DNA from: Nitrosomonas cryotolerans ATCC 49181
Lineage (GTDB): Bacteria > Pseudomonadota > Gammaproteobacteria > Burkholderiales > Nitrosomonadaceae
DNA: 64,000 nt
Assembly: GCF_900143275.1 (NCBI RefSeq)
Contig: NZ_FSRO01000001.1
Location: 248,001-312,000, forward strand
Direction of reading: 5' to 3'
The position numbers were made by a program, and so were the translations under genes. Shown one piece after another: positions 1 through 64,000 of this stretch. Position 1 is the stretch's first letter, and every line of letters begins with the position of its first letter. The notes beneath the pieces were generated by a model. That model did not search any database and was not told the DNA's origin. It saw only the letters and a list, made by a program, of their open reading frames with translations.

Positions 1-1
1 G

Positions 2-898
2 CGGCACAGGAACGATGATCGTCCGACGCATTTTGATTATAACGGCGTTCGTTTTGGTCAAGACACACTCAATGTATTTGCCGGATTATGTGCAGTCGAT
101 ACCATAGAGCATGTCGAGATGATGATGAAAGCATTACGCGACCAAGGCCAGGTTTGTGCGCGTATGGGGGCTTATAAACCGCGCACCAGTCCTTATGCAT
201 TTCAGGGGCATGGAAAAAACTGTCTTCCTTATGTATTTGAGTTAGCAGGAAAATATGATTTAAAAGTCATTGCGATGGAGATTACGCATGAATCTCATTT
301 GGAAGAAATTAGTAAAGCACTTTATCAAACAGGTAATCCAACGGGCGTGATGCTGCAGATTGGGACGCGTAATACGCAGAATTTTGAGTTGTTGAAAATT
401 GTTGGGCGTCAGCAGAATTATCCGGTACTCATCAAACGGGGCTTTGGCATCACTCTGGATGAATCACTGAATGCGGCTGAATATCTGGCTTCCGAAGGGA
501 ATCGGAAGGTCATATTTGGTCTGCGTGGAATGAAGACGAATATGGCTGACCCACATCGTAATTTCGTAGATTTTGCGCATGTGCCAGTTGTCAAACGTCT
601 GACACGGATGCCGGTATGCATTGATCCGTCACATTCTGTTGGTGCGCGGACTCATTCACCCGATGGCATATTGGACATCATGCATGTGACGGCTCAAGGC
701 GTGATTGCCGGTGCCAATATGATACTGGTGGATTTTCATCCCGTACCCAATAAGGCGCTGGTAGACGGTCCGCAGGCATTATTAATTCGAGAATTGCCCC
801 AATTTCTGGAAGATATCCGCATTGCGCGCGAAGCTTATAACCAACGGGTTGCGTTGGCTGCACGCTATCAGAAAAAAGAGAATGATGACCTGGAGTAA
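2..898 (+). CDS. 3-deoxy-7-phosphoheptulonate (DAHP) synthase, 5'-partial
   Basis: The reading frame is open from the first bases of the window, so the start lies upstream; 298 residues are visible. The protein belongs to the DAHP synthase / KDO8P synthase (type I) aldolase family, which condenses phosphoenolpyruvate with erythrose 4-phosphate in the first step of the shikimate pathway in the cytoplasm. Visible family signatures are RMGAYKPRTSPYAFQG, the LIKRGFG lysine motif and CIDPSHS. An internal ATG at 119 is not the real start, because conserved-looking sequence continues upstream of it. A 171-bp gap separates it from ispH on the same strand. The specific isoform and its feedback regulation cannot be told from this fragment. 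Confidence 0.88.
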   Translation, partial: RHRNDDRPTHFDYNGVRFGQDTLNVFAGLCAVDTIEHVEMMMKALRDQGQVCARMGAYKPRTSPYAFQGHGKNCLPYVFELAGKYDLKVIAMEITHESHLEEISKALYQTGNPTGVMLQIGTRNTQNFELLKIVGRQQNYPVLIKRGFGITLDESLNAAEYLASEGNRKVIFGLRGMKTNMADPHRNFVDFAHVPVVKRLTRMPVCIDPSHSVGARTHSPDGILDIMHVTAQGVIAGANMILVDFHPVPNKALVDGPQALLIRELPQFLEDIRIAREAYNQRVALAARYQKKENDDLE

Positions 899-1069
899 AA
901 TATCTGCAATGCCAACTTGACTGGATGCGAGCGATTCATTCAAGCTGATATGGCTGTCGTTATATATTCAGAAGAGACGCCTGTGGTTGGCGTATAGTCA
1001 ATGTGATTGCCCTTAGCGTCTAGATATTCACTGATGACTGATGGATGCCCATTTTATGGAGAATAATAA

Positions 1070-2017
1070 ATGATTAAAGTATTGCTCGCGAATCCCAGAG
1101 GTTTTTGTGCAGGAGTCGATCGTGCAATTGAGATTGTCGAGCGCGCGTTGGCAACGCATGGTGCCCCGATTTATGTACGCCATGAAGTGGTACACAATCG
1201 TTTTGTCGTAGAAAATCTGGAAAAAAAAGGTGCCGTGTTTGTCGAGAATCTGGATGAAGTTCCTCAGGACAGTATCCTGATTTTTAGTGCACATGGTGTT
1301 TCTCATGCAGTGAGACAAGAGGCTGCATCGCGCAAGTTGAAAGTGTTTGATGCGACCTGTCCGTTGGTGACCAAGGTGCATGTAGAAGTCGCAAAAATGC
1401 GCAGGGATGGAAAAGAAATCGTTATGATCGGTCATCAGGGCCATCCAGAAGTTGAAGGGACGATGGGGCAGATTGAGAGCAAGGATAAAGGGATGTATCT
1501 GGTGGAAACTGAGCGGGATGTCGATGCGCTGCAAGTAAAGGACGCCGCTAATTTAACTTATGTTACTCAGACCACTTTATCGGTGGATGATGCCACGCGT
1601 GTGATAGAAGCATTGAAAAAGCGTTTTCCGATGATTACAGGTCCTAAAAAAGATGATATTTGTTATGCAACACAAAATCGTCAGGATGCGGTTAAGAAGA
1701 TGATCGGACAATGTGATCTGGTGATTGTAGTGGGCTCTCCTAATAGTTCAAATTCCAATCGCTTATGTGAAGTAGCACGTAACGCTTACGTGGAGGCCTA
1801 TATGGTCGACAGCGCCTCTCAATTACAAGAAGAATGGTTTATAGGAAAGAGTCGTGTGGGTATTACCGCTGGAGCCTCTGCTCCGGAAATATTAGTGCAG
1901 CAAGTGATATCCCGTCTCAAGGAAATAGGAACCGCGCAAACGGGCGAGGAAGTGATGATCAGTGAATTGAGTGGTGTTGTGGAGTCGGTCGTGTTTCCAT
2001 TACCCAAGACTACTTGA
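1070..2017 (+). CDS. ispH: 4-hydroxy-3-methylbut-2-enyl diphosphate reductase
   Basis: IspH (LytB) catalyses the last step of the MEP isoprenoid pathway, reducing HMBPP to IPP and DMAPP with a 4Fe-4S cluster. The 315-residue length is normal for the family. The three cluster cysteines are visible at about C13 (NPRGFCAG), C97 (FDATCPL) and C198 (DDICYA), with the proton-relay glutamate E127 in HPEVEG and the substrate-binding [10 protein letters not shown] stretch. The start follows a GGAG-type ribosome binding site a few bases upstream. The gene ends 31 bp before the end of the convergent thiO. Confidence 0.97.
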
Positions 2018-2048
2018 TTCAATGGCGTCAATAGATATCAATATTAAA

Positions 2049-3104
2049 TCAACGTGTTTGCCATCCCATTTGATAGGGAGCTGTATCAAATGGCTGCGGT
2101 GTGCCTGTCATTTCATTTAATAGAATTTCTGCGCTCGCGGGTGCCATCGTGACGCCATATCGGAAGTGCCCGCAGTTGATATAGAGATTATTGAGTAGCG
2201 GGTGTTTCCCGATGGTAGGGATATTATGGGGTGAAGCCGGACGCAGCCCGGCCCAGTGTCGTATTATTGGCATGTCCTGCAGTAATGGTAATAATATGGT
2301 TGCGCGTTTCAATAAATCCTCGCGTGCAATGCGGGTTGTTTGCTTATTAAAGCCGACATCTTCTAATGTGCTGCCCACTAATACATGGCCATCGCGACGC
2401 GGAATAAGATATAGATTTTGCTGTAATAGCAGGGTGCGTACAGGGGGAGTAGCAAATTTGAATAGGAGCATCTGTCCCCGGATCGGTTTGATATCCAGCC
2501 CGAACGCCTGTGCTCCCAGAATTTCTTTGCTCCAGGCTCCGGCTGTCACAATATAATAATCCGCATGCCACCTGCCGGATGAAGTTGCCAGGGCGTTGAC
2601 CCGTCTCCTTGTAACCATGACATTGTGGACTGTGCAATATTCAACGATTCGCCCGCCCAGTGTAATGACCCGATGCTGTAATGCGCGTAGTAAACGCGGG
2701 CTGCGTACCTGTGCAATATCTGGTAAAAATAGTGCTTGTCCTGGTTCTGCGTGATGATGCAGCTGCATTCCATGTGCCGCACACCAGTGTTGTGCAGCCT
2801 GTGAATTATAGGGCGGCAGTACTTGCATGCCGCTTACTTCATATTCAGCATCAATATTTGTGGCATGCTGCAACGCGTTAATCCATGCCGGGAATAGGCG
2901 GGCACTATAACTGGTGAGGCGGGTTACATCATCGCTATAGTGCCATGGACAAAGGGGTGACAAGATTCCACCACCCGCCCACGATGATTCTTGTCCTGCC
3001 TCATTACGTTCGAGTATCGTAACCGTTGCGCCCTGTGTCAATAGCCGTTCTGCTGTGGCCAATCCAATGATCCCAGCGCCAATTATAATGACATCCTGTT
3101 TCAT
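2049..3104 (-). CDS. thiO: Glycine oxidase ThiO-type FAD-dependent oxidoreductase
   Basis: This DAO-family flavoprotein probably oxidises glycine to iminoacetate (dehydroglycine) for the thiazole moiety of thiamine. The N-terminus MKQDVIIIGAGIIGLATAE is the FAD-binding Rossmann motif (GxGxxG), and the C-terminal part has the family's GLRPASPHNIPTIG segment. The ATG at 3104 (351 residues) is preferred: the frame is open upstream to 3305, but that extension is not conserved-looking and precedes the FAD motif. No thiS, thiG or thiC lies beside it and no TPP riboswitch was recognised upstream. A related amino-acid oxidase specificity cannot be excluded. Confidence 0.85.
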   Translation of the reverse strand: MKQDVIIIGAGIIGLATAERLLTQGATVTILERNEAGQESSWAGGGILSPLCPWHYSDDVTRLTSYSARLFPAWINALQHATNIDAEYEVSGMQVLPPYNSQAAQHWCAAHGMQLHHHAEPGQALFLPDIAQVRSPRLLRALQHRVITLGGRIVEYCTVHNVMVTRRRVNALATSSGRWHADYYIVTAGAWSKEILGAQAFGLDIKPIRGQMLLFKFATPPVRTLLLQQNLYLIPRRDGHVLVGSTLEDVGFNKQTTRIAREDLLKRATILLPLLQDMPIIRHWAGLRPASPHNIPTIGKHPLLNNLYINCGHFRYGVTMAPASAEILLNEMTGTPQPFDTAPYQMGWQTR

Positions 3105-3361
3105 TACACTTTGGCTGCTCATTTTGCGTATAAATCCATGCATGATACGCCAGTTGTCAGTGATATTTCGATGTGCTGCCAGGCAGCTGATATGAGTAGC
3201 AGTTATTCTGGGCTGAAATATTTTATGAAGGTGAGGCGGAGATGAAGCCCGGCGTGTTAAATTCAAGCTTATTAGGATGATAGCCGTTAGTATTGGGCAA
3301 CCCATTGCGCCGGGTACAGGACTGGTGACGGGTAGAAAATTTTGTCGGAGTATTTATAATA

Positions 3362-3772
3362 ATGGGAAAGAAACAGAGCATCAAACAGATTAAACAAAGC
3401 GGTTTTACATTGATTGAAGTAATGATTGTCGTCGCGATCATCGGAATTCTGACAACACTGGCTTACCCGTCCTATCAGCAATACATGATCAGAACACACC
3501 GTGCAGCGGCTCAAACACAAATGATGGATATTGCCAATCGTCAACAGCAGTTTTTATTAATGAATCGAAGTTATGCGGACAAGGCAACGCTGGAAGCCAG
3601 TGGGTTTAGTCTGCCAGCGGATATCAGCAGTAAGTATAGTTATACTATTGTGCTTGGCGGTGGTGCTTCTCCTTCCTATACATTGACCTTTATACCGAGT
3701 GGTTCACAAGTAAGCGATGGCAATCTGGTCATGACGCATGAGGGAGAAAAAACGCCTGCGGATAAATGGTAA
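3362..3772 (+). CDS. pilE: Type IV pilus minor pilin, PilE/ComP-like (cluster A)
   Basis: This is a 136-residue prepilin with a 14-residue basic leader and a class III cleavage site G14|FTLIE, including Glu at mature position 5. A roughly 25-residue hydrophobic helix (VMIVVAIIGILTTLAY) and the YQQYMIRTHRAAAQ segment follow. The C-terminal ending TPADKW is typical of the minor pilins grouped with PilE/ComP. The protein contains no cysteine, so the disulfide-bounded D-region of most pilins is absent. It is the first gene of a same-strand cluster, and its stop overlaps the possible pilV start at 3766. A TATAAT-like sequence at about 3354 and GGAG upstream could serve initiation. Confidence 0.88.
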   Translation: MGKKQSIKQIKQSGFTLIEVMIVVAIIGILTTLAYPSYQQYMIRTHRAAAQTQMMDIANRQQQFLLMNRSYADKATLEASGFSLPADISSKYSYTIVLGGGASPSYTLTFIPSGSQVSDGNLVMTHEGEKTPADKW

Positions 3773-4359
3773 TCAGGTCAATGAATGTTGTATTTTTTCC
3801 GCCGGTCATGCACCGGATGCGTGGCGTGTCTCTGATCGAAGTTCTGGTAACGATTGTGATTCTGGCTATCGGCCTTTTGGGCCTTGCGGGTTTGCAATTA
3901 CGTCTGCAATCTTCCGAAATTGAGGCCTATCAGCGGACACACGCGCTGATATTGCTTGAAGATATGGCTAATAGAATAGCCGCTAATCGTAAGAATGCGG
4001 CAAGCTATGTCACCGATCTGGTAGGCACAGGCGATAGCCAGCCTGATATCTGCTTGGGAAGCGGCCAAAGTTTTGATATCTGTCAATGGAGTCATGCCCT
4101 GCAAGGCGCTGCTGAACAATCAGCATCCTCCAGCAATGTGGGTGCGATGATCGGGGCCCGTGGTTGTATTGAGAGTTTAGGTACTGCTGATCAATTCATG
4201 ATTACCGTTGCATGGCAAGGATTGACCCCCATTCAAGCCTCTACATCTCGCTGTGGGGCAGGTTTATACAATGGCGCAGCCGGGTCAAGCTGTGTGAATG
4301 ATCTGTGTCGGCGCACGATGAGTACAATTGTGCGCATTGCAGATCTGGGATCATTATGA
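3766..4359 (+). CDS. pilV: Type IV pilus modification / minor pilin PilV (cluster A)
   Basis: This prepilin-like protein (197 residues from the ATG at 3766, or 192 from the ATG at 3781) has a cleavage site G|VSLIEV followed by the PilV-type hydrophobic helix VTIVILAIGLLGLAGLQ. PilV works with PilW, PilX and PilE to prime pilus assembly and to place PilY1 at the tip in the Pseudomonas system. The residue after the cleavage glycine is Val rather than the usual Phe. Several cysteines in the C-terminal half suggest disulfides in the exported domain. The start overlaps pilE by 7 bp if 3766 is used. The stop overlaps the pilW start as ATGA, indicating translational coupling. Confidence 0.87.
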   Translation: MVIRSMNVVFFPPVMHRMRGVSLIEVLVTIVILAIGLLGLAGLQLRLQSSEIEAYQRTHALILLEDMANRIAANRKNAASYVTDLVGTGDSQPDICLGSGQSFDICQWSHALQGAAEQSASSSNVGAMIGARGCIESLGTADQFMITVAWQGLTPIQASTSRCGAGLYNGAAGSSCVNDLCRRTMSTIVRIADLGSL

Positions 4360-5429
4360 AGCCCGGGAGCAGTATCCTGTCGACGATACCATCTGGTCGT
4401 CGTCCGCATTTTCAACAGACGGGTTTTTCGCTGATTGAATTAATGATTTCCATTACGCTGGGTTTATTGGTCATGACAGCCGTACTGGCGCTTTATCTGA
4501 ATTTATCGCGCAGTAATGCGGAATTAGCCAAAATGAACCGGCAAATTGAAAATGGCCGGTTTACCATTCAACTATTACAGCAGGAATTATGGCATGCGGG
4601 TTTTTGGGATACTTATGTGCCACCTTCGCCCGCATTAATGCCGCCAACGGCCATACCGAATCCGTGCGTGGGGTTTTCCAGTTGGAGTGCTGCCGATATT
4701 GCGAATATCTATGCTATTCCGGTGCAGGGCTATGTGGCGGGGGGCACGTTGCCGGCGGCGTGTGCCGGTATTATCAACAACCTGCAATCCGATTCAGATG
4801 TACTGGTCATCCGATATGCGGCAACTTGCGTAGCGGGTACCGCCAACTGCGAAAACTACAATGCCGGTAAGCTTTATTTACAAACACAATCTTGTGTCAA
4901 TATCAGTCATGCAAACTATGTCGCTAGCGCAGAAAATGTACCCGTACTGGGCACGCCCGGAACGGGGGTATATCGGAAAGACTGCACGACACCTGCCGAT
5001 CGGCGTAAATTAATCACGTCCATTTTTTATGTACGCAATTATTCAGTGACCGCAGGTGATGATATTCCAACGCTCATGCGCGCTGATCTGGATTCGTATG
5101 GCGGTAGTGTCGTGATGCAGGCGGGACAGCCGATGATAGAAGGTATTCAGAGTCTCAAACTGGAATATGGCCGGGATATCGATGATGACGGCAGTGCCGA
5201 TAGCTTCAGTGATTGTAGTGCCTGTACGGCCACCGACTGGGCCAATATTGTGGCTGTTCGTATTTATGTTCTGGCGCGTAATCTGGAGGCCTCGTCAGGT
5301 TATGCCGAGAATAAATCTTATACGCTTGGATCGACCATTCTGGGGCCTTTTAATGATGGATTCATGCGTCACGTCTATACCAGCTATGTTCGCCTGATTA
5401 ATCCTTCTGGTCGAAAAGAAAAACCATGA
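4356..5429 (+). CDS. pilW: Type IV pilus minor pilin PilW (cluster A)
   Basis: A 357-residue PilW-family minor pilin. The ATG at 4356 lies in an ATGA overlap with the pilV stop and is preferred to an in-frame ATG further upstream at 4305. The leader ends at G23, followed by FSLIELMISITLGLLVMTAV, and then by the PilW-typical RQIENGRFTIQLLQQELWHAGFW region. The remainder is a large exported domain with paired cysteines. PilW is thought to act in the tip/initiation complex with PilV, PilX and PilY1. It overlaps pilX by ATGA at 5426. Confidence 0.88.
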   Translation: MKPGSSILSTIPSGRRPHFQQTGFSLIELMISITLGLLVMTAVLALYLNLSRSNAELAKMNRQIENGRFTIQLLQQELWHAGFWDTYVPPSPALMPPTAIPNPCVGFSSWSAADIANIYAIPVQGYVAGGTLPAACAGIINNLQSDSDVLVIRYAATCVAGTANCENYNAGKLYLQTQSCVNISHANYVASAENVPVLGTPGTGVYRKDCTTPADRRKLITSIFYVRNYSVTAGDDIPTLMRADLDSYGGSVVMQAGQPMIEGIQSLKLEYGRDIDDDGSADSFSDCSACTATDWANIVAVRIYVLARNLEASSGYAENKSYTLGSTILGPFNDGFMRHVYTSYVRLINPSGRKEKP

Positions 5430-5926
5430 TAACGCATGAGGTTACTGCCAAGGAACGGGGGGCGACTCTGGTCGTTGGATTAATCATGCTGGTCGTGATT
5501 ACGCTGCTGACTGTTTCCGCCTTTAGACTGACCGGGGGAAACCTCAAGGCAGTAGGAAACATGCAATTCAGGAATGAAGCGATTGCTGCGGCGAACATGG
5601 CGATTGAGCAGATGATAAACATTCATTTCGCCACGCTGAATCCTGCTGATTACCCTACACTCATCAACGTCGATATTGATCAGAACGATATTGTTGACTA
5701 CGTTGTCAGCGTTAGAGTCCCAACCTGTATCAAAGCCATACCTGCATCGGTCAATTTTTCGGAACTGAGCGGGGTGAATGCCAATATCACAAATTCCGGT
5801 GATTACCTGACCTTATGGGAAATTGAAGTAAACGTGGAGAATCAGGCAACCGGTGCTTCAATCATAGCTAAGCAGGGCATCAATAAGCGTTTGACGCTGA
5901 GCGAATATATTATTTCCACGTGTTAA
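5426..5926 (+). CDS. pilX: Type IV pilus assembly protein PilX (cluster A)
   Basis: A 166-residue PilX-like protein. The N-terminus has RGATLVVGLIMLVVITLLTVSA, the usual PilX transmembrane helix that lacks the Glu5 of other pilins. After the helix comes a charged helical segment (NMQFRNEAIAAANMAIEQM). PilX-type minor pilins cap or prime the pilus and interact with PilY1. Its start overlaps the pilW stop (ATGA), and pilY1 follows after 22 bp with a GGGGGAAG ribosome binding site. Sequence similarity to the PilX of the second cluster is low beyond the helix. Confidence 0.83.
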   Translation: MITHEVTAKERGATLVVGLIMLVVITLLTVSAFRLTGGNLKAVGNMQFRNEAIAAANMAIEQMINIHFATLNPADYPTLINVDIDQNDIVDYVVSVRVPTCIKAIPASVNFSELSGVNANITNSGDYLTLWEIEVNVENQATGASIIAKQGINKRLTLSEYIISTC

Positions 5927-5948
5927 GTCAATCAGGCTAGGGGGAAGC

Positions 5949-8900
5949 ATGTGCACTGTATGGAGAAAGCTCTTATTAGGGATTAGCCTGGCGAGTTTGA
6001 GTCTGGTTTCGGTAGCAGAAGATATTGATTTATTTGCAGGAGTTGCTCCGTCCGCTGTCGAGGATAAAGCGAATATATTGATTGTGCTGGATAATACAGC
6101 TAACTGGAATCAGGCGTTCACGAATGAGGTAGCGGCATTGGTTGCCGTATTCAATGGTCTGGAAGCAGACCGATTCAAAGTTGGCCTGATGATGTTCAGT
6201 GAAACGGGGGGAGATAACCGCAATCCGGATGGCGGGTATATACGTGCCGCCACACGTTTGATGGATACAGCAAATAAAGTGCTCTATCGGGATCTATTCG
6301 TTGGCCTGGATCGGACTGATGATAAATCTAATGGCGGTAAGTTGGCTTTAGCGATGGCTGAGGCGTATTATTATTTTTCAGGCGAGCAGGCTTATGCCGG
6401 TCACAATAAGGCCAAGCGGGATTATGCGGGTAATTTATCCGGGACAAAAGCAGATAACGCGGTGTATGCGCTCGCGGGTAATGCGTTTGATTCTGCAACG
6501 GCAACCAAATATAAAAGTCCGGTTGAATCGGGCTGCCAGAAAAACTTTATTATTTATATCAGTAATGGCGCGGTGCAGGATAACAGTTCTGATACAACTC
6601 GAGCAAATACTCAACTGACTGCACTGGGTGGTAATACAAGAGAAATTCCCCTTTCTCCTGGCGGGTCTCAATCGAATGCCGCTGATGAGTGGGCACGATT
6701 TATGGCAGCAGATGCGAGCACTCGGATTGTTACCTATACAGTGGATGTGGACCCGGTTCTGAATGGTCAGGGCCCTGGGTTTACCGCCCTGCTGAAAAGT
6801 ATGGCTGGTAACGGCCGGGGAAAATATTTTTCGGTTGATTCTTCGGTGGATAATGGCATACAAATCATGACTGCGCTTAATAGGATCTTCTCTGAAATTC
6901 AATCCGTTAATAGTGTGTTCGCTTCAGCTGGCCTGCCGATCAGCGTGAATACCCAGAGCACATTCTTGAACCAGGTATTTATTGGCATGTTTCGGCCGGA
7001 TGCGAGTGCGGCTCCCCGCTGGCATGGAAACCTGAAACAATATCAATTCAAAGTAGGGATATCTGGTGAGGGCTTATCCCTTAATCTGGCGGATGCAGAC
7101 GATGTGTTGGCGATTAATAGCAATACCGGTTTTATCACGCAATGCGCGCGTAGTTTCTGGACACCCAGTACGGATAATATGGATAGTTACTGGGCTTTTA
7201 ATCCACAAGGCCTGTGTACGACGATTGCTAATTCGGCACAATCGAATACGCCGGATGGGGAAATTGTGGAAAAAGGCGCGGTAGGGTATCAATTACGAGC
7301 TATGGCGCCCTCCTCGCGTACCATCAAAACCTGCAATCCGGATAGCTGCACGGGACTAGTTAATTTTGATACCACCAATACCGCCATTACGTCTACTCTA
7401 TTGAAAGCAGCCAATGATACGGAACGAACCCGGATTATCAACTGGTCGCGCGGGATGGATGTGAACGATGAGAATAATAATGGCAATTTCGAAGAAATGA
7501 GACCTTCTGTGCACGGCGACATTGTGCACTCCCGTCCACTGGCGATTGATTATGGAAATAGTATTGGTGTCGTCGTATTTTATGGCGCTAACGATGGCAT
7601 GTTGCATGCGGTTAATGGTAATCAATCCACTAATATCGGCAGCTATTTGCCTGGGAGTGAATTGTGGTCGTTTATCGCGCCAGAGCATTATGGGAAACTG
7701 AAGCGTATTTATGATAACAGTCCGGCCATTACATTACCCAGTGTGAATGACGGGACAGCCAAGCCTTATTTCTTTGATGGGCCGGTTACCGGACACAAAG
7801 AGAATGAGACTGTTTGGATATATGCAACGCAGCGAAGAGGGGGGCGAATGATTTATGCGCTGGATGCCAGCACGCCCATCGATGTGCGTCTGAAATGGCG
7901 TCAGGGGTGCCCCAATTTAAGCGATGATACCGGCTGTACTGCGAGCGAGTTTATTCAAATGGGTCAAACCTGGTCGGCCGCCAAGATTATAAAATCATCG
8001 GGCTATGTTTCCGGCGAGACACCCAAACCAATGCTGATCATGGGTGGTGGATATGATCTCTGCGAAGACGGCGGCGCTGATAGTGATCTGAATAGTTGCA
8101 CCTCTCCTAAAGGCAATCGGGTTTTTGTATTGGACGCGGATAGTGGTGTCTTACTGAAAGCATTTCCAACTAATCGCAGTGTGGTGGGAGATATTACCAT
8201 CGTAACCAATGTGATTACGGGATTGGCTGATTATGCCTATGCGGCGGATACAGGAGGTAATCTCTACCGGATTACGATGGGTTCAGCCGCACCGGAAAGC
8301 TGGACAATGACACGGATTGCCGCGCTGGGATGCAGTACAACTCACTGTCCTGGTGGTGTCGCTAACCGCAAGTTTCTATTTGCCCCTGAAGTCGTTGTCA
8401 CGCCCGATTTTAATGCTGTTTTAATTGGTTCGGGTGATCGTGAACATCCCTTGCTGAAGCATACGACAACAGCCGGTGTAGATAATGCTTTTTTTATGCT
8501 GAAAGATAAGCCCACCGATACGAATTGGTGGTCCAGCGAAGCCGGTCATTGTGAATCCTTGGCATTAGCCTGTATGGCTTCACTCCTGGAAATCGATCCG
8601 GACAGTACCACGATGCCGACTGAAGCGGCATTGAATGCGAAAAAGGGTTGGTATCTGGCCTTGGGTGCGGAGAATAGCCTGCATGATAAAGAACAGGTCG
8701 TGACGACGGCAGTCGTTGTACTGGGGGTGCTCTCTTTCAGTACGCATACGCCAACCAGACAGGATCCGGAGAGCTGTGGGTCCGATTTGGGCCTGGCGCG
8801 TGTTTATAACCTCAATTTTCTGGATTCTAGTCCCGTAGGTGCTACCCGGAGTACGGTCATTACCGGTGGTGGCCTGCCGCCATCGCCCGTATCCGGTATG

Positions 8901-9056
8901 GTGAACGTCAGGAATCCGAATACCGGGACAGTGATCGCCGTGCCTTTTATTATTGGCACCCATCCGGATTCTGTGCTGGAAGGATTATCACCTGCGCCTG
9001 CGGTGACGCCCGCCCGCTCTAAATCGAGAGCTTATTGGTTTTTGCAGCAACAATAA
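5949..9056 (+). CDS. pilY1: PilY1-like pilus tip protein with degenerate metal sites (cluster A)
   Basis: A 1035-residue secreted protein with a signal peptide (hydrophobic LLLGISLASLSLVSVA, likely cleavage after SVA). The N-terminal half is a von Willebrand A-like domain, and the C-terminal half (about residues 520-900) is the PilY1 beta-propeller with VFYGANDGMLHAVNG. PilY1 sits at the pilus tip and controls extension/retraction, adhesion and surface sensing. The MIDAS motif DxSxS is replaced by DNTAN. The propeller calcium loop DxNxDGxxD is replaced by TNVITGLAD before YAYAADTGGNLYRI. It is therefore a PilY1 family member with probable loss of both metal sites. fimT follows 18 bp downstream. 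Confidence 0.85.
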   Translation: MCTVWRKLLLGISLASLSLVSVAEDIDLFAGVAPSAVEDKANILIVLDNTANWNQAFTNEVAALVAVFNGLEADRFKVGLMMFSETGGDNRNPDGGYIRAATRLMDTANKVLYRDLFVGLDRTDDKSNGGKLALAMAEAYYYFSGEQAYAGHNKAKRDYAGNLSGTKADNAVYALAGNAFDSATATKYKSPVESGCQKNFIIYISNGAVQDNSSDTTRANTQLTALGGNTREIPLSPGGSQSNAADEWARFMAADASTRIVTYTVDVDPVLNGQGPGFTALLKSMAGNGRGKYFSVDSSVDNGIQIMTALNRIFSEIQSVNSVFASAGLPISVNTQSTFLNQVFIGMFRPDASAAPRWHGNLKQYQFKVGISGEGLSLNLADADDVLAINSNTGFITQCARSFWTPSTDNMDSYWAFNPQGLCTTIANSAQSNTPDGEIVEKGAVGYQLRAMAPSSRTIKTCNPDSCTGLVNFDTTNTAITSTLLKAANDTERTRIINWSRGMDVNDENNNGNFEEMRPSVHGDIVHSRPLAIDYGNSIGVVVFYGANDGMLHAVNGNQSTNIGSYLPGSELWSFIAPEHYGKLKRIYDNSPAITLPSVNDGTAKPYFFDGPVTGHKENETVWIYATQRRGGRMIYALDASTPIDVRLKWRQGCPNLSDDTGCTASEFIQMGQTWSAAKIIKSSGYVSGETPKPMLIMGGGYDLCEDGGADSDLNSCTSPKGNRVFVLDADSGVLLKAFPTNRSVVGDITIVTNVITGLADYAYAADTGGNLYRITMGSAAPESWTMTRIAALGCSTTHCPGGVANRKFLFAPEVVVTPDFNAVLIGSGDREHPLLKHTTTAGVDNAFFMLKDKPTDTNWWSSEAGHCESLALACMASLLEIDPDSTTMPTEAALNAKKGWYLALGAENSLHDKEQVVTTAVVVLGVLSFSTHTPTRQDPESCGSDLGLARVYNLNFLDSSPVGATRSTVITGGGLPPSPVSGMVNVRNPNTGTVIAVPFIIGTHPDSVLEGLSPAPAVTPARSKSRAYWFLQQQ

Positions 9057-9074
9057 ATGTGATCAGTAAAAATA

Positions 9075-9638
9075 GTGATGATCGACATCGATAAACAGGT
9101 TTCTTCTGAGCGTGGAGTGACTTTGATTGAATTACTGGTGGCTTTGTCTATCCTGGCTATTTTATTAGCCGTGGGCGTACCTGCGCTGAGCCAGTTCTCA
9201 GTCAATAGCCGATTGAGTCATTATGCGAATTCAATTTTTTCCGATCTGGCGCTGGCAAGATCAGAAGCAATTAAACGGAATCGTCGCGTGGTGCTGTGTA
9301 AAAGCTCAGACGGGTTGGCTTGTACCAATATAGGGGATTGGAGTCAGGGCTGGATCGTATTTGCTGATTTGGATAATGATGCGAATAGAGATAGCGGAGA
9401 TTTGATTATACATAAGATGCCCGCATTCGCCCTCGGCCATCGTCTGACGGGAAACAGCCAGATCGATAGTTATGTCTCTTATGATTCACAGGGGATGACC
9501 CGGCTCGTCGGTGGTTCTTTTCAAGCGGGTACCTTCACACTGTGTCCGCCGGCACCGGCTGCTGCCGGTATCGGACGTGAGGTTATATTGAGCGGCAGCG
9601 GCCGAGCGCGCGTTGTTAAAATCGCCAGTTGCTCATAA
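9075..9638 (+). CDS. fimT: FimT/GspH-family minor pilin (cluster A)
   Basis: A 187-residue prepilin: leader of 14 residues, cleavage G14|VTLIELLVAL, then the GspH/FimT domain signature NRRVVLCKSSDG...WSQGWIVFAD.DND. The C-terminus carries GSGRARVVK followed by a terminal Cys. The GRxR motif is the DNA-binding signature described for FimT proteins that act in natural transformation in Legionella and Xanthomonas, so a DNA-uptake role is possible here (inference). It is the last gene of the first pilin cluster and is followed by a 276-bp gap before the second fimT. Confidence 0.87.
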   Translation: MMIDIDKQVSSERGVTLIELLVALSILAILLAVGVPALSQFSVNSRLSHYANSIFSDLALARSEAIKRNRRVVLCKSSDGLACTNIGDWSQGWIVFADLDNDANRDSGDLIIHKMPAFALGHRLTGNSQIDSYVSYDSQGMTRLVGGSFQAGTFTLCPPAPAAAGIGREVILSGSGRARVVKIASCS

Positions 9639-9914
9639 AGCGTAACGCATATGAACATTATCTCTATTTCTACCTTGTGAAACTACTGTAGATACCGTCT
9701 GTTTCTGCCGCGCCATTAGATTCGATAGAACACCCCCTGTTTGATCGACCATCCGGTATCTCAATACCAGGTATGCGCTGCTGGTCGCCTATCAAGTTCC
9801 CTCTGAATATGACCCGCCTGGCGGGCAATCTGGTAAAGAAGGATTAAAGCTAATCCTGATTCTAACCGTTACCTTGTACACGTTTAATTGTTTGAGCATC
9901 GAGGGTAAAGAGTC
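9639..9914 (+). promoter_or_regulatory. Intergenic spacer between the two pilin clusters, with small hairpins
   Basis: This 276-bp non-coding spacer separates the clusters and probably contains the promoter of the second one. Two short hairpins are visible: CCCGC/GCGGG at about 9813-9825, and AGGATTA-AAGC-TAATCCT at 9840-9857. Neither is followed by a clear T-run, so they are not convincing terminators. A clear sigma-70 promoter was not recognised. GAGGGTAAAGAG just upstream of the 9915 ATG can serve as ribosome binding site for the next fimT. Confidence 0.35.
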
Positions 9915-10436
9915 ATGCGCCGTGTTGCGAATCAGGGATTCACAATGGTTGAGTTAATGGTTGCGTTGAGTGTGGCTGGTATTCTGTTGACCGTTGCGTT
10001 GCCAAGCTATCAGGTATTTGTTCAAGACACTCGCTTACTAACCCAGAGCAATCATTTTACCTCTGCCGTTATGCTGACGAAAGGCGAAGCGGTTAAAAGA
10101 GGCCGCTCTGCCACGATCTGTCCCAGTACAGATGGGGTAGCTTGTACGGGTGGAACAAACTGGTCTAATGGCTGGATTGTATTTGCTGATGAGGATGGTG
10201 ATGGTGTGGTGGATACCGGTGAGGAAGTGATTCAAGTGGGTGCCCCGCTGACTGGGGATAACCAATTGATATCGGGGGTGCGTACCCGGGTTACCTTTGC
10301 CGCGAGTGGTTTTTCGCTGGGTTTTAATGACACCTTTTCTTTGTGTGATAGTCGTGGCGCGACTTATTCCAAAGTTTTGATCATCAATAATCAAGGTCGA
10401 TTACGCGCGGAGACTGGAACGGGAGTGTGTTCATGA
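9915..10436 (+). CDS. fimT: FimT/GspH-family minor pilin (cluster B)
   Basis: A 173-residue prepilin with a short leader (G8|FTMVELMVAL) and the GspH/FimT domain (KRGRSATICPSTDG...NWSNGWIVFADEDGDG). The C-terminus has NQGRLRAE and a terminal Cys-Ser. The GRLR fits the GRxR DNA-binding motif of competence-linked FimT. It resembles the fimT that ends the first cluster in domain layout, yet here it opens the second cluster. Its stop overlaps the downstream pilV start as ATGA at 10433. Confidence 0.88.
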   Translation: MRRVANQGFTMVELMVALSVAGILLTVALPSYQVFVQDTRLLTQSNHFTSAVMLTKGEAVKRGRSATICPSTDGVACTGGTNWSNGWIVFADEDGDGVVDTGEEVIQVGAPLTGDNQLISGVRTRVTFAASGFSLGFNDTFSLCDSRGATYSKVLIINNQGRLRAETGTGVCS

Positions 10437-10939
10437 AGCGCCCGTCTTATGACAGACAGCAGACCCGGAACGCGGGCTTCAGCCTGTTGGAGGTATTGGT
10501 TACGATTCTGGTACTGTCTTTTGGTTTGCTGGGGATGGCCAATTTGATTCTGACGGGTATGCGCAGCAATAATATTGCGCATTATCGAGGGATCGCCACG
10601 CAACAGACACATGATATGGCTGATCGGATGCGCGCGAATCTGGTGGGAGTCAGCGCGGGCCATTATGATGCACTCGCGACAGGCATTCCGGCCAGTAATG
10701 ATTGCATTGCAACTAACTGTAGTGCTGCGCAAATGGCTGTTTATGATCATGCACAATGGAATGCGGCCAATGGCATCCTGCTGCCTGATGGTGTGGGAAC
10801 GGTTGTGGGAAATCTGGCGGGGGGATTTTTGGTGACTGTAATGTGGGTCGAAAAAGAAATGAATGGCGTTACAGACCCTGCCTGTCCGAGCGGTACTCCC
10901 GCCGACAGGCGTTGTTTTTCAAGTAGATTCTCGCCATGA
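10433..10939 (+). CDS. pilV: Type IV pilus minor pilin PilV (cluster B)
   Basis: A 168-residue PilV: G15|FSLLEVLVTILVLSFGLLGMANL, then HYRGIATQQTHDMADRMRAN, a typical PilV continuation after the helix. The ATG at 10433 is chosen because it forms an ATGA overlap with the fimT stop; a second in-frame ATG at 10427 is possible. A C-terminal cluster of cysteines (CIATNC, ACPSG, RRCFS) suggests disulfides outside the cell. It overlaps pilW by ATGA at 10936. Confidence 0.88.
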   Translation: MKRPSYDRQQTRNAGFSLLEVLVTILVLSFGLLGMANLILTGMRSNNIAHYRGIATQQTHDMADRMRANLVGVSAGHYDALATGIPASNDCIATNCSAAQMAVYDHAQWNAANGILLPDGVGTVVGNLAGGFLVTVMWVEKEMNGVTDPACPSGTPADRRCFSSRFSP

Positions 10940-11739
10940 TTAGACCCGATTCGAGAATCAGCCGAACAACCCCTCTTTTAGATGCTAGGGAAAGAAGAGG
11001 TCGGATGCAAAATGGTTTCACCTTGGTGGAGCTTATGCTCGCGATGACCATTAGTCTGGTATTACTGCTCTTGATTGGCACGGTCTTTGTCAGTAGTCGT
11101 CAGGCATTTCGTGTACAGGAAGATGGTGCGCGCATACAGGAAAGTGGTCGTTTTGCACTGGAAATCCTTGGGCGGAGCATCAAGCAGGCCGGTTTTGCTG
11201 ATATCCCCTTTATCGGAGACAAGATGGCTTTTTCCGGTACGGCGATTAATGGCACGAATGGTGCTGGCGGTGCGGCTGATACGCTGACAGTGCAATATGA
11301 CGGCATCATCGGTAGTCGGGATTGTGAAGGGACTGTGGTGATTGCGGCCGGTACCATTATTCAGAATCACTTTAACCTGGATGCAGCCAATGCTGAATTG
11401 CAGTGTGCCGGTACCATTGCCGTAACGCCACCCGCGCCTGGCCCATCGAGCAGTGGTCAGGTGCTACTGAACAATGTAGAGGATTTACAAGTGCTTTATG
11501 GCATTGATACGACGGGTGACCAATCGGCGAATCAATATGTTGCTGTGCCTGCCAATTGGGATCAGGTTGTTACCGCACGGATTTGCATACTGATTCGTTC
11601 GGAGAAAATGGGGGTTGTTGCTGCTGGTTATTATCTGGGCTGTAACAGCACGGCTGTAGCGGTGCCGGCAGATAGGCGACTGCGACAGGCTTTTAGCGCG
11701 ACCTATAACCTGCGTAATCGTGTGAATACTATCCCATGA
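10936..11739 (+). CDS. pilW: Type IV pilus minor pilin PilW (cluster B)
   Basis: A 267-residue PilW-family protein, shorter than the cluster A copy. The class III site is G|FTLVELMLAMTISLVLLLL, followed by RIQESGRFALEILGRSIKQAGF, the PilW signature. The start at 10936 overlaps the pilV stop (ATGA) but gives a 27-residue leader; ATG at 11005 would give a 4-residue leader. A paired-cysteine exported domain follows. The stop overlaps the pilX start (ATGA at 11736). Confidence 0.88.
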   Translation: MIRPDSRISRTTPLLDARERRGRMQNGFTLVELMLAMTISLVLLLLIGTVFVSSRQAFRVQEDGARIQESGRFALEILGRSIKQAGFADIPFIGDKMAFSGTAINGTNGAGGAADTLTVQYDGIIGSRDCEGTVVIAAGTIIQNHFNLDAANAELQCAGTIAVTPPAPGPSSSGQVLLNNVEDLQVLYGIDTTGDQSANQYVAVPANWDQVVTARICILIRSEKMGVVAAGYYLGCNSTAVAVPADRRLRQAFSATYNLRNRVNTIP

Positions 11740-12305
11740 ACAGGAATCCGTCTTTACGACAAAAACAATCGGGTATTGTTTTTGTTACCGGCCTGATTTT
11801 TTTGCTTATCCTGACATTGTTAGGGGTCAGCGCAGTCAAGACGGCCAGCATAGAAGAACGTATGTCCGGTAATTTACGGGATCGCCATCTGGCATTGCAG
11901 GCGGCAGAAATGGGATTGCGTTATGCCGAGCAGTATATCCGAAATAATAATCCGGCCGTCCCGCCCCTTATAGTTGGCGTGACAGGTTTTGATGCAACCT
12001 GCACGAATGGGCTTTGTTATTACGGTGAAGGGGTCGACGCGCCCACGGTCCCCGTCTGGACGACTTATTGCACACCGGATTGCCCGATCAGCTATCACGT
12101 GGGAAATACATTTAGTGTGAATAATGTTGTGACCTATACAGCGCCTGCCTTGCCGGCAGGCGTGCCTGCACCGACTTATTTAATTGAGGGTATTCGGAAA
12201 ATACGACCGGGTAGTGTCATACAGTACTACTACCGGATTACTGTGCGCGGGCAAGGTGCCAAACCCGGCACGACCGTTTGGTTACAAGAAGTATTCAAAC
12301 CCTGA
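11736..12305 (+). CDS. pilX: Type IV pilus assembly protein PilX (cluster B)
   Basis: A 189-residue PilX: QSGIVFVTGLIFLLILTLLGVSAV, then the PilX-typical SIEERMSGNLRDRHLALQAAEMGL. The residue at mature position 5 is not Glu, as is usual for PilX. This copy keeps the ERMxxN..D...A..AAE pattern much better than the cluster A PilX. It is coupled to pilW by an ATGA overlap. The pilY1 start lies 28 bp after its stop. Confidence 0.9.
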   Translation: MNRNPSLRQKQSGIVFVTGLIFLLILTLLGVSAVKTASIEERMSGNLRDRHLALQAAEMGLRYAEQYIRNNNPAVPPLIVGVTGFDATCTNGLCYYGEGVDAPTVPVWTTYCTPDCPISYHVGNTFSVNNVVTYTAPALPAGVPAPTYLIEGIRKIRPGSVIQYYYRITVRGQGAKPGTTVWLQEVFKP

Positions 12306-12333
12306 TGGTGAGATTATTAAACGGGATACGAGC

Positions 12334-15300
12334 ATGATGAAAGAGAAACGGCCTTTTTCTGTCGGGATAGAATGGGTTTTTTATTTGTCCTGTATTTTAT
12401 CCTGGTCTGTCGATGCGGCGTTACCGCTTTCGAACGGCCCTCTTTTTCTAGGCGGCAGCATCACGCCAAACGTCGTGTTCACGCTGGATGACTCCGGCTC
12501 AATGCAACAAGAAATCATGCCGGAGGGGCTGGCTCCTAATGGGGTGCGTTTTGTATTCCCTCGTGCGGAAAGTGTGTATAACAATTCATCGGATTTCGAC
12601 AATAAAGTCGTTGCATTTATGGTTAATGACCCGGGTAGCGGGTACGCTGCTTCTCTGCGCTCCAGCCAGGTCAACAAGGTTTATTATAATCCGACCGTCA
12701 GGTATCAGCCGTGGAGCAATGCGGACGGGTCGTTGATGCCGGCAGTGAATCCTACCTGCGCACCGCACAATCCAATGAATACCGGTGCCGGCTGTCGTAA
12801 TCTCATAGTAGAGAATAAACAGGCGGCTGAATGGCTAAAGAGCAACGGGAGTTTGTCGTCTTCCGAATCAAAGACTTTTTATCCAGCCGTATATTTTAAA
12901 TATAAGGATAATGGGGGCAATGTGTATGCGGCCGCTAACTATACGCAGGTAGAGATTCGGCTGCCCAAGCTTTTTTACACGGGCGGACCGGGCCGGACAG
13001 ATTGCATTGCTGCGCCGACTTGTACCTATATAGAAGAAATTCAGAATTTCGCAAACTGGTATACCTATTATCGTTCACGTGTCTTACTGTCCCGGGCAGG
13101 CATTGGCCGCGCCTTTGCCACCCAGGGCAATACTATGCGGGTAGGTTTTGCGGCTATCAATCAAGGGAACAGTATAGTCGATGGTGTGCGAACGAAGACG
13201 CTGATCAGTGGCGTGCGACCGTTCATCGGCGCCGGCAGAACCGAATTCTTTACCAATCTCTATAGCCATCCTATTCCCAAAGCGAATACCCCGTTACGCG
13301 CGGCGATGGATGATGTCGGGCAATATTTTCAGCGGACCGATGACAAAGGTCCGTGGAGCGATACGCCGGGTGATAAGGGCGGGGAGCAGCATGAATGTCG
13401 CCAGAACTATCATATTCTGATGACCGATGGTTACTGGACCGGCGGGGTTGGTGGCAGGATTGGTGGTGGGGCGGAGAATGCGGATAATGAGGATAGTGAG
13501 GTAGGTATGACCATTACCAATCATGCTTCTCCGGCGATCCCGCCGAATTATACCTATACGCCAGTACTGCCTTACTCCGATCCCAATCCCGGTACGCTGG
13601 CAGATGTGGCCATGCTCTATTGGAAGAATGATCTACGGCCGGATCTGCTTAATAAGGTTCCGACGAGTTCAGGCAATCCTGCTTTTTGGCAACATATGGT
13701 TAATTTTACGGTCGGGCTGGGTGTTCAGGGTACGCTGGTTACACCGCCATCAGGAACGGAGACGTGGCCTGATACGATGAGTAGTGAGGCCGCAAAAATT
13801 GATGATTTGTGGCATGCAGCCATCAATAGCCGCGGTAAATTTTTTAGTGCAGCTGATCCGGTGACATTTGCCGATGCCTTGTCTAACAGCTTGTCCACTA
13901 TTGTTGCGCGTACCGGATCGGCTGCTGCCGTGGCAGTGAATGCCGGTTCACTGATGGCCCATAGTCGCATCTATCAGACTAAGTTTAATAGCGGTGACTG
14001 GAGCGGACAGTTATTATCGATTCCGATTAATACTGCTGGCGTATCTGGCACGGCGGAATGGAATGCAGGCACCGTTTCGCTTGCGCCGACAACTGTTTCG
14101 CCTGATTCCCGGGTTATCATAACCAAGGGCAACAGTGATGGGGTGCCCTTCCAGTATCTGAAGCTGAGTGCGACGCAAAAAGCATCTCTGGATAAAAACA
14201 ATGCCGGCCTGCTTGACACTTGTGGTCTGGAACGAGTGGCTTATTTGCGGGGAAGTGCCAGCGGAGAGGGAGGCACAGGAACATTGCTCTGTGTGAGCAC
14301 GACGATAATCAATAAATTCCGCAAACGTACTACCAGCCTGTTGGGTGATATTGTCAATGGCGCCCCCTTTTATGTCGATAAACCCGGCGCTGGATACTCT
14401 GATGTTGATCACGCCGGTTATGCTGCATTTGTAAACAATTATAAGAATAGAACCCCGGTGGTTTATGTGGGGGCAAATGATGGCATGCTGCATGGCTTTA
14501 ATGCCTGCATAGTGGGGGTTACACCCGGTTGTATTGCAGCCGATGCGGGCAAGGAACTCATCGCTTACGTGCCCGGTGGCGTGTATGCCAATCTGAATCG
14601 CCTAAGTAATCAGGATTATCATGACAATCATCGTTATTTTGTAGATGGTTCTCTGATGGTTGCGGATGCGCATATCGGCACCACGCCGAGCTGGAAAACT
14701 GTGCTGGTGGGGGGGCTCAATGGAGGTGGTCAGGGTTATTATGCGCTGGATGTGACGAACCCGGCTAATTTTACCAATGCCAACGCGGCGAGTATTGTGT
14801 TGTGGGAATTTACGGATGCGGATGACGGTGACATGGGGTATAGCCACAATTTACCGACCATTGCCCTGAATGGCCAGGCCCAGCAGATTGTGAGAATGGA
14901 GAATGGCCAGTGGGCAGTGATTGTCGGTAATGGCTATAACAGTGTCGCTGGTAAGGCCGTGCTGTATATATTATTTATCAGCGGGGGTGAAGACGGCACC
15001 TGGACAGTGGGTACGGATTATATTCGTTTGGTTGCTGATACGGGTACAGGGAATGGACTTTCCACACCGACTCCATTTGATAGCAATGCGAATGGTTTAG
15101 TTGATGTGATTTATGCCGGGGATATTCGGGGAAATTTATGGAAATTTGATGTCAGCTCGACAACGCCCGCCAGCTGGAATGTGGCGGTAGCAGGCGCACC
15201 TTTATTCGTATCCGGTTCCCAAAAACCCATTATTTCTCCCCCGGTTGTGAGTCTGCATCCAAAGGGGGGGCAGTTGATTCTGTTTGGTACCGGCAAATAC

Positions 15301-15861
15301 CTTGAAACAGCGGATACAACGAATAAGGATGGGCAGTCTGTTTATGGTATATGGGATAACAATACAACGGCAACCATTGCAACTGGGGCGCTGGTTCAAC
15401 AAGTCATGACGGATGCATCGATCCGAACCGCTACGCAAAATTCGGTTGCTTATTCTGCAACCATAAAGGGCTGGTATCTGGATTTGCCTATCAGTGGCGA
15501 AAGACTGACGGGTGTCCCTGCGATCGAAAATAACCTTTACACCTTTACGACGATTATTCCGTCCATCTCACCCTGTGATTTTGGTGGCAGAGGGTTTGTG
15601 AATACAGTGGATTTCCTGACGGGCAGTATGCTCTCTATCCCTGCCTTTGATACCAACGGGAACCGAATCATCGCCTTTGATGATGCTTTGTCAGCGGGCG
15701 TGGAAATTGGTTTTTCGGTGGGTGGGGTGACGCGCGTCAGGGGGCAGACACAGGACTGGTTGTTATCCTCCAGAGCGGATGGCGAACTGGTAAAAACGCC
15801 CGCAACCAAAGGTCCCGCTGAACCACAAAGTCGTATTGTGTGGCAGGAACTGATTCAGTAA
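12334..15861 (+). CDS. pilY1: PilY1 type IV pilus tip adhesin / assembly factor (cluster B)
   Basis: About 1175 residues from the ATG at 12334 (12337 is an equally good start). An upstream in-frame extension to 12184 lies inside pilX and is rejected. The N-terminus is a signal peptide with hydrophobic core VFYLSCILSW. The von Willebrand A-like region keeps an intact MIDAS, FTLDDSGSMQQE. The C-terminal propeller carries VVYVGANDGMLHGFNA and a calcium-binding loop DSNANGLVDVIYAGD followed by GNLWKFD. PilY1 is exported, sits at the pilus tip and regulates retraction in a calcium-dependent way in Pseudomonas. This is the canonical copy, in contrast to the first PilY1 of the window. Confidence 0.92.
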   Translation: MMKEKRPFSVGIEWVFYLSCILSWSVDAALPLSNGPLFLGGSITPNVVFTLDDSGSMQQEIMPEGLAPNGVRFVFPRAESVYNNSSDFDNKVVAFMVNDPGSGYAASLRSSQVNKVYYNPTVRYQPWSNADGSLMPAVNPTCAPHNPMNTGAGCRNLIVENKQAAEWLKSNGSLSSSESKTFYPAVYFKYKDNGGNVYAAANYTQVEIRLPKLFYTGGPGRTDCIAAPTCTYIEEIQNFANWYTYYRSRVLLSRAGIGRAFATQGNTMRVGFAAINQGNSIVDGVRTKTLISGVRPFIGAGRTEFFTNLYSHPIPKANTPLRAAMDDVGQYFQRTDDKGPWSDTPGDKGGEQHECRQNYHILMTDGYWTGGVGGRIGGGAENADNEDSEVGMTITNHASPAIPPNYTYTPVLPYSDPNPGTLADVAMLYWKNDLRPDLLNKVPTSSGNPAFWQHMVNFTVGLGVQGTLVTPPSGTETWPDTMSSEAAKIDDLWHAAINSRGKFFSAADPVTFADALSNSLSTIVARTGSAAAVAVNAGSLMAHSRIYQTKFNSGDWSGQLLSIPINTAGVSGTAEWNAGTVSLAPTTVSPDSRVIITKGNSDGVPFQYLKLSATQKASLDKNNAGLLDTCGLERVAYLRGSASGEGGTGTLLCVSTTIINKFRKRTTSLLGDIVNGAPFYVDKPGAGYSDVDHAGYAAFVNNYKNRTPVVYVGANDGMLHGFNACIVGVTPGCIAADAGKELIAYVPGGVYANLNRLSNQDYHDNHRYFVDGSLMVADAHIGTTPSWKTVLVGGLNGGGQGYYALDVTNPANFTNANAASIVLWEFTDADDGDMGYSHNLPTIALNGQAQQIVRMENGQWAVIVGNGYNSVAGKAVLYILFISGGEDGTWTVGTDYIRLVADTGTGNGLSTPTPFDSNANGLVDVIYAGDIRGNLWKFDVSSTTPASWNVAVAGAPLFVSGSQKPIISPPVVSLHPKGGQLILFGTGKYLETADTTNKDGQSVYGIWDNNTTATIATGALVQQVMTDASIRTATQNSVAYSATIKGWYLDLPISGERLTGVPAIENNLYTFTTIIPSISPCDFGGRGFVNTVDFLTGSMLSIPAFDTNGNRIIAFDDALSAGVEIGFSVGGVTRVRGQTQDWLLSSRADGELVKTPATKGPAEPQSRIVWQELIQ

Positions 15862-15870
15862 GCATTCGAT

Positions 15871-15908
15871 TGTTCAGGGGCCGAATCACTGTGCTGTTGT
15901 CCTGAACA
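15871..15908. repeat. Inverted repeat between pilY1 and pilE (cluster B)
   Basis: TGTTCAGG at 15871-15878 and CCTGAACA at 15901-15908 form a perfect 8-bp inverted repeat around a 22-base loop, starting 9 bp after the pilY1 stop and ending 49 bp before the pilE start. There is no T-run after it. It may be an RNA processing or stabilising hairpin that sets pilE expression apart from the long pilY1 message, but that is only inference. Confidence 0.35.
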
Positions 15909-15957
15909 GGCGTGATATGAATGGAACGAATGGAATGATGATATCTTTGAGAGAGGC

Positions 15958-16422
15958 ATGAAAATGAAAGCGAATAGCAGTTTAAATGAATGCGGCGGGT
16001 TTTCCCTGATTGAATTGATGGTGGCCATTGCTGTTATTGGCATTCTGGCAACGGTTGCGCTGCCTTCTTATCAAGATTATATCCGGCAATCAAATAGAGC
16101 CCTGGTTAAAACCATGCTCTATGAAAACGCGCAATTTATGGAGCAATTCTACACAGAAAATAATCAATATGATGCGACGGTGGGTGTCGACGGGATTGCG
16201 AATACAGGGGATGATGTGGCCGTAGTCATACCCCTGCTCCGCTCGCCGAGAACGGGCACGGTTCAGTACAACCTTTCTTTGCAGGCAGTAAATAATAATA
16301 CTTTTACGCTGCAAGCCATTCCTGTGGGTTCAATGGCTGGAGATAGCTGCGGCACATTGACTTTGACGAGCACGGGACTACAAGGGGCTGGTGGTGATGT
16401 GGCGAGTTGCTGGAACCGATAA
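15958..16422 (+). CDS. pilE: Type IV pilin PilE (cluster B)
   Basis: A 154-residue type IV pilin: G14|[27 protein letters not shown], the archetypal alpha-1 N-terminus. The C-terminal part has two cysteines (SCGTLTL and ASCW) spaced like the D-region disulfide of PilE-family pilins. The start at 15958 follows GAGAGAGG; an alternative ATG is at 15964. It closes the second minor-pilin cluster, 96 bp after pilY1. The cysteine pair distinguishes it from the cysteine-free PilE at 3362. It could be a minor pilin or a pilin subunit; the major pilin is not evident elsewhere in this window. Confidence 0.9.
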
Positions 16423-16527
16423 TGCAGCAATTCATTGATTCATGTTTAAATCAATCGGTTGTATTCTGTTTTATTCAGTTCTAGCCATTTGTTGAATGGG
16501 CATTTCCCACAAGTCCTCAGTGTTGTT

Positions 16528-18036
16528 TCAGGTGTCTTTTTTACTTTTAATCTGTAATTTGAAATTGAATCGGCGCCATTCTTCTGTTTCAGTGTGCAAC
16601 AGGGTTCTGGTTAATGGATTTTGTTTTAACCATGCCCGCGCGATGTAAAGCGTACAGGTTGCCTTTTCTGCAGTGACATCCAATGGTGGCAATAAGATGT
16701 TGCTGCGACTGCGGTGAAAGAGTACGGCTAAACGCAATGCCATGAGTAATAACGCATTGAGCGGATTAGCCACAAATTCGCTGACTTTGCCAAGAGAGCC
16801 GCGATGAGCCAGGACGAGTTGACTGAGGTTGGTTTGTTCCATTTTGGAAAAACCGGGCATATCGGCATTAGCGAGAATGTAGGCAGTATGTTTATGGTAG
16901 CCGGAATGTGCGATAGAAATACCGATTTCATGAAGTCTGGCTGCCCATGACAGGATTCTTAGTAAGTCTTCTGACTGGTCGGTATGGGCAGCTAATAGCT
17001 GTTTTCCGAGTAGGCCGGATAATGATTCAATACGTATAGACTGAGCGGTGTCGATCCGATAGCGTTGCATGAACTGTTGCACCGTGATTTCACGCATATC
17101 TTCATTATGAAAACGGCCCAGCATATCATAAAGTACACCCTGACGTAGTGCGCCGGTTGTCTGTGACATACGCTGAATGCCCAGCTCCGAGAAGACCGCA
17201 GACATGATGGCAAATCCGCCTGCGATGACCGCTTTACGGTTAGCCTGAAGACCGGCAATGGAAAGCTTCTTACTGTCACCGGTTTTGAGCAAATAGTCAC
17301 GAAATTTTTCAAGTCCTGCAGGCGTAATATCGTCACTATCATCCTGCTTGCAAAAATGGTTCAGTTTTAGAACCTGTCCCAGTGTTCGTGCGGTTCCTGA
17401 TGAACCAATAACTTCTTGCCATTGATCCGCCGAGAATTCGGCAGCAATAGCCTGTATCTCTGTTCGTGCTGCCAATTCCGCCTGTTTCATGGCAGCTTTG
17501 CTGATCTTGCCATCCGGAAAGAAACGTTGGCTGTGACTGACACAACCGATATAAAGACTCTCTAGCTTGTTGGGCTGCAGGCGATTGCCAATAATAAATT
17601 CGGACGATCCCCCACCGATATCGATAACCAATCGGTTATGGTCGGAAACGGGGAGACTGTGTGCAACACCCAGATAGATTAGGCGGGCTTCCTCGCGTCC
17701 CGAAATAATTTCTATAGGAAAACCTAATGCGGCTTCTGCCCTTTTCAAGAAAGCGGGTGCGTTCTCAGCGATACGTAAGGAATTTGTGCCTACGACGCGT
17801 ACGGTATGGGCGGGAAAGTCACGCAGGCGTTCTCCAAAACGCTGCAAGCAATTCAGTGCCCGCATTTGAGAATCCTCGTCCAGTTTCTTGTCTGTATCGT
17901 TAAACCCGCCGGCAAGCCGCACCATTTCACGTAAGCTATCCAGTGGATAAATCTGTTTATCAACGACTCGTGCGACTTGCAGGTGGAAGCTATTAGAGCC
18001 AAGATCAACAGCTGCAAGCATGGAGTATTTGCGCAT
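16528..18036 (-). CDS. ppx: Exopolyphosphatase / guanosine pentaphosphatase (Ppx/GppA)
   Basis: A 502-residue Ppx/GppA-family enzyme that removes terminal phosphates from inorganic polyphosphate (and possibly pppGpp). The N-terminal ASKHA phosphate-binding motif AAVDLGSNSFHLQVARV, the second motif VIDIGGGSSEFIIG, and the C-terminal HD-like region (AARLHEIGISIAHSGYHKHTAYIL) are all present, and the length is normal. It is the last gene of the rpiA-phoU-ppx series, 195 bp after phoU. The pairing of ppx and phoU links it to phosphate storage. It converges with pilE across a 105-bp gap. Confidence 0.93.
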   Translation of the reverse strand: MRKYSMLAAVDLGSNSFHLQVARVVDKQIYPLDSLREMVRLAGGFNDTDKKLDEDSQMRALNCLQRFGERLRDFPAHTVRVVGTNSLRIAENAPAFLKRAEAALGFPIEIISGREEARLIYLGVAHSLPVSDHNRLVIDIGGGSSEFIIGNRLQPNKLESLYIGCVSHSQRFFPDGKISKAAMKQAELAARTEIQAIAAEFSADQWQEVIGSSGTARTLGQVLKLNHFCKQDDSDDITPAGLEKFRDYLLKTGDSKKLSIAGLQANRKAVIAGGFAIMSAVFSELGIQRMSQTTGALRQGVLYDMLGRFHNEDMREITVQQFMQRYRIDTAQSIRIESLSGLLGKQLLAAHTDQSEDLLRILSWAARLHEIGISIAHSGYHKHTAYILANADMPGFSKMEQTNLSQLVLAHRGSLGKVSEFVANPLNALLLMALRLAVLFHRSRSNILLPPLDVTAEKATCTLYIARAWLKQNPLTRTLLHTETEEWRRFNFKLQIKSKKDT

Positions 18037-18231
18037 GGTTATTTAGAGTAAGAAACTGATCGAGCTCAAGTCATTATAACGGTCTGTCTGGCTGGAAGAA
18101 AAGAGCTTCCAGTCTTTAAAGTAAGCGCAATACTCGGTTTACTGATGCTGTGCACGCTATTAATTAACGCTGGAAGCGGCAGATTATGCCGTTTCAAGTC
18201 GAATGGGCAGGTGTCAATGGAGAAATAGTTT

Positions 18232-18939
18232 TTATTCGCGTATCTCGCGTTCAATTTCATCAGCGGTAACATGGCGTACATCTTTGCCCTTGACCATGTA
18301 GACGACATATTCAGACATATTTTTGGCATGATCACCGATCCGCTCAATTGCTTTGGCAATGAACAGGATTTCTATTGAAGTAGAGATTTTGCGCGGATCT
18401 TCCATCATAAAAGTGATCAACTGACGCATAATGGAACGAAATTCTTCGTCAACCAGTTCGTCCTGACGAACAATTTGAGCCGCCGTATTTAAATCCAGAC
18501 GGGCAAACGAATCCAATGCCTTGTGTACCATATCCATGGCAATACAGGCGACGTGTTTGATCTCGATAAAACGGGGCATGTGCATACGATCCGCAGCGTA
18601 TATCAATCGAGCCATGCGGGCAATTTTCTCAGCTTCGTCACCAATACGCTCCAGATCTGTAATCGTTTTAATTACCATCATAATCATGCGTAAATCACCG
18701 GCGGTCGGTTGCCTGCGGGCAATAATCTGATTACAGATTTCATCAATGGCGACTTCCATCGCATTCACCCGGTGATCATAAGCGATCACTTGTTCAATCA
18801 ATTTTTCATTGCCATTGGTGAGTGCCTCAATGGCGTGCTCGATTTGCTCTTCTACAAAGCCACCCATCTGCAATACCCGTGTACGAACCTCTTCGAGATC
18901 AGCATCGAATTGTTTGGAAATATGTTCTTTGTGTACCAT
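18232..18939 (-). CDS. phoU: Phosphate transport system regulator PhoU
   Basis: A 235-residue all-helical protein made of two PhoU repeats (about residues 15-105 and 120-210). Motifs include GGFVEEQIEHAIEAL, the IARRQP segment and the metal-binding ERIGDEAEKIARM and ERIGDHAKNMSEY. PhoU represses the Pho regulon through PstB/PhoR and controls phosphate uptake. No pst transporter or phoBR genes are adjacent; instead it lies beside ppx, so its role here ties phosphate sensing to polyphosphate breakdown. The start has an AAAGGCAGG ribosome binding site. Confidence 0.95.
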   Translation of the reverse strand: MVHKEHISKQFDADLEEVRTRVLQMGGFVEEQIEHAIEALTNGNEKLIEQVIAYDHRVNAMEVAIDEICNQIIARRQPTAGDLRMIMMVIKTITDLERIGDEAEKIARMARLIYAADRMHMPRFIEIKHVACIAMDMVHKALDSFARLDLNTAAQIVRQDELVDEEFRSIMRQLITFMMEDPRKISTSIEILFIAKAIERIGDHAKNMSEYVVYMVKGKDVRHVTADEIEREIRE

Positions 18940-19011
18940 AACCTGCCTTTCGATTGGTTAAAAGTGTTAACAGTCTATTCAGAAATGTTCAACGTACTGA
19001 CATTCTGTAGA

Positions 19012-19671
19012 TCAAATGGTTATTGTCCGGACGCCGCTGTCGGTGCCCAGCAACAAAGTATTGGCACCGCGTTTTGCGAAAAGTCCGTTTGTGACAACAC
19101 CTGTTATCTGGTTCAGCGTCGCTTCCAGTTCAACGGGGTTCATGATTTGTAAGCCATGAATATCTAGAATAACGTTGCCATTGTCGGTGGTAAATCCTTG
19201 ACGTAACGCGGGTTGTCCGCCGATGAGTGCAATTTCGCGCGCAACATAACTGCGTGCCATCGGAATCACCTCTATCGGCAGGGGAAAATTGCCGAGTATG
19301 TTGACGAGCTTGCTTTGATCGGCAATACAAATAAATTTTCTTGCAATGGCCGCCACGATTTTTTCCCTGGTGAGCGCACCTCCACCTCCCTTGATCATGT
19401 GCAGGTGTTCCGTGATTTCATCCGCACCATCCACGTATACAGGCAGGTCGTTAATATTATTTAGATCAAGCACTTCGATACCATGATGCTTGAGGCGTTG
19501 TGCGGTAGCATCGGAACTGGCGATGGCACCTTCGATTTTATGCTTGATTTTAGCTAATTCGTCGATAAAATAGTTGGCGGTAGAACCGGTTCCGACGCCA
19601 ACGATACAACCGACGGGAATATGTTGAATTGCGGCTTGCGCAGCCGCCTGTTTCTGTTCGTTTTGGGCCAT
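19012..19671 (-). CDS. rpiA: Ribose-5-phosphate isomerase A
   Basis: A 219-residue RpiA of normal length, interconverting ribose 5-phosphate and ribulose 5-phosphate in the pentose phosphate pathway. Visible signatures are [14 protein letters not shown] (phosphate loop), VDGADEI with the catalytic aspartates, [14 protein letters not shown], and the C-terminal [15 protein letters not shown]. An AAGGA ribosome binding site precedes the ATG. It is the first gene of the minus-strand rpiA-phoU-ppx run, 72 bp ahead of phoU. Confidence 0.96.
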
Positions 19672-19848
19672 AGTGTCCTTGTGCTGATATAAAATTAAAA
19701 TGATTCGTCAGCATAGCGTTATCTATTCATTTAGACAATCTTTCATGCCAACAGGATGAAAACCTGCGGTGATATAAAATAAGATAGCAAGAGATTGTTT
19801 TAAAATACTTGAAAATTAAAATTTTTACTTTTCAGGCTTCTGATAATG

Positions 19849-19944
19849 ATAGCTCAGATTATTTGAAAATATTTTTCTGAAACAGCCCTTTTACCGGTGC
19901 AATTAGATTAAACCGATAGTCTGTTATGAAATAATCCGAGCTAT
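19849..19944. repeat. Imperfect 16-bp inverted repeat upstream of rpiA/mutL
   Basis: ATAGCTCAGATTATTT at 19849-19864 is the inverse of AAATAATCCGAGCTAT at 19929-19944 except for one position, enclosing 64 bases. It lies in the 506-bp gap between the divergent rpiA and mutL, directly before the TnpB relic. It may be a degraded small mobile repeat or the stem of a transcript. No target-site duplication was found around it. Confidence 0.4.
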
Positions 19945-19957
19945 TCGCTTACCCTGA

Positions 19958-20110
19958 TTTAATATGCTAAGGGCAGGATGTGCCCAGCTCGCCTGCCAAG
20001 CGAACAATGCAGCCATGTCGTCAGCAACCGGAACTCACCGAAGTCATCTGCCCCATTCCGGGGTAGAGATAGCAGGAATCCCCTGTCTTTAGGCGAGGAA
20101 GGATGTCAAG
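19958..20110 (+). pseudogene. tnpB: 3' relic of a TnpB gene with IS200/IS605-type right end
   Basis: After a stop, one frame reads NMLRAGCAQLACQANNAA, then SATGTHRS, then VEIAGIPCL and a stop at 20090. This pattern (NILRAG...LACQ...SATGTHRS...) is the usual C-terminus of proteobacterial TnpB/OrfB proteins. It is followed by a hairpin-bearing tail, AATCCCCTGTCTTTAGGCG then GGATGTCAAG, which closely resembles the right end of the tnpB element at 39.3 kb (AATCCCCTTCG...GAGCAGTCAAG). Only about 45 codons survive, so the nuclease is lost, but the omegaRNA-encoding end could remain. No left end was found. The remaining bases of the rpiA-mutL gap hold only the inverted repeat and AT-rich sequence. 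Confidence 0.7.
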
Positions 20111-20180
20111 AAAATCCGGAACACGATACCATGCGGTATCCAAAGATATAATAATCGTATTATTTTAGCTTGATCTTGTG

Positions 20181-21971
20181 ATGGCCTCTATTAAATCGCT
20201 CCCAGAACTATTAGTTAATCAGATTGCGGCAGGTGAAGTGGTGGAACGTCCTGCAGCTGCATTCAAAGAAATATTGGAGAACAGTATCGATGCGAATGCC
20301 AGTGAAGTGACAGCACAACTGGTTCAAGGTGGCATCAAGCGAATTCGAGTAGTGGATAATGGCACGGGTATTTTAAAAGAAGAGTTATCGCTCGCACTTG
20401 ATCGGCATGCCACCAGTAAAATCCGTACATTGGAAGATTTACAGCATATAACTAGCCTGGGCTTTCGTGGAGAGGCACTGGCAAGTATTGCAGCCATCTC
20501 ACGTCTGACCTTGACAAGCCGGAAGGCGGAAGCAGATCATGCCTGGCAGATAGGGGTTGCAGGCAAACAACTATCGCAGCCGAAACCGGCTTCACTGGCC
20601 ATCGGAACTACGGTAGAAGTTGATGACCTTTATTTTAATATTCCCGCGAGACGCAAATTCTTAAAGACTGAAGCCACTGAATTCGCACATTGCGAGGAAG
20701 TATTCAAACGCATGGCCTTGTCGCGGCCTGATATTGGTTTTGTCTTGCAACATAATGAGAAACTGCGTATTCAGCTGGGCATCACAGATTTGCGACGACG
20801 TATTATGGCCGTGCTGGGCGAAGCATTCGGTCAGGCTTCTCTATCTGTGGATGAACAATCGACAGGCATTCGTTTGTATGGTTTGGTGGCCTTGCCTGCA
20901 TATGCGCGTGCTTCACGTGACGCTCAATATTTTTTTGTGAATAATCGCTTTGTGCGTGATAAGTTAATTACGCATGCCTTGCGTGAGGCTTACCGGGATA
21001 TTTTACATCTGGATCGGCATCCGGCTTTTGTGCTGTTTCTTGACTTGAATTCAGGTGAGGTGGATGTAAATGTGCACCCAACTAAGGCCGAGGTACGCTT
21101 TCGTGATTCGCGCGCGCTCCATCAATTTATTTTTCATTCCATTCATAAAGCATTAGCGTCAACACATTCGCAATTGGAGTATGCGCATCAGCCGACAGTC
21201 GCCAAACCACCCTTTCCTTATTATCCACAGAAAAGCATAACTTTAGCTTCTGTGACTGAGCAGCCTTCGGCGTTTTATGCAAACTCATCACAGATAACGA
21301 CAGATACATCTGCACCGCAGTCTACAGGCATAAAAATGGCGGCCGGTATCGTAAGTGCGTTAGAACGCATTGAAAAAGAACCCGCGTGTCCTCCTCTGGG
21401 ATTTGCATTGGGGCAACTCCTGGGGATTTATATATTGGCACAGAATAGCCGAGGCTTAATTATTGTGGATATGCATGCGGCACATGAGCGCATCGTGTAT
21501 GAGAAATTGAAGTCAGCATGGGATCATCAGATGTTACCCATGCAATCATTGCTGATGCCTATTACCCTTCAGGCAGATAGTCTGGATATCGCAACCGTCG
21601 AGGAAAATCAGGCTGCGCTCGGTAAGCTGGGATTTGAAATTGCTGTACTGTCGCCCGCGACGCTGGTGGTTCGTGCGATACCGAGCTTGCTTCAGGACGG
21701 AGAGGCGGCAGAATTAGCACAGGGGGTATTAAAAGAGATGCGCGAATATGGTGCGAGTCAGCTATTAACCGGTCGTCGCAATGAAATGCTGGCAACCATG
21801 GCCTGTCATGGTTCTGTCCGTGCTAATCGTACGTTGACAATTCCGGAAATGAATGCGTTGCTCCGTGAAATGGAAACAACCGAGCGTGCGGATCAATGCA
21901 ACCATGGCAGACCTACCTGGTTTGAAATAAGCCTTGCGGATTTGGATAAAATGTTCATGCGTGGGAAATAG
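20181..21971 (+). CDS. mutL: DNA mismatch repair protein MutL, endonuclease type
   Basis: MutL (596 residues from ATG 20181; GTG at 20178 is the alternative start) links MutS mismatch recognition to strand removal. The N-terminal GHKL ATPase has ILENSIDANA, VVDNGTGI and LGFRGEALAS. The C-terminal dimerisation domain begins near residue 405 and has DMHAAHERIVYE, which fits the metal-binding endonuclease motif DQHA(X2)E(X4)E, together with ACHGSVR and CNHGRP. This predicts a nicking MutL, unlike E. coli MutL that relies on MutH. The usual neighbour miaA is absent. Upstream lies the TnpB relic, so its promoter probably lies in or after that relic. Confidence 0.95.
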   Translation: MASIKSLPELLVNQIAAGEVVERPAAAFKEILENSIDANASEVTAQLVQGGIKRIRVVDNGTGILKEELSLALDRHATSKIRTLEDLQHITSLGFRGEALASIAAISRLTLTSRKAEADHAWQIGVAGKQLSQPKPASLAIGTTVEVDDLYFNIPARRKFLKTEATEFAHCEEVFKRMALSRPDIGFVLQHNEKLRIQLGITDLRRRIMAVLGEAFGQASLSVDEQSTGIRLYGLVALPAYARASRDAQYFFVNNRFVRDKLITHALREAYRDILHLDRHPAFVLFLDLNSGEVDVNVHPTKAEVRFRDSRALHQFIFHSIHKALASTHSQLEYAHQPTVAKPPFPYYPQKSITLASVTEQPSAFYANSSQITTDTSAPQSTGIKMAAGIVSALERIEKEPACPPLGFALGQLLGIYILAQNSRGLIIVDMHAAHERIVYEKLKSAWDHQMLPMQSLLMPITLQADSLDIATVEENQAALGKLGFEIAVLSPATLVVRAIPSLLQDGEAAELAQGVLKEMREYGASQLLTGRRNEMLATMACHGSVRANRTLTIPEMNALLREMETTERADQCNHGRPTWFEISLADLDKMFMRGK

Positions 21972-22060
21972 ATGCACTAAAAGCAATCGATGAGGCTGAT
22001 TCTCTCGAAAATACAGGGGTATATGGATGCTCCGCGCTTAATGATGCTGCATTCCAGGCA

Positions 22061-25000
22061 TTATGGTTGAATATATCGGGTGATATGCGCGAGTAATGCT
22101 TCTTCTTTATAGGGCTTGCCGAGGAATAGATTCACACCCAACGCACTGGCCATCTCGCGATGTTTATCTGCGGTGCGCGATGAAATGATGATAATTGGAA
22201 TATTCACCGTATCCGGATTATTGCGTATATGTCGGATCAATTCAAAACCATTCATGTTAGGCATCTCCAGATCAACCAGCATGACATCCGGAATGACATC
22301 CCGTAGCAACTGGATGGCACCCAGGCCATCCTTAGCGATTAATACCTCGCAGCCTTCTCGCTCAAGTAAACGACCGGTTACTTTGCGCACCGTTAAAGAA
22401 TCATCCACAACCATAATCGTTGCGGCGCCCATCGATTTTTCAGACATTGCGGATGGCTCTGGTTGTGGTGCAGGTGTCGTGCGTGTTTTTTGTACCTCAT
22501 CTCGCTGCATGAGCTTTATCGGGTTGATAATCAGAATAATCTCACCATCACCCATGATAGTGGCACCTTCAACCCCCGGTGCACGGGCTAGTTGTGGCCC
22601 GATATTTTTAACGACAATCTCACTATTGCCAATCAATTCATCCACGTGTAGGGCCAGTCGTAAGGTGCCGCTATGCAATAATATGATTCGATTGTATCGC
22701 TTTATTTCAGGCACATGTTCTTGCTTTCCGAACAGATGGGAAAGGTGGAAAAATGGATAGTTTTTTTCATTAAAATCAACGATTTGGGTTTGATAGGCGG
22801 CCTGTAGTGCATCGCTATCGAATTCTTTTACTTGTTCCACAATGACAGTGGGGATAGCATAAATTTGTGTCTCGGCGCGTACTAGCAGGGTTTGTGCGAC
22901 GGCGAGGGTCAATGGCAGGTGAATGCTGAAAGTGGTTCCCTGGTCGATTTCCGAATTAACCGTGATATGCCCGCCCAGTGTAGCAATTTCGTTCTTGACG
23001 ATATCCATGCCAATGCCTCGTCCTGCGATTCCAGTTACGGCTTCTGAAGTTGAAAGCCCGTGCATAAAAATGAGCGCCCTGATTTGTTCATCATCTAAAG
23101 CTGCATTTTGTGGTATCAAATCCAATTGTAGCGCCTTCTTGTGAATACGTGCGATATCCAGGCCACTCCCATCGTCGCTTAAAATAATGATGACCTCATT
23201 GCCTTCCTGCTGCAGATTAATCGTAATCTGACCTGTTTCAGGCTTCCCGAGCTGTCTTCTCCTGTCGGGTGCTTCGATACCATGTACGATTGCATTACGC
23301 AGCAAATGCTCAAGTGAGGAATTCATCCTTTCCAGCACACTGCGGTCTATTTCAATTTCATCGCCCTGGATTTCTAAACTTGCTTTCTTGCCGATGTCTT
23401 TAGCTGACTGTCTGACAAGGCGATAATAATGTTCCGAAAAACGACCAAAAGGTATCGTACGAATACGCATTAACTCCTGCTGCAACTTACGGTTCATCCG
23501 TGCTTGTTGTGCGACAGCCTCTTCTGTCGTGCTGTGGGTTATGTGCAAGCTTTGTTTTACAGTGACAATATCATCGACGCTTTCGGCCATGAGCCGGGTC
23601 AGTTCCTGGAAGCGAGTGAAACGGTCAAATTCCAATGGATCGAATGATGGCTCACCCTCCTGCGTGCTTGCAAGGTGCGATTGCATCTGTGTTTCTGCCT
23701 GAATTTCGATTTCGCGCAATTGGCCACGCAAGCGGTCTGCACTCTCGGTCAAGTCTGACAAGGATTGTTTGAAGTTATATAACTGTGCTTCAATTCCTGA
23801 ACGGACGATGCTGGTTTCGCCGGATTCATTGACCAACTGGTCTATTAATGCAGCATCGACACGCAACATGGTTTTCTGTGCAGCGGGAAAGCATTCGTCT
23901 GATGCGGCCAGCGGCACGGGAATGGTGCCAGCACGCACGTACGACGGGATGATGGTTTCATTCTGCGACTCAGGGACTGGGAGTTCGACCATTTTAGATT
24001 GCTTCTCAGCCGAGAAAGCATGTTGTAGCTGTTCAATATGTTCACTGATACGATCCAGTCCGCTTTCCAATTGATCGATCGTGGAGGTTGATATACCCAT
24101 AGTCTGTTTATGACAGGCAGTCTCAATATCGCTTTCCATCGTATGTAATAATTCGCCAAGTGGGATGGCGCCAGCCATGCGCGCACTTCCTTTCAATGCA
24201 TGTAATGCCCTCAGTAAGGCTTTATGAATATCCTTATTTTGCGGGTGAGTACGCCAGGCGCGCAGGTTGCGACCAATCACAGGTATGAGTTCTTGTGCTT
24301 CTTCAATAAAAAGCAGTAATAACTCGGAATCGATTGGGTCATGGGTTGCAGGCTGTAATGCCGATGATGCAGGGGAGGGAAGGGCTCGGGTGCTGGACGC
24401 TGCATCAGGTTGTGTTTCCATTCCAGCTAAAGTCTTTTCTTGCGACAGGCATTGTGTCAATGTCTGAGACAGTGTCTTGGCTGTCTGTAAAGTGAGCGCT
24501 TCGGGTAATTGCTGATGATGTACTTTTTTCAGCAGTTGGCTCAGGAGCTCAATGGCATCGTGCAGTCGGTGTAAATCGCTTTCGGTGGGCCGCACTGTAT
24601 CCTTTAATCGTTGCGACAACCACTGTTCTAGAGCAAATCCGAGATCAGCAATAAATATGAGCCCTAATGTACGTGAGATACTTGCCAAGGTATGACTGGC
24701 GAGCATAAATTGATGGTTGACCATTGCGTCATGATGCGTAATCAGGTTATTCAGTTCAAGCTCAAGGACTGCAAGGTGCTGATTGGACTCGATAGTGAAT
24801 ATTTCAAACAGGTCGACTGGGATGATAGTGTCGCCAATCGTGATATGACTGGCTAGACGAATTTCAGCAACCGCGTCGGTATCTGCCTTTTTTTCTATTT
24901 CAGTAGAAGGTGCTTCGACTGGAATAATGGTTTCGGGTTCTTTGCCGTTGATTAAATTTTTAGCTAACGAGAGTATTTCATCCGCATTGATTTCGGCAGT

Positions 25001-27106
25001 GCCCAGCACTTTAAGATCGCTACACCATTGGATATATTCACGATGTACACGATCGATTAAATCCAGCAATCCAGGCGTAGCCGGTTTTCTTTCACTCAAA
25101 CGGCGATTTAAAATTTGTTCCATGCTCCAGGCTACTTCACTTAGGCTGGGTAATTTCACCATGCGCCCACTACCTTTGAGCGTATGAAATCCACGTCGTA
25201 GCGTAGCGAGTGATGCAGCATCAGCTGGATCATTGCGGCAGTTTTGCAGGTTATTGGCTATATCCGCAAGTATTTCGCTGGCTTCCTCTAGGAAGATGTC
25301 GAGTAACTCCGAATCAATCGCGGGTGTTGTGCCTTCTTTCTTTAGGTCATTGCTGGGTGTCGTATTCCCGGAGGTTACGAGTGTTGCTTGATTGGTTGTG
25401 GTGTCCTCGAACAGGGCAAGGGCTGTTTCGATAATATGATGATGATCAGGCTGTGCATTTTTATAGGCCTCAATAAAAAAGCCCAGGCTACTTAAACCAT
25501 CAGCTAATAATGTTTGTTCCGATGATGGGATTGTGTACTGCGGATCCAGAAACTGATTAACAAGATGATGACAGAGATTCAGTAGCTTATTGGCTGGTTC
25601 AAGATCGAGCATGATTAAAACACCCGATACTTGTTTGAACAATGGTGATAATGCCGGTAAATCAGTCCGTATCGTTGTGTCGATGAAGAATCGATCCAGA
25701 ATACCTTCTATTTGTTCTAAATTGGCCAGAATTTCTTGCGAGGCCTGCGCCTGCAGTCTTTTTTCTTGTGTTTTATATTCGATCTCATCTGGTCTTGCGG
25801 CATCGGGCGACGAACTGTCATTTTGTTTGCCTGTGGTAATGCCTCGTAAACGGGCAGAAAGCACTTCTATTTGATCGAGTAGTCCGGGTGATGGTTTGTT
25901 GAAATCATCCAGGATATTTTCTACCAGTAACAATGAAGTGGCCATCTCCATTGCCAGATCTTCACCCATATTTTGGGGGCGGATACGTAGATAGGTAATC
26001 GCACCACCCATGACCGTAATTAATTTTTCAAGCGGTAAATACTGGGTCAATATGGCCAATTGCTTGAGTTCTTCAATCTGGGTCACTAATGGAGCCAGTT
26101 TTTCCGGATTACCTGTACTGAATTCTCGCCAGTCATGATTGACTTTCGTCAAGGTTTCACGCATCGCATCCAGGGTTGATTGCAATGTTGTTTTATTGGC
26201 TAATTGTTCATTTGTTTGTGCTTCTAAGGATGCAGAGGGGCTGGGCCACTCATAGGCGTGATTAATTTCCTGAATACGTTTACTGGCCGAGCGGCTGTGA
26301 GCAATCTGATAGAGTATTTCGCGCATGAGTTGCACGGTGCTACCGGGGGTTCCTTCAACCATGCGTCGTATTTCCTGTTCAATTTTTCCACACAGACGGC
26401 GTATGGATAAATCGATGTCGGATTTCTGACTAGGTAGACTATCCAGAAAACCGACAGTTGCCCACCAGAATGATCGTTGTTCTATCGAGCCCGGCATCTT
26501 CTCGATCCGTGCGACTGCAGAGCTCATTTGACGTAAACCTTCTGCATTAGTTGTATCGCGCAGCCATTTGAGTAATCCGGTTTGATACTCGGTGCGGGCT
26601 TGTTTAGCTGAAGCTTTCATCGCTGCGGGTTCCAGTGATGGTGATGCTGCCTGTAAGGGCGGATCCGTTACTAACTTAGGAAAGAATAAATCGCTTTCAG
26701 AAACCTTCTCTAATCCCTGTGCTCGCATTAGATCGCAGTAAACCGGATAGAGGCGTAGCGGATTGTCTTCAGCGCCATGAATCAATTCATGCAGATAATG
26801 TAATAGTGCGCTTACGGTTTGTTTGAGTGTATTGAGTGTGGCGGATTCCGGTTTGATTTTTTCTTGAATTAAGGTATCAGTCAGTTTTCCTATTCTCTGA
26901 CTGATAATAGTGAGGCCATCTAATTCGAGCATTTCAAGTAAACCATTCAGTTGATGAATAGACTGGCGGAATGAATCGATCTGAGTGTCATCATCAAGGT
27001 TTTGAATATAGGCATCCAGATATTGTTCAATTAATGAAAATATTTGATTGATTCCATCCTGAATCCCGATGATCGATGCAATATTGAGCTTGGCTTTAGC
27101 ATTCAT
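22061..27106 (-). CDS. chpA: Hybrid chemosensory histidine kinase ChpA/PilL of the pilus Chp system
   Basis: A 1681-residue CheA-type kinase. Two good HPt domains have phospho-accepting His at about residue 641 (GFHTLKGSGR) and about 969 (LHALKGSAR). A degenerate HPt-like domain (SHTLASIS) lies near residue 800, and the N-terminal 600 residues are helical and HPt-like without a clear His motif. The kinase core follows: an N-box around 1269 (HLLRNAIVHG), a G-box GIAGRGIGMD near 1363, a CheW-like domain about 1400-1540, and a C-terminal receiver with Asp about 1612 (MLVDLEMPNMNG). It receives signals from PilJ and controls twitching motility and cAMP or pilus motors in Pseudomonas. It starts 45 bp after pilJ. 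Confidence 0.92.
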   Translation of the reverse strand: MNAKAKLNIASIIGIQDGINQIFSLIEQYLDAYIQNLDDDTQIDSFRQSIHQLNGLLEMLELDGLTIISQRIGKLTDTLIQEKIKPESATLNTLKQTVSALLHYLHELIHGAEDNPLRLYPVYCDLMRAQGLEKVSESDLFFPKLVTDPPLQAASPSLEPAAMKASAKQARTEYQTGLLKWLRDTTNAEGLRQMSSAVARIEKMPGSIEQRSFWWATVGFLDSLPSQKSDIDLSIRRLCGKIEQEIRRMVEGTPGSTVQLMREILYQIAHSRSASKRIQEINHAYEWPSPSASLEAQTNEQLANKTTLQSTLDAMRETLTKVNHDWREFSTGNPEKLAPLVTQIEELKQLAILTQYLPLEKLITVMGGAITYLRIRPQNMGEDLAMEMATSLLLVENILDDFNKPSPGLLDQIEVLSARLRGITTGKQNDSSSPDAARPDEIEYKTQEKRLQAQASQEILANLEQIEGILDRFFIDTTIRTDLPALSPLFKQVSGVLIMLDLEPANKLLNLCHHLVNQFLDPQYTIPSSEQTLLADGLSSLGFFIEAYKNAQPDHHHIIETALALFEDTTTNQATLVTSGNTTPSNDLKKEGTTPAIDSELLDIFLEEASEILADIANNLQNCRNDPADAASLATLRRGFHTLKGSGRMVKLPSLSEVAWSMEQILNRRLSERKPATPGLLDLIDRVHREYIQWCSDLKVLGTAEINADEILSLAKNLINGKEPETIIPVEAPSTEIEKKADTDAVAEIRLASHITIGDTIIPVDLFEIFTIESNQHLAVLELELNNLITHHDAMVNHQFMLASHTLASISRTLGLIFIADLGFALEQWLSQRLKDTVRPTESDLHRLHDAIELLSQLLKKVHHQQLPEALTLQTAKTLSQTLTQCLSQEKTLAGMETQPDAASSTRALPSPASSALQPATHDPIDSELLLLFIEEAQELIPVIGRNLRAWRTHPQNKDIHKALLRALHALKGSARMAGAIPLGELLHTMESDIETACHKQTMGISTSTIDQLESGLDRISEHIEQLQHAFSAEKQSKMVELPVPESQNETIIPSYVRAGTIPVPLAASDECFPAAQKTMLRVDAALIDQLVNESGETSIVRSGIEAQLYNFKQSLSDLTESADRLRGQLREIEIQAETQMQSHLASTQEGEPSFDPLEFDRFTRFQELTRLMAESVDDIVTVKQSLHITHSTTEEAVAQQARMNRKLQQELMRIRTIPFGRFSEHYYRLVRQSAKDIGKKASLEIQGDEIEIDRSVLERMNSSLEHLLRNAIVHGIEAPDRRRQLGKPETGQITINLQQEGNEVIIILSDDGSGLDIARIHKKALQLDLIPQNAALDDEQIRALIFMHGLSTSEAVTGIAGRGIGMDIVKNEIATLGGHITVNSEIDQGTTFSIHLPLTLAVAQTLLVRAETQIYAIPTVIVEQVKEFDSDALQAAYQTQIVDFNEKNYPFFHLSHLFGKQEHVPEIKRYNRIILLHSGTLRLALHVDELIGNSEIVVKNIGPQLARAPGVEGATIMGDGEIILIINPIKLMQRDEVQKTRTTPAPQPEPSAMSEKSMGAATIMVVDDSLTVRKVTGRLLEREGCEVLIAKDGLGAIQLLRDVIPDVMLVDLEMPNMNGFELIRHIRNNPDTVNIPIIIISSRTADKHREMASALGVNLFLGKPYKEEALLAHITRYIQP

Positions 27107-27151
27107 TAATGGCGTATTAACAACAATAATAATTAAAAATAGGGGTTAGAA

Positions 27152-29257
27152 TCAGACCTTGAAGTTGGATACCGATGCCTTTAATTCAGAGGCAAAACCA
27201 GTTATTTGTTTAATAGATGCCGTTGTCTGCATAGTCCCGTCCGTTGTCTGGCGGGTAATATGTAGAATGTCTTCCATATTCTCAACGACTTTGTTCGCCG
27301 CCTGTGCCTGAGCATGCGTCGTATCAAAAATAGTGCTAACCAGCTGCGCTAAACGCTTTGAAACCTCCTCTATCTCTTCCAGTGCCTGGCCTGCTGAATC
27401 GGAGCGTTTAGCCCCTTTTGCCACGCCTAGCGTACTTCTTTCCATTGCTGCAACGGTATCCCGTGTATCTTCTTGAATTGTCTTGACTAGCGAACTGATT
27501 TGTTTGGTTGCTGCAGCAGAGCGCTCAGCCAGGCGTTGTACTTCGCGTGCAATCACAGTAAATCCACGCCCCGCTTCTCCAGCAGAAGCAGCCTGGATGG
27601 CCGCGTTCAAAGCGAGAACGTTTGTCTGCTCGGTAATATTAGAAATTAATGCAACCATTTCGCCTATTTCTTGAGAGCTTTCTCCCAGGCGTTTGATTCG
27701 TTTTGATGTGTCCTGGATATGCGTACGAATTTCTTTCATTCCGGCAATGGACTCACGTACGGCAAGGGTCCCTTTTTCAGCCGTTGCTAATGATTGTTTG
27801 GCTACTTTGGCCGACTCTGTCGCTGTTTCAGAAACTTCACTGATTGATTCAGCCATACCTAATACAGCGATCGTTGTTTCCTCAATCTTTAATGATTGCT
27901 GCTGTGCTGCGGTTAATAATTTAGATGAAACATGCTGCGCCTGGCTTGAAGCAGTGGCAACCTGAGAACTGGCCTTATTTACTTCCTCTACCAGGGTGTG
28001 CAACTCTTCAATAGTGTAATTAATCGAGTCGGCTATTGCGCCGGTTATATCTTCAGTGACTACGGTGCGTATTGTCAGATCACCGTCGGCTAATTTTTCC
28101 ATGTCATCTAGTAATCGCAGGATTGCCTTTTGAGTGCGCTCAACCTCATTCTCACTGGCTAACAACTGCTTGCGCATGTTTTGCGTCAATGCTCTGGCAA
28201 ATAAGATGCATATCAAAAGCGCAAGTGTGCCAGAAGCATAGATGATGGCATTGAGCGAGAAGACCATGACAGCTGCCTGTTTCTGTAATTCATTGTCAAA
28301 TTCTGTACCGATGCTCAATATCGTTTCGCTGCTTTTGAAAATTTCGTTGATGGCGAACTTGGTTGCGATTACCTTGGCTATTTCTCTTTGTATAATATCC
28401 AGGCGGTCATTAATCTTGCGATAGAGAATCTGGATTTCCGTGAGTATCTTCAGGCTATCTTGTTCTTTGATAGCGGATAGATGCAATTCATTGCTTCCCT
28501 GACTCAAGGCATGAATAATGGTTAGCAGTCGTTTTCGATCATTGATTAGCTGTCCTTTAATGGCAGAGATGGGAAATTCACTGGGTAATATGATGCTGAT
28601 ATTTTTTGTAATGCTTTGGGTGAGCACTTTCATTGTCTCAACGGCGATAATTTCATTGGACAGGCCACCCATCTGTTCCATCTGTTTTGTGAGTTGTTCA
28701 AATAATCTGAGCAATTGACTATTGGTTGTATTAACCTCATGAATTATCCGACCCAAGGTAATTAGGGCATCCTGATTATTCAGAATTAAGTTGATTTTTT
28801 TCTCTGCAAGGTGCCATTTCTGAGTATAGGTTTTAAGCAATAACGCGGGCGAGGCTTCGTTAATAGGGGATATGGTGTTGCCACGGTATACGCCTCCTCG
28901 AGTAAGTAGTGTGATGTAGTCATTAGATTGGTTTTGACTGTCTTGCAGTTGTTTGAATGCAGCTTGATTGCCTAGAATTGTTTGCTGTGCGGCCTTAGTG
29001 AGGCGTTGATTGTGCATTTGTATGCGCGCCGCAATTTCCATTTGAGCGGTGCTGTGTCGGGTGTGTCGTATACTGACAGCCATGGCGGCCAGTAGCAGTA
29101 GCAGGAGTAATAAGAATAAACTACCATAAATCCAGGTTATTCTTGAAATTAGCGGATGCCCTGAAATAGACCGCAACGGCGTGACATTAACCGGTATATT
29201 AGCTTGCTGAGTTACAGCGCTGAATGACGGTCTTAATCTTGATAAAATTCCTGCCAT
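27152..29257 (-). CDS. pilJ: Twitching motility methyl-accepting chemotaxis protein PilJ
   Basis: A 701-residue transducer with a transmembrane helix at about 39-62 (a long run of Leu), a periplasmic PilJ-type helical sensor, a second membrane helix at about 330-356 (IIYASGTLALLICILFA), a HAMP-like linker, and a C-terminal signalling domain whose hairpin tip reads AIQAASAGEAGRGFTVIARE. PilJ senses pilus-surface interactions and activates ChpA. A GGAGAGAG ribosome binding site precedes the ATG. Only chpA follows; pilG, pilH and pilI, which usually precede pilJ, are not in the upstream gap. Confidence 0.93.
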   Translation of the reverse strand: MAGILSRLRPSFSAVTQQANIPVNVTPLRSISGHPLISRITWIYGSLFLLLLLLLLAAMAVSIRHTRHSTAQMEIAARIQMHNQRLTKAAQQTILGNQAAFKQLQDSQNQSNDYITLLTRGGVYRGNTISPINEASPALLLKTYTQKWHLAEKKINLILNNQDALITLGRIIHEVNTTNSQLLRLFEQLTKQMEQMGGLSNEIIAVETMKVLTQSITKNISIILPSEFPISAIKGQLINDRKRLLTIIHALSQGSNELHLSAIKEQDSLKILTEIQILYRKINDRLDIIQREIAKVIATKFAINEIFKSSETILSIGTEFDNELQKQAAVMVFSLNAIIYASGTLALLICILFARALTQNMRKQLLASENEVERTQKAILRLLDDMEKLADGDLTIRTVVTEDITGAIADSINYTIEELHTLVEEVNKASSQVATASSQAQHVSSKLLTAAQQQSLKIEETTIAVLGMAESISEVSETATESAKVAKQSLATAEKGTLAVRESIAGMKEIRTHIQDTSKRIKRLGESSQEIGEMVALISNITEQTNVLALNAAIQAASAGEAGRGFTVIAREVQRLAERSAAATKQISSLVKTIQEDTRDTVAAMERSTLGVAKGAKRSDSAGQALEEIEEVSKRLAQLVSTIFDTTHAQAQAANKVVENMEDILHITRQTTDGTMQTTASIKQITGFASELKASVSNFKV

Positions 29258-29604
29258 TACTCTCTCCGCCAGTTTTCCTGGTCATTTGAGTCATCTGAAC
29301 ATTTCATGACATGCTGCTTGCCAAACTACAGAATACGCGTAATTTCCACAGTCAAAAACAAGATAAGACCTAAGAAAAGATTCCATTTAGGAATAAAACC
29401 GGTGTTTCAGCTTCATACAAGCATGACCGTTATCTGATATTGGCATGAAATAGCGGATACTGATTTTGTTATTGATGACGGTGAGCGTTGCTTGTACTGG
29501 TGCCATTTGCTTTCAGCAGCTGAAAAAGCCAGTTTGTGGTGCTTTGAGTGATGTGTGGTAGCTTGGAAACGGGGTAGCGCATTGCCTGGGAAATAAGCTA
29601 TTCT
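29258..29604. other. Intergenic region between pilJ and ilvA (347 bp)
   Basis: No gene is supported here. The only structure noted is the short palindrome TTTCAGCAGCTGAAA near 29512-29526, without a T-run. No remnant of pilG, pilH or pilI was recognised in any frame by eye. The promoter of pilJ presumably lies at the left side of this stretch, but no clear -35/-10 pair stands out. Confidence 0.5.
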
Positions 29605-31116
29605 CTAGCCAAGAAATAATTTGTATGCCGGATTTTTACTCTCATCCCAGTAACGATAACCCAATTGATTGAGAAAGGCTTTAAAAGCAACTTTCTCGTC
29701 CGAGGGAACTTGCATGCCTATCAAAACCCGACCATAGTCAGCACCATGATTGCGATAATGGAATAAACTGATATTCCAGTTATGGCTCATGCTATTCAGA
29801 AAACTCATTAATGCGCCCGGGCGATCCGGAAACTCAAAACGATAAAGCATTTCATTTTTTACATCACGGGCACGTCCACCCACTAAATGACGCACATGTA
29901 ATTTAGCCATTTCATTATCATTCAGATCTTCTGTATTCAGTCCGCTTTCTCTCAAATTCCGAATTAATTTTAGTGCTTCGTCACGGTTACGTACTGATAC
30001 ACCCACAAAAACGTGTGCTTCATTGGGGTCGGAATAGCGATAATTAAATTCAGTAATTCCTTTTGCTCCCAGTAGATTACAGAATTTCCTAAAACTACCG
30101 GGTTGCTCCGGAATTGTGACAGACATAATGGCCTCGCGCTGTTCACCCAGTTCCGCCCGCTCAGAAACATGGCGTAATCGATCAAAATTCATATTAGCGC
30201 CAGATGCAATCGCGATTAATGTTTGATGACGAATTTTTTCCCGTTGGGCATAAGCCTTGAGTCCCGCGATAGACAAGGCGCCAGAAGGCTCCAGGATAGC
30301 GCGCGTATCTTCAAAAACATCCTTGATTGCGGCACAGATCGTATCGGTATCGACCAGGATGACTTCATCGACCAGTTCGCGGCATAAACGAAAAGTCTCT
30401 TTTCCTACCTCCCTGACGGCCACGCCATCGGCAAAGAGTCCTGCCTGCGCTAATTTAACACGTCGGCCTTTCTGCAAAGAACGGTACATGGCATCGGCGT
30501 CAACCGGCTCGACACCGATTATTTTAATGTTTGGATAGAGTCTTTTGACATACGCCGCAATTCCGGAGATGAGCCCGCCTCCACCAACCGGTACAAAGAT
30601 GGCATGAATGATACCAGTGTGCTGGCGTAATATTTCCATCCCGATTGTGCCTTGGCCCGCAATCACATCCGGATCATCATAAGGATGCACGAAAGTTGCT
30701 TTTTTTTGCTTAGTGAGCTCGATGGCGTGATCATATGCGTCATTATAAGAGTCACCGTGCAGTAAGACGGTTGCTCCCCATGACATGACTGCCTGTATCT
30801 TAATTTGAGGCGTAGTAACGGGCATGACAATCGTGGCGCAGCAGCCCAGCTTCTTAGCCGCTAATGCGACTCCCTGCGCATGATTACCCGCTGAAGCCGC
30901 AATGACGCCACGACTGCGGACTGCGGGTGATAATTTGATCATCTTGTTATAGGCGCCCCGCAGTTTGAACGAGAAGACTTGCTGCAGGTCTTCACGTTTG
31001 AGTAATACTTGATTGTGTATGCGCTCCGATAAGTTGGCTAGATGTTCCAATGAGCTTTCTACTGCAACATCATAAACCTGCGCAGTGAGGATTCTTTCGA
31101 GATAATTGTTTTTCAT
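29605..31116 (-). CDS. ilvA: Threonine ammonia-lyase (threonine dehydratase), biosynthetic
   Basis: A 503-residue PLP enzyme making 2-oxobutanoate from threonine, the first committed step to isoleucine. The PLP lysine is K51 in SFKLRGAYNK, the glycine-rich phosphate loop is VPVGGGGLISG, and SGANMNFDRL follows. The C-terminal third has two ACT-like regulatory domains (about 325-410 and 415-503, for example FPDRPGALMSFLN), the form subject to isoleucine feedback and valine activation. The length matches the long biosynthetic IlvA. It stands alone, with no other ilv genes beside it. Confidence 0.95.
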   Translation of the reverse strand: MKNNYLERILTAQVYDVAVESSLEHLANLSERIHNQVLLKREDLQQVFSFKLRGAYNKMIKLSPAVRSRGVIAASAGNHAQGVALAAKKLGCCATIVMPVTTPQIKIQAVMSWGATVLLHGDSYNDAYDHAIELTKQKKATFVHPYDDPDVIAGQGTIGMEILRQHTGIIHAIFVPVGGGGLISGIAAYVKRLYPNIKIIGVEPVDADAMYRSLQKGRRVKLAQAGLFADGVAVREVGKETFRLCRELVDEVILVDTDTICAAIKDVFEDTRAILEPSGALSIAGLKAYAQREKIRHQTLIAIASGANMNFDRLRHVSERAELGEQREAIMSVTIPEQPGSFRKFCNLLGAKGITEFNYRYSDPNEAHVFVGVSVRNRDEALKLIRNLRESGLNTEDLNDNEMAKLHVRHLVGGRARDVKNEMLYRFEFPDRPGALMSFLNSMSHNWNISLFHYRNHGADYGRVLIGMQVPSDEKVAFKAFLNQLGYRYWDESKNPAYKLFLG

Positions 31117-31362
31117 AACATGGTGTGTTGGTGGATGAAATGGGTCATCAAGCGTTTTAGGCTGGGGGGCAATTATTCAATAAGATATTGCAGACTTATT
31201 CATAGATCATAGACTGAATAATCAGTGATAAGGACGATATGAAATTCACTTGTTTAGCCAGTCGGTAGTCAAGGTTTTCCGATTCTGCGATCCAAATATT
31301 TTATCATGCTGAGTGTCTATGCAAATGTTATTAAATAACATAATTGATTGTATGCTTGTTTT

Positions 31363-32796
31363 TTATGATCCCAGCAAGCTTTTCTTCCAGGCGTCCATGG
31401 CATCCAGTATTTGTTGTGCAGTGGGATCATCCTTATGTTCATTGCGTAGTACAGTAACCTGGTCGGTGAAGTCTGCCAGGGTGATGCTGCCTCCGCTTCC
31501 TGCTTCTGTTAGACGTCGATGCCGCATCTGTTCCCACTGTTGTGTCTCTTGCTGTGTCAATGTTTCAGGCCAGTTACGCGCACGATAGCGAAATAATAAT
31601 TCAGGTAGTCGTGGATCGTGAAAATCAAAACGAGTGTGTGCCAATGTTTCTGGAGAGGCGCTTCGTATTTTGGACAATAATGGGGAATCAAGATTACTCA
31701 GAAGATTTTCATATAATGCGGTATCGACATCGTTTGCAGATTCGAAGTTCTTGTGACTATAAGCGGATGCTATGCGTTGCATGAATCCGGTTTGGGTGCG
31801 TAATTGCTGCCAGTGTCGATGACAAGCATCCAAATCAATTGCAATACGTGCAACAGATGGTTCATCCAGTGTATTTTTGGGGGCCAGGGCGGGACACTTG
31901 TTGATTTTTATAGATTTGACGGGCAACCGTTGCATGCCTTGAGGTAAGTCATCTGCCCGGGTAAATAGACATGTATTGAGATCCGCTACTTCCATGTCCA
32001 TGAAAATCGCGGGGTCATGGCGTAGATCATAAACCAGAACACTGTTGCTGTTGCCGGGTTCTGCGCTTAACGGCATGACCAAGGTAGTGCAGCCCGTTTC
32101 AGCCGAATACATACGGGAGGTATGCACTACGGGTGTATGTTTGATTAGATCAAGCTGAGCGAGTGCTTTGCGTTTATTGCGAAGCTGAAACAGCCAATGA
32201 TAAAGGCGCGGCTGTCGATTATACAGTAGGCGCGCTAAGCCGATAGTCGCGCGTACATCCGATAGCGCATCATGAGCAGATTCATGGCTGATATTGTTAG
32301 CGCTGACCAAATCTTCCAAACGAAAACTGGGTTGGCCATTATCGTGCCGGGGCCATTCTATTCCCTGAGGTCGCAATGCATACGTCATGCGTACCAAATC
32401 AATGATGTCCCAACGTGAATTACCCTGTTGCCATTCTCGGGCATAGGGATCATAAAAATTACGGTACAGAGTGTGACGGGTGACCTCGTCATCGAATCGT
32501 ACGGAATTATATCCAGTTCCACACGTATTTGGCTGTACCAGCTCGGCATGAATACGGGCAATGAATTCTGGTTCCGTTAATCCGCGTACATCGGCTATCT
32601 GTGGCGTTATTCCTGTGAGTAAACAGGCTGCGGGATGTGGCAAGAGATCTCGTGCGGGCTTACAGTAAATCACCAATGGCTCGCCGATTTCATTCAGTGC
32701 TTCATCGGTACGTAACCCGGCAAATTGTGCCGCTCGATCTCGTCTGGGATCCGTGCCAAAAGTTTCATAATCATGCCAGTAAAGTGTGGTGGGCAT
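31363..32796 (-). CDS. sbcB: Exodeoxyribonuclease I
   Basis: A 477-residue 3'-5' single-strand DNA exonuclease (SbcB/ExoI), used in mismatch repair and recombination. The DEDD exonuclease motif I is the family's own HDYETFGTDPRRDRAAQFAG (D9, E11). The later motifs GYNSVRFDDEV and SAHDALSDVRATIGLARLL supply the remaining acidic and His residues. The SH3-like and helical C-terminal extension characteristic of ExoI follows. It is a single gene with AT-rich gaps on both sides (246 and 274 bp). Confidence 0.93.
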   Translation of the reverse strand: MPTTLYWHDYETFGTDPRRDRAAQFAGLRTDEALNEIGEPLVIYCKPARDLLPHPAACLLTGITPQIADVRGLTEPEFIARIHAELVQPNTCGTGYNSVRFDDEVTRHTLYRNFYDPYAREWQQGNSRWDIIDLVRMTYALRPQGIEWPRHDNGQPSFRLEDLVSANNISHESAHDALSDVRATIGLARLLYNRQPRLYHWLFQLRNKRKALAQLDLIKHTPVVHTSRMYSAETGCTTLVMPLSAEPGNSNSVLVYDLRHDPAIFMDMEVADLNTCLFTRADDLPQGMQRLPVKSIKINKCPALAPKNTLDEPSVARIAIDLDACHRHWQQLRTQTGFMQRIASAYSHKNFESANDVDTALYENLLSNLDSPLLSKIRSASPETLAHTRFDFHDPRLPELLFRYRARNWPETLTQQETQQWEQMRHRRLTEAGSGGSITLADFTDQVTVLRNEHKDDPTAQQILDAMDAWKKSLLGS

Positions 32797-33070
32797 TCTG
32801 GTTATTCTGTTTTTGAAATTCGTTAGACTGGAAGGCGTTGTCAGATGGATAACTGATTTACCAGTGAAGCCGGTTATTTTAAATCATCTAAATGCTTGTT
32901 GCGTACAATTGGGTGCTTAATGCATAGAATCATAGAATCCATCGATAAGGCTCTCATAATAAAATATATTCAAATCAGGGCAAACTGATGGATGCTTTTG
33001 TTTTTATTATAGTCGCGTAATAATCATATATTGATGAAATTTATTTTCTTAATTAAGGAGGGAGTAGGCT

Positions 33071-33460
33071 ATGTCACGTCGGCTAATTAGTTCAGGTTCC
33101 GTATTTGAACAAGAAATTGGATATTCACGTGCGGTCGTAGAGGGAGACTGGATTCTTGTTTCTGGTACGACCGGGTTTGATTACAGTAAAATGGCGATTT
33201 CTGATGATCTCTTGGAACAAACTGAGCAATGTTTTCAGAACATTCAGGCGGCATTAAATGAAGCCGGATCAAGTTTGGCAGACGTTGTCCGGGTAACTTA
33301 CATATTACCGGTTGCGACCGATTTCCCTCGATGCTGGCCAATTATGCGTAAATATCTGGGGGACATCAAACCCGCAGCGATGATGCTTGCAGCGGGCTTG
33401 TCTGATCCGCGCATGAAAATAGAAATTCAAGTAACAGCTTATCGCAAGGCGGAAGGTTAA
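33071..33460 (+). CDS. RidA/YjgF/YER057c-family protein (not the archetypal RidA)
   Basis: A 129-residue single-domain protein with a strong AAGGAGGGAG ribosome binding site. It has the RidA fold signatures SRAVVEGDWILVSGTTG, the QTEQCFQNIQAALNEAG helix and DVVRVTYILP. Archetypal RidA has a catalytic Arg in the PAR segment before the final strand; here that segment reads KPAAMMLAAGLSDP, so imine deaminase activity is doubtful. It likely belongs to another Rid subfamily (Rid4-7), often annotated as an enamine deaminase or endoribonuclease-like protein of unknown role. It stands alone between sbcB and the glycosylase gene. Confidence 0.8.
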   Translation: MSRRLISSGSVFEQEIGYSRAVVEGDWILVSGTTGFDYSKMAISDDLLEQTEQCFQNIQAALNEAGSSLADVVRVTYILPVATDFPRCWPIMRKYLGDIKPAAMMLAAGLSDPRMKIEIQVTAYRKAEG

Positions 33461-33511
33461 GCAGTGCGCGCGGTTTGGTTGAATTAATGAATATAAGGAA
33501 TAATCGGTTTA

Positions 33512-33586
33512 TTAGAAATATTGAATCATTAAGCCGAGGTATCCCAGTAAAAAAATAATAAGCACCACAATGACTAGATTTTTCAT
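33512..33586 (-). CDS. Possible 24-residue membrane peptide
   Basis: On the minus strand an ATG at 33586 opens a 24-codon frame, MKNLVIVVLIIFLLGYLGLM plus four more residues, ending in TAA at 33512. The composition is that of a single transmembrane helix with a basic N-terminus. Upstream is a weak GGGAAA ribosome binding site. It sits in the 267-bp gap between the RidA-family gene and the glycosylase. It may be a small membrane protein or a chance hydrophobic frame; no family is recognised. Confidence 0.35.
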   Translation of the reverse strand: MKNLVIVVLIIFLLGYLGLMIQYF

Positions 33587-33727
33587 TTAGATTTCCCAAG
33601 AATTAATAATGGTAGTCGGTATTCTTTCAGAGTTTTCGCTTTTCATAAAGAGCCATTCGATAATGCAATCGATAAAAGGTAATGAATTTTCTGTTCCTGA
33701 AAGATTGATTAAGTGAGAAATTCAAAT

Positions 33728-34270
33728 TTAAGGGTTAATTTTGATAGCTGCTTTATTATCCCGATCAAGCCTGGACCCAAGCATGAGCCGCCAAATGGCG
33801 AGCTTGCGCTCAAAAGATATGGCCGCATTTGCCGGGCTTGTAGAAGGGAGTCGCATATAGCAGATAGTTTCAGAGTTAATTTTCCGCAATACTTGTTGCT
33901 TGAAACAGATTTCTGCTTTTGCACCATTAAAATATACAAATTTTATTGCTTTGTGCGTCTGGAAGAAAGTTTGGAAGTCATTGACCGTTTGTGTTTCGGT
34001 TTTAATCATTGAATCCAGGCTTCCCTTTCGTTCACATGATTGAAGAACATCCCAAAGGGCGATTCGGGCAGCTTTTAGGGCTTGAGTTTTTTCTTCATAA
34101 GAGCTATCAGGATTGAGCTGCAACAGATCTGAAATGATCCGCCAGAAAGCATTTTGAGGGTGTGCATAATATTGATTATTAGCTAATGATTTCTGACTGG
34201 GCATGCTACCGAGTATCAGAATCTCTGCCTGGCTATTTTCGATTGGTGCAAAGCTATGGATATAGGTCAT
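33728..34270 (-). CDS. DNA-deoxyinosine glycosylase (Mug/UDG superfamily)
   Basis: A 180-residue member of the uracil-DNA glycosylase superfamily related to the hypoxanthine-DNA glycosylases. N-terminal motif ILGSMPSQKSLANNQYYAHPQNAFWRI contains the typical GSMPS and HPQN(A/R)FW signature, and the C-terminal LPSTSPANA is the DNA-intercalation loop. It would remove deaminated adenine (hypoxanthine), or mismatched bases, from DNA. It is monocistronic, 108 bp from the phosphoglycerate mutase gene end. Confidence 0.85.
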   Translation of the reverse strand: MTYIHSFAPIENSQAEILILGSMPSQKSLANNQYYAHPQNAFWRIISDLLQLNPDSSYEEKTQALKAARIALWDVLQSCERKGSLDSMIKTETQTVNDFQTFFQTHKAIKFVYFNGAKAEICFKQQVLRKINSETICYMRLPSTSPANAAISFERKLAIWRLMLGSRLDRDNKAAIKINP

Positions 34271-34378
34271 GCTGGTGGCGCTGTGTGGATAAGGTCACAG
34301 ATTGAATCGTTGGTGCTTGTTGTCATCGAATTTTTAGGGTAGCGGGGCGCGTAAATGATTAAAGCAGCGGGCGTAGTG

Positions 34379-35104
34379 CTATTTCAAATAATAGTGTCTA
34401 AGTGGATTGAGTGCATGATCTAGTTCATAAATTAATGGCTGGCCAGTCGCAATTGATAGTTTCATAACTTGAATCTGAGATAAACGATCGAGTTGCATGA
34501 TTAAGGTGCGAAGGATATTTTTGTGAGCAACAATGAGTATTCGTTTTCCGAAAAGTAATTCTGGCTTGATTGTTTCCTGCCAATAGGGTTGCATGCGTAT
34601 AGCTGCCTGCTGCATGCTCTCGGTAAGGGGTAATTTCTCTTTGTTGATTGCAGTATAGCGCGGCTGATTACCTGGAAAATTGGGGTCTGCTGGATCGAGA
34701 GAGGGTGGTGCTGCATTAAACCGTAATTGACACCTCAATACTGGCCAAATACCAAATTTCCGAATGGCTTGCCAGCGCCCCATACCTTCTAGTGCACCAT
34801 AATGGCGCTCATTCAGACACCAACTATGTTGTATGGATAATTTCGCTTGATCGAGTTCCATTATGGCTAGTGCGATTTGCAGTGTGCTAATTGAGCGTTT
34901 TAATTCTGAGGTGAAGCACACATCAAATGTATAACCGGCTTCTTTAAGCAATCGACCAGCCTGTTCTGCCTCCTGTTTGCCCTGGGGGCTTAACTCAACG
35001 TCGCTCCAGCCGGTAAAAACCTTATCTCGATTCCAGATGCTTTGTCCGTGGCGCAACAGCACAAGCTGCGTCGTTTCTGGTGGCTTGCTTAGATTGGAAA
35101 ACAT
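34379..35104 (-). CDS. gpmA: Phosphoglycerate mutase family protein (GpmA-like)
   Basis: A 241-residue histidine phosphatase superfamily protein. The catalytic His is in [21 protein letters not shown]; the general acid Glu is in [10 protein letters not shown], and the second His is in [11 protein letters not shown]. This pattern and length match 2,3-bisphosphoglycerate-dependent phosphoglycerate mutase, which interconverts 3- and 2-phosphoglycerate. It departs from canonical GpmA, however: the usual GALQGLNK and HGNSLRAL become [10 protein letters not shown] and HKNILRTL. It could be a divergent or specialised mutase or phosphatase; its place after a lipid-related gene group is compatible with this. 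Confidence 0.78.
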
Positions 35105-35312
35105 AAGGATCTGACAGAAGCGATGTGTTTTTTAGCGCATGGCGCGGGGGCTAATGCTGCAGTATTTTTGTCTTCGGAAGTGATGCAGCACTGCCACATA
35201 GTCCAGCCCATTTGAGATTCATTAAATAGTGAGTTTAGCATCTGGATAAAATTGCCGTTCGTGGACATATGGATCGAAAGTTGCCTGCTCAGTATTCAAT
35301 AAAAATTTTGCG

Positions 35313-36359
35313 TTAGCGTGTAGATATGGAAGATTCACGCCAGATTCGTATGAGTGCATCCCATAAGCCATTGCGGACAGTTTTAAGATACAGTGTGTTA
35401 TCACTCAGGCCATGGATCAAGCGGCGTTGCGCTTTGCCCAGATTATGGTAGGGCATGCTCATGAAAAGATGATGTGTGGCATGGTAACGTAAACCTACCG
35501 GGGCCCATAAGGCCGTAATAAATAGGTTGCCTGGTATGTTAATTGAATCAAGATATTGTTCTGTAAATGTCATTGTGCGTCCGTCTGAGTTACGGTAGGC
35601 ATGGGCCGCAAGTGTCCGCAATGAGTTGAGTAAAAAAATAGCCACTGCGACAGCATACCAGAGCAGCAATATTGTATGGGGTAGTATTTCCCAGGCAATA
35701 CAGGTCAGTATTGATAGTGCAAAGAGGCAGGTGGCCCACTCTTGCTGTCGCCAGTTATGATCATTACGGATAGTGTTTTTTGCGCGCCTGTAACTGGGGT
35801 CAATGGTAAGTGATGATGCGCGTTCCCAGACAATTTTACGTAGCGATGGGATCAAGTAGGATAAAGGCGTCAGTAATAGAAAGCGGGTAACGAGTAATAA
35901 AGGCAAAATAAATGATAGCAGAGCATAGCCTACTATTTCTATAGGTTTTTTTGTGGCAAATGGAATGTATTCACCATCTCTGCTGGTACCATAAACACCG
36001 GGCTTATGATGATCATGATGCACGCCGTCATAGGTAAAAGACGGTATCATCAGCGGAATGCCACAGACAAGATTCCACGTGAGACGAAAAATCCTGAAAG
36101 TTCCTTTTTTTAAGTGTGCGAGTTCGTGTACGAAAATAGCTGAACGATAAAGTGCAAATACGGAGATCAGGTAGGCAGACAGCTGCCAGAAAGAAAATAA
36201 GGGCGTAGATAATGCGATTATAAAGGTACTCCAGCCCAGCGAAATATGGAAAAGAAAATCGATCCAGTAAATCCAGGGATTGGGTGTCATGAGATCACGT
36301 ACCAGTTCGTGTGCCTCGTGAAGAGGGAACGTTGCTGTATCGGGTGAGGTATCAGTCAT
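35313..36359 (-). CDS. Fatty acid desaturase family membrane protein
   Basis: A 348-residue integral membrane di-iron enzyme of the fatty acid desaturase/hydroxylase superfamily. The three histidine boxes are visible: HELAH near residue 79, HHDHHK near 115, and HATHH near 295 (in GLRYHATHHLFMSMPYHNLG). Four or more membrane segments surround them. It would desaturate or hydroxylate an acyl chain or another lipid. Its start overlaps the end of the HIT gene by 8 bp, so it is translationally coupled to it, and the group starts with a nucleotidyltransferase. The substrate is not predictable. Confidence 0.85.
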   Translation of the reverse strand: MTDTSPDTATFPLHEAHELVRDLMTPNPWIYWIDFLFHISLGWSTFIIALSTPLFSFWQLSAYLISVFALYRSAIFVHELAHLKKGTFRIFRLTWNLVCGIPLMIPSFTYDGVHHDHHKPGVYGTSRDGEYIPFATKKPIEIVGYALLSFILPLLLVTRFLLLTPLSYLIPSLRKIVWERASSLTIDPSYRRAKNTIRNDHNWRQQEWATCLFALSILTCIAWEILPHTILLLWYAVAVAIFLLNSLRTLAAHAYRNSDGRTMTFTEQYLDSINIPGNLFITALWAPVGLRYHATHHLFMSMPYHNLGKAQRRLIHGLSDNTLYLKTVRNGLWDALIRIWRESSISTR

Positions 36360-36831
36360 TTTCTATTTCTTTTGAGTCTGTCCAGCAGGATGAAATATGA
36401 TCAATGATAAGGCGATTGGTCGCCAAGCTGGTCTCATTGATTTGCGTAAGGTTAGGGGTGCCTGGCCAGCCGTGGTCTATAAATGTGATGTTGTCAAATT
36501 GCCTGGGCTGTGCGTAGCGAGGAATGACATGAAAGTGAACATCTGGATCGACCATCATTAGCATCAGATAATTGAGCTTGTCGTATTGAAAAGCTTTTGT
36601 TAAAACCGTTTCTATTTGTTTGATCGTTTGATGCAGGTCGGTAAAGCTGGCTTGACTTAATTCCGAGAATGCGTACGCTGGTTCTTGAGCGACCAGAACC
36701 ATGGCGCCTAGCGTAACCTGTGCAGGACGGAGCAGAGTATGCCAGTATGGAGACTGGTGAATGGTGGTTTGGGGAGCCCCGAACTTACGCATGGTTGCAT
36801 TTAAAGGATAGATTTCTGTTGTCTCGTTCAT
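36352..36831 (-). CDS. HIT-family nucleotide hydrolase/transferase
   Basis: A 159-residue HIT-domain protein from the ATG at 36831 (an in-frame TTG at 36861 would add ten residues but lacks a ribosome binding site). The histidine triad is in VHFHVIPRYAQ, preceded by the family's hydrophobic LNYLMLMMVDP. HIT proteins hydrolyse or transfer nucleoside monophosphates. It lies between the nucleotidyltransferase (68 bp upstream) and the desaturase (8-bp overlap), which suggests it acts on a nucleotide-activated intermediate made by its neighbour (inference). Confidence 0.85.
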   Translation of the reverse strand: MNETTEIYPLNATMRKFGAPQTTIHQSPYWHTLLRPAQVTLGAMVLVAQEPAYAFSELSQASFTDLHQTIKQIETVLTKAFQYDKLNYLMLMMVDPDVHFHVIPRYAQPRQFDNITFIDHGWPGTPNLTQINETSLATNRLIIDHISSCWTDSKEIEND

Positions 36832-36899
36832 CGGGTATTTATGTGCTGAAGTGAGTTGCAATAAAGATAAAGGCAGATAATTTGTTTGATGTTGTGTTT

Positions 36900-37697
36900 T
36901 TATAGAGAAGGCTTGTTAAATGTGGTATTTCTTGTATGGTGTTGATGTGTGAAAAGCATACTGGCTCTGGCAAGGTCTTCGATGAAATCAATTTCGCACC
37001 AGCGATGGCCAGCGACTGAACATGAATTTACCCAGTGTTTTTTAGCCAGTGTATCGATAATGCTGAGGTACCAGGATTTGAGTTCGGCGGGATGTCGGAG
37101 CGCAGATTCCACGGCTTCACGGAAATATTGCGGGCCGGGTGCACGAAAATAAACCAAGCCGATAGATTCAGCATCAATTTGATTGACTGGCAGTATTTTG
37201 CTCACTTGTTGAACCCAACCATGCGCATCTAACTGGACCTTCATATCATCTGCATCATAAGTATTCTTATAATCTATACTGAGTGTAATGGGTGCTGATT
37301 CCGAATCCAATACCTGTGTCACTAGCGCAGATTCAATAACGGTGTCGCCATTCAATAGCAAGAAGTCCCGGTCCATAATAGAGCGAGCGAGCCAGCAACT
37401 GGCTAAATTATCAGCTACTTCAAAAAATGGATTAAACAGCACATTGATCAGTAGGGTGTCATCAGTATAATGTTGTTGCAACAGCGTTTCAATCAAACCT
37501 GCCTGGAAGCCTGCAACGATTGTAATTTCTTTAATACCACAGGCAAGTAAAGCATCAATTTGCCATTCAATAACGGGTATGCCTGATACAGGTAATAAAC
37601 ATTTTGGTGTATTTTCAGTAAGTGGCAGTAATCGCCGGCCTTGACCTGCGCTCAGAATAATTGCTTTAGGTGGTTTTTTATTTTCTCTATGGGTCAT
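36900..37697 (-). CDS. Sugar-phosphate / choline-phosphate type nucleotidyltransferase
   Basis: A 265-residue nucleotidyltransferase of the NTP_transferase family. The nucleotide-binding signature AIILSAGQGRRLLPLTENTPKCLL starts at about residue 12, with the metal-binding LNGDTV at about 117. Length and motifs resemble LicC-type CTP:phosphocholine or inositol-phosphate cytidylyltransferases, as well as GlmU/RfbA-type NTases that lack the C-terminal domains. It is the first gene of a minus-strand group with HIT and desaturase genes. Its true substrate (choline phosphate, inositol phosphate, sugar phosphate) is unknown. Confidence 0.8.
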   Translation of the reverse strand: MTHRENKKPPKAIILSAGQGRRLLPLTENTPKCLLPVSGIPVIEWQIDALLACGIKEITIVAGFQAGLIETLLQQHYTDDTLLINVLFNPFFEVADNLASCWLARSIMDRDFLLLNGDTVIESALVTQVLDSESAPITLSIDYKNTYDADDMKVQLDAHGWVQQVSKILPVNQIDAESIGLVYFRAPGPQYFREAVESALRHPAELKSWYLSIIDTLAKKHWVNSCSVAGHRWCEIDFIEDLARASMLFTHQHHTRNTTFNKPSL

Positions 37698-37837
37698 GGA
37701 GGGTAGTCTGCTGAATGCCTTGTGTGGATTTGTTGATGTGTGATTGATCGAATCAGGCGTATATGGATAGGCGAGGAATAACGACCGTTGTTGCGGTGTG
37801 GCTATCCGTTTTAATCAAGTAACGGGAAAAAAAATTT

Positions 37838-38995
37838 TTAACTGACAATGCCATTCATGCGTCTAAGTTCTGTACAAATATGATTAATTGCTTTAAGAAA
37901 ATTTTCTACTTGCAACAAGGTATTGCTGGCACCCAGGCTCACTCGGACAGCACAACGTGCGAGTATTGGTGAGATGCCCATGGCTTCTAGCACATGACTT
38001 TGTCCAGGATTCACACTGGAGCAGGCTGCCCCGCTTGCGACGGCAAATCCTGCTTTATCAAGTTGAACAACCAGGGTGTCACCTTCAATATCAGGCAGGG
38101 CAAAATAACAGGTATTGGGTAAACGCGTTGCTCCTGAACTGAAAATAACGGCACCCATTTCATGTAATCCTTGCTCCAGGCGTGTACGCAAAGCGCTGAC
38201 GTGTTGCGCAGTTTTTTCTATGCGCGAATGAGCTAATTCGCAGGCAACTCCGAAACCGACAATAGCGGGCACATTTTCGGTGCCTGAGCGCATCCCATTT
38301 TCGTGACCGCCGCCATAAATGAGAGGTTTTAATAATAGGCGTTTGTCAACAATTAAGGCAGCTGCTCCTTTAGGCCCATAAATTTTATGTGCCGATAAGG
38401 TCATGGCATGGACTTTGAGTAATGTGAAATCTAGCTGAATTTTGCCGAGTGCCTGTACGGCATCCGTATGCATCCAGGCGCCGTGTGATCTCGCTATTTC
38501 TGCAATACTGGCGATATCCTGTATCACACCTGATTCATTATTTGCCAGCATGACAGAGACCAATCCGGATTTCTGTTTTGTCAGGATGCCGCCCGCTGCC
38601 TCCAGATCTAATTGTCCCTGGTCATCTACAGCCAACCGCTGCACTACCCATTTGTCGCTCGCCCTGCGGGCCAGTTCCTGGGCTGGGCGCATGATACAAG
38701 GATGCTCTATGGCGCTGATAAAAATGCCTGAGGGTTTTAGACTGTCAGCCGCGCCTCTAATAAATAGGTTGTTAGCCTCTGAGCCGCCGCTGGTAAAAAT
38801 GACCTGCACGGGTTGCACTCCAACAACTGCCGCGATTTGCGCGCGCGCGCGATTAATAGCGTGACGGGCTGCCGTACCGTAGCTGTGCCGACTGGAAGGA
38901 TTGCCAAATTCCTGCTGGAAATAGGGCAGCATTGCTTCAAATACGGCATCATCTACCGGGGTGGTCGCATTATGATCGAAATATACTTGTGCCAT
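37838..38995 (-). CDS. Cysteine desulfurase, NifS/IscS-like
   Basis: A 385-residue class V aminotransferase-fold PLP enzyme, releasing sulfur from cysteine as a persulfide for Fe-S clusters or thiolation. Visible are YFDHNATTPV at the N-terminus, TSGGSEANNL, HTDAVQALGKI, the PLP lysine in LSAHKIYGPKG, and the active-site Cys loop ASGAACSSVN. Spelling of the loop fits the group I NifS/IscS enzymes. No iscU, iscR or nifU is adjacent and the gene is not in a visible operon. The next 299 bases to the left end of the tnpB element contain no recognised feature. Confidence 0.9.
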   Translation of the reverse strand: MAQVYFDHNATTPVDDAVFEAMLPYFQQEFGNPSSRHSYGTAARHAINRARAQIAAVVGVQPVQVIFTSGGSEANNLFIRGAADSLKPSGIFISAIEHPCIMRPAQELARRASDKWVVQRLAVDDQGQLDLEAAGGILTKQKSGLVSVMLANNESGVIQDIASIAEIARSHGAWMHTDAVQALGKIQLDFTLLKVHAMTLSAHKIYGPKGAAALIVDKRLLLKPLIYGGGHENGMRSGTENVPAIVGFGVACELAHSRIEKTAQHVSALRTRLEQGLHEMGAVIFSSGATRLPNTCYFALPDIEGDTLVVQLDKAGFAVASGAACSSVNPGQSHVLEAMGISPILARCAVRVSLGASNTLLQVENFLKAINHICTELRRMNGIVS

Positions 38996-39294
38996 GGGTT
39001 CAGTGTAGTATTGGTCTCAGTAGTATTGGCCTCAGTTTTTCAATAGTATTTATGGGTATTCCATATTCACAATATTGTTTAACCGGCTGTTATCCGACGA
39101 GCTTGTAAAACATAGTGATATCAAGCAGATTTGAAACTTTCAATTTATTCCGATTTGATATAAACACGGTTATGTGACTCTCATCGTGACTTGAGCATAG
39201 CATTAAATGTGGTCGTATTGAAGTAGCCACATCAGTTCAAACATTTACCAAAATTTATCAAACAGGAAGATCGTCGTATCCAAGGTTTTATCAT
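38996..39294. other. Intergenic region before the tnpB element (299 bp)
   Basis: No gene is supported. One plus-strand frame stays open from about 39199 across the left end of the element, but it has no convincing start or recognised similarity and continues into the IS, so it is treated as chance. The promoter of the cysteine desulfurase should lie at the left side of this stretch. Confidence 0.4.
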
Positions 39295-39398
39295 CTCAAC
39301 TTCCGGAAAACCCCGGTCTTAAGGCCGGGGATGGATAGGGAGTCAGCTTCGCTGATACTAAAGCCTGTTTTTTCACCTATTTCTGTTACAGTGTGTTA

Positions 39399-40531
39399 AT
39401 GGAAATTAAGCGCGCATACAAATTCAGGTTTTACCCAACTTTTGAGCAAGAAACTATTCTGGCTCAAACATTCGGGTGTGCTCGGTTTGTCTATAATCGC
39501 ATGTTGCGCGTTCGTTCTGATGCTTGGTATACCGAGAAAAAAGAATCGGGTATCATGCTACCTCCTCTTTGTTGACCGAGTTAAAAAAAGAGCCTGAATT
39601 TGAATGGCTGAACAAAGTTTCCAGTGTTCCTGTGCAGCAATCTCTCCGCCACCTGCAAACGGCATTTGGTAATTTCTTTGCCAAACGAGCCAAATACCCG
39701 TCATTCAAAAGCAAGCATGAGAAGCAATCGGCTGAATACATGTCCAGCGCCTTCAAGTGGGACGGTAAGTCTCTGAAACTGGCGAAGATGAAAGATCCAC
39801 TGAATATCAGATGGTCGCGCACCCTTCCTAAGGCAACAAAACTAACGATTGCAACAGTCTCTAAAGACTCAGCGGGTCGATACCATGTTTCTATGCTTTG
39901 CGACGACTCTGTTGCGCGAAAGCCAAGGGTTAGCGGCAAAGTCGGCATTGACTTAGGATTAACGCACTTCGCTATTCTTTCTACGGGCGAGAAGATTGCG
40001 TCTCCTAACACGCTACGAAAGAATGAAACCAGGCTTGCTAAGCTGCAACGCAAGCTATCTAAAAAGCGCAAAGGGTCGGCCAATAGACAAAAAGCCAGAC
40101 TGAAAGTAGCGCGACTACATGCAGGAATTGCTGATGCTCGTAAAGACTTTCTACATAAACTCTCAACACGGCTAGTGAACGAAAACCAAGTGATAGCTGT
40201 AGAGTCTTTAGCTGTTAGCAATATGAAGAAAAATCGTTGCCTCGCAAAATCAATTTCCGATGCAGGATGGGGTGAATTTGTGCGGCAATTAGAATACAAG
40301 TCGCTGTGGTACGGGCGAGAGCTTGTAGGTATTGACCGATGGTATCCAAGCAGCAAACGCTGCTCGGGATGTGGGCATACCGTAAACAAGATGCCTTTGA
40401 ATGTGCGTGAATGGACTTGTCCGGAATGCGGATCAATCCATGATCGAGACATCAACGCAGCGCGTAATGTTTTGGCCGCTGGACTGGCGGTGTCAGCCCT
40501 TGGAGAATCTATAAGTCCTGTTTGCATTTAG
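39399..40531 (+). pseudogene. tnpB: TnpB RNA-guided nuclease, frameshifted
   Basis: The first part (ATG 39399 or GTG 39393) reads MEIKRAYKFRFYPTFEQE and stops at 39575. The second frame resumes near 39544 as RIGYHATSSLLTELKKEPEF and runs to 40531. The junction is an A6 run at 39538-39543; one extra A would restore a single frame (EKK-RIGYH). All catalytic parts are in the second segment: RuvC-I Asp at codon 39950 (VGIDLGLTHF), RuvC-II Glu in VIAVESLAVSNM, the zinc finger CSGC...CPEC, and RuvC-III Asp in HDRDINAARN. So the only visible lesion is the N-terminal frameshift. TnpB uses an omegaRNA from the element's right end to cut DNA next to a TAM. Confidence 0.85.
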
Positions 40532-40593
40532 GTGCGTTCGGGTTGGATTCGTTGAATTGGGAATCCCCTTCGTTTACGGAGGGGAGCAGTCAA
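40532..40593 (+). ncRNA. Right end RE1 / 3' part of the omegaRNA of the tnpB element
   Basis: The sequence after the tnpB stop begins GGTGCGTTCGGG-type (GTGCG from 40532), contains TTGAATTGG and a hairpin CCCCTTCG/CGGAGGGG at about 40565-40584, and ends GAGCAGTCAA. Such right ends encode the scaffold of the TnpB guide RNA in characterised IS200/IS605 elements. Bases immediately downstream (from about 40594) would serve as the guide, here GAGAACGGAACCAGGC. The exact RNA 5' end, normally inside tnpB, is unknown. Confidence 0.55.
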
Positions 40594-40755
40594 GAGAACG
40601 GAACCAGGCTTGTCAAATTGCAGCAGCGAATGGCAAGGAAACGGTGTGGTGCTACAAACAGACGTAAAGGCAGATTAAAAACAGCATGGTATGTTTTAAC
40701 CACCGGGCTGCGAGACCGAACCCTGGAAGATAGTGTGAATCCTGTTGGCATTTAG
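40594..40755 (+). pseudogene. Internally deleted second tnpB remnant
   Basis: The frame ENGTRLVKLQQRMARKR continues through GRLKTAW and jumps directly to YVLTTGLRDRTLEDSVNPVG. It matches two separate parts of the neighbouring TnpB: NETRLAKLQRKL...RLKVA, and NVLAAGLAVSALGESISPVC. The approximately 120 codons between (RuvC-II Glu, zinc finger and RuvC-III Asp) are deleted, and everything upstream of the NETRL motif is missing too. It is a relic of a related element abutting the right end of the larger one. Confidence 0.78.
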
Positions 40756-40821
40756 GTGCGCTCAGGTTGTGATGATTGAATTGGAAATTCCTCTCCTGCA
40801 GGGAGGAGAGGGAGCAGTTGA
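40756..40821 (+). ncRNA. Second right end RE2 / omegaRNA-like tail behind the tnpB remnant
   Basis: Directly after the remnant's stop the sequence is again a right end: GGTGCGCTCAGG, TTGAATTGG, a hairpin CCTCTCC/GGAGAGG at about 40791-40812, and GAGCAGTTGA. It parallels the first right end base for base in outline but has a different, compensated stem. If transcribed it would give an omegaRNA-like tail followed by the guide GCAGTATTGAAAGAAT. Expression is unknown. Confidence 0.5.
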
Positions 40822-40908
40822 GCAGTATTGAAAGAATATACCAAGGATACGGCGTAAATGGTTTTCGAAGAAGGATCGTTAACGTGTCTCTTTTTTTATT
40901 TACTTACA

Positions 40909-41019
40909 AAGACCGCTGCATAACTGTATTTTTAAGCTTTTCTGATTACTTGCAGCATTGATAAATCAAACACTTAAAAATCTTGCCCAGCCCGAGATAA
41001 CCAGTTATGCAGCGGTCTT
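40909..41019. repeat. MITE-like element with 18-19 bp inverted repeats and 5-bp direct repeat
   Basis: AAGACCGCTGCATAACTG at 40909-40926 is perfectly inverted at 41002-41019. Inside, ATTTTTAAG (40928-40936) and CTTAAAAAT (40973-40981) form a second inverted pair. TTACA lies directly outside both ends (40904-40908 and 41020-41024), as expected for a target-site duplication. The 111-bp unit has no coding capacity, so it fits a miniature inverted-repeat transposable element mobilised in trans. It ends 13 bp from the CHRD gene stop and may also act as a terminator. The IS family was not identified. Confidence 0.7.
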
Positions 41020-41032
41020 TTACAGGGTGTTC

Positions 41033-42172
41033 TTAATTTAGAGTGGGCGTATTTTGTGTCCTGGTCGCACCCAATAGATTTCGTTCCGTATGTACATTGG
41101 TGTAAGTCTGGTTTGCAACGAAAGCGGCTAATTGTTCAGATTCCAGCACAGTATTGTCAGGAACGATCCATTTACCGTTTTCAGTTGGCTGTAAAGAGAT
41201 GATGATCGGGCCGATACGTTGCTCGGCCGTTTGTTGATGAATATGAATTCCATTTGCAATTATTGTCGTTTCCGTGTCAGGAAGCACGTAGCCTGTGATT
41301 ACTCGGGTTTCTAGATCGACAGTATAGCTTGCAGTACAGGTGGCGTAATCAGTGCCCACACTATTTAATTCATCTTCCACCGGTATGGTGGCTGCTTCCT
41401 CGACTTGGCTGCAAGCCGTCAAAGATGTGATGGTACGTTGTTCAGGGATGATTTGTGCTCTCAATTCGCCGCCTTTGTTAGTTGCGGTATGCACGTTAAA
41501 GTATAGCTCTCCTCTCAAAAATGCGTCATATTCATCTAGTGTCAATTGAGTTCTGGCATCTATGGAACCGTCTGCGGTCCCATCACCATCTTGGTCTAAG
41601 GGGTTCAAGCAGCTTCCTTCAATTCTGGGAATCCCTTCAACTGCCCCAAGAGAGAAAAAAGTGCGGGCAGTACAATCATTGCGAGAGAGTTGTATCAGGG
41701 TTTTATTATCCGATTGATCATTGTCTATTTGCATACGCAAGATAATCGGACCATCAGTATTGATAGAACCATTATGAATATGGGCCTGAATGATATCCGT
41801 TACATTTTCGCAGATGATGGCGGCCTCTATGGCACGGGTGCTGTTTACGACGCGCACTATTCCTCTGCAGCCGCCGGCTGAGGTGATGTTTTCCGTGATT
41901 TCTTCCGCAGGATTCAAGGCGACTCTGATTGTTTGGTAGTCCGGTGTCCCTCTGACTAAAGGCGCGTTAGCATTGCTGACTGTAAAACGTTCTAACGTTA
42001 CGCCAACGTTAGTAAATTCCTGATTAGGGTCGGAATCAACGGTTATATTTGGCAAAATAAGTGTGTTATTAGCGCTGTTAAAGTTAGGAATCTGTAAATG
42101 ATCGGCTTCTGATACTAAAGAGAAGCATAAGACACCTGCTCCTATTATGGATGTGGCCATAAATTTCTTCAT
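41033..42172 (-). CDS. Secreted two-CHRD-domain protein
   Basis: A 379-residue exported protein with a signal peptide (basic MKK, hydrophobic SIIGAGVLCFSLVS). It contains two CHRD domains, the fold first seen in chordin: domain 1 about residues 60-245 with AHIHNGSINTDGP and LYFNVHTATNKGGELRAQI, and domain 2 about 250-375 with IHIHQQTAEQRIGP and YTNVHTERNLLGA. CHRD proteins of bacteria are of unknown function, often extracellular; the His pairs suggest a metal or ligand site. Six-plus cysteines suggest disulfides. A GGGAGAAAAC ribosome binding site precedes the ATG. Domain 1 has a DQDGDGTADG calcium-loop-like insert. Confidence 0.83.
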   Translation of the reverse strand: MKKFMATSIIGAGVLCFSLVSEADHLQIPNFNSANNTLILPNITVDSDPNQEFTNVGVTLERFTVSNANAPLVRGTPDYQTIRVALNPAEEITENITSAGGCRGIVRVVNSTRAIEAAIICENVTDIIQAHIHNGSINTDGPIILRMQIDNDQSDNKTLIQLSRNDCTARTFFSLGAVEGIPRIEGSCLNPLDQDGDGTADGSIDARTQLTLDEYDAFLRGELYFNVHTATNKGGELRAQIIPEQRTITSLTACSQVEEAATIPVEDELNSVGTDYATCTASYTVDLETRVITGYVLPDTETTIIANGIHIHQQTAEQRIGPIIISLQPTENGKWIVPDNTVLESEQLAAFVANQTYTNVHTERNLLGATRTQNTPTLN

Positions 42173-42770
42173 GTTTTCTCCCGAGAGTGGATTTGTTTTT
42201 TTATTGCCACCAGATTGATAAGACGGTTATTGAGTGTTAAACAATGTGCATTTAACCTTTGTGTTCCTGTCACCCTAAAACAGCACGATATAGCGATTGT
42301 CATTACAGATAAATAGATAGATAACCTATTTTCATTTAGGAAAAATTCTTAAAAATGATTTGGCGCTTCAATTCTCTGTCATTATGAATAATCTTTGTTG
42401 TATTAATAGCTATGATGCTCAGGTGGGATGCTGCCAGGGATGATTTGAACGTGCATTGGGATATTAGAAGATAAGACCTGATAATCGAATCGCGAAAGGA
42501 TCTGTCAGTTTAACAATCGAGTACGTAATAATCCAAAAAACGTGTTATAAAAATCAATGTAAAGGTAATGCTTTATCTATCTTGTTTATGAGCTGTATTT
42601 TTTGGATAAAGAATTGCTGGCGATGCATTTAAGTCTTTGTCATATAAATGAAAATAGCTTTATTTTTACTTGACTGGGTAATTTTTTTTGATTAAAGTGA
42701 GAAGCGGTGGAGGGTAGTGGAGTGTGAATTTAAAAATTAATAATTTTTCCTGTATGAGCAAGGGGACAGC
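42173..42770. other. Non-coding gap between the CHRD gene and the mraZ relic (598 bp)
   Basis: No gene is supported in this AT-rich stretch, which separates the divergent CHRD gene and the dcw cluster. The only recognised element is the promoter-like sequence near its right side, listed separately. The CHRD promoter is expected on its left side but was not identified. Confidence 0.5.
42670..42698 (+). promoter_or_regulatory. Candidate sigma-70 promoter of the dcw cluster
   Basis: TTGACT at 42670-42675 and TAAAGT at 42693-42698 are separated by exactly 17 bases, a good sigma-70 arrangement. It lies 72 bp before the start of the mraZ relic, the classical position of the mra promoter. It is a pattern match only; no start site is known. 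Confidence 0.5.
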
Positions 42771-43217
42771 ATGTTTCGTGGTGTTGTGCAGTTTAGTCCG
42801 GGTAGTAAGAGTAGACTTGCAATCTCCGTGAGATGCCGTAACAGGCAGATATTCTCTTGCGTTAGATGTTTAATCACCACCGCAGGTTCTTCGAAGTATC
42901 TGCTGATTTATCCCCAGCCAGCCTGGGAATCTATAGAATAAAATTCAATAATCGTTTAAGTTTTAATCCAAAAATACGCAGTTTGGAGCGGCTACCTGCC
43001 GGTAATACAATGGGTGTGGAGATGGATAATACAAGCCGCATTTTGATGTCGTTGCTACTGCGTCAATTTGCGGATTTGAGCAAGAATACCCTGTGAGTAG
43101 GACAAGGGTGGGCAACTTGAGCTGTGGAATGAGGAGAGGCGGAATTTACAAACTGAACATGTGCTGGCTTTTAAAGACGGAGGAATATCGTCCGAATGGA
43201 GGGATTTCTCGTTATGA
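42771..43217 (+). pseudogene. mraZ: mraZ pseudogene (transcriptional regulator of dcw)
   Basis: An intact AAGGGGACAGC ribosome binding site leads into MFRGVVQFSPGSKSRLAI and, later in the same frame, YLLIYPQPAWESIE, matching the MraZ start (MFRG...DSKGRLAIP...LLLYPLPEWE). That frame stops at 42943-42945. The homology continues in another frame: FNPKIRSLERLPAGNT, VEMDNTSRILMSLLLRQFAD, then an in-frame TGA at 43094 and VGQG. It then returns to the first frame as LELWNEERRNLQTE and FKDGG...FSL, stopping at 43217. Thus there are at least two frameshifts and one stop. MraZ normally binds direct repeats upstream and represses mra/dcw transcription, so that control should be lost here unless another copy exists. 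Confidence 0.85.
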
Positions 43218-43238
43218 CGAACTGGTGATGATGCGCTG

Positions 43239-44186
43239 ATGCACGTAACGGTATTGTTGCAAGAGGCGGTGGCCGCGCTGGTAGTTAAACCAGGCGGCAT
43301 TTATGTAGATGGCACTTTTGGTCGTGGTGGTCATAGTCGTCTAATTTTATCGCGACTGAATGAAGCAGGGAGGTTAATTGCATTTGATAAGGATCCGGAT
43401 GCTATTAGTGCTGGGGAGGCGATTAAGGATCCGCGTTTTTGTATCAAGCATGGTAGTTTTCTTCAAATGCCGTCGATGTTACGAGCGATGGCAGTGAGCC
43501 GGATTGATGGCGTGTTGTTGGATTTGGGCGTGTCATCGCCACAATTAGAAGAAGCCTCACGAGGATTCAGTTTTCGTTTTACAGGCCCGCTTGATATGCG
43601 TATGGATACGAGCCAGGGTTTGACCGCCGCGGAGTGGTTGGCTTCCGTAACGGAGACCGATTTAGCAAGGGTAATCAGAGATTATGGTGAAGAGCGCTTT
43701 GCTAGACAGATTGCAAGGAAGATTGTTGAGGAGAGAATGCGTCAGCCGATTGTTACCACGTCGGCGCTTGCTGAGATTGTTGCATCAGTTGTGCGTTCAC
43801 GTGAGCATCAGAGAGAAAATAAACAGCATCCCGCGACGCGTACTTTTCAGGCAATACGAGTCCATCTCAATCGTGAACTTGAGGAACTGTCGCTGACCTT
43901 GCCGCAATGTCCAGATTTATTGAATTTGGGTGGCAGATTAGTAGCGATCAGCTTTCATTCATTGGAAGATCGTATGGTGAAGCGTTTTATGCGTACGGCC
44001 GCAGATGCTGACGTATTGCCCCGGGGCTTGCCATTAAGGGAAAAGGAGGTGCGGCGCCTCAGTAGACAGAAGTTAAAGTTAATTGGCAGAGCAGTGCGTC
44101 CTGAAAAGCAGGAAATTATAATCAATGCGCGAGCTAGAAGCGCGGTCATGCGCGTGGCGGAGCGAATTTCTACTGGTGAGGATTGA
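43239..44186 (+). CDS. rsmH: 16S rRNA (cytosine1402-N4)-methyltransferase RsmH
   Basis: RsmH (MraW) methylates N4 of C1402 in 16S rRNA. The 315-residue protein has the SAM-binding motif [16 protein letters not shown] near residue 22, the conserved [28 protein letters not shown], and [11 protein letters not shown] near the C-terminus. The ATG at 43239 is chosen because it lies just after the mraZ relic stop, in the same frame; no strong ribosome binding site is seen. ftsL follows with no gap. Confidence 0.95.
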
Positions 44187-44492
44187 ATGCTTAGATTAAA
44201 TATTTCTTTGATTCTGATTCTTGTCATCTGTGCATTGAGTGTGGTGACTGCACAGCACAAGGCGCGCAAGCTTTTTGTGATGCTGGAGAGTGAAAAAGAA
44301 ATAGCGCGGAAACTGGAGGTGGAGTGGGGAAAGTTGCAATTGGAACAGGGTACGCTGGCAATGCATGGTCGTATCGAAACCATTGTGAGTGGGCAATTAA
44401 ATATGAAAGTACCCTCGGCTTCGCGTATACAGATTATTTCGCCGGATGCTACGGTTGATTGGGTCAATTTTGATGAGAATTTTAAGCCATGA
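44187..44492 (+). CDS. ftsL: Cell division protein FtsL
   Basis: A 101-residue bitopic division protein: short N-terminus, one membrane helix (LNISLILILVICALSVVTA), then a periplasmic coiled coil (KLFVMLESEKEIARKLEVEW). FtsL forms the FtsQLB subcomplex that activates FtsWI in the divisome. The start immediately follows the rsmH stop. The end overlaps the ftsI start by 4 bp (ATGA). Recognition rests on size, topology and position between rsmH and ftsI. Confidence 0.93.
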   Translation: MLRLNISLILILVICALSVVTAQHKARKLFVMLESEKEIARKLEVEWGKLQLEQGTLAMHGRIETIVSGQLNMKVPSASRIQIISPDATVDWVNFDENFKP

Positions 44493-46216
44493 TACGTAAT
44501 CCTATGCCACATATTACCTTACCCGTGTGGCGTTCGCGTTTGTTATTCGGATTGTTATTTTTTGGTTTGATTGGTTTAGCTGGACGGGCTGCTTATTTGC
44601 AAGGAATGCATAATGATTTTTTGCAGCAGAAGGGTGAATCTCGTTATGTTCGTGTAGTTGAAATGAGCGCACATCGTGGCATGATTACTGATCGACACGG
44701 AGAAATACTCGCGGTCAGTACACCTGTGGCATCGGTATGTGCGGATCCGCAGAAAACAGATATAACACCCGAACAAGTTAATAAACTGGCCGCTTTACTT
44801 AAAATGGATGCTACAGAAGTTAGCCAACTTGTTAACAAAAAACAAAGTCGGTTTGTTTATTTAAAACGCCGGTTATTACCAGAAATAGCCGAAAATATTA
44901 AGAATCTGAAAATGCCGGGCATTTTTTTACGATATGAATTTCAGCGTTTTTATCCGGCAGGAGAAATGACCGCGCATGTGCTTGGCTTTACTGATATTAA
45001 TGATCAGGGGCAGGAAGGCGTTGAGCGAGGGTGGCAAAAAATGCTTGCTGGCGAATTAGGTAGCCGTCGGGTGATTAAAGATAATAAGGGCCGGATTATA
45101 GAGGATGTGGAAAACATTCGTTTGCCTAAGCAAGGACAGGATCTTATTTTATCTATCGATAGTAGAATTCAGTATCTCGCGCATCGTGAGCTGAAGCAGG
45201 CTGTACAAGTTAATAAAGCGAAAGCAGGCAGCATTATTGTATTGGACGCGCAGACAGGTGAGGTGTTGGCTTTAAGTAATTTGCCTGTTTACAATCCAAA
45301 CTTACGCACGAGTATTAGTGATGAGAAAACCCGGAATCGAGCCTTAATCAATGTTTTTGAACCAGGTTCTACCTTAAAACCCTTCACTGTGGCGGCGGCA
45401 TTAGAAGTTGGTGAAATTAATCCAGATACCGTTTTTCAGACGGCGCCCGGTATGCTGAGAATCGGTCGGGCGACCATACGTGATGTACGTAACAAGGGCG
45501 AATTGACAGTCGCACAGATTATTCAGGAATCAAGTAATGTGGGCACCGCGAAAATTGCTTTGTCGCTACCATCGCAAACAATGTGGAAAATGTTCAATCA
45601 ATCTGGTTTTGGCATATCGACCGGATCTGGGTTTCCGGGAGAAGCGAATGGTAGGTTACGACCATATAATACTTGGCGACCAATTGAGCAAGCTACGATG
45701 TCATATGGTCATGGGATTTCAGCCAGCCTGATGCAGCTTACGCGCGCTTATACAATCTTCTCAACTGGAGGGGAGTTAAAGCCCATTTCTCTGGAGAGAC
45801 AGAACCTGCCGGTCATGGGGCAGCGGGTGATCTCACGTGATACGGCGCTTGCAGTCAGCCGTATGCTTGAAATGGTGACTCAGCCTGGGGGAACTGCGCC
45901 ATTAGCACAAGTTAATGGTTATCGGGTCGCAGGCAAAACAGGCACGGCACATAAATTAATAGATGGTCGTTATGCAAAAAATCGCTATATATCAACATTT
46001 GTTGGCTATGCGCCCGCATCGAATCCTCGTTTAATAATTGCGGTAATGCTAGATGAGCCATCTGCCGGGAAATATTTTGCTGGTACGGTCGCGGCCCCAG
46101 TGTTTAGTCAGGTCATGACAGGTGCTTTACGGATATTAAATGTGCCGCATGATGCGCCTGCAAAAAATAATATTGTATCGTTCCCTGTGGCGTCGGAATT
46201 AGGTAATGAGGGGTGA
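44489..46216 (+). CDS. ftsI: Penicillin-binding protein 3, septal transpeptidase FtsI
   Basis: A 575-residue class B PBP that crosslinks septal peptidoglycan together with FtsW. It has one N-terminal membrane anchor (LLFGLLFFGLIGLAGRAAY), a pedestal domain, and a transpeptidase domain with the SxxK motif at about residue 294 (FEPGSTLKPF), SxN near 347 (ESSNVGT) and KTG near 483 (VAGKTGTAHK). It overlaps ftsL by 4 bp and its stop overlaps a possible murE GTG start. Confidence 0.96.
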   Translation: MIRNPMPHITLPVWRSRLLFGLLFFGLIGLAGRAAYLQGMHNDFLQQKGESRYVRVVEMSAHRGMITDRHGEILAVSTPVASVCADPQKTDITPEQVNKLAALLKMDATEVSQLVNKKQSRFVYLKRRLLPEIAENIKNLKMPGIFLRYEFQRFYPAGEMTAHVLGFTDINDQGQEGVERGWQKMLAGELGSRRVIKDNKGRIIEDVENIRLPKQGQDLILSIDSRIQYLAHRELKQAVQVNKAKAGSIIVLDAQTGEVLALSNLPVYNPNLRTSISDEKTRNRALINVFEPGSTLKPFTVAAALEVGEINPDTVFQTAPGMLRIGRATIRDVRNKGELTVAQIIQESSNVGTAKIALSLPSQTMWKMFNQSGFGISTGSGFPGEANGRLRPYNTWRPIEQATMSYGHGISASLMQLTRAYTIFSTGGELKPISLERQNLPVMGQRVISRDTALAVSRMLEMVTQPGGTAPLAQVNGYRVAGKTGTAHKLIDGRYAKNRYISTFVGYAPASNPRLIIAVMLDEPSAGKYFAGTVAAPVFSQVMTGALRILNVPHDAPAKNNIVSFPVASELGNEG

Positions 46217-46224
46217 GTCTGATT

Positions 46225-47775
46225 ATGGCGGCTAAATCATATAAACCATTTGATTGTAATCTTTTGGATAATCTGGGTGTCCCGATCAAAAATCTTGTTG
46301 CCGATAGCCGCATGATAAGGCCAGGGGATACATTTCTTGCTTATGCGGGGGAGAAGTCTGATGCACGTCAGTTTATTCCTCAGGCAATTGCAGCGGGTGC
46401 AAATGCAGTGATATGGGAACGACACAATTTCGTTTGGAATCCGGATTGGAAGTTGCCTGCATTGCCGGTAACGGACTTACAAGCCAAGGCTGGATTAATT
46501 GCTAACCATGTTTATGGTTATCCATCGCAGAAACTATGGCTGGTCGGCATTACGGGAACGAATGGTAAGACATCCTGTAGCCATTGGTATGCGCAGGCCA
46601 TGGCGATATTGCAGAATAAAACCGGTGTGATGGGCACATTGGGTAATGGTTATCCTGACAGGCTTGAGGCAACGATCAATACGACATCCGATGCAATTTT
46701 GTTGCAGCAGAGAATGGCAGAATTTTTACAACAAGATGCGGGGAATGTTGTAATGGAAGTTTCATCGCACGGAATAGTACAGGGTCGTATCAATGGTGTA
46801 ACTTTTGCTGTGGCTGTGCTAACCAATTTATCGCGAGATCATTTAGACTATCATGGAAATATGGATGCTTACGCAGCTGCTAAAGCCCGGTTATTTTTCT
46901 GGCCCGGGCTGAGATATGCGGTGCTTAACCTCGATGATATTTTAGGTGTTGAATTATCTCGACAACTGGCCAGTAAGCCTACAAAGGTTATTGGCTATGG
47001 ATTTAGACAATCAGAAATTGCCGAACGGTATTCTAATAAATTTCAGATGGTACGGGGCTCGAATCTGAGAATGGATATTCATGGTTTGGCGTTCGATGTT
47101 GAGTTCGAAGGCAATAATGGGAGATTAGAAATCGACCTGGTAGGTAAATTTAATGCGTCAAATTTACTGGCTGTGTTGGCTGTCATGCTGGCAAGCGGAA
47201 TCAGATTTTCAGATAGCATTCAAGCCTTGCAGCAGGTGCGTCCAATACCTGGACGGATGGAGAAGCTGGGTGGGGTTGGTCAGCCAGTAGTGATTGTTGA
47301 TTATGCGCATACACCGGATGCCTTGGAAAAAGTACTGACCGCATTGCGTGAGATTATGCACCTTTCCGAACGAAGGCCGACATCTGTAACCCTGAATGCT
47401 AAATTATTTTGTGTATTTGGTTGTGGCGGAGAGCGGGATCAGGGTAAGCGTAAACTGGCAGGTGAAGTTACCACCCGTCTTGCAGATGAGGTCATTATCA
47501 CGAGCGATAATCCCCGTTGTGAAGATGCGCGCGTTATTATCGATGACATTGTTGCAGGCGTTATTCCAGGTGTGAACTATTATGTCGAGGAAAACAGGGC
47601 ATTAGCTATTTACCAGGCTATTTATAGTGCCCGTAAGGGAGATGTCGTACTGATTGCAGGTAAAGGACACGAGATGTATCAGGAAGTTAATGGACGCAAG
47701 TTGCCATTCAGTGACAGTCAGATTGCGTTGCAGGTACTTCAGGATTTGGCTAATGGGGCACAGGTGCCAGCATGA
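46225..47775 (+). CDS. murE: UDP-MurNAc-Ala-Glu:meso-DAP ligase
   Basis: MurE adds meso-diaminopimelate to UDP-MurNAc-dipeptide in the cytoplasm. The ATP-binding GITGTNGKTSCSHW, the Mur ligase core histidine region (DYAHTPDALEKV) and the DNPR motif (TSDNPRCEDA, near residue 430), which selects meso-DAP, are all visible. The ATG at 46225 (516 residues) is preferred with GAGGGG upstream; GTG at 46213 overlapping the ftsI stop is the alternative (520 residues). It overlaps murF by ATGA. Confidence 0.95.
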   Translation: MAAKSYKPFDCNLLDNLGVPIKNLVADSRMIRPGDTFLAYAGEKSDARQFIPQAIAAGANAVIWERHNFVWNPDWKLPALPVTDLQAKAGLIANHVYGYPSQKLWLVGITGTNGKTSCSHWYAQAMAILQNKTGVMGTLGNGYPDRLEATINTTSDAILLQQRMAEFLQQDAGNVVMEVSSHGIVQGRINGVTFAVAVLTNLSRDHLDYHGNMDAYAAAKARLFFWPGLRYAVLNLDDILGVELSRQLASKPTKVIGYGFRQSEIAERYSNKFQMVRGSNLRMDIHGLAFDVEFEGNNGRLEIDLVGKFNASNLLAVLAVMLASGIRFSDSIQALQQVRPIPGRMEKLGGVGQPVVIVDYAHTPDALEKVLTALREIMHLSERRPTSVTLNAKLFCVFGCGGERDQGKRKLAGEVTTRLADEVIITSDNPRCEDARVIIDDIVAGVIPGVNYYVEENRALAIYQAIYSARKGDVVLIAGKGHEMYQEVNGRKLPFSDSQIALQVLQDLANGAQVPA

Positions 47776-49187
47776 TGATGCTAGAGGAAGCGGCACGCGC
47801 GCTGGATGCTGCTTGGTACGGTGAAGATGTGTTATTTACAGATGTCAGTACTGATAGTCGTGCGCTAAAACAAGGTGACTTATTTATTGCGCTTTCGGGA
47901 GAGAATTTTGATGGGCATCAGTTTGTTATTCCTGCTAAAGAAAAGGGCGCAGTAGCAGCCATGGTAAGTCAGAGCGTGGATGCTGCTCATTTGGCATCCA
48001 CAATACCGCTGATAGTGGTTAAAGATACGCGATTGGGTTTGGGGCAATTAGCAGCATATTGGCGTAGAAATTTGATGATGCCTCTGATTGGCGTAACTGG
48101 TAGTAATGGGAAAACGACGGTGAAAGAAATGATTGCATCGATTTTGAAACGGGCTACAAGATGTAATCAGACCAGTGAGGAGGATCGTGAATCTTTTGTA
48201 TTGGCGACGGAAGGAAACCTTAATAATGATATTGGTGTGCCAAAGATGTTGTTGCAATTACGTACGCAGCATCGCTATGCAGTCATTGAAATGGGTATGA
48301 ATCATGCTGGAGAGTTATCTTATTTGACACAAATGGCTAAGCCAGATGTAGCCGTTATCACTAATGCCGGTGCAGCACATATTGAGGGATTAGGATCGAT
48401 TGAAGCAGTAGCCCGTGCTAAGGGTGAGATCTTTTCAGGGTTGGGACAGCAAGGAACGGCTGTTATTAATACTGATGATACATATGCGCCACTATGGCGC
48501 CAGTTTGCAGGTAATAGACGCGTAGTGGATTTTGGTTTGCGTGAACATGCACAAGTGAGCGCATATTATCAGGACGCTTTGTTAGATAACAAGATTACCT
48601 TGAGATTACCTGATGGAATAGTCGATGTCGTATTGCAGGTGTCAGGTGAGCATAACGTCTATAACGCGTTGGCAGCGGCAGCGGCAGCAGTAGGATTAGG
48701 CATAGACAAACAGATAATTGCTGAGGGATTAGCGAGTTTCAGTGGTGTACGGGGGCGTATGCAGAAAAAAAGTTGTCTGCATCATGCCGTGATGATTGAT
48801 GACAGTTATAACGCCAATCCGGAGTCGGTACGTGCTGCCTTGGCTGTATTGGCTGCTGCGCCCGGTAAGAAAATATTGGTACTGGGCGATATGGGTGAGC
48901 TGGGCGAGAGTGCTGTGGATTTACATCGATGTATTGGTAGAGAGGCCTATCTTGCCGGAGTGGATAGGCTGTTAACACTGGGCGAATTGAGTGCGTATAC
49001 AGCTGCTGGATTTGGAGCAGGCGCACAGCACTTCAGCAACATAGATGAGCTGTTGGCTGTAGTTGAATCGCTGCTCACAGCTGATGTCACATTATTGATC
49101 AAAGGATCACGCTTTATGCAAATGGAGCGCGTAGTCAAAAAATTTGAGAGTGAATATTTAATTGCGGATACAAAATGCATGCATTAA
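47772..49187 (+). CDS. murF: UDP-MurNAc-tripeptide:D-Ala-D-Ala ligase
   Basis: MurF adds D-Ala-D-Ala to complete the UDP-MurNAc-pentapeptide. The 471-residue protein shows [19 protein letters not shown], the carbamylated-lysine region NLNNDIGVP, EMGMNHAGE, and IDDSYNANPESVRAAL. It starts at ATG 47772, overlapping the murE stop; ATGs at 47775 and 47778 are further choices. mraY follows after 52 bp. Confidence 0.95.
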   Translation: MMMLEEAARALDAAWYGEDVLFTDVSTDSRALKQGDLFIALSGENFDGHQFVIPAKEKGAVAAMVSQSVDAAHLASTIPLIVVKDTRLGLGQLAAYWRRNLMMPLIGVTGSNGKTTVKEMIASILKRATRCNQTSEEDRESFVLATEGNLNNDIGVPKMLLQLRTQHRYAVIEMGMNHAGELSYLTQMAKPDVAVITNAGAAHIEGLGSIEAVARAKGEIFSGLGQQGTAVINTDDTYAPLWRQFAGNRRVVDFGLREHAQVSAYYQDALLDNKITLRLPDGIVDVVLQVSGEHNVYNALAAAAAAVGLGIDKQIIAEGLASFSGVRGRMQKKSCLHHAVMIDDSYNANPESVRAALAVLAAAPGKKILVLGDMGELGESAVDLHRCIGREAYLAGVDRLLTLGELSAYTAAGFGAGAQHFSNIDELLAVVESLLTADVTLLIKGSRFMQMERVVKKFESEYLIADTKCMH

Positions 49188-49239
49188 CACAATTGGAGCC
49201 TTGGAAGTCGGGGAATAAATTGCTATTACCGGAGTTCTT

Positions 49240-50325
49240 ATGCTGTTAGAACTTTCTCAATGGTTGTCTCAAGATATTCGTGCTTTTAATGTATTCAATT
49301 ATATTACATTACGTACTATGCTGGCATCATTGACAGCGCTGGCTATTTCATTTGTTATTGGCCCAATTATGATACGCAAGCTTACAGCTTATAAAATTGG
49401 CCAATCAGTGCGTGATGATGGACCTCGTAGCCATCTTGTTAAAGCGGGTACACCTACGATGGGTGGGGCATTGATACTCGTATCCATCGTGATTACGACA
49501 TTACTTTGGGCGGATTGGAGCAATCGCTATATTTGGGTAGTATTGCTGACTACAGTAGGCTTTGGTGTGATTGGCTGGATCGATGATTATCGAAAAGTGG
49601 TTTATCGTAATCCGAAAGGACTGTCAGCGGGTGCGAAGTTATTTTGGCAGTCAGTAATTGCCCTGATCGTTGCACTGTATCTGGCTTCAACAGCTGAATT
49701 ACCCGCGCAGACAGAGATGATTGTACCTTTTTTCAAGGAGGTGGCGATTTCGTTGGGTATTCCTGGTTTTATGATACTGACTTATTTTGTCATTGTCGGA
49801 ACCAGTAACGCGGTTAATTTGACTGACGGGCTGGATGGGCTTGCCATTATGCCAACGGTCATGATTAGTGGTGCATTAGCTATTTTCGCTTATGTAACAG
49901 GTCATGTTGTTTTTGCGAAATATCTTGGTATTCCTTATATTCCGCATACTGGTGAATTGTCCGTGTTTTGTGGTGCTTTGGCGGGTGCGGGACTTGCTTT
50001 CTTGTGGTTTAACACTTATCCGGCAGAAGTTTTCATGGGCGATGTGGGCGCACTTGCTTTGGGCGCAGCGTTGGGAGTAGTGACGGTCATTGTGCGTCAA
50101 GAGATCGTTTTGCTCATCATGGGGGGGGTATTTGTTATAGAAACATTATCCGTAATGCTGCAAGTGGCATCCTTTAAACTGGTGGGCAGGCGTATTTTCC
50201 GAATGGCGCCATTACACCATCATTACGAATTAAAAGGCTGGAAGGAAAATCAGGTAGTGGTGAGATTCTGGATTATTACGCTCATACTGGTGCTGTTTGG
50301 ACTGTCTACATTAAAATTAAGATGA
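49240..50325 (+). CDS. mraY: Phospho-MurNAc-pentapeptide translocase
   Basis: MraY transfers phospho-MurNAc-pentapeptide to undecaprenyl phosphate at the cytoplasmic face of the membrane, giving lipid I. The 361-residue length and ten-helix polytopic profile are normal. Signatures include [20 protein letters not shown], the [10 protein letters not shown] aspartate motif, the [13 protein letters not shown] motif and the [13 protein letters not shown] loop. The murD start overlaps its stop (ATGA). Confidence 0.97.
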
Positions 50326-51737
50326 ACTTACAAGATAGAATGGTACTGGTTTTAGGAATGGGTGAAACGGGGTTGTCTATAGCCAAATGGCTGTCACGTA
50401 TGGGTGCAAAAATACGTGTGGCGGATAGTCGAATGGATCCTCCAGGCTGGGATGCGCTGATGCAGGCTATTCCCGCTGTACAGCTATATAAGGGTAAATT
50501 TGAAAAAGAAATTTTTGATGGTGTAGAGACAGTTGCAATTAGCCCTGGCGTGTCATTGGCAGAACCTTTTGTACAGCAGGCAAAAGCACAAGGTATCCCC
50601 GTGCTCGGGGACGTGGAGCTTTTTGCTTTGGCATTTGAACACATGGATGTTCCCAGACCTAAAATTTTGGCTATTACTGGTTCTAATGGTAAAACGACGG
50701 TGACAGCCATGGTCGGCGCAATGCTGAAGAAATCGGGATGGGATGTGGAGGTAGCGGGGAATATTGGCCCAGCCGTATTGAATGCGTTAATGAGACGTAT
50801 GGACTCAGGAAAATTACCGCAGTCATGGGTCCTGGAGGTATCCAGTTTTCAGTTGGAAACGACTCAGCACCTGAATGCGGATGTGGCAACCGTACTTAAT
50901 CTTAGTGAAGACCACTTGGATCGCTATGTGAATATGCACGATTATGTTGCTGCCAAGGAAAGAATATTTATGCATCAGGTCAACGGAGCGGGTATACAGG
51001 TTTTGAATCGGGATGATCCAGCTGTATCTGCCATGGCGTTAGCAGGGAAGCAACATATTACTTTTGGTTTAGATGTGCCAGAGACAGATACTGATTTCGG
51101 TATATTGCGTGATGGAGGTGATATATGGTTGATGCAAGGTAAGATGCAGCTAATGAAAGCATCGGAGCTACTTGTCAATGGATTGCATAATGTGGCTAAC
51201 GCATTGGCTGCATTAGCGCTATGTCGTGCCATCGAATTACCCATTAAGCCATTGTTATTGGCATTGCGTGAATTTAGAGGGTTGCCGCACCGGGTTGAGA
51301 AGGTGGCGGCATTCAATGGTGTGACATTCTACGATGATTCAAAAAGTACAAATGTAGGCGCCACGGTTGCAGCCCTGGGTGGAATGCAGAAAAACGTGAT
51401 CTTAATTGCGGGTGGTGATGGCAAGGGTCAGGATTTCTCTGTTCTGAGGCAACCGATTATGGAGTGCGCACGCGCAGTGGTGCTGATTGGACGAGATGCA
51501 AAAAAGATTGCTGTAGCCATAGATGGCTGTGGTGTCCCCTTGCATTTTGCAATGACAATGGAGGAAGCCATGCAGAAAAGTTTCTTGCTGGCGCAAACGG
51601 GTGATATCGTATTGCTGTCACCTGCCTGCGCCAGTTTGGACATGTTCAGGAATTATATTCATCGGGCGGAAGCATTTGTTGGCGCAGTGAAGGAAATCGA
51701 AGCGAAATTCTTTAGTTTCGGTCAGAAAAGGCATTAG
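50322..51737 (+). CDS. murD: UDP-MurNAc-L-Ala:D-Glu ligase
   Basis: MurD adds D-glutamate to UDP-MurNAc-L-Ala. The protein is 471 residues, with an N-terminal Rossmann-like UDP-binding start ([18 protein letters not shown]), ATP loop [23 protein letters not shown], and C-terminal [17 protein letters not shown]. It overlaps mraY by ATGA and is followed by ftsW after 3 bp. Confidence 0.96.
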
Positions 51738-51740
51738 CCG

Positions 51741-52901
51741 ATGGCTCATCAGACGCATACTCAATATCCAAAGATTCTATCAGAGCTTGATCAGGCTTTG
51801 GTTTGGTCAGTCCTACTCTTGCTGAGTTTGGGATTGGTAATGGTTTATTCCGCATCTATTGCAATTGCTGAAGCAAAGTATGGCGTCGATAGCGCTGGGC
51901 ATTATTTATTACGACATGGCGCCTATCTTACTATCGGCTTACTGTCAGGCTTTATTGTGTTCCAAATACCCATGTACCTATGGCAGAAGTATGCCATTCA
52001 TCTATTTTTTCTGAGCATTCTGCTGTTAATATTAGTCTTGATTCCAGGAATAGGTCGTGAAGTCAATGGTAGTCAGCGTTGGATATCCTTATTTGTTGTG
52101 AATTTGCAACCATCTGAATTTACTAAATTATTCATAATAATGTACGCTGCGGATTATGTCGTGCGCAAGACTGAGTATTTGAATAGTTTTAGTAAAGGCT
52201 TCCTACCCATACTTTTTGCTTTGTCCATAGTGGGGTTTCTGCTTTTGCTTGAACCAGATTTTGGTGCATTTGTTGTTGTGATAGCCCTCGCGATGGCTAT
52301 TCTATTTTTGGGTGGCATGAGTTTAAAGATTTTTGTGGGGTTAATTAGCTTTTTAGCGATTGGCTTATTCGTTTTGATCCAGAGTGCATCTTATCGTATG
52401 GATCGAATTATCGCATTTATGGATCCATGGGCTGACCCTTTTGGAAAAGGGTATCAACTCAGTCATGCATTAATTGCTTTTGGGCGTGGTGAGTGGTTGG
52501 GCGTGGGTTTGGGCGGCAGTGTTGAAAAATTATTTTATTTACCTGAGGCGCATACTGATTTTTTATTGGCAGTTCTTGCAGAAGAATTAGGTTTTGTGGG
52601 TGTGGCAACCGTTATTGGCTTATTCATATGGCTGGTGCTGCGTACATTTGTGATTGGTCGGCAAGCCACTAAACTGGAATGTCATTTTTCAGCATTGGTA
52701 GCGCAGGGCATTGGGATTTGGATAGGCATACAAGCGTTAATCAATATGGGAGTAAACATGGGTGTATTACCGACTAAGGGGTTGACATTACCTTTGATGA
52801 GCTTTGGCGGTAGTAGCATCACGGCTAATTGTATTGCACTCGCCGTGCTGCTGCGCATCGATTGGGAAAATCGTCAGCGTTTAAAGGGGCTGCCCATTTG
52901 A
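51741..52901 (+). CDS. ftsW: Septal peptidoglycan glycosyltransferase FtsW (SEDS family)
   Basis: A 386-residue SEDS-family membrane protein that polymerises lipid II at the septum with FtsI. About ten membrane helices are visible. Characteristic parts are GLVMVYSAS at the start, the QPSEFTKL segment in the first extracellular region, the catalytic Asp region in [19 protein letters not shown], and the C-terminal [10 protein letters not shown] motif. It starts 3 bp after murD. Confidence 0.95.
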
Positions 52902-52938
52902 AACAGATGAAAAGTGATGGTCGAAACATAAGTACTGT

Positions 52939-54018
52939 ATGGTAGTGCGCACTATCTTAATCATGGCGGGGGGAACGGGGGGGCATGTTTTTCCAGGACT
53001 GGCAGTTGCCGATTATTTGAGAGCATTAGGGTGGCGCGTAGTCTGGCTGGGAACAAAAAATGGAATGGAGGCCAGGCTGGTTCCACAATATGGGTATGAC
53101 ATTCGACTCATTAATTTCTCGGGTTTGCGAGGAAAATGTATGGTTACCTGGTTGATGTTACCGCTGCGATTGCTGCGTGCTTTTTGGCAAAGTGGCCAGG
53201 TAATATTTCGGGTACGACCAGACGTTGTATTGGGCATGGGGGGTTATCCTGCCTTTCCTGGTGGGATGATGGCGACGCTGTTGAATAAGCCACTGCTAAT
53301 ACATGAACAGAATTCAATTCCTGGTTTGAGTAATAGAATTCTGGCAAAACTGGCAGATAAGATTTTAGTGGGCTTTCCTGACGTAATGGATGGGGGTGAA
53401 AGTAGGGTCATTTTCTCCGGTAATCCGGTGCGAGATAAAATTGGGCAATTAGAAATACCAGAAAAACGATTTCGTGGACGGGATGGGAAACTAAGATTAC
53501 TGGTTATCGGTGGTAGTCTTGGCGCGCAGGTTCTAAATATGATTGTGCCACAGGCACTGGGGTTAATCCCTGAGAATTTACGGCCATTTGTGATTCATCA
53601 AGCTGGCGCAAGAAACTTGGATGCCTTAAGAAGAAATTATGCCGAGGTGGCCGTAGAAGGGGAGCTGGTCGGTTTTATCGAGGATATGGCACCGCACTAT
53701 GCAACTTGCGATTTAGTATTATGTCGTGCCGGGGCGCTGACGATTTCGGAGTTGGCTGCGGCCGGGATCGCGAGTATTCTGATACCTTTTCCTTTTGCTG
53801 TGGATGATCATCAAACACATAATGCAAAATTCTTGAGTAATCATAACGCAGCAGTGCTGGTGCCTCAGAATCAATTGAATCCACAGGATTTGATGGAATT
53901 ATTGTTGGGAATGACCCGAGAAAAGTTATTGGAAATGGCTATTGCAGCACGTAGTTTAGCGAAGCCGGATGCAACTCAACGGGTGGCTGTAGCCTGTATT
54001 GAAATGGCTCGTACATAA
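52939..54018 (+). CDS. murG: UDP-GlcNAc:lipid I GlcNAc transferase
   Basis: MurG, a GT28 glycosyltransferase, converts lipid I to lipid II at the inner membrane face. The 359-residue protein begins with [18 protein letters not shown], the first glycine-rich loop, and has [21 protein letters not shown], and the C-terminal donor-site [15 protein letters not shown]. It lies 37 bp after ftsW. murC starts 1 bp after its stop. Confidence 0.96.
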
Positions 54019-54019
54019 A

Positions 54020-55438
54020 ATGAAACACAAAGTCAAACATGTCCATTTTGTGGGTATTGGTGGCGCTGGTATGAGTGGTATTGCTGAGGTTTTGTTGAAT
54101 TTAGGTTACCAGATAAGTGGCTCCGATTTATCTGACAATCATGCGACACGTCGTTTGAGAAACCTGGGTGCGGTAGTGCATATTGGTCATGAAAGCAGCC
54201 AGATAGCGTCCGCAGACGCAGTGGTCACATCGACTGCTGTGAAGCCAGAGAATCCGGAGATTATAGCAGCACGTAAAAACAATATTCCGGTTGTACCACG
54301 CGCCCTTATGTTGGCGGAGTTACTTAGGTTGCGTCGTGGAATCGCAATAGCCGGCACGCATGGCAAAACGACGACGACCAGTCTAATCGCAAGTATTCTG
54401 GCCGAGGCCAATATGGATCCCACATTTGTTATTGGTGGCAGGCTGGAGGCGGCGGGTTGTCATGCCAAACTGGGCAGCGGAGAATTCATTGTGGTTGAAG
54501 CTGATGAATCCGATGCATCATTTCTTTATTTGCAACCGGTACTTACGGTAGTGACTAATATAGATATCGATCATATGGATACTTATGGTCATGATTTCGA
54601 TCGGTTAAGGCAGACATTTGTAGAGTTTATTCAGCATTTACCTTTTTATGGTATGGCTGTACTGTGCATAGATGATGCCAATATATGTGAGATTATGCCC
54701 GCTATTACTAAGCCAATTACGACGTATGGATTATCAAATAACGCGCAGATTCGTGCTATTGATATTAATCACTGTGGCAGCAGGATGAGCTTTTCTGCGC
54801 TGATTGGGATAAATGGTAAGACTCGTAAACTCGCTATCTCACTTAATTTGCCCGGATTACATAATATACAGAATGCGCTTGCTGCAATTGCGGTGGCGAA
54901 CGAAATTGGCGTGCCAGATACAGCCATAATCAAGGCATTATCTGAATTTAAGGGTGTAGAAAGACGTTTTCAGCATTATGGCGAAATTAAGTTATCCGAC
55001 AAAAACAAAATTACGCTAATTGATGACTATGGTCATCATCCGACGGAAGTAGCTGCAACCATCGCCGCTGCACGAGGCGCTTTTCCAAACCGTCGTTTGA
55101 TGCTGGTGTTTCAGCCACATCGTTACACGCGGACCCGTGATATATTTGAGGATTTTGTCAAGGTTCTAACTAAGGCTGATATCTTGCTTTTAACAGAGGT
55201 TTATTCTGCAGGGGAAGAACCTATACTGGCTGCTGACAGTAAATCTCTGGCACGCGCAATCAGGGTGCAGGGAAAAATGGAGCCAATTTATGTGAATAAT
55301 GTGGATGATCTATCTGCGACCATAACCCGTATAGCGCGGGACGGTGATGTAATTTTAATTATGGGAGCGGGTTCGATATCGAAAGTAGCGCCTGATATCG
55401 CACAAAAAGAGCAAAAGTTCACGATAATGCACGGATAA
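54020..55438 (+). CDS. murC: UDP-MurNAc:L-Ala ligase
   Basis: MurC adds L-alanine to UDP-MurNAc, the first peptide step. From the ATG at 54020 it has 472 residues (a TTG at 53999 inside murG would extend it by seven). Signatures are [47 protein letters not shown], and the C-terminal [14 protein letters not shown] and FQPHRYTRT. It ends 54 bp before murB. Confidence 0.96.
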
Positions 55439-55492
55439 ATAGACGAGCAGTTTTTTAACGATATTACTGACTATATAGCTTAGTATATATGT

Positions 55493-56461
55493 ATGAGACT
55501 GCCGGAAGCAGATAAATTGATGAGTGGATTAAGAATGCCTGCGTTGCGTGGGGAGCTGCGCCGGAATGAGCCAATGAGTAAACATACATCCTGGCGTGTT
55601 GGCGGCGAAGCCGAGCGATTTTATGTGCCCGCAGATCTGGCTGATTTTGCTGACTTATTACGTGATTTACCACAGAGTGAGCCCGTATATCTGGTGGGAT
55701 TGGGAAGCAATCTATTGGTGCGTGATGGTGGTTTGCGAGGTACTGTCGTGACAGTGCATGCGCGATTAGGTAACTTGCAGCTGCTGCAACAGGATACATC
55801 AAGTAGTTTAATCTATGCAGGTGCGGGAGTAGCTTGCGCTAAGGTGGCACGGTTTGCGGCATCATACAATTTATCGGGCGCTGAATTCCTGGCGGGTATT
55901 CCAGGTACGGTGGGTGGAGCGATGGCGATGAATGCGGGTTGTTATGATAGTGAGATATGGGATATTACTTGTATGTCCCAGGTTATTGATAGGACAGGTA
56001 AAATATTTATTCGGCAGTCTGATGAGTATGAAATAGGCTATCGCCATGTGGCATTAAGAACTGTTCTTCCAATTGTTTCTAATTCGGAGTGGTTTGTAGG
56101 CGGATATTTCAGATTAAAACAGGGAAATCAAGCGATATCACGTGAGAAGATTAAAAAATTGTTGGCGATGCGTATGAGTAGTCAGCCGCTTAATTTGCCA
56201 AGTGCGGGCTCCGTCTTTCGTAATCCGCCAGGAGATTATGCGGCGCGCCTAATTGAGTGCTGTGGCCTGAAAGGTTCTCGCGTGGGTGGTGCAATGATTG
56301 CTTTCAAACATGCGAATTTTATCGTTAATACTGGCCATGCAACAGCAACTGATATCGAATTGTTGATAGCAATGATACGAGACACTGTTGAAAAGGAAAC
56401 GGGTATTAAGTTAATTCAAGAAGTGCGTGTCATCGGTGATGCCAGGAGCAGTATACAGTGA
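55493..56461 (+). CDS. murB: UDP-N-acetylenolpyruvoylglucosamine reductase
   Basis: MurB is the FAD-dependent reductase giving UDP-MurNAc from enolpyruvyl-UDP-GlcNAc. The 322-residue protein has [28 protein letters not shown] (FAD site), [18 protein letters not shown] and [17 protein letters not shown]. The start could also be at the ATG at 55520 or 55535. Its stop overlaps the ddl GTG start. Confidence 0.95.
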
Positions 56462-57375
56462 CCAATTACGATTTTGGGAAAGTTGCGGTGCTGTTGGGAG
56501 GGCGTTCTGCCGAACGTGAAATTTCGCTCAAAAGTGGACATGCCGTACTCAAGGCACTTCGTAGTCGTGGCGTAGATGCCCATCCATTTGACCCTGCTGA
56601 GCATGCGATGGAGGTATTGTTGCATGAAGCGTTTGATGTAGCGTATATATCGCTGCATGGACGTTACGGGGAGGATGGGACCGTGCAGGGGGCGTTAGAA
56701 CTGATGGGACTTCCCTATACAGGAAGTGGTGTTCTGGCCAGCGCATTGGCGATGGATAAATGGCGCACCAAACTGTTATGGCAGGCAGCAGGGGTTAATT
56801 CCCCCCGCTATGTTGTATTGAATGCACAAAGTGACTTCGATGAGGTTATCAGAATACTGGGTCTGCCGCTCATTGTTAAACCATCGCGTGAAGGATCAAC
56901 AATTGGTTTAAGTAAGGTCAACAATGAAAAAGATTTGTTTGCTGCATATCAATTGGCTGCAAAACATGATGCGCTTGTACTGGCAGAAGAATTTGTTGAA
57001 GGTGTGGAACTAACCGTCGCTATTCTGGGAGAAACGCCGTTGCCGTTAGTACGAATAGAAATTGCGGGTGAGTTGTACGACTACGAGGCTAAGTATTTTT
57101 CTGATGAGACGCGTTATTTTTGCCCAAGTGGTTTGCCTGATGAGGAGGCGCGCACCATACAGTCTCAAGCATTATGGGCACATAAAGTTTTGGGATGTGA
57201 AGGATGGGGAAGAGTAGATTTAATACTGGACGAATCCGGTAAGTCTTATTTTCTAGAAGCAAATACTTCTCCTGGCATGACTAATCATAGTTTGGTGCCA
57301 ATGGCGGCTGAAACGGCAGGTATATCATTTGAAGATCTGGTAATAAAAATCTTGACATTATCTTATGTGGGATAA
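56458..57375 (+). CDS. ddl: D-alanine--D-alanine ligase
   Basis: Ddl makes the D-Ala-D-Ala dipeptide used by MurF. The 305-residue ATP-grasp protein has [47 protein letters not shown] and the C-terminal [17 protein letters not shown]. It uses a GTG start at 56458 that overlaps the murB stop. Its end overlaps ftsQ by 11 bp. Confidence 0.95.
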
Positions 57376-58141
57376 TTATAACCTGCTGAATTTAATATCA
57401 AATACACTATTAACACTAGTGATATTTGCGGTTCTGTATATCGTTAGTATGCGGGTGATAGAGCCGCCGTTATTTTTGCTTAGGGAAATTAGTATCATAG
57501 GCGTTAGTGAGGCGGATTCAGGTGAAAGCAAATTGCAGCATGTGACACGGGAACAGATTGAACAAATCGTACGAAATGAAATTACAGGCAGTTATTTTAC
57601 AATTGATCTGGCGATAATTCATCAGGCATTTATAAAATTGCCGTGGGTGCGCACTGTACAAGTACACAGGGATTGGCCATCTGGATTGAAAGTGATGCTT
57701 GAAGAACATGTGGTGCTGGCACAATGGGGCAGTAATGCATTAGTAAATACATATGGTGAAGTATTTCGTGCAACAATTGATAAAGAATTACCTGTTTTTA
57801 TCGGGCCAATGGAAGAAAGTTCGCAAGAAATTGCACGACAGTATGCTACTTTTAGTCACTTATTGGAGCCATTGCGGCAACGTATCGCGGAGATTCACTT
57901 GTCACCCCGATATGCTTGGCGTATTCGCTTAGAAACAGGGACTGTATTAGAGTTAGGGCGCGAACAGATGAGAGCGCGATTGGCACGTTATACTGCAGTT
58001 TATGACCAGAGTATTGCAAAGTTAAGTCAGCAAGGGCCTCTGGCTTATCTAGATCTGCGCTATCCAAATGGTTTTGCTGTGCGCATGCCAGAGACAATGC
58101 AATCAGCACCGCGTAAACCTGGCGCAAGGAAAGAAACGTGA
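57365..58141 (+). CDS. ftsQ: Cell division protein FtsQ
   Basis: A 258-residue bitopic divisome protein that scaffolds FtsB and FtsL. It has an N-terminal helix ([20 protein letters not shown]), a POTRA domain ([12 protein letters not shown]...[20 protein letters not shown]) and the FtsQ beta domain. The start at 57365 overlaps the ddl stop, and ftsA starts 20 bp after its end with a GGGGGAGG ribosome binding site. Confidence 0.93.
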
Positions 58142-58161
58142 AATCAGGGGGAGGTAACTAG

Positions 58162-59400
58162 ATGAATAAAGCCAGGGAAAATAGAAGCTTAATTGTGGGT
58201 CTTGATATTGGTACTTCTAAAATTATTGCTATTGTTGCGGAGATTAAATCTGATGGTGGCTTTGAGATTATTGGATTAGGCAGTCATCCCTCACGTGGTT
58301 TGAGAAAAGGTGTGGTGGCAAACATAGAGACAACAGTCAATGCAATTCAGCGTGCATTGGAGGAGGTCGAGCTCATGGCGGATTGTAAGATTAATGAAAT
58401 CTATACGGGAATTGCAGGTAGCCATATTAAAGGTTTCAATTCACATGGAATGGTGCCAATCAAAGATAAAGAAGTTTCAGAGAAAGATGTAGAGCGGGTT
58501 ATGGAAACAGCTAAGGCAGTGAATATTCCGGCAGATCAACAAATTCTGCATATCCTCAACCAGGAGTTCATTATAGATGGGCAGGAAGATGTACGTGAGC
58601 CGGTTGGAATGAGTGGGATACGGTTGGAGGTTAAAGTACATATTGTAACGGGTGCTGTATCTGCAGCCCAGAATATCGTGAAATGTGTGCATCGCTGTGG
58701 CTTGGAAGTCCGTGATTTAATATTGCAGCCACTTGCTTCAGCTATGGCTGTATTATCAGAGGATGAAAAAGATCTGGGTGTCTGTCTGGTGGATATTGGT
58801 GGTGGCACTACTGATATTGCGGTTTTTACGCATGGCGCAATTCGTCACACTGCGGTCATTCCAATTGCAGGTGATCAGGTTACAAATGATATCGCAATGG
58901 CATTACGTACACCTACTAAAAATGCGGAAGATATTAAATGTCGTTATGGATACGCATTGCGAAGTATGGCTGATGCTAATGAAATGGTAGAGGTGCCTGA
59001 TGTGGGTAATCGAGGGTCTCGTCAGCTTTCCAAACAGACGTTAGCAGAGGTTATTGAACCCAGAATAGAGGAACTTTATTCTCTGATACAAGCCGAATTA
59101 CGTCGGAGTGGTTTTGAAGAATTACTTTCATCAGGAATTGTTATTACGGGAGGTTGTGCTTCTTTACGCGGAATGGTGGAATTAGGTGAGGAAATATTTC
59201 ATATGCCTGTACGGCTAGGTTTACCGAGGTATAGTGGTAACCTTAAGGAGGTTGTGCATACGCCGCGGTATGCTACTAGCATTGGATTAATTATTGCTGG
59301 TATTGAACAGATACAGCACCAACAGAGTACAAGATTGCAGGGCGGATCAGCTCAACAGGTTTTTGCAAGAATGAGAGGTTGGTTTCAGAGAAATTTCTAA
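58162..59400 (+). CDS. ftsA: Cell division protein FtsA
   Basis: FtsA is the actin-fold membrane tether of FtsZ. The 412-residue protein has phosphate loop LIVGLDIGTSKIIAIVAE, the second phosphate motif CLVDIGGGTTDIAVF, and the C-terminal amphipathic tail MRGWFQRNF that binds the membrane. The GGGGGAGGTAA upstream is a strong ribosome binding site. ftsZ follows 67 bp downstream. Confidence 0.96.
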   Translation: MNKARENRSLIVGLDIGTSKIIAIVAEIKSDGGFEIIGLGSHPSRGLRKGVVANIETTVNAIQRALEEVELMADCKINEIYTGIAGSHIKGFNSHGMVPIKDKEVSEKDVERVMETAKAVNIPADQQILHILNQEFIIDGQEDVREPVGMSGIRLEVKVHIVTGAVSAAQNIVKCVHRCGLEVRDLILQPLASAMAVLSEDEKDLGVCLVDIGGGTTDIAVFTHGAIRHTAVIPIAGDQVTNDIAMALRTPTKNAEDIKCRYGYALRSMADANEMVEVPDVGNRGSRQLSKQTLAEVIEPRIEELYSLIQAELRRSGFEELLSSGIVITGGCASLRGMVELGEEIFHMPVRLGLPRYSGNLKEVVHTPRYATSIGLIIAGIEQIQHQQSTRLQGGSAQQVFARMRGWFQRNF

Positions 59401-59467
59401 TTAGAGTTTTATAAGTGTTGTTAGTAATCTAGCGGCTTTAATTTTAATTTATGAGAGGAGACAGGTT

Positions 59468-60622
59468 ATGTTTGAAACCATGAATACAGATAGCCAGGAA
59501 GCGATCATCAAGGTGATTGGTGTGGGCGGTTGTGGCAGCAATGCTGTGGATCATATGATTCAGAATGCCATGCAGGGTGTTGAGTTTATCTGTATGAATA
59601 CCGATGCGCAGGCTTTGAAAAGTAATAAAGCAGACATTCTACTGCAACTGGGGCCTGGTATTACAAAAGGACTAGGAGCAGGAGCCAATCCCGATATTGG
59701 ACGTGAAGCTGCGTTGGAGGATCGTGATCGGATTGCTGAATTGATTCAGGGTTCGGACATGCTATTTATTACTGCTGGAATGGGAGGGGGTACGGGAACG
59801 GGTGCTGCACCAGTAGTCGCCCAGGTAGCAAAAGAAATGGGTATTTTGACGGTGGCAGTCGTAAGCAAACCATTTTCCTTTGAAGGAAAGCGCCTCAAAG
59901 CAGCCCAGGTAGGAATGGAAGCATTGGCACAGCATGTTGATTCATTAATTGTTATTCCTAATGATAAATTGATGATGGTACTGGGTAATGATATTAGTAT
60001 GCTGGATGCTTTTAAGGCGGCAAATGATGTTCTGTATGGTGCAGTGGCAGGAATTGCGGAAGTGATTAATTGTCCGGGACTGGTTAATGTTGATTTTGCT
60101 GATGTGAAAACAGTTATGTCAGAAATGGGTATGGCGATGATGGGCTCTGCAGTGGCAACTGGTATGGATCGTGCTCGTATGGCGGCAGAACAGGCTGTGG
60201 CGAGTCCTTTATTGGAAGACGTTTCCCTGTCTGGGGCACGGGGCGTGTTAGTAAATATTACGGCTAATTCAGGATTAAAGATGCGCGAAGTGCATGAAGT
60301 AATGGGTACTATTAAAGACTTAACTGCTGAAGATGCTACTGTAATTATCGGAACTGTAATAGATGAAAATATGAATGATGATTTACGCGTCACTATGGTG
60401 GCAACCGGCCTGGGTAATATAAACTCCCAAAGCCAAAATAAAAAACCGTTGACTGTTATTCATACACGTACAGGAACGGATGACAGGACATCAGCAATGC
60501 CGATGGAAGAACCTGCTGTAATGCGCACAGGTAGAAGAAGCAATGCAACAGTGGCAGCCATGCGACAATCAGGTGTTGATCCCATGGATATTCCAGCATT
60601 CTTGAGGAGACAGGCTGACTAG
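59468..60622 (+). CDS. ftsZ: Cell division protein FtsZ
   Basis: FtsZ is the tubulin-like GTPase forming the Z-ring. The 384-residue protein has the tubulin signature GGGTGTGAAPV (residues 106-116), NTDAQAL, the T7 loop NVDFADVKTVM, and the C-terminal FtsA/ZipA-binding peptide DPMDIPAFLRRQAD. The GAGAGGAGACAGG ribosome binding site is strong. It ends the cluster; the next 740 bp hold no gene that is convincingly intact, and no lpxC. Confidence 0.98.
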   Translation: MFETMNTDSQEAIIKVIGVGGCGSNAVDHMIQNAMQGVEFICMNTDAQALKSNKADILLQLGPGITKGLGAGANPDIGREAALEDRDRIAELIQGSDMLFITAGMGGGTGTGAAPVVAQVAKEMGILTVAVVSKPFSFEGKRLKAAQVGMEALAQHVDSLIVIPNDKLMMVLGNDISMLDAFKAANDVLYGAVAGIAEVINCPGLVNVDFADVKTVMSEMGMAMMGSAVATGMDRARMAAEQAVASPLLEDVSLSGARGVLVNITANSGLKMREVHEVMGTIKDLTAEDATVIIGTVIDENMNDDLRVTMVATGLGNINSQSQNKKPLTVIHTRTGTDDRTSAMPMEEPAVMRTGRRSNATVAAMRQSGVDPMDIPAFLRRQAD

Positions 60623-60798
60623 CCTGATGGCTGTACAGATTTAGATTGGATCTGATGGAAATTGGTTTTAAGCAGTGTGCGATTACTGATGTTGGCTTTT
60701 TTGGATTGGACTCGGCAGTTGATACGTGTGAATGATGTCATGATGTTATTGAATTGAGTAAACGGCCTCGTTTAACAGGTGTATAACGTAACAGAAAT

Positions 60799-61055
60799 AA
60801 ACACGTTGGCAAGACGAGTCCGATCTTATCTGTGATAGCAACTCATATTGTCTGTTGGGTTCTCTTGGATTAGCGTGCTTAAAGAGTCTGGCCGACAAGG
60901 GGTTTACTGATCTAACGATACTATCGTATGGTTGTGGAAGGGCGCATAAAGATGATAGCAATAGCAATTCGGATCCGGTTAAAGCAGCTTTTCTGAATGT
61001 GGTGGATTACTGGTGTACTAAGCATGAGGTTATTGGCTTCGATGAGACTAAATAA
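60799..61055 (+). pseudogene. Unidentified open fragment downstream of ftsZ
   Basis: From about 60801 one plus-strand frame stays open for about 84 codons, ending in TAA at 61053. It includes LLGSLGLACLKSLADKGFTD, LTILSYGCGRAHKDD, and KAAFLNVVDYW. It has no convincing ATG start (only a TTG at 60855) and no clear ribosome binding site. The residue composition looks protein-like, so it may be the tail of a degraded gene. I do not recognise the family. The rest of the 740-bp gap carries no supported gene. Confidence 0.3.
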
Positions 61056-61227
61056 TGTTTATTTTTGTTAAAAATATCGGAAATGACCCATTCACAATAT
61101 CTTTGAATTTGATCAGGGTCTTATTTTCAGTTTTTTCCAGCTAATGATCAATGTCATGCCTAGAGATCTTTGCAGAATCTCAATAGTTGAAAAATTAATT
61201 CTTTATAATCAGTCATCGAAAACTTCT

Positions 61228-61267
61228 GGCGAGGGCTTTTGCAAAAGCCTCGCCTAGTGTTTTTTGT
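61228..61267 (+). terminator. Strong hairpin terminator between ftsZ and lspA
   Basis: GGCGAG at 61228-61233 pairs with CTCGCC at 61249-61254, and GCTTTT/AAAAGC pairs within it with a single bulged G, giving a long stable stem with a two-base loop. TGTTTTTTGTTG follows. This is a classical intrinsic terminator for plus-strand transcription from the dcw cluster. It lies about 600 bp after ftsZ. The symmetrical stem may also stop the lspA/ileS transcript. Confidence 0.8.
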
Positions 61268-61362
61268 TGTTATTTAATCCGCCGTGTGATTAATCGACAT
61301 CGATAATAATCAGATGAAATCCAGAATTTCAATTGGATCAGATAAAAACACATTGCGCCATG

Positions 61363-61833
61363 TTAATCATGAGGTTTCTTATGTTGAAAGCTATCAAAAA
61401 TTAATAATATTGCACCGATAAATATGGCAGAATCAGCGATATTAAATGCAGGCCAATGATAATCTTTAACGTAAAAATCTAGGAAATCAACGACTTGTCC
61501 GATTGTGATACGGTCCCATAAATTCCCCAATGCCCCGCCCAGGATCAAGCTGAGTGCAAGACAAAAGAGTTTCTCAGCCGTATGTTTATATAGCAGATAA
61601 ATAATCAGTATTGATGCACTTGCTGCAATACTGCTTAAAAACCATCGCTGCCATCCTGATGCGTCACTTAGAAAACTAAATGCGGCACCTGCATTATAGG
61701 TTAGTACTAAGTTGAAGAAGCCAGTCAAAGGGATCTGCTGGCCAGAGAATAATACGGATTCTACCCAGCGCTTTGTAATAAAATCGAGAAGCAACACAAC
61801 GAATGCAATACTTAAGGCAAAACGAAGTTTCAT
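61363..61833 (-). CDS. lspA: Lipoprotein signal peptidase (signal peptidase II)
   Basis: LspA cleaves lipoprotein signal peptides in the membrane after diacylglyceryl transfer. The ATG at 61833 gives 156 residues (MKLRFALSIAF); a longer start at 61854 is also possible. Four membrane helices are visible. The family motifs LTYNAGAAFSFL, GGALGNLWDR, VVDFLDFYV and FNIADSAIFIG supply the catalytic aspartate pair. It follows ileS on the minus strand, the common ileS-lspA arrangement, after a short gap of about 32 bp. Confidence 0.94.
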   Translation of the reverse strand: MKLRFALSIAFVVLLLDFITKRWVESVLFSGQQIPLTGFFNLVLTYNAGAAFSFLSDASGWQRWFLSSIAASASILIIYLLYKHTAEKLFCLALSLILGGALGNLWDRITIGQVVDFLDFYVKDYHWPAFNIADSAIFIGAILLIFDSFQHKKPHD

Positions 61834-61865
61834 AACATCAGTACTCCCGCGCATTAGATATATTT

Positions 61866-64000
61866 TTAAGCATACTGTCGTACTTCACCTGTACCAAAAA
61901 GATTGGATATGCATCGATTACATAGAGTCGGATGTTCAACGTTATTACCGATATCTTGGCGATAATGCCAGCACCGTTCACATTTCAGATGCTGACAGGA
62001 TTTTATAAAAATACTTTCCGTCTGTGGGTTATCAATTTTTACCAAGCTAGTTTCAGAAGTGATGAATACGAATCGTAAATCATCTTCTAATGAGCTAAGT
62101 AGCGTGTAATTTTCATTATGGGCGTGAATTTCTACAGTCGCAGCGAGTGATGAGCCGATTTCTCCTTTGGTACGAGAGTCCTCAAGTTTTTTCTGTACCT
62201 GAGAACGCAATACTCGGAGTTGAGTCCAGCGCTGTATCAGTATGGAAGCATCAGGCTGTGAAGGGAATTCATGCCAAGTATGTAATAACACACTGCCATC
62301 AGTATCGCCAGTTAGATGTTCCCATGCTTCCTCGGCAGTAAAGCTTAGGATCGGTGCAAACAAACGTATGAGACTGTGGGCAATGTGATGGAGCGCATTT
62401 TGCGCTGAACGGCGGGGAATTCCCTGAGCGGCCGTGGTATATAAGCGATCTTTGAGAATATCCAGATAAAATCCACCTAAATCTTCTGAGCAGAAATTAT
62501 GCAGTTTATGTACTGCCTGATGAAATTCATAGCGATCATAAGTTTGAGTGAGATCTTCCTGAAGTACTTTAGTCGCTGCGAGCATGTAGCGGTCAATTTC
62601 AAGCCAGTTTTCTATTGCTAGCGCATCAGTTTGAGGCTCAAAGTCAGCTAGATTAGCTAATAGGAAACGCAGCGTATTACGAATGCGTCGGTAACTTTCT
62701 ACAACGCGCTTCAGAATTTCTTCAGAAATAAAAAGTTCACCGGAATAATCAGTTGAAGCAACCCATAACCGTAAAATATCTGCTCCAGAGGTATCCATGA
62801 TTTTCTGAGGCGCGATCACATTTCCCTTGGATTTGCTCATCTTGCGGCCGTTACCATCTACGACGAAACCGTGTGTAAGTAGTGCATCATAAGGCGCACG
62901 ACCATCAATAGCACAACCCGTGAGGAGTGAGGACTGGAACCAGCCTCGATGCTGATCTGAGCCTTCTAAGTAAAGATCGGCTGGATGCTTGAGCAGTGAA
63001 TTCTGTTTGAGTACGGTTGCATGAGTAGTGCCAGAATCAAACCATACATCTAACGTATCGGTTAGTTTTCTATAATTCTCCGCCTCTTCGCCTAATAGCT
63101 CTGTCGCATCAAGAGAAAACCATGCTTCGATTCCGTGCTGTTCGACTTTTTGTGCGACTTGTTCAAGTAACTGGAGCGTCTGTGGATGGAGCGCCTGTGT
63201 TTCTTTGTGTATAAAAAACACCATAGGGACGCCCCAGTTACGTTGACGCGAAACGCACCAATCAGGCCGATTTCTAATCATTGATTCTAATCGTGCTTTC
63301 CCCCATGCAGGATAGAATGCGGTCGCATCCACTGCATCCATAGCAAGTTGACGTAATGTCTTTGCTTGCTGTAGCGCATCTGTTCCATGCTGCTGATTCA
63401 TGCCAATAAACCATTGTGGTGTCGAACGAAAAATAATGGGTGTTTTATGTCGCCAGCAGTGTGGGTAGCTATGCTCTATTTTTTCCAGATGCAGCAGGTG
63501 CTCGCCTGTTCGTAATGCATCAATGATGACATCGTTAGCTTTCCATACAAACAAATCGCCCACTAAAGGTGTGCTGGCGCTGAATTTACCATTACCCTCT
63601 ACCGGACTGTCACTGGGTAAATGGTATTGTTGGCCAATAAAATAGTCATCTAAGCCATGAGCTGGTGCAGTGTGTACTAATCCGGTTCCTGCCTCCAAAG
63701 TGACATGCTCGCCACATATTATTTTTACGCCACGTTCTTCAAGAGGATGCTTTAGTGGAATATTTTCTAATGCGTTACCTTTGCAAGTGGCAAGCGTCTG
63801 GCCAGTTAAGCCATAGCGCGTTAAGCATACCTGTTCGAGTTCAGCAGCCAGTATCAGCAAACCGCGAGGCGTTTGTATCAGTGAATAATCGAAATCAGGA
63901 TGAATACTGACTGCTTGGTTAGCGGGCAGTGTCCATGGAGTGGTTGTCCAGATAACAGCGTAAATCTTCGTGTTGATTGGTAAAGATAAACCAAATATGT
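61866..64000 (-). CDS. ileS: Isoleucyl-tRNA synthetase, C-terminal part (partial)
   Basis: The reading frame stays open to the right edge of the window, so the N-terminus lies outside; about 711 residues are visible. IleS charges tRNA-Ile. Within the editing (CP1) domain are VIWTTTPWTLPAN and GLVHTAPAHGLDDY. The KMSKS signature GNGRKMSKSKGNV lies near 62820-62860. The C-terminus has the zinc-binding CERCWHYRQD...CNRC. A TTG near 63860 is an internal codon, not a start. lspA is directly downstream. Confidence 0.96.
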   Translation of the reverse strand, partial: IFGLSLPINTKIYAVIWTTTPWTLPANQAVSIHPDFDYSLIQTPRGLLILAAELEQVCLTRYGLTGQTLATCKGNALENIPLKHPLEERGVKIICGEHVTLEAGTGLVHTAPAHGLDDYFIGQQYHLPSDSPVEGNGKFSASTPLVGDLFVWKANDVIIDALRTGEHLLHLEKIEHSYPHCWRHKTPIIFRSTPQWFIGMNQQHGTDALQQAKTLRQLAMDAVDATAFYPAWGKARLESMIRNRPDWCVSRQRNWGVPMVFFIHKETQALHPQTLQLLEQVAQKVEQHGIEAWFSLDATELLGEEAENYRKLTDTLDVWFDSGTTHATVLKQNSLLKHPADLYLEGSDQHRGWFQSSLLTGCAIDGRAPYDALLTHGFVVDGNGRKMSKSKGNVIAPQKIMDTSGADILRLWVASTDYSGELFISEEILKRVVESYRRIRNTLRFLLANLADFEPQTDALAIENWLEIDRYMLAATKVLQEDLTQTYDRYEFHQAVHKLHNFCSEDLGGFYLDILKDRLYTTAAQGIPRRSAQNALHHIAHSLIRLFAPILSFTAEEAWEHLTGDTDGSVLLHTWHEFPSQPDASILIQRWTQLRVLRSQVQKKLEDSRTKGEIGSSLAATVEIHAHNENYTLLSSLEDDLRFVFITSETSLVKIDNPQTESIFIKSCQHLKCERCWHYRQDIGNNVEHPTLCNRCISNLFGTGEVRQYA

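Follow-up and report, generated by a model that had tools for sequence, protein, structure and literature searches.

Tandem right ends in Nitrosomonas cryotolerans: probably a young TnpB-only IS200/IS605 insertion in or beside an older tnpB relic

Two right ends of IS200/IS605 type stand in tandem in the genome of Nitrosomonas cryotolerans ATCC 49181 (2.9 Mb, 2 contigs), with a fragment of tnpB between them. TnpB takes its guide from the flank downstream of its element (Karvelis et al. 2021, PMC8612924), and a reading of the sequence alone had correctly noted that the guide position after the first right end holds tnpB-derived sequence. The locus therefore raises the question whether such a guide is aimed at TnpB elements or whether it is simply what an insertion at this place leaves behind. 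We analysed it within a window of 64,000 nucleotides (the whole stretch of DNA, to which all positions refer) and compared it with the rest of the genome and with related genomes. The best explanation, to which we assign a probability of about 90%, is an ordinary nested or adjacent IS200/IS605 insertion, in which a young element lies in or beside an older, diverged relic.

The insertion sequence (1.3 kb, 39287-40593) has a cysteine desulfurase gene (37838-38995, minus strand) on its left and a gene at 41033-42172 on its right; all its parts are on the plus strand. A TTTAT motif at the left border (39287-39291) is followed by the left end (39292-39398), whose GC-rich hairpin (CCCCGGTC TTAA GGCCGGGG) is conserved in 19 copies, and by tnpB (39399-40531). 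The first right end (RE1, 40532-40593) comprises a hairpin (40564-40585) and a terminal TCAA (40590-40593), and is presumably also the 3' part of the omegaRNA scaffold. The tnpB fragment (40594-40755) and the second right end (RE2, 40756-40821, with a hairpin at 40788-40813 and TTGA at 40818-40821) follow on the same strand in the order that had been claimed for them. An Rfam search of the window returned zero families. Further downstream, positions 40908-41020 hold a MITE-like element of 113 bp whose 19-bp terminal inverted repeats (AAAGACCGCTGCATAACTG) are perfect; several genomes of the genus contain sequences 72-78% similar to it, with one 37-nt stretch at 97%.

The borders of the young element are defined by its copies. 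There are 19 full-length copies in the genome, the one in the window and 18 others, 17 of which are at least 98.9% identical to it and one 92%. All 19 are preceded by TTTAT, the upstream flanks being otherwise unrelated, and all 19 end in TCAA, after which the DNA is again unrelated. The right ends of the 18 other copies read GTCAA in every case and CAGTCAA in 17, which fixes the RE1 boundary at 40593/40594, exactly where the sequence-only reading had placed it. The element thus has the fixed left target motif, the lack of a target duplication and the conserved right-end tetranucleotide of the IS200/IS605 family. By analogy with ISDra2 (PMC8612924), we take TTTAT as its TAM. The guides of the 19 copies are all different and correspond to their respective downstream flanks, so the guide of RE1 (40594-40613, GAGAACGGAACCAGGCTTGT) is ordinary flanking DNA that happens to be part of the tnpB remnant.

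Some copies depart from this pattern. One of them (L017), set against L151 and L152, has a variant tail, GGATGTCAA, typical of a TnpA+TnpB family that this genome also contains; its sequence suggests that right ends have been exchanged between the two families. Six shorter copies (L133-L138, e.g. G000:C1:2355489-2356461) are 89-93% identical to the element, keep the TCAA right end and have in common an internal deletion of about element positions 708-1024. In L135, a TnpB of 267 aa that lacks the middle of the nuclease domain is still open.

The tnpB of the window copy had been described as intact, which proved wrong. It lacks one A that is present in 18 of 18 other copies (element column 251, about 39537), so that the frame breaks some 46 codons in. 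The Pfam domains PF12323, PF01385 and PF07282 are all found, split over two frames. Since the deletion lies within a homopolymer of A, the assembly may be at fault here. Programmed frameshifting was also considered and ruled out, as all 18 sister copies carry the extra A. Most sister copies have an open tnpB frame, and the protein of one of them (L006) scores 428.6 bits with NF038281 (cut-off 425) and 381.9 with NF040570 (cut-off 100), which places it in the TnpB family of IS200/IS605 elements, TnpB-only, IS1341 type. An omegaRNA from the window copy, if made, would have to rely on TnpB from a sister copy, because its own tnpB is broken.

Both right ends fold as hairpins, as had been noted. 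The fold z-scores are -3.5 (hairpin) and -2.6 (longer stretch) for RE1, and -1.9 and -0.7, respectively, for RE2. Across 20 right ends, 91.7% of the cells of a nine-pair stem are paired and both sides have changed at 7 of the 9 pairs; only 0-3 of 500 shuffles reached as high, and the stem lay above all slid controls in both pairing and covariation score. The hairpin has therefore been kept by compensatory change, and its conservation across the family fits selection on active elements. The earlier claim that both hairpins at this locus are under selection holds to that extent but is not supported for RE2: the terminal TCAA is gone from this end, and folding persists in other decayed right ends, so its hairpin may simply have been inherited. 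TnpA may also recognise the right-end hairpin as single-stranded DNA, and conservation of the hairpin is therefore not specific evidence for an RNA structure. By position and hairpin, RE1 fits a putative omegaRNA/reRNA with its guide.

The fragment behind RE1 is a relic of an older and diverged tnpB, as comparison with the sister copies and with homologs indicates. It matches TnpB at residues about 208-238 (31 aa at 55% identity) and then continues, in the same frame, with the 25 C-terminal residues; about 114 codons have been lost in between. At the DNA level its identity to the element is 61-67%, which sets it far apart from the sister copies. RE2 is about 76% identical to RE1 over 71 nt and ends in TTGA where RE1 has TCAA. 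At least five other decayed right ends (L144-L148) are found elsewhere in the genome; they are 68-73% identical, carry hairpins and fold to varying degrees. RE2 is best read as a fossil of the same class. Searches in plasmids, phages, 80-85 genomes of the genus and about 400 of the order gave no close relative of the relic, only weak TnpB similarity, and no orthologous empty site was found, the intergenic region failing to align in relatives. We consequently infer the order of events from the state of decay and from the borders.

The remnant starts exactly at the RE1 border, and we asked what lies on the other side of the insertion. When the flanks are joined, they read in one frame (...QTGRSSYPRFY\|ENGTRLVKL...), and NF038281 gives the joined peptide 17.0 bits, co-linear over residues 9-62 (54 residues). 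The right part alone reaches 13.5 bits, and the left flanks of the 18 other copies with the same right part 13.1-15.3, so that the true flank ranks first of 19. With our own profile of five TnpB sequences, the joined peptide ranks 18 of 265, the comparison peptides having been built from window stretches that end in TTTAT. Pfam reported nothing relevant on the joined peptide. We take an insertion inside the old gene to be likely, with 39223-39286 (plus strand) as a possible, weakly indicated 5' continuation of the older tnpB. A variant of the same explanation, which we consider possible but clearly the less probable of the two, is that the relic had been truncated before the element inserted beside it, the neighbouring TTTAT stemming from unrelated intergenic DNA. 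This would agree with the DNA-level test, in which continuation of the old tnpB into the left flank was not significant, and with the remainder of the 291 nt up to the cysteine desulfurase gene, which shows zero tnpB similarity. However, it would require the element border and the truncation to coincide exactly, and it does not account for the joined frame coming out on top against NF038281. The biological conclusion is the same whether the insertion lies inside the old gene or beside it.

The proposal that the two right ends are maintained together as a unit, the first guide of which targets tnpB and attacks rival TnpB elements, has in its favour the tnpB origin of the guide and the conservation of right-end hairpins in the family. 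The match on which it was built is real: GAGAACGGAACCAGGC (40594-40609) and positions 40019-40034 agree in 13 of 16 bases, with three mismatches, and the similarity of the guide region to tnpB extends to 28 nt at 79% (chance expectation for such guide matches, 0.22 per window, with none counted for the sequence itself). However, this site in the element's own tnpB reads TACGA-AAGAATGAAACCAGGC, with TACGA instead of TTTAT before it, and the mismatches fall on guide positions 1, 5 and 7. In one archaeal TnpB, any guide mismatch strongly lowered editing beside a weak TAM, and mismatches were tolerated beside the cognate TAM (PMC11043419); the TnpB studied here may behave similarly. When the whole genome was searched for TTTAT followed by 15 nt of the guide, at most three mismatches being allowed, the single match was the locus itself, which has GTCAA at the TAM position. 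No tnpB gene of this genome was found to offer a TAM together with the target, and the claim that the guide targets TnpB elements therefore falls. Sites with TAM and guide at 2-3 mismatches occur in 11 of 84 other genomes of the genus, scattered and once or twice in each; a control with the reversed pattern gave matches in 9 genomes. The guides of the other copies, all different from one another, do no better: beside TTTAT, none comes closer to element sequences of either family than 8 mismatches in 16. Together with the broken tnpB of the window copy, the decayed terminus of RE2 and the fact that the arrangement of RE1, remnant and RE2 was seen once, this leaves the proposal highly improbable, and the guide is no weapon against other TnpB elements. 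It is scarcely more probable that the guide accidentally acts against a rival lineage, in which case the TnpB-omegaRNA complex would cut and home into surviving copies of the older family that keep TTTAT-GAGAACGGAACC.

We also considered that the remnant and RE2 arose from the same element, by tandem duplication or rearrangement followed by deletion, and not from an older, independent insertion. The two right ends do belong to the same overall family, and the exact start of the remnant at the RE1 border could be read in this way. On the other hand, left-end sequence is missing between RE1 and the remnant, and a remnant at 61-67% DNA identity, set against 17 sister copies at 98.9% or more, must have diverged long before the present burst of copies. 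We regard this origin as very unlikely.

An insertion of one element into another is to be expected in this genome, given its 85 TnpB matches (PF07282, TNB domain) and 55 Y1 transposase matches (Y1_Tnp). IS200/IS605 DNA makes up roughly 4% of the genome, as estimated from copy numbers and lengths, so about one of 19 insertions should fall into such DNA. Three of the 19 copies in fact have another IS200/IS605 fragment within 600 bp, and in one case (L010) 18 bp separate the element from an upstream relic of its own family that has a similar deletion. Adjoining this young copy is another nest, an old copy of the family (L140 and L142, G000:C1:2705045-2708320) that is split at about element position 707 by an insertion of roughly 2.5 kb, bounded by TGAAGTGG...CCACTTCA and with AAG repeated.

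The 1.3-kb element contains no tnpA. In the larger TnpA+TnpB family of this genome, TTTAT stands 5' of every examined copy, and the right-end hairpin GGAATCCCCTTCGTTTA...TCAA is common to both (89% over about 35 nt). Since the element lacks tnpA and has these two features in common with that family, it is natural to infer that it is moved in trans by the family's TnpA. Across 84 other genomes of the genus, the TnpB-only element had zero matches at E <= 1e-20, and a separate scan of genome contigs found none; the closest relatives observed sit on a plasmid of Burkholderia stagnalis (73%) and on a viral contig (L129, 76%). The 19 copies here, their absence from the other genomes of the genus and the location of the nearest relatives suggest a recent acquisition.

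Under the nested or adjacent insertion that we favour, a TnpB-only element of about 1.3 kb would have transposed to a TTTAT in or at the edge of the relic, whose tnpB had presumably lost a large internal piece by then. RE1 would then belong to the new element as its right end, and RE2, now decayed, to the old one. As the omegaRNA guide is read from the DNA that directly follows the right end, it would here consist of old tnpB sequence. If RE1 is expressed, if its RNA is processed to an omegaRNA and if an intact sister copy supplies TnpB in trans, this TnpB should cut only the empty site (TTTAT followed by GAGAACGG...) that excision restores, and such cutting would favour the retention of the window copy. 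The sole cognate target, TTTAT-GAGAACGG, would then be the donor joint, which has been proposed as the normal target of TnpB elements (PMC8612924).

The locus is of little importance in itself. It illustrates that ordinary nesting of insertion sequences can give rise to a TnpB guide with transposon sequence, and that a guide should be called 'aimed' only after its TAM, and the variation of guides from copy to copy, have been examined. For work on TnpB, the genome offers a good natural series: 19 nearly identical TnpB-only copies, deletion derivatives, graded relics and a larger TnpA+TnpB family that has the target and the right-end hairpin in common with the TnpB-only copies.

Among known systems, the element resembles the IS200/IS605 elements with TnpB (ISDra2, IS608 and the TnpB-only IS1341 type) in its subterminal hairpins, in the short target motif 5' of the element without target duplication, and in the HTH, OrfB and TNB domains of its TnpB. 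The TCAA right border is found in IS608 as well. Unlike ISDra2 and IS608, the present element has no tnpA, and its motif is TTTAT, as against TTGAT in ISDra2 and TTAC in IS608. TTTAT is also given as a TAM of the ISDra2 and ISYmu1 TnpB proteins (PMC12908284). The guide is taken from the downstream flank, as in the known elements (PMC8612924). The locus as a whole is like other nested insertion sequences, in that a young, nearly identical multicopy element sits at its target motif in or beside a diverged and deleted relative; there is no substantive difference from them, and the guide merely happens to be transposon-derived.
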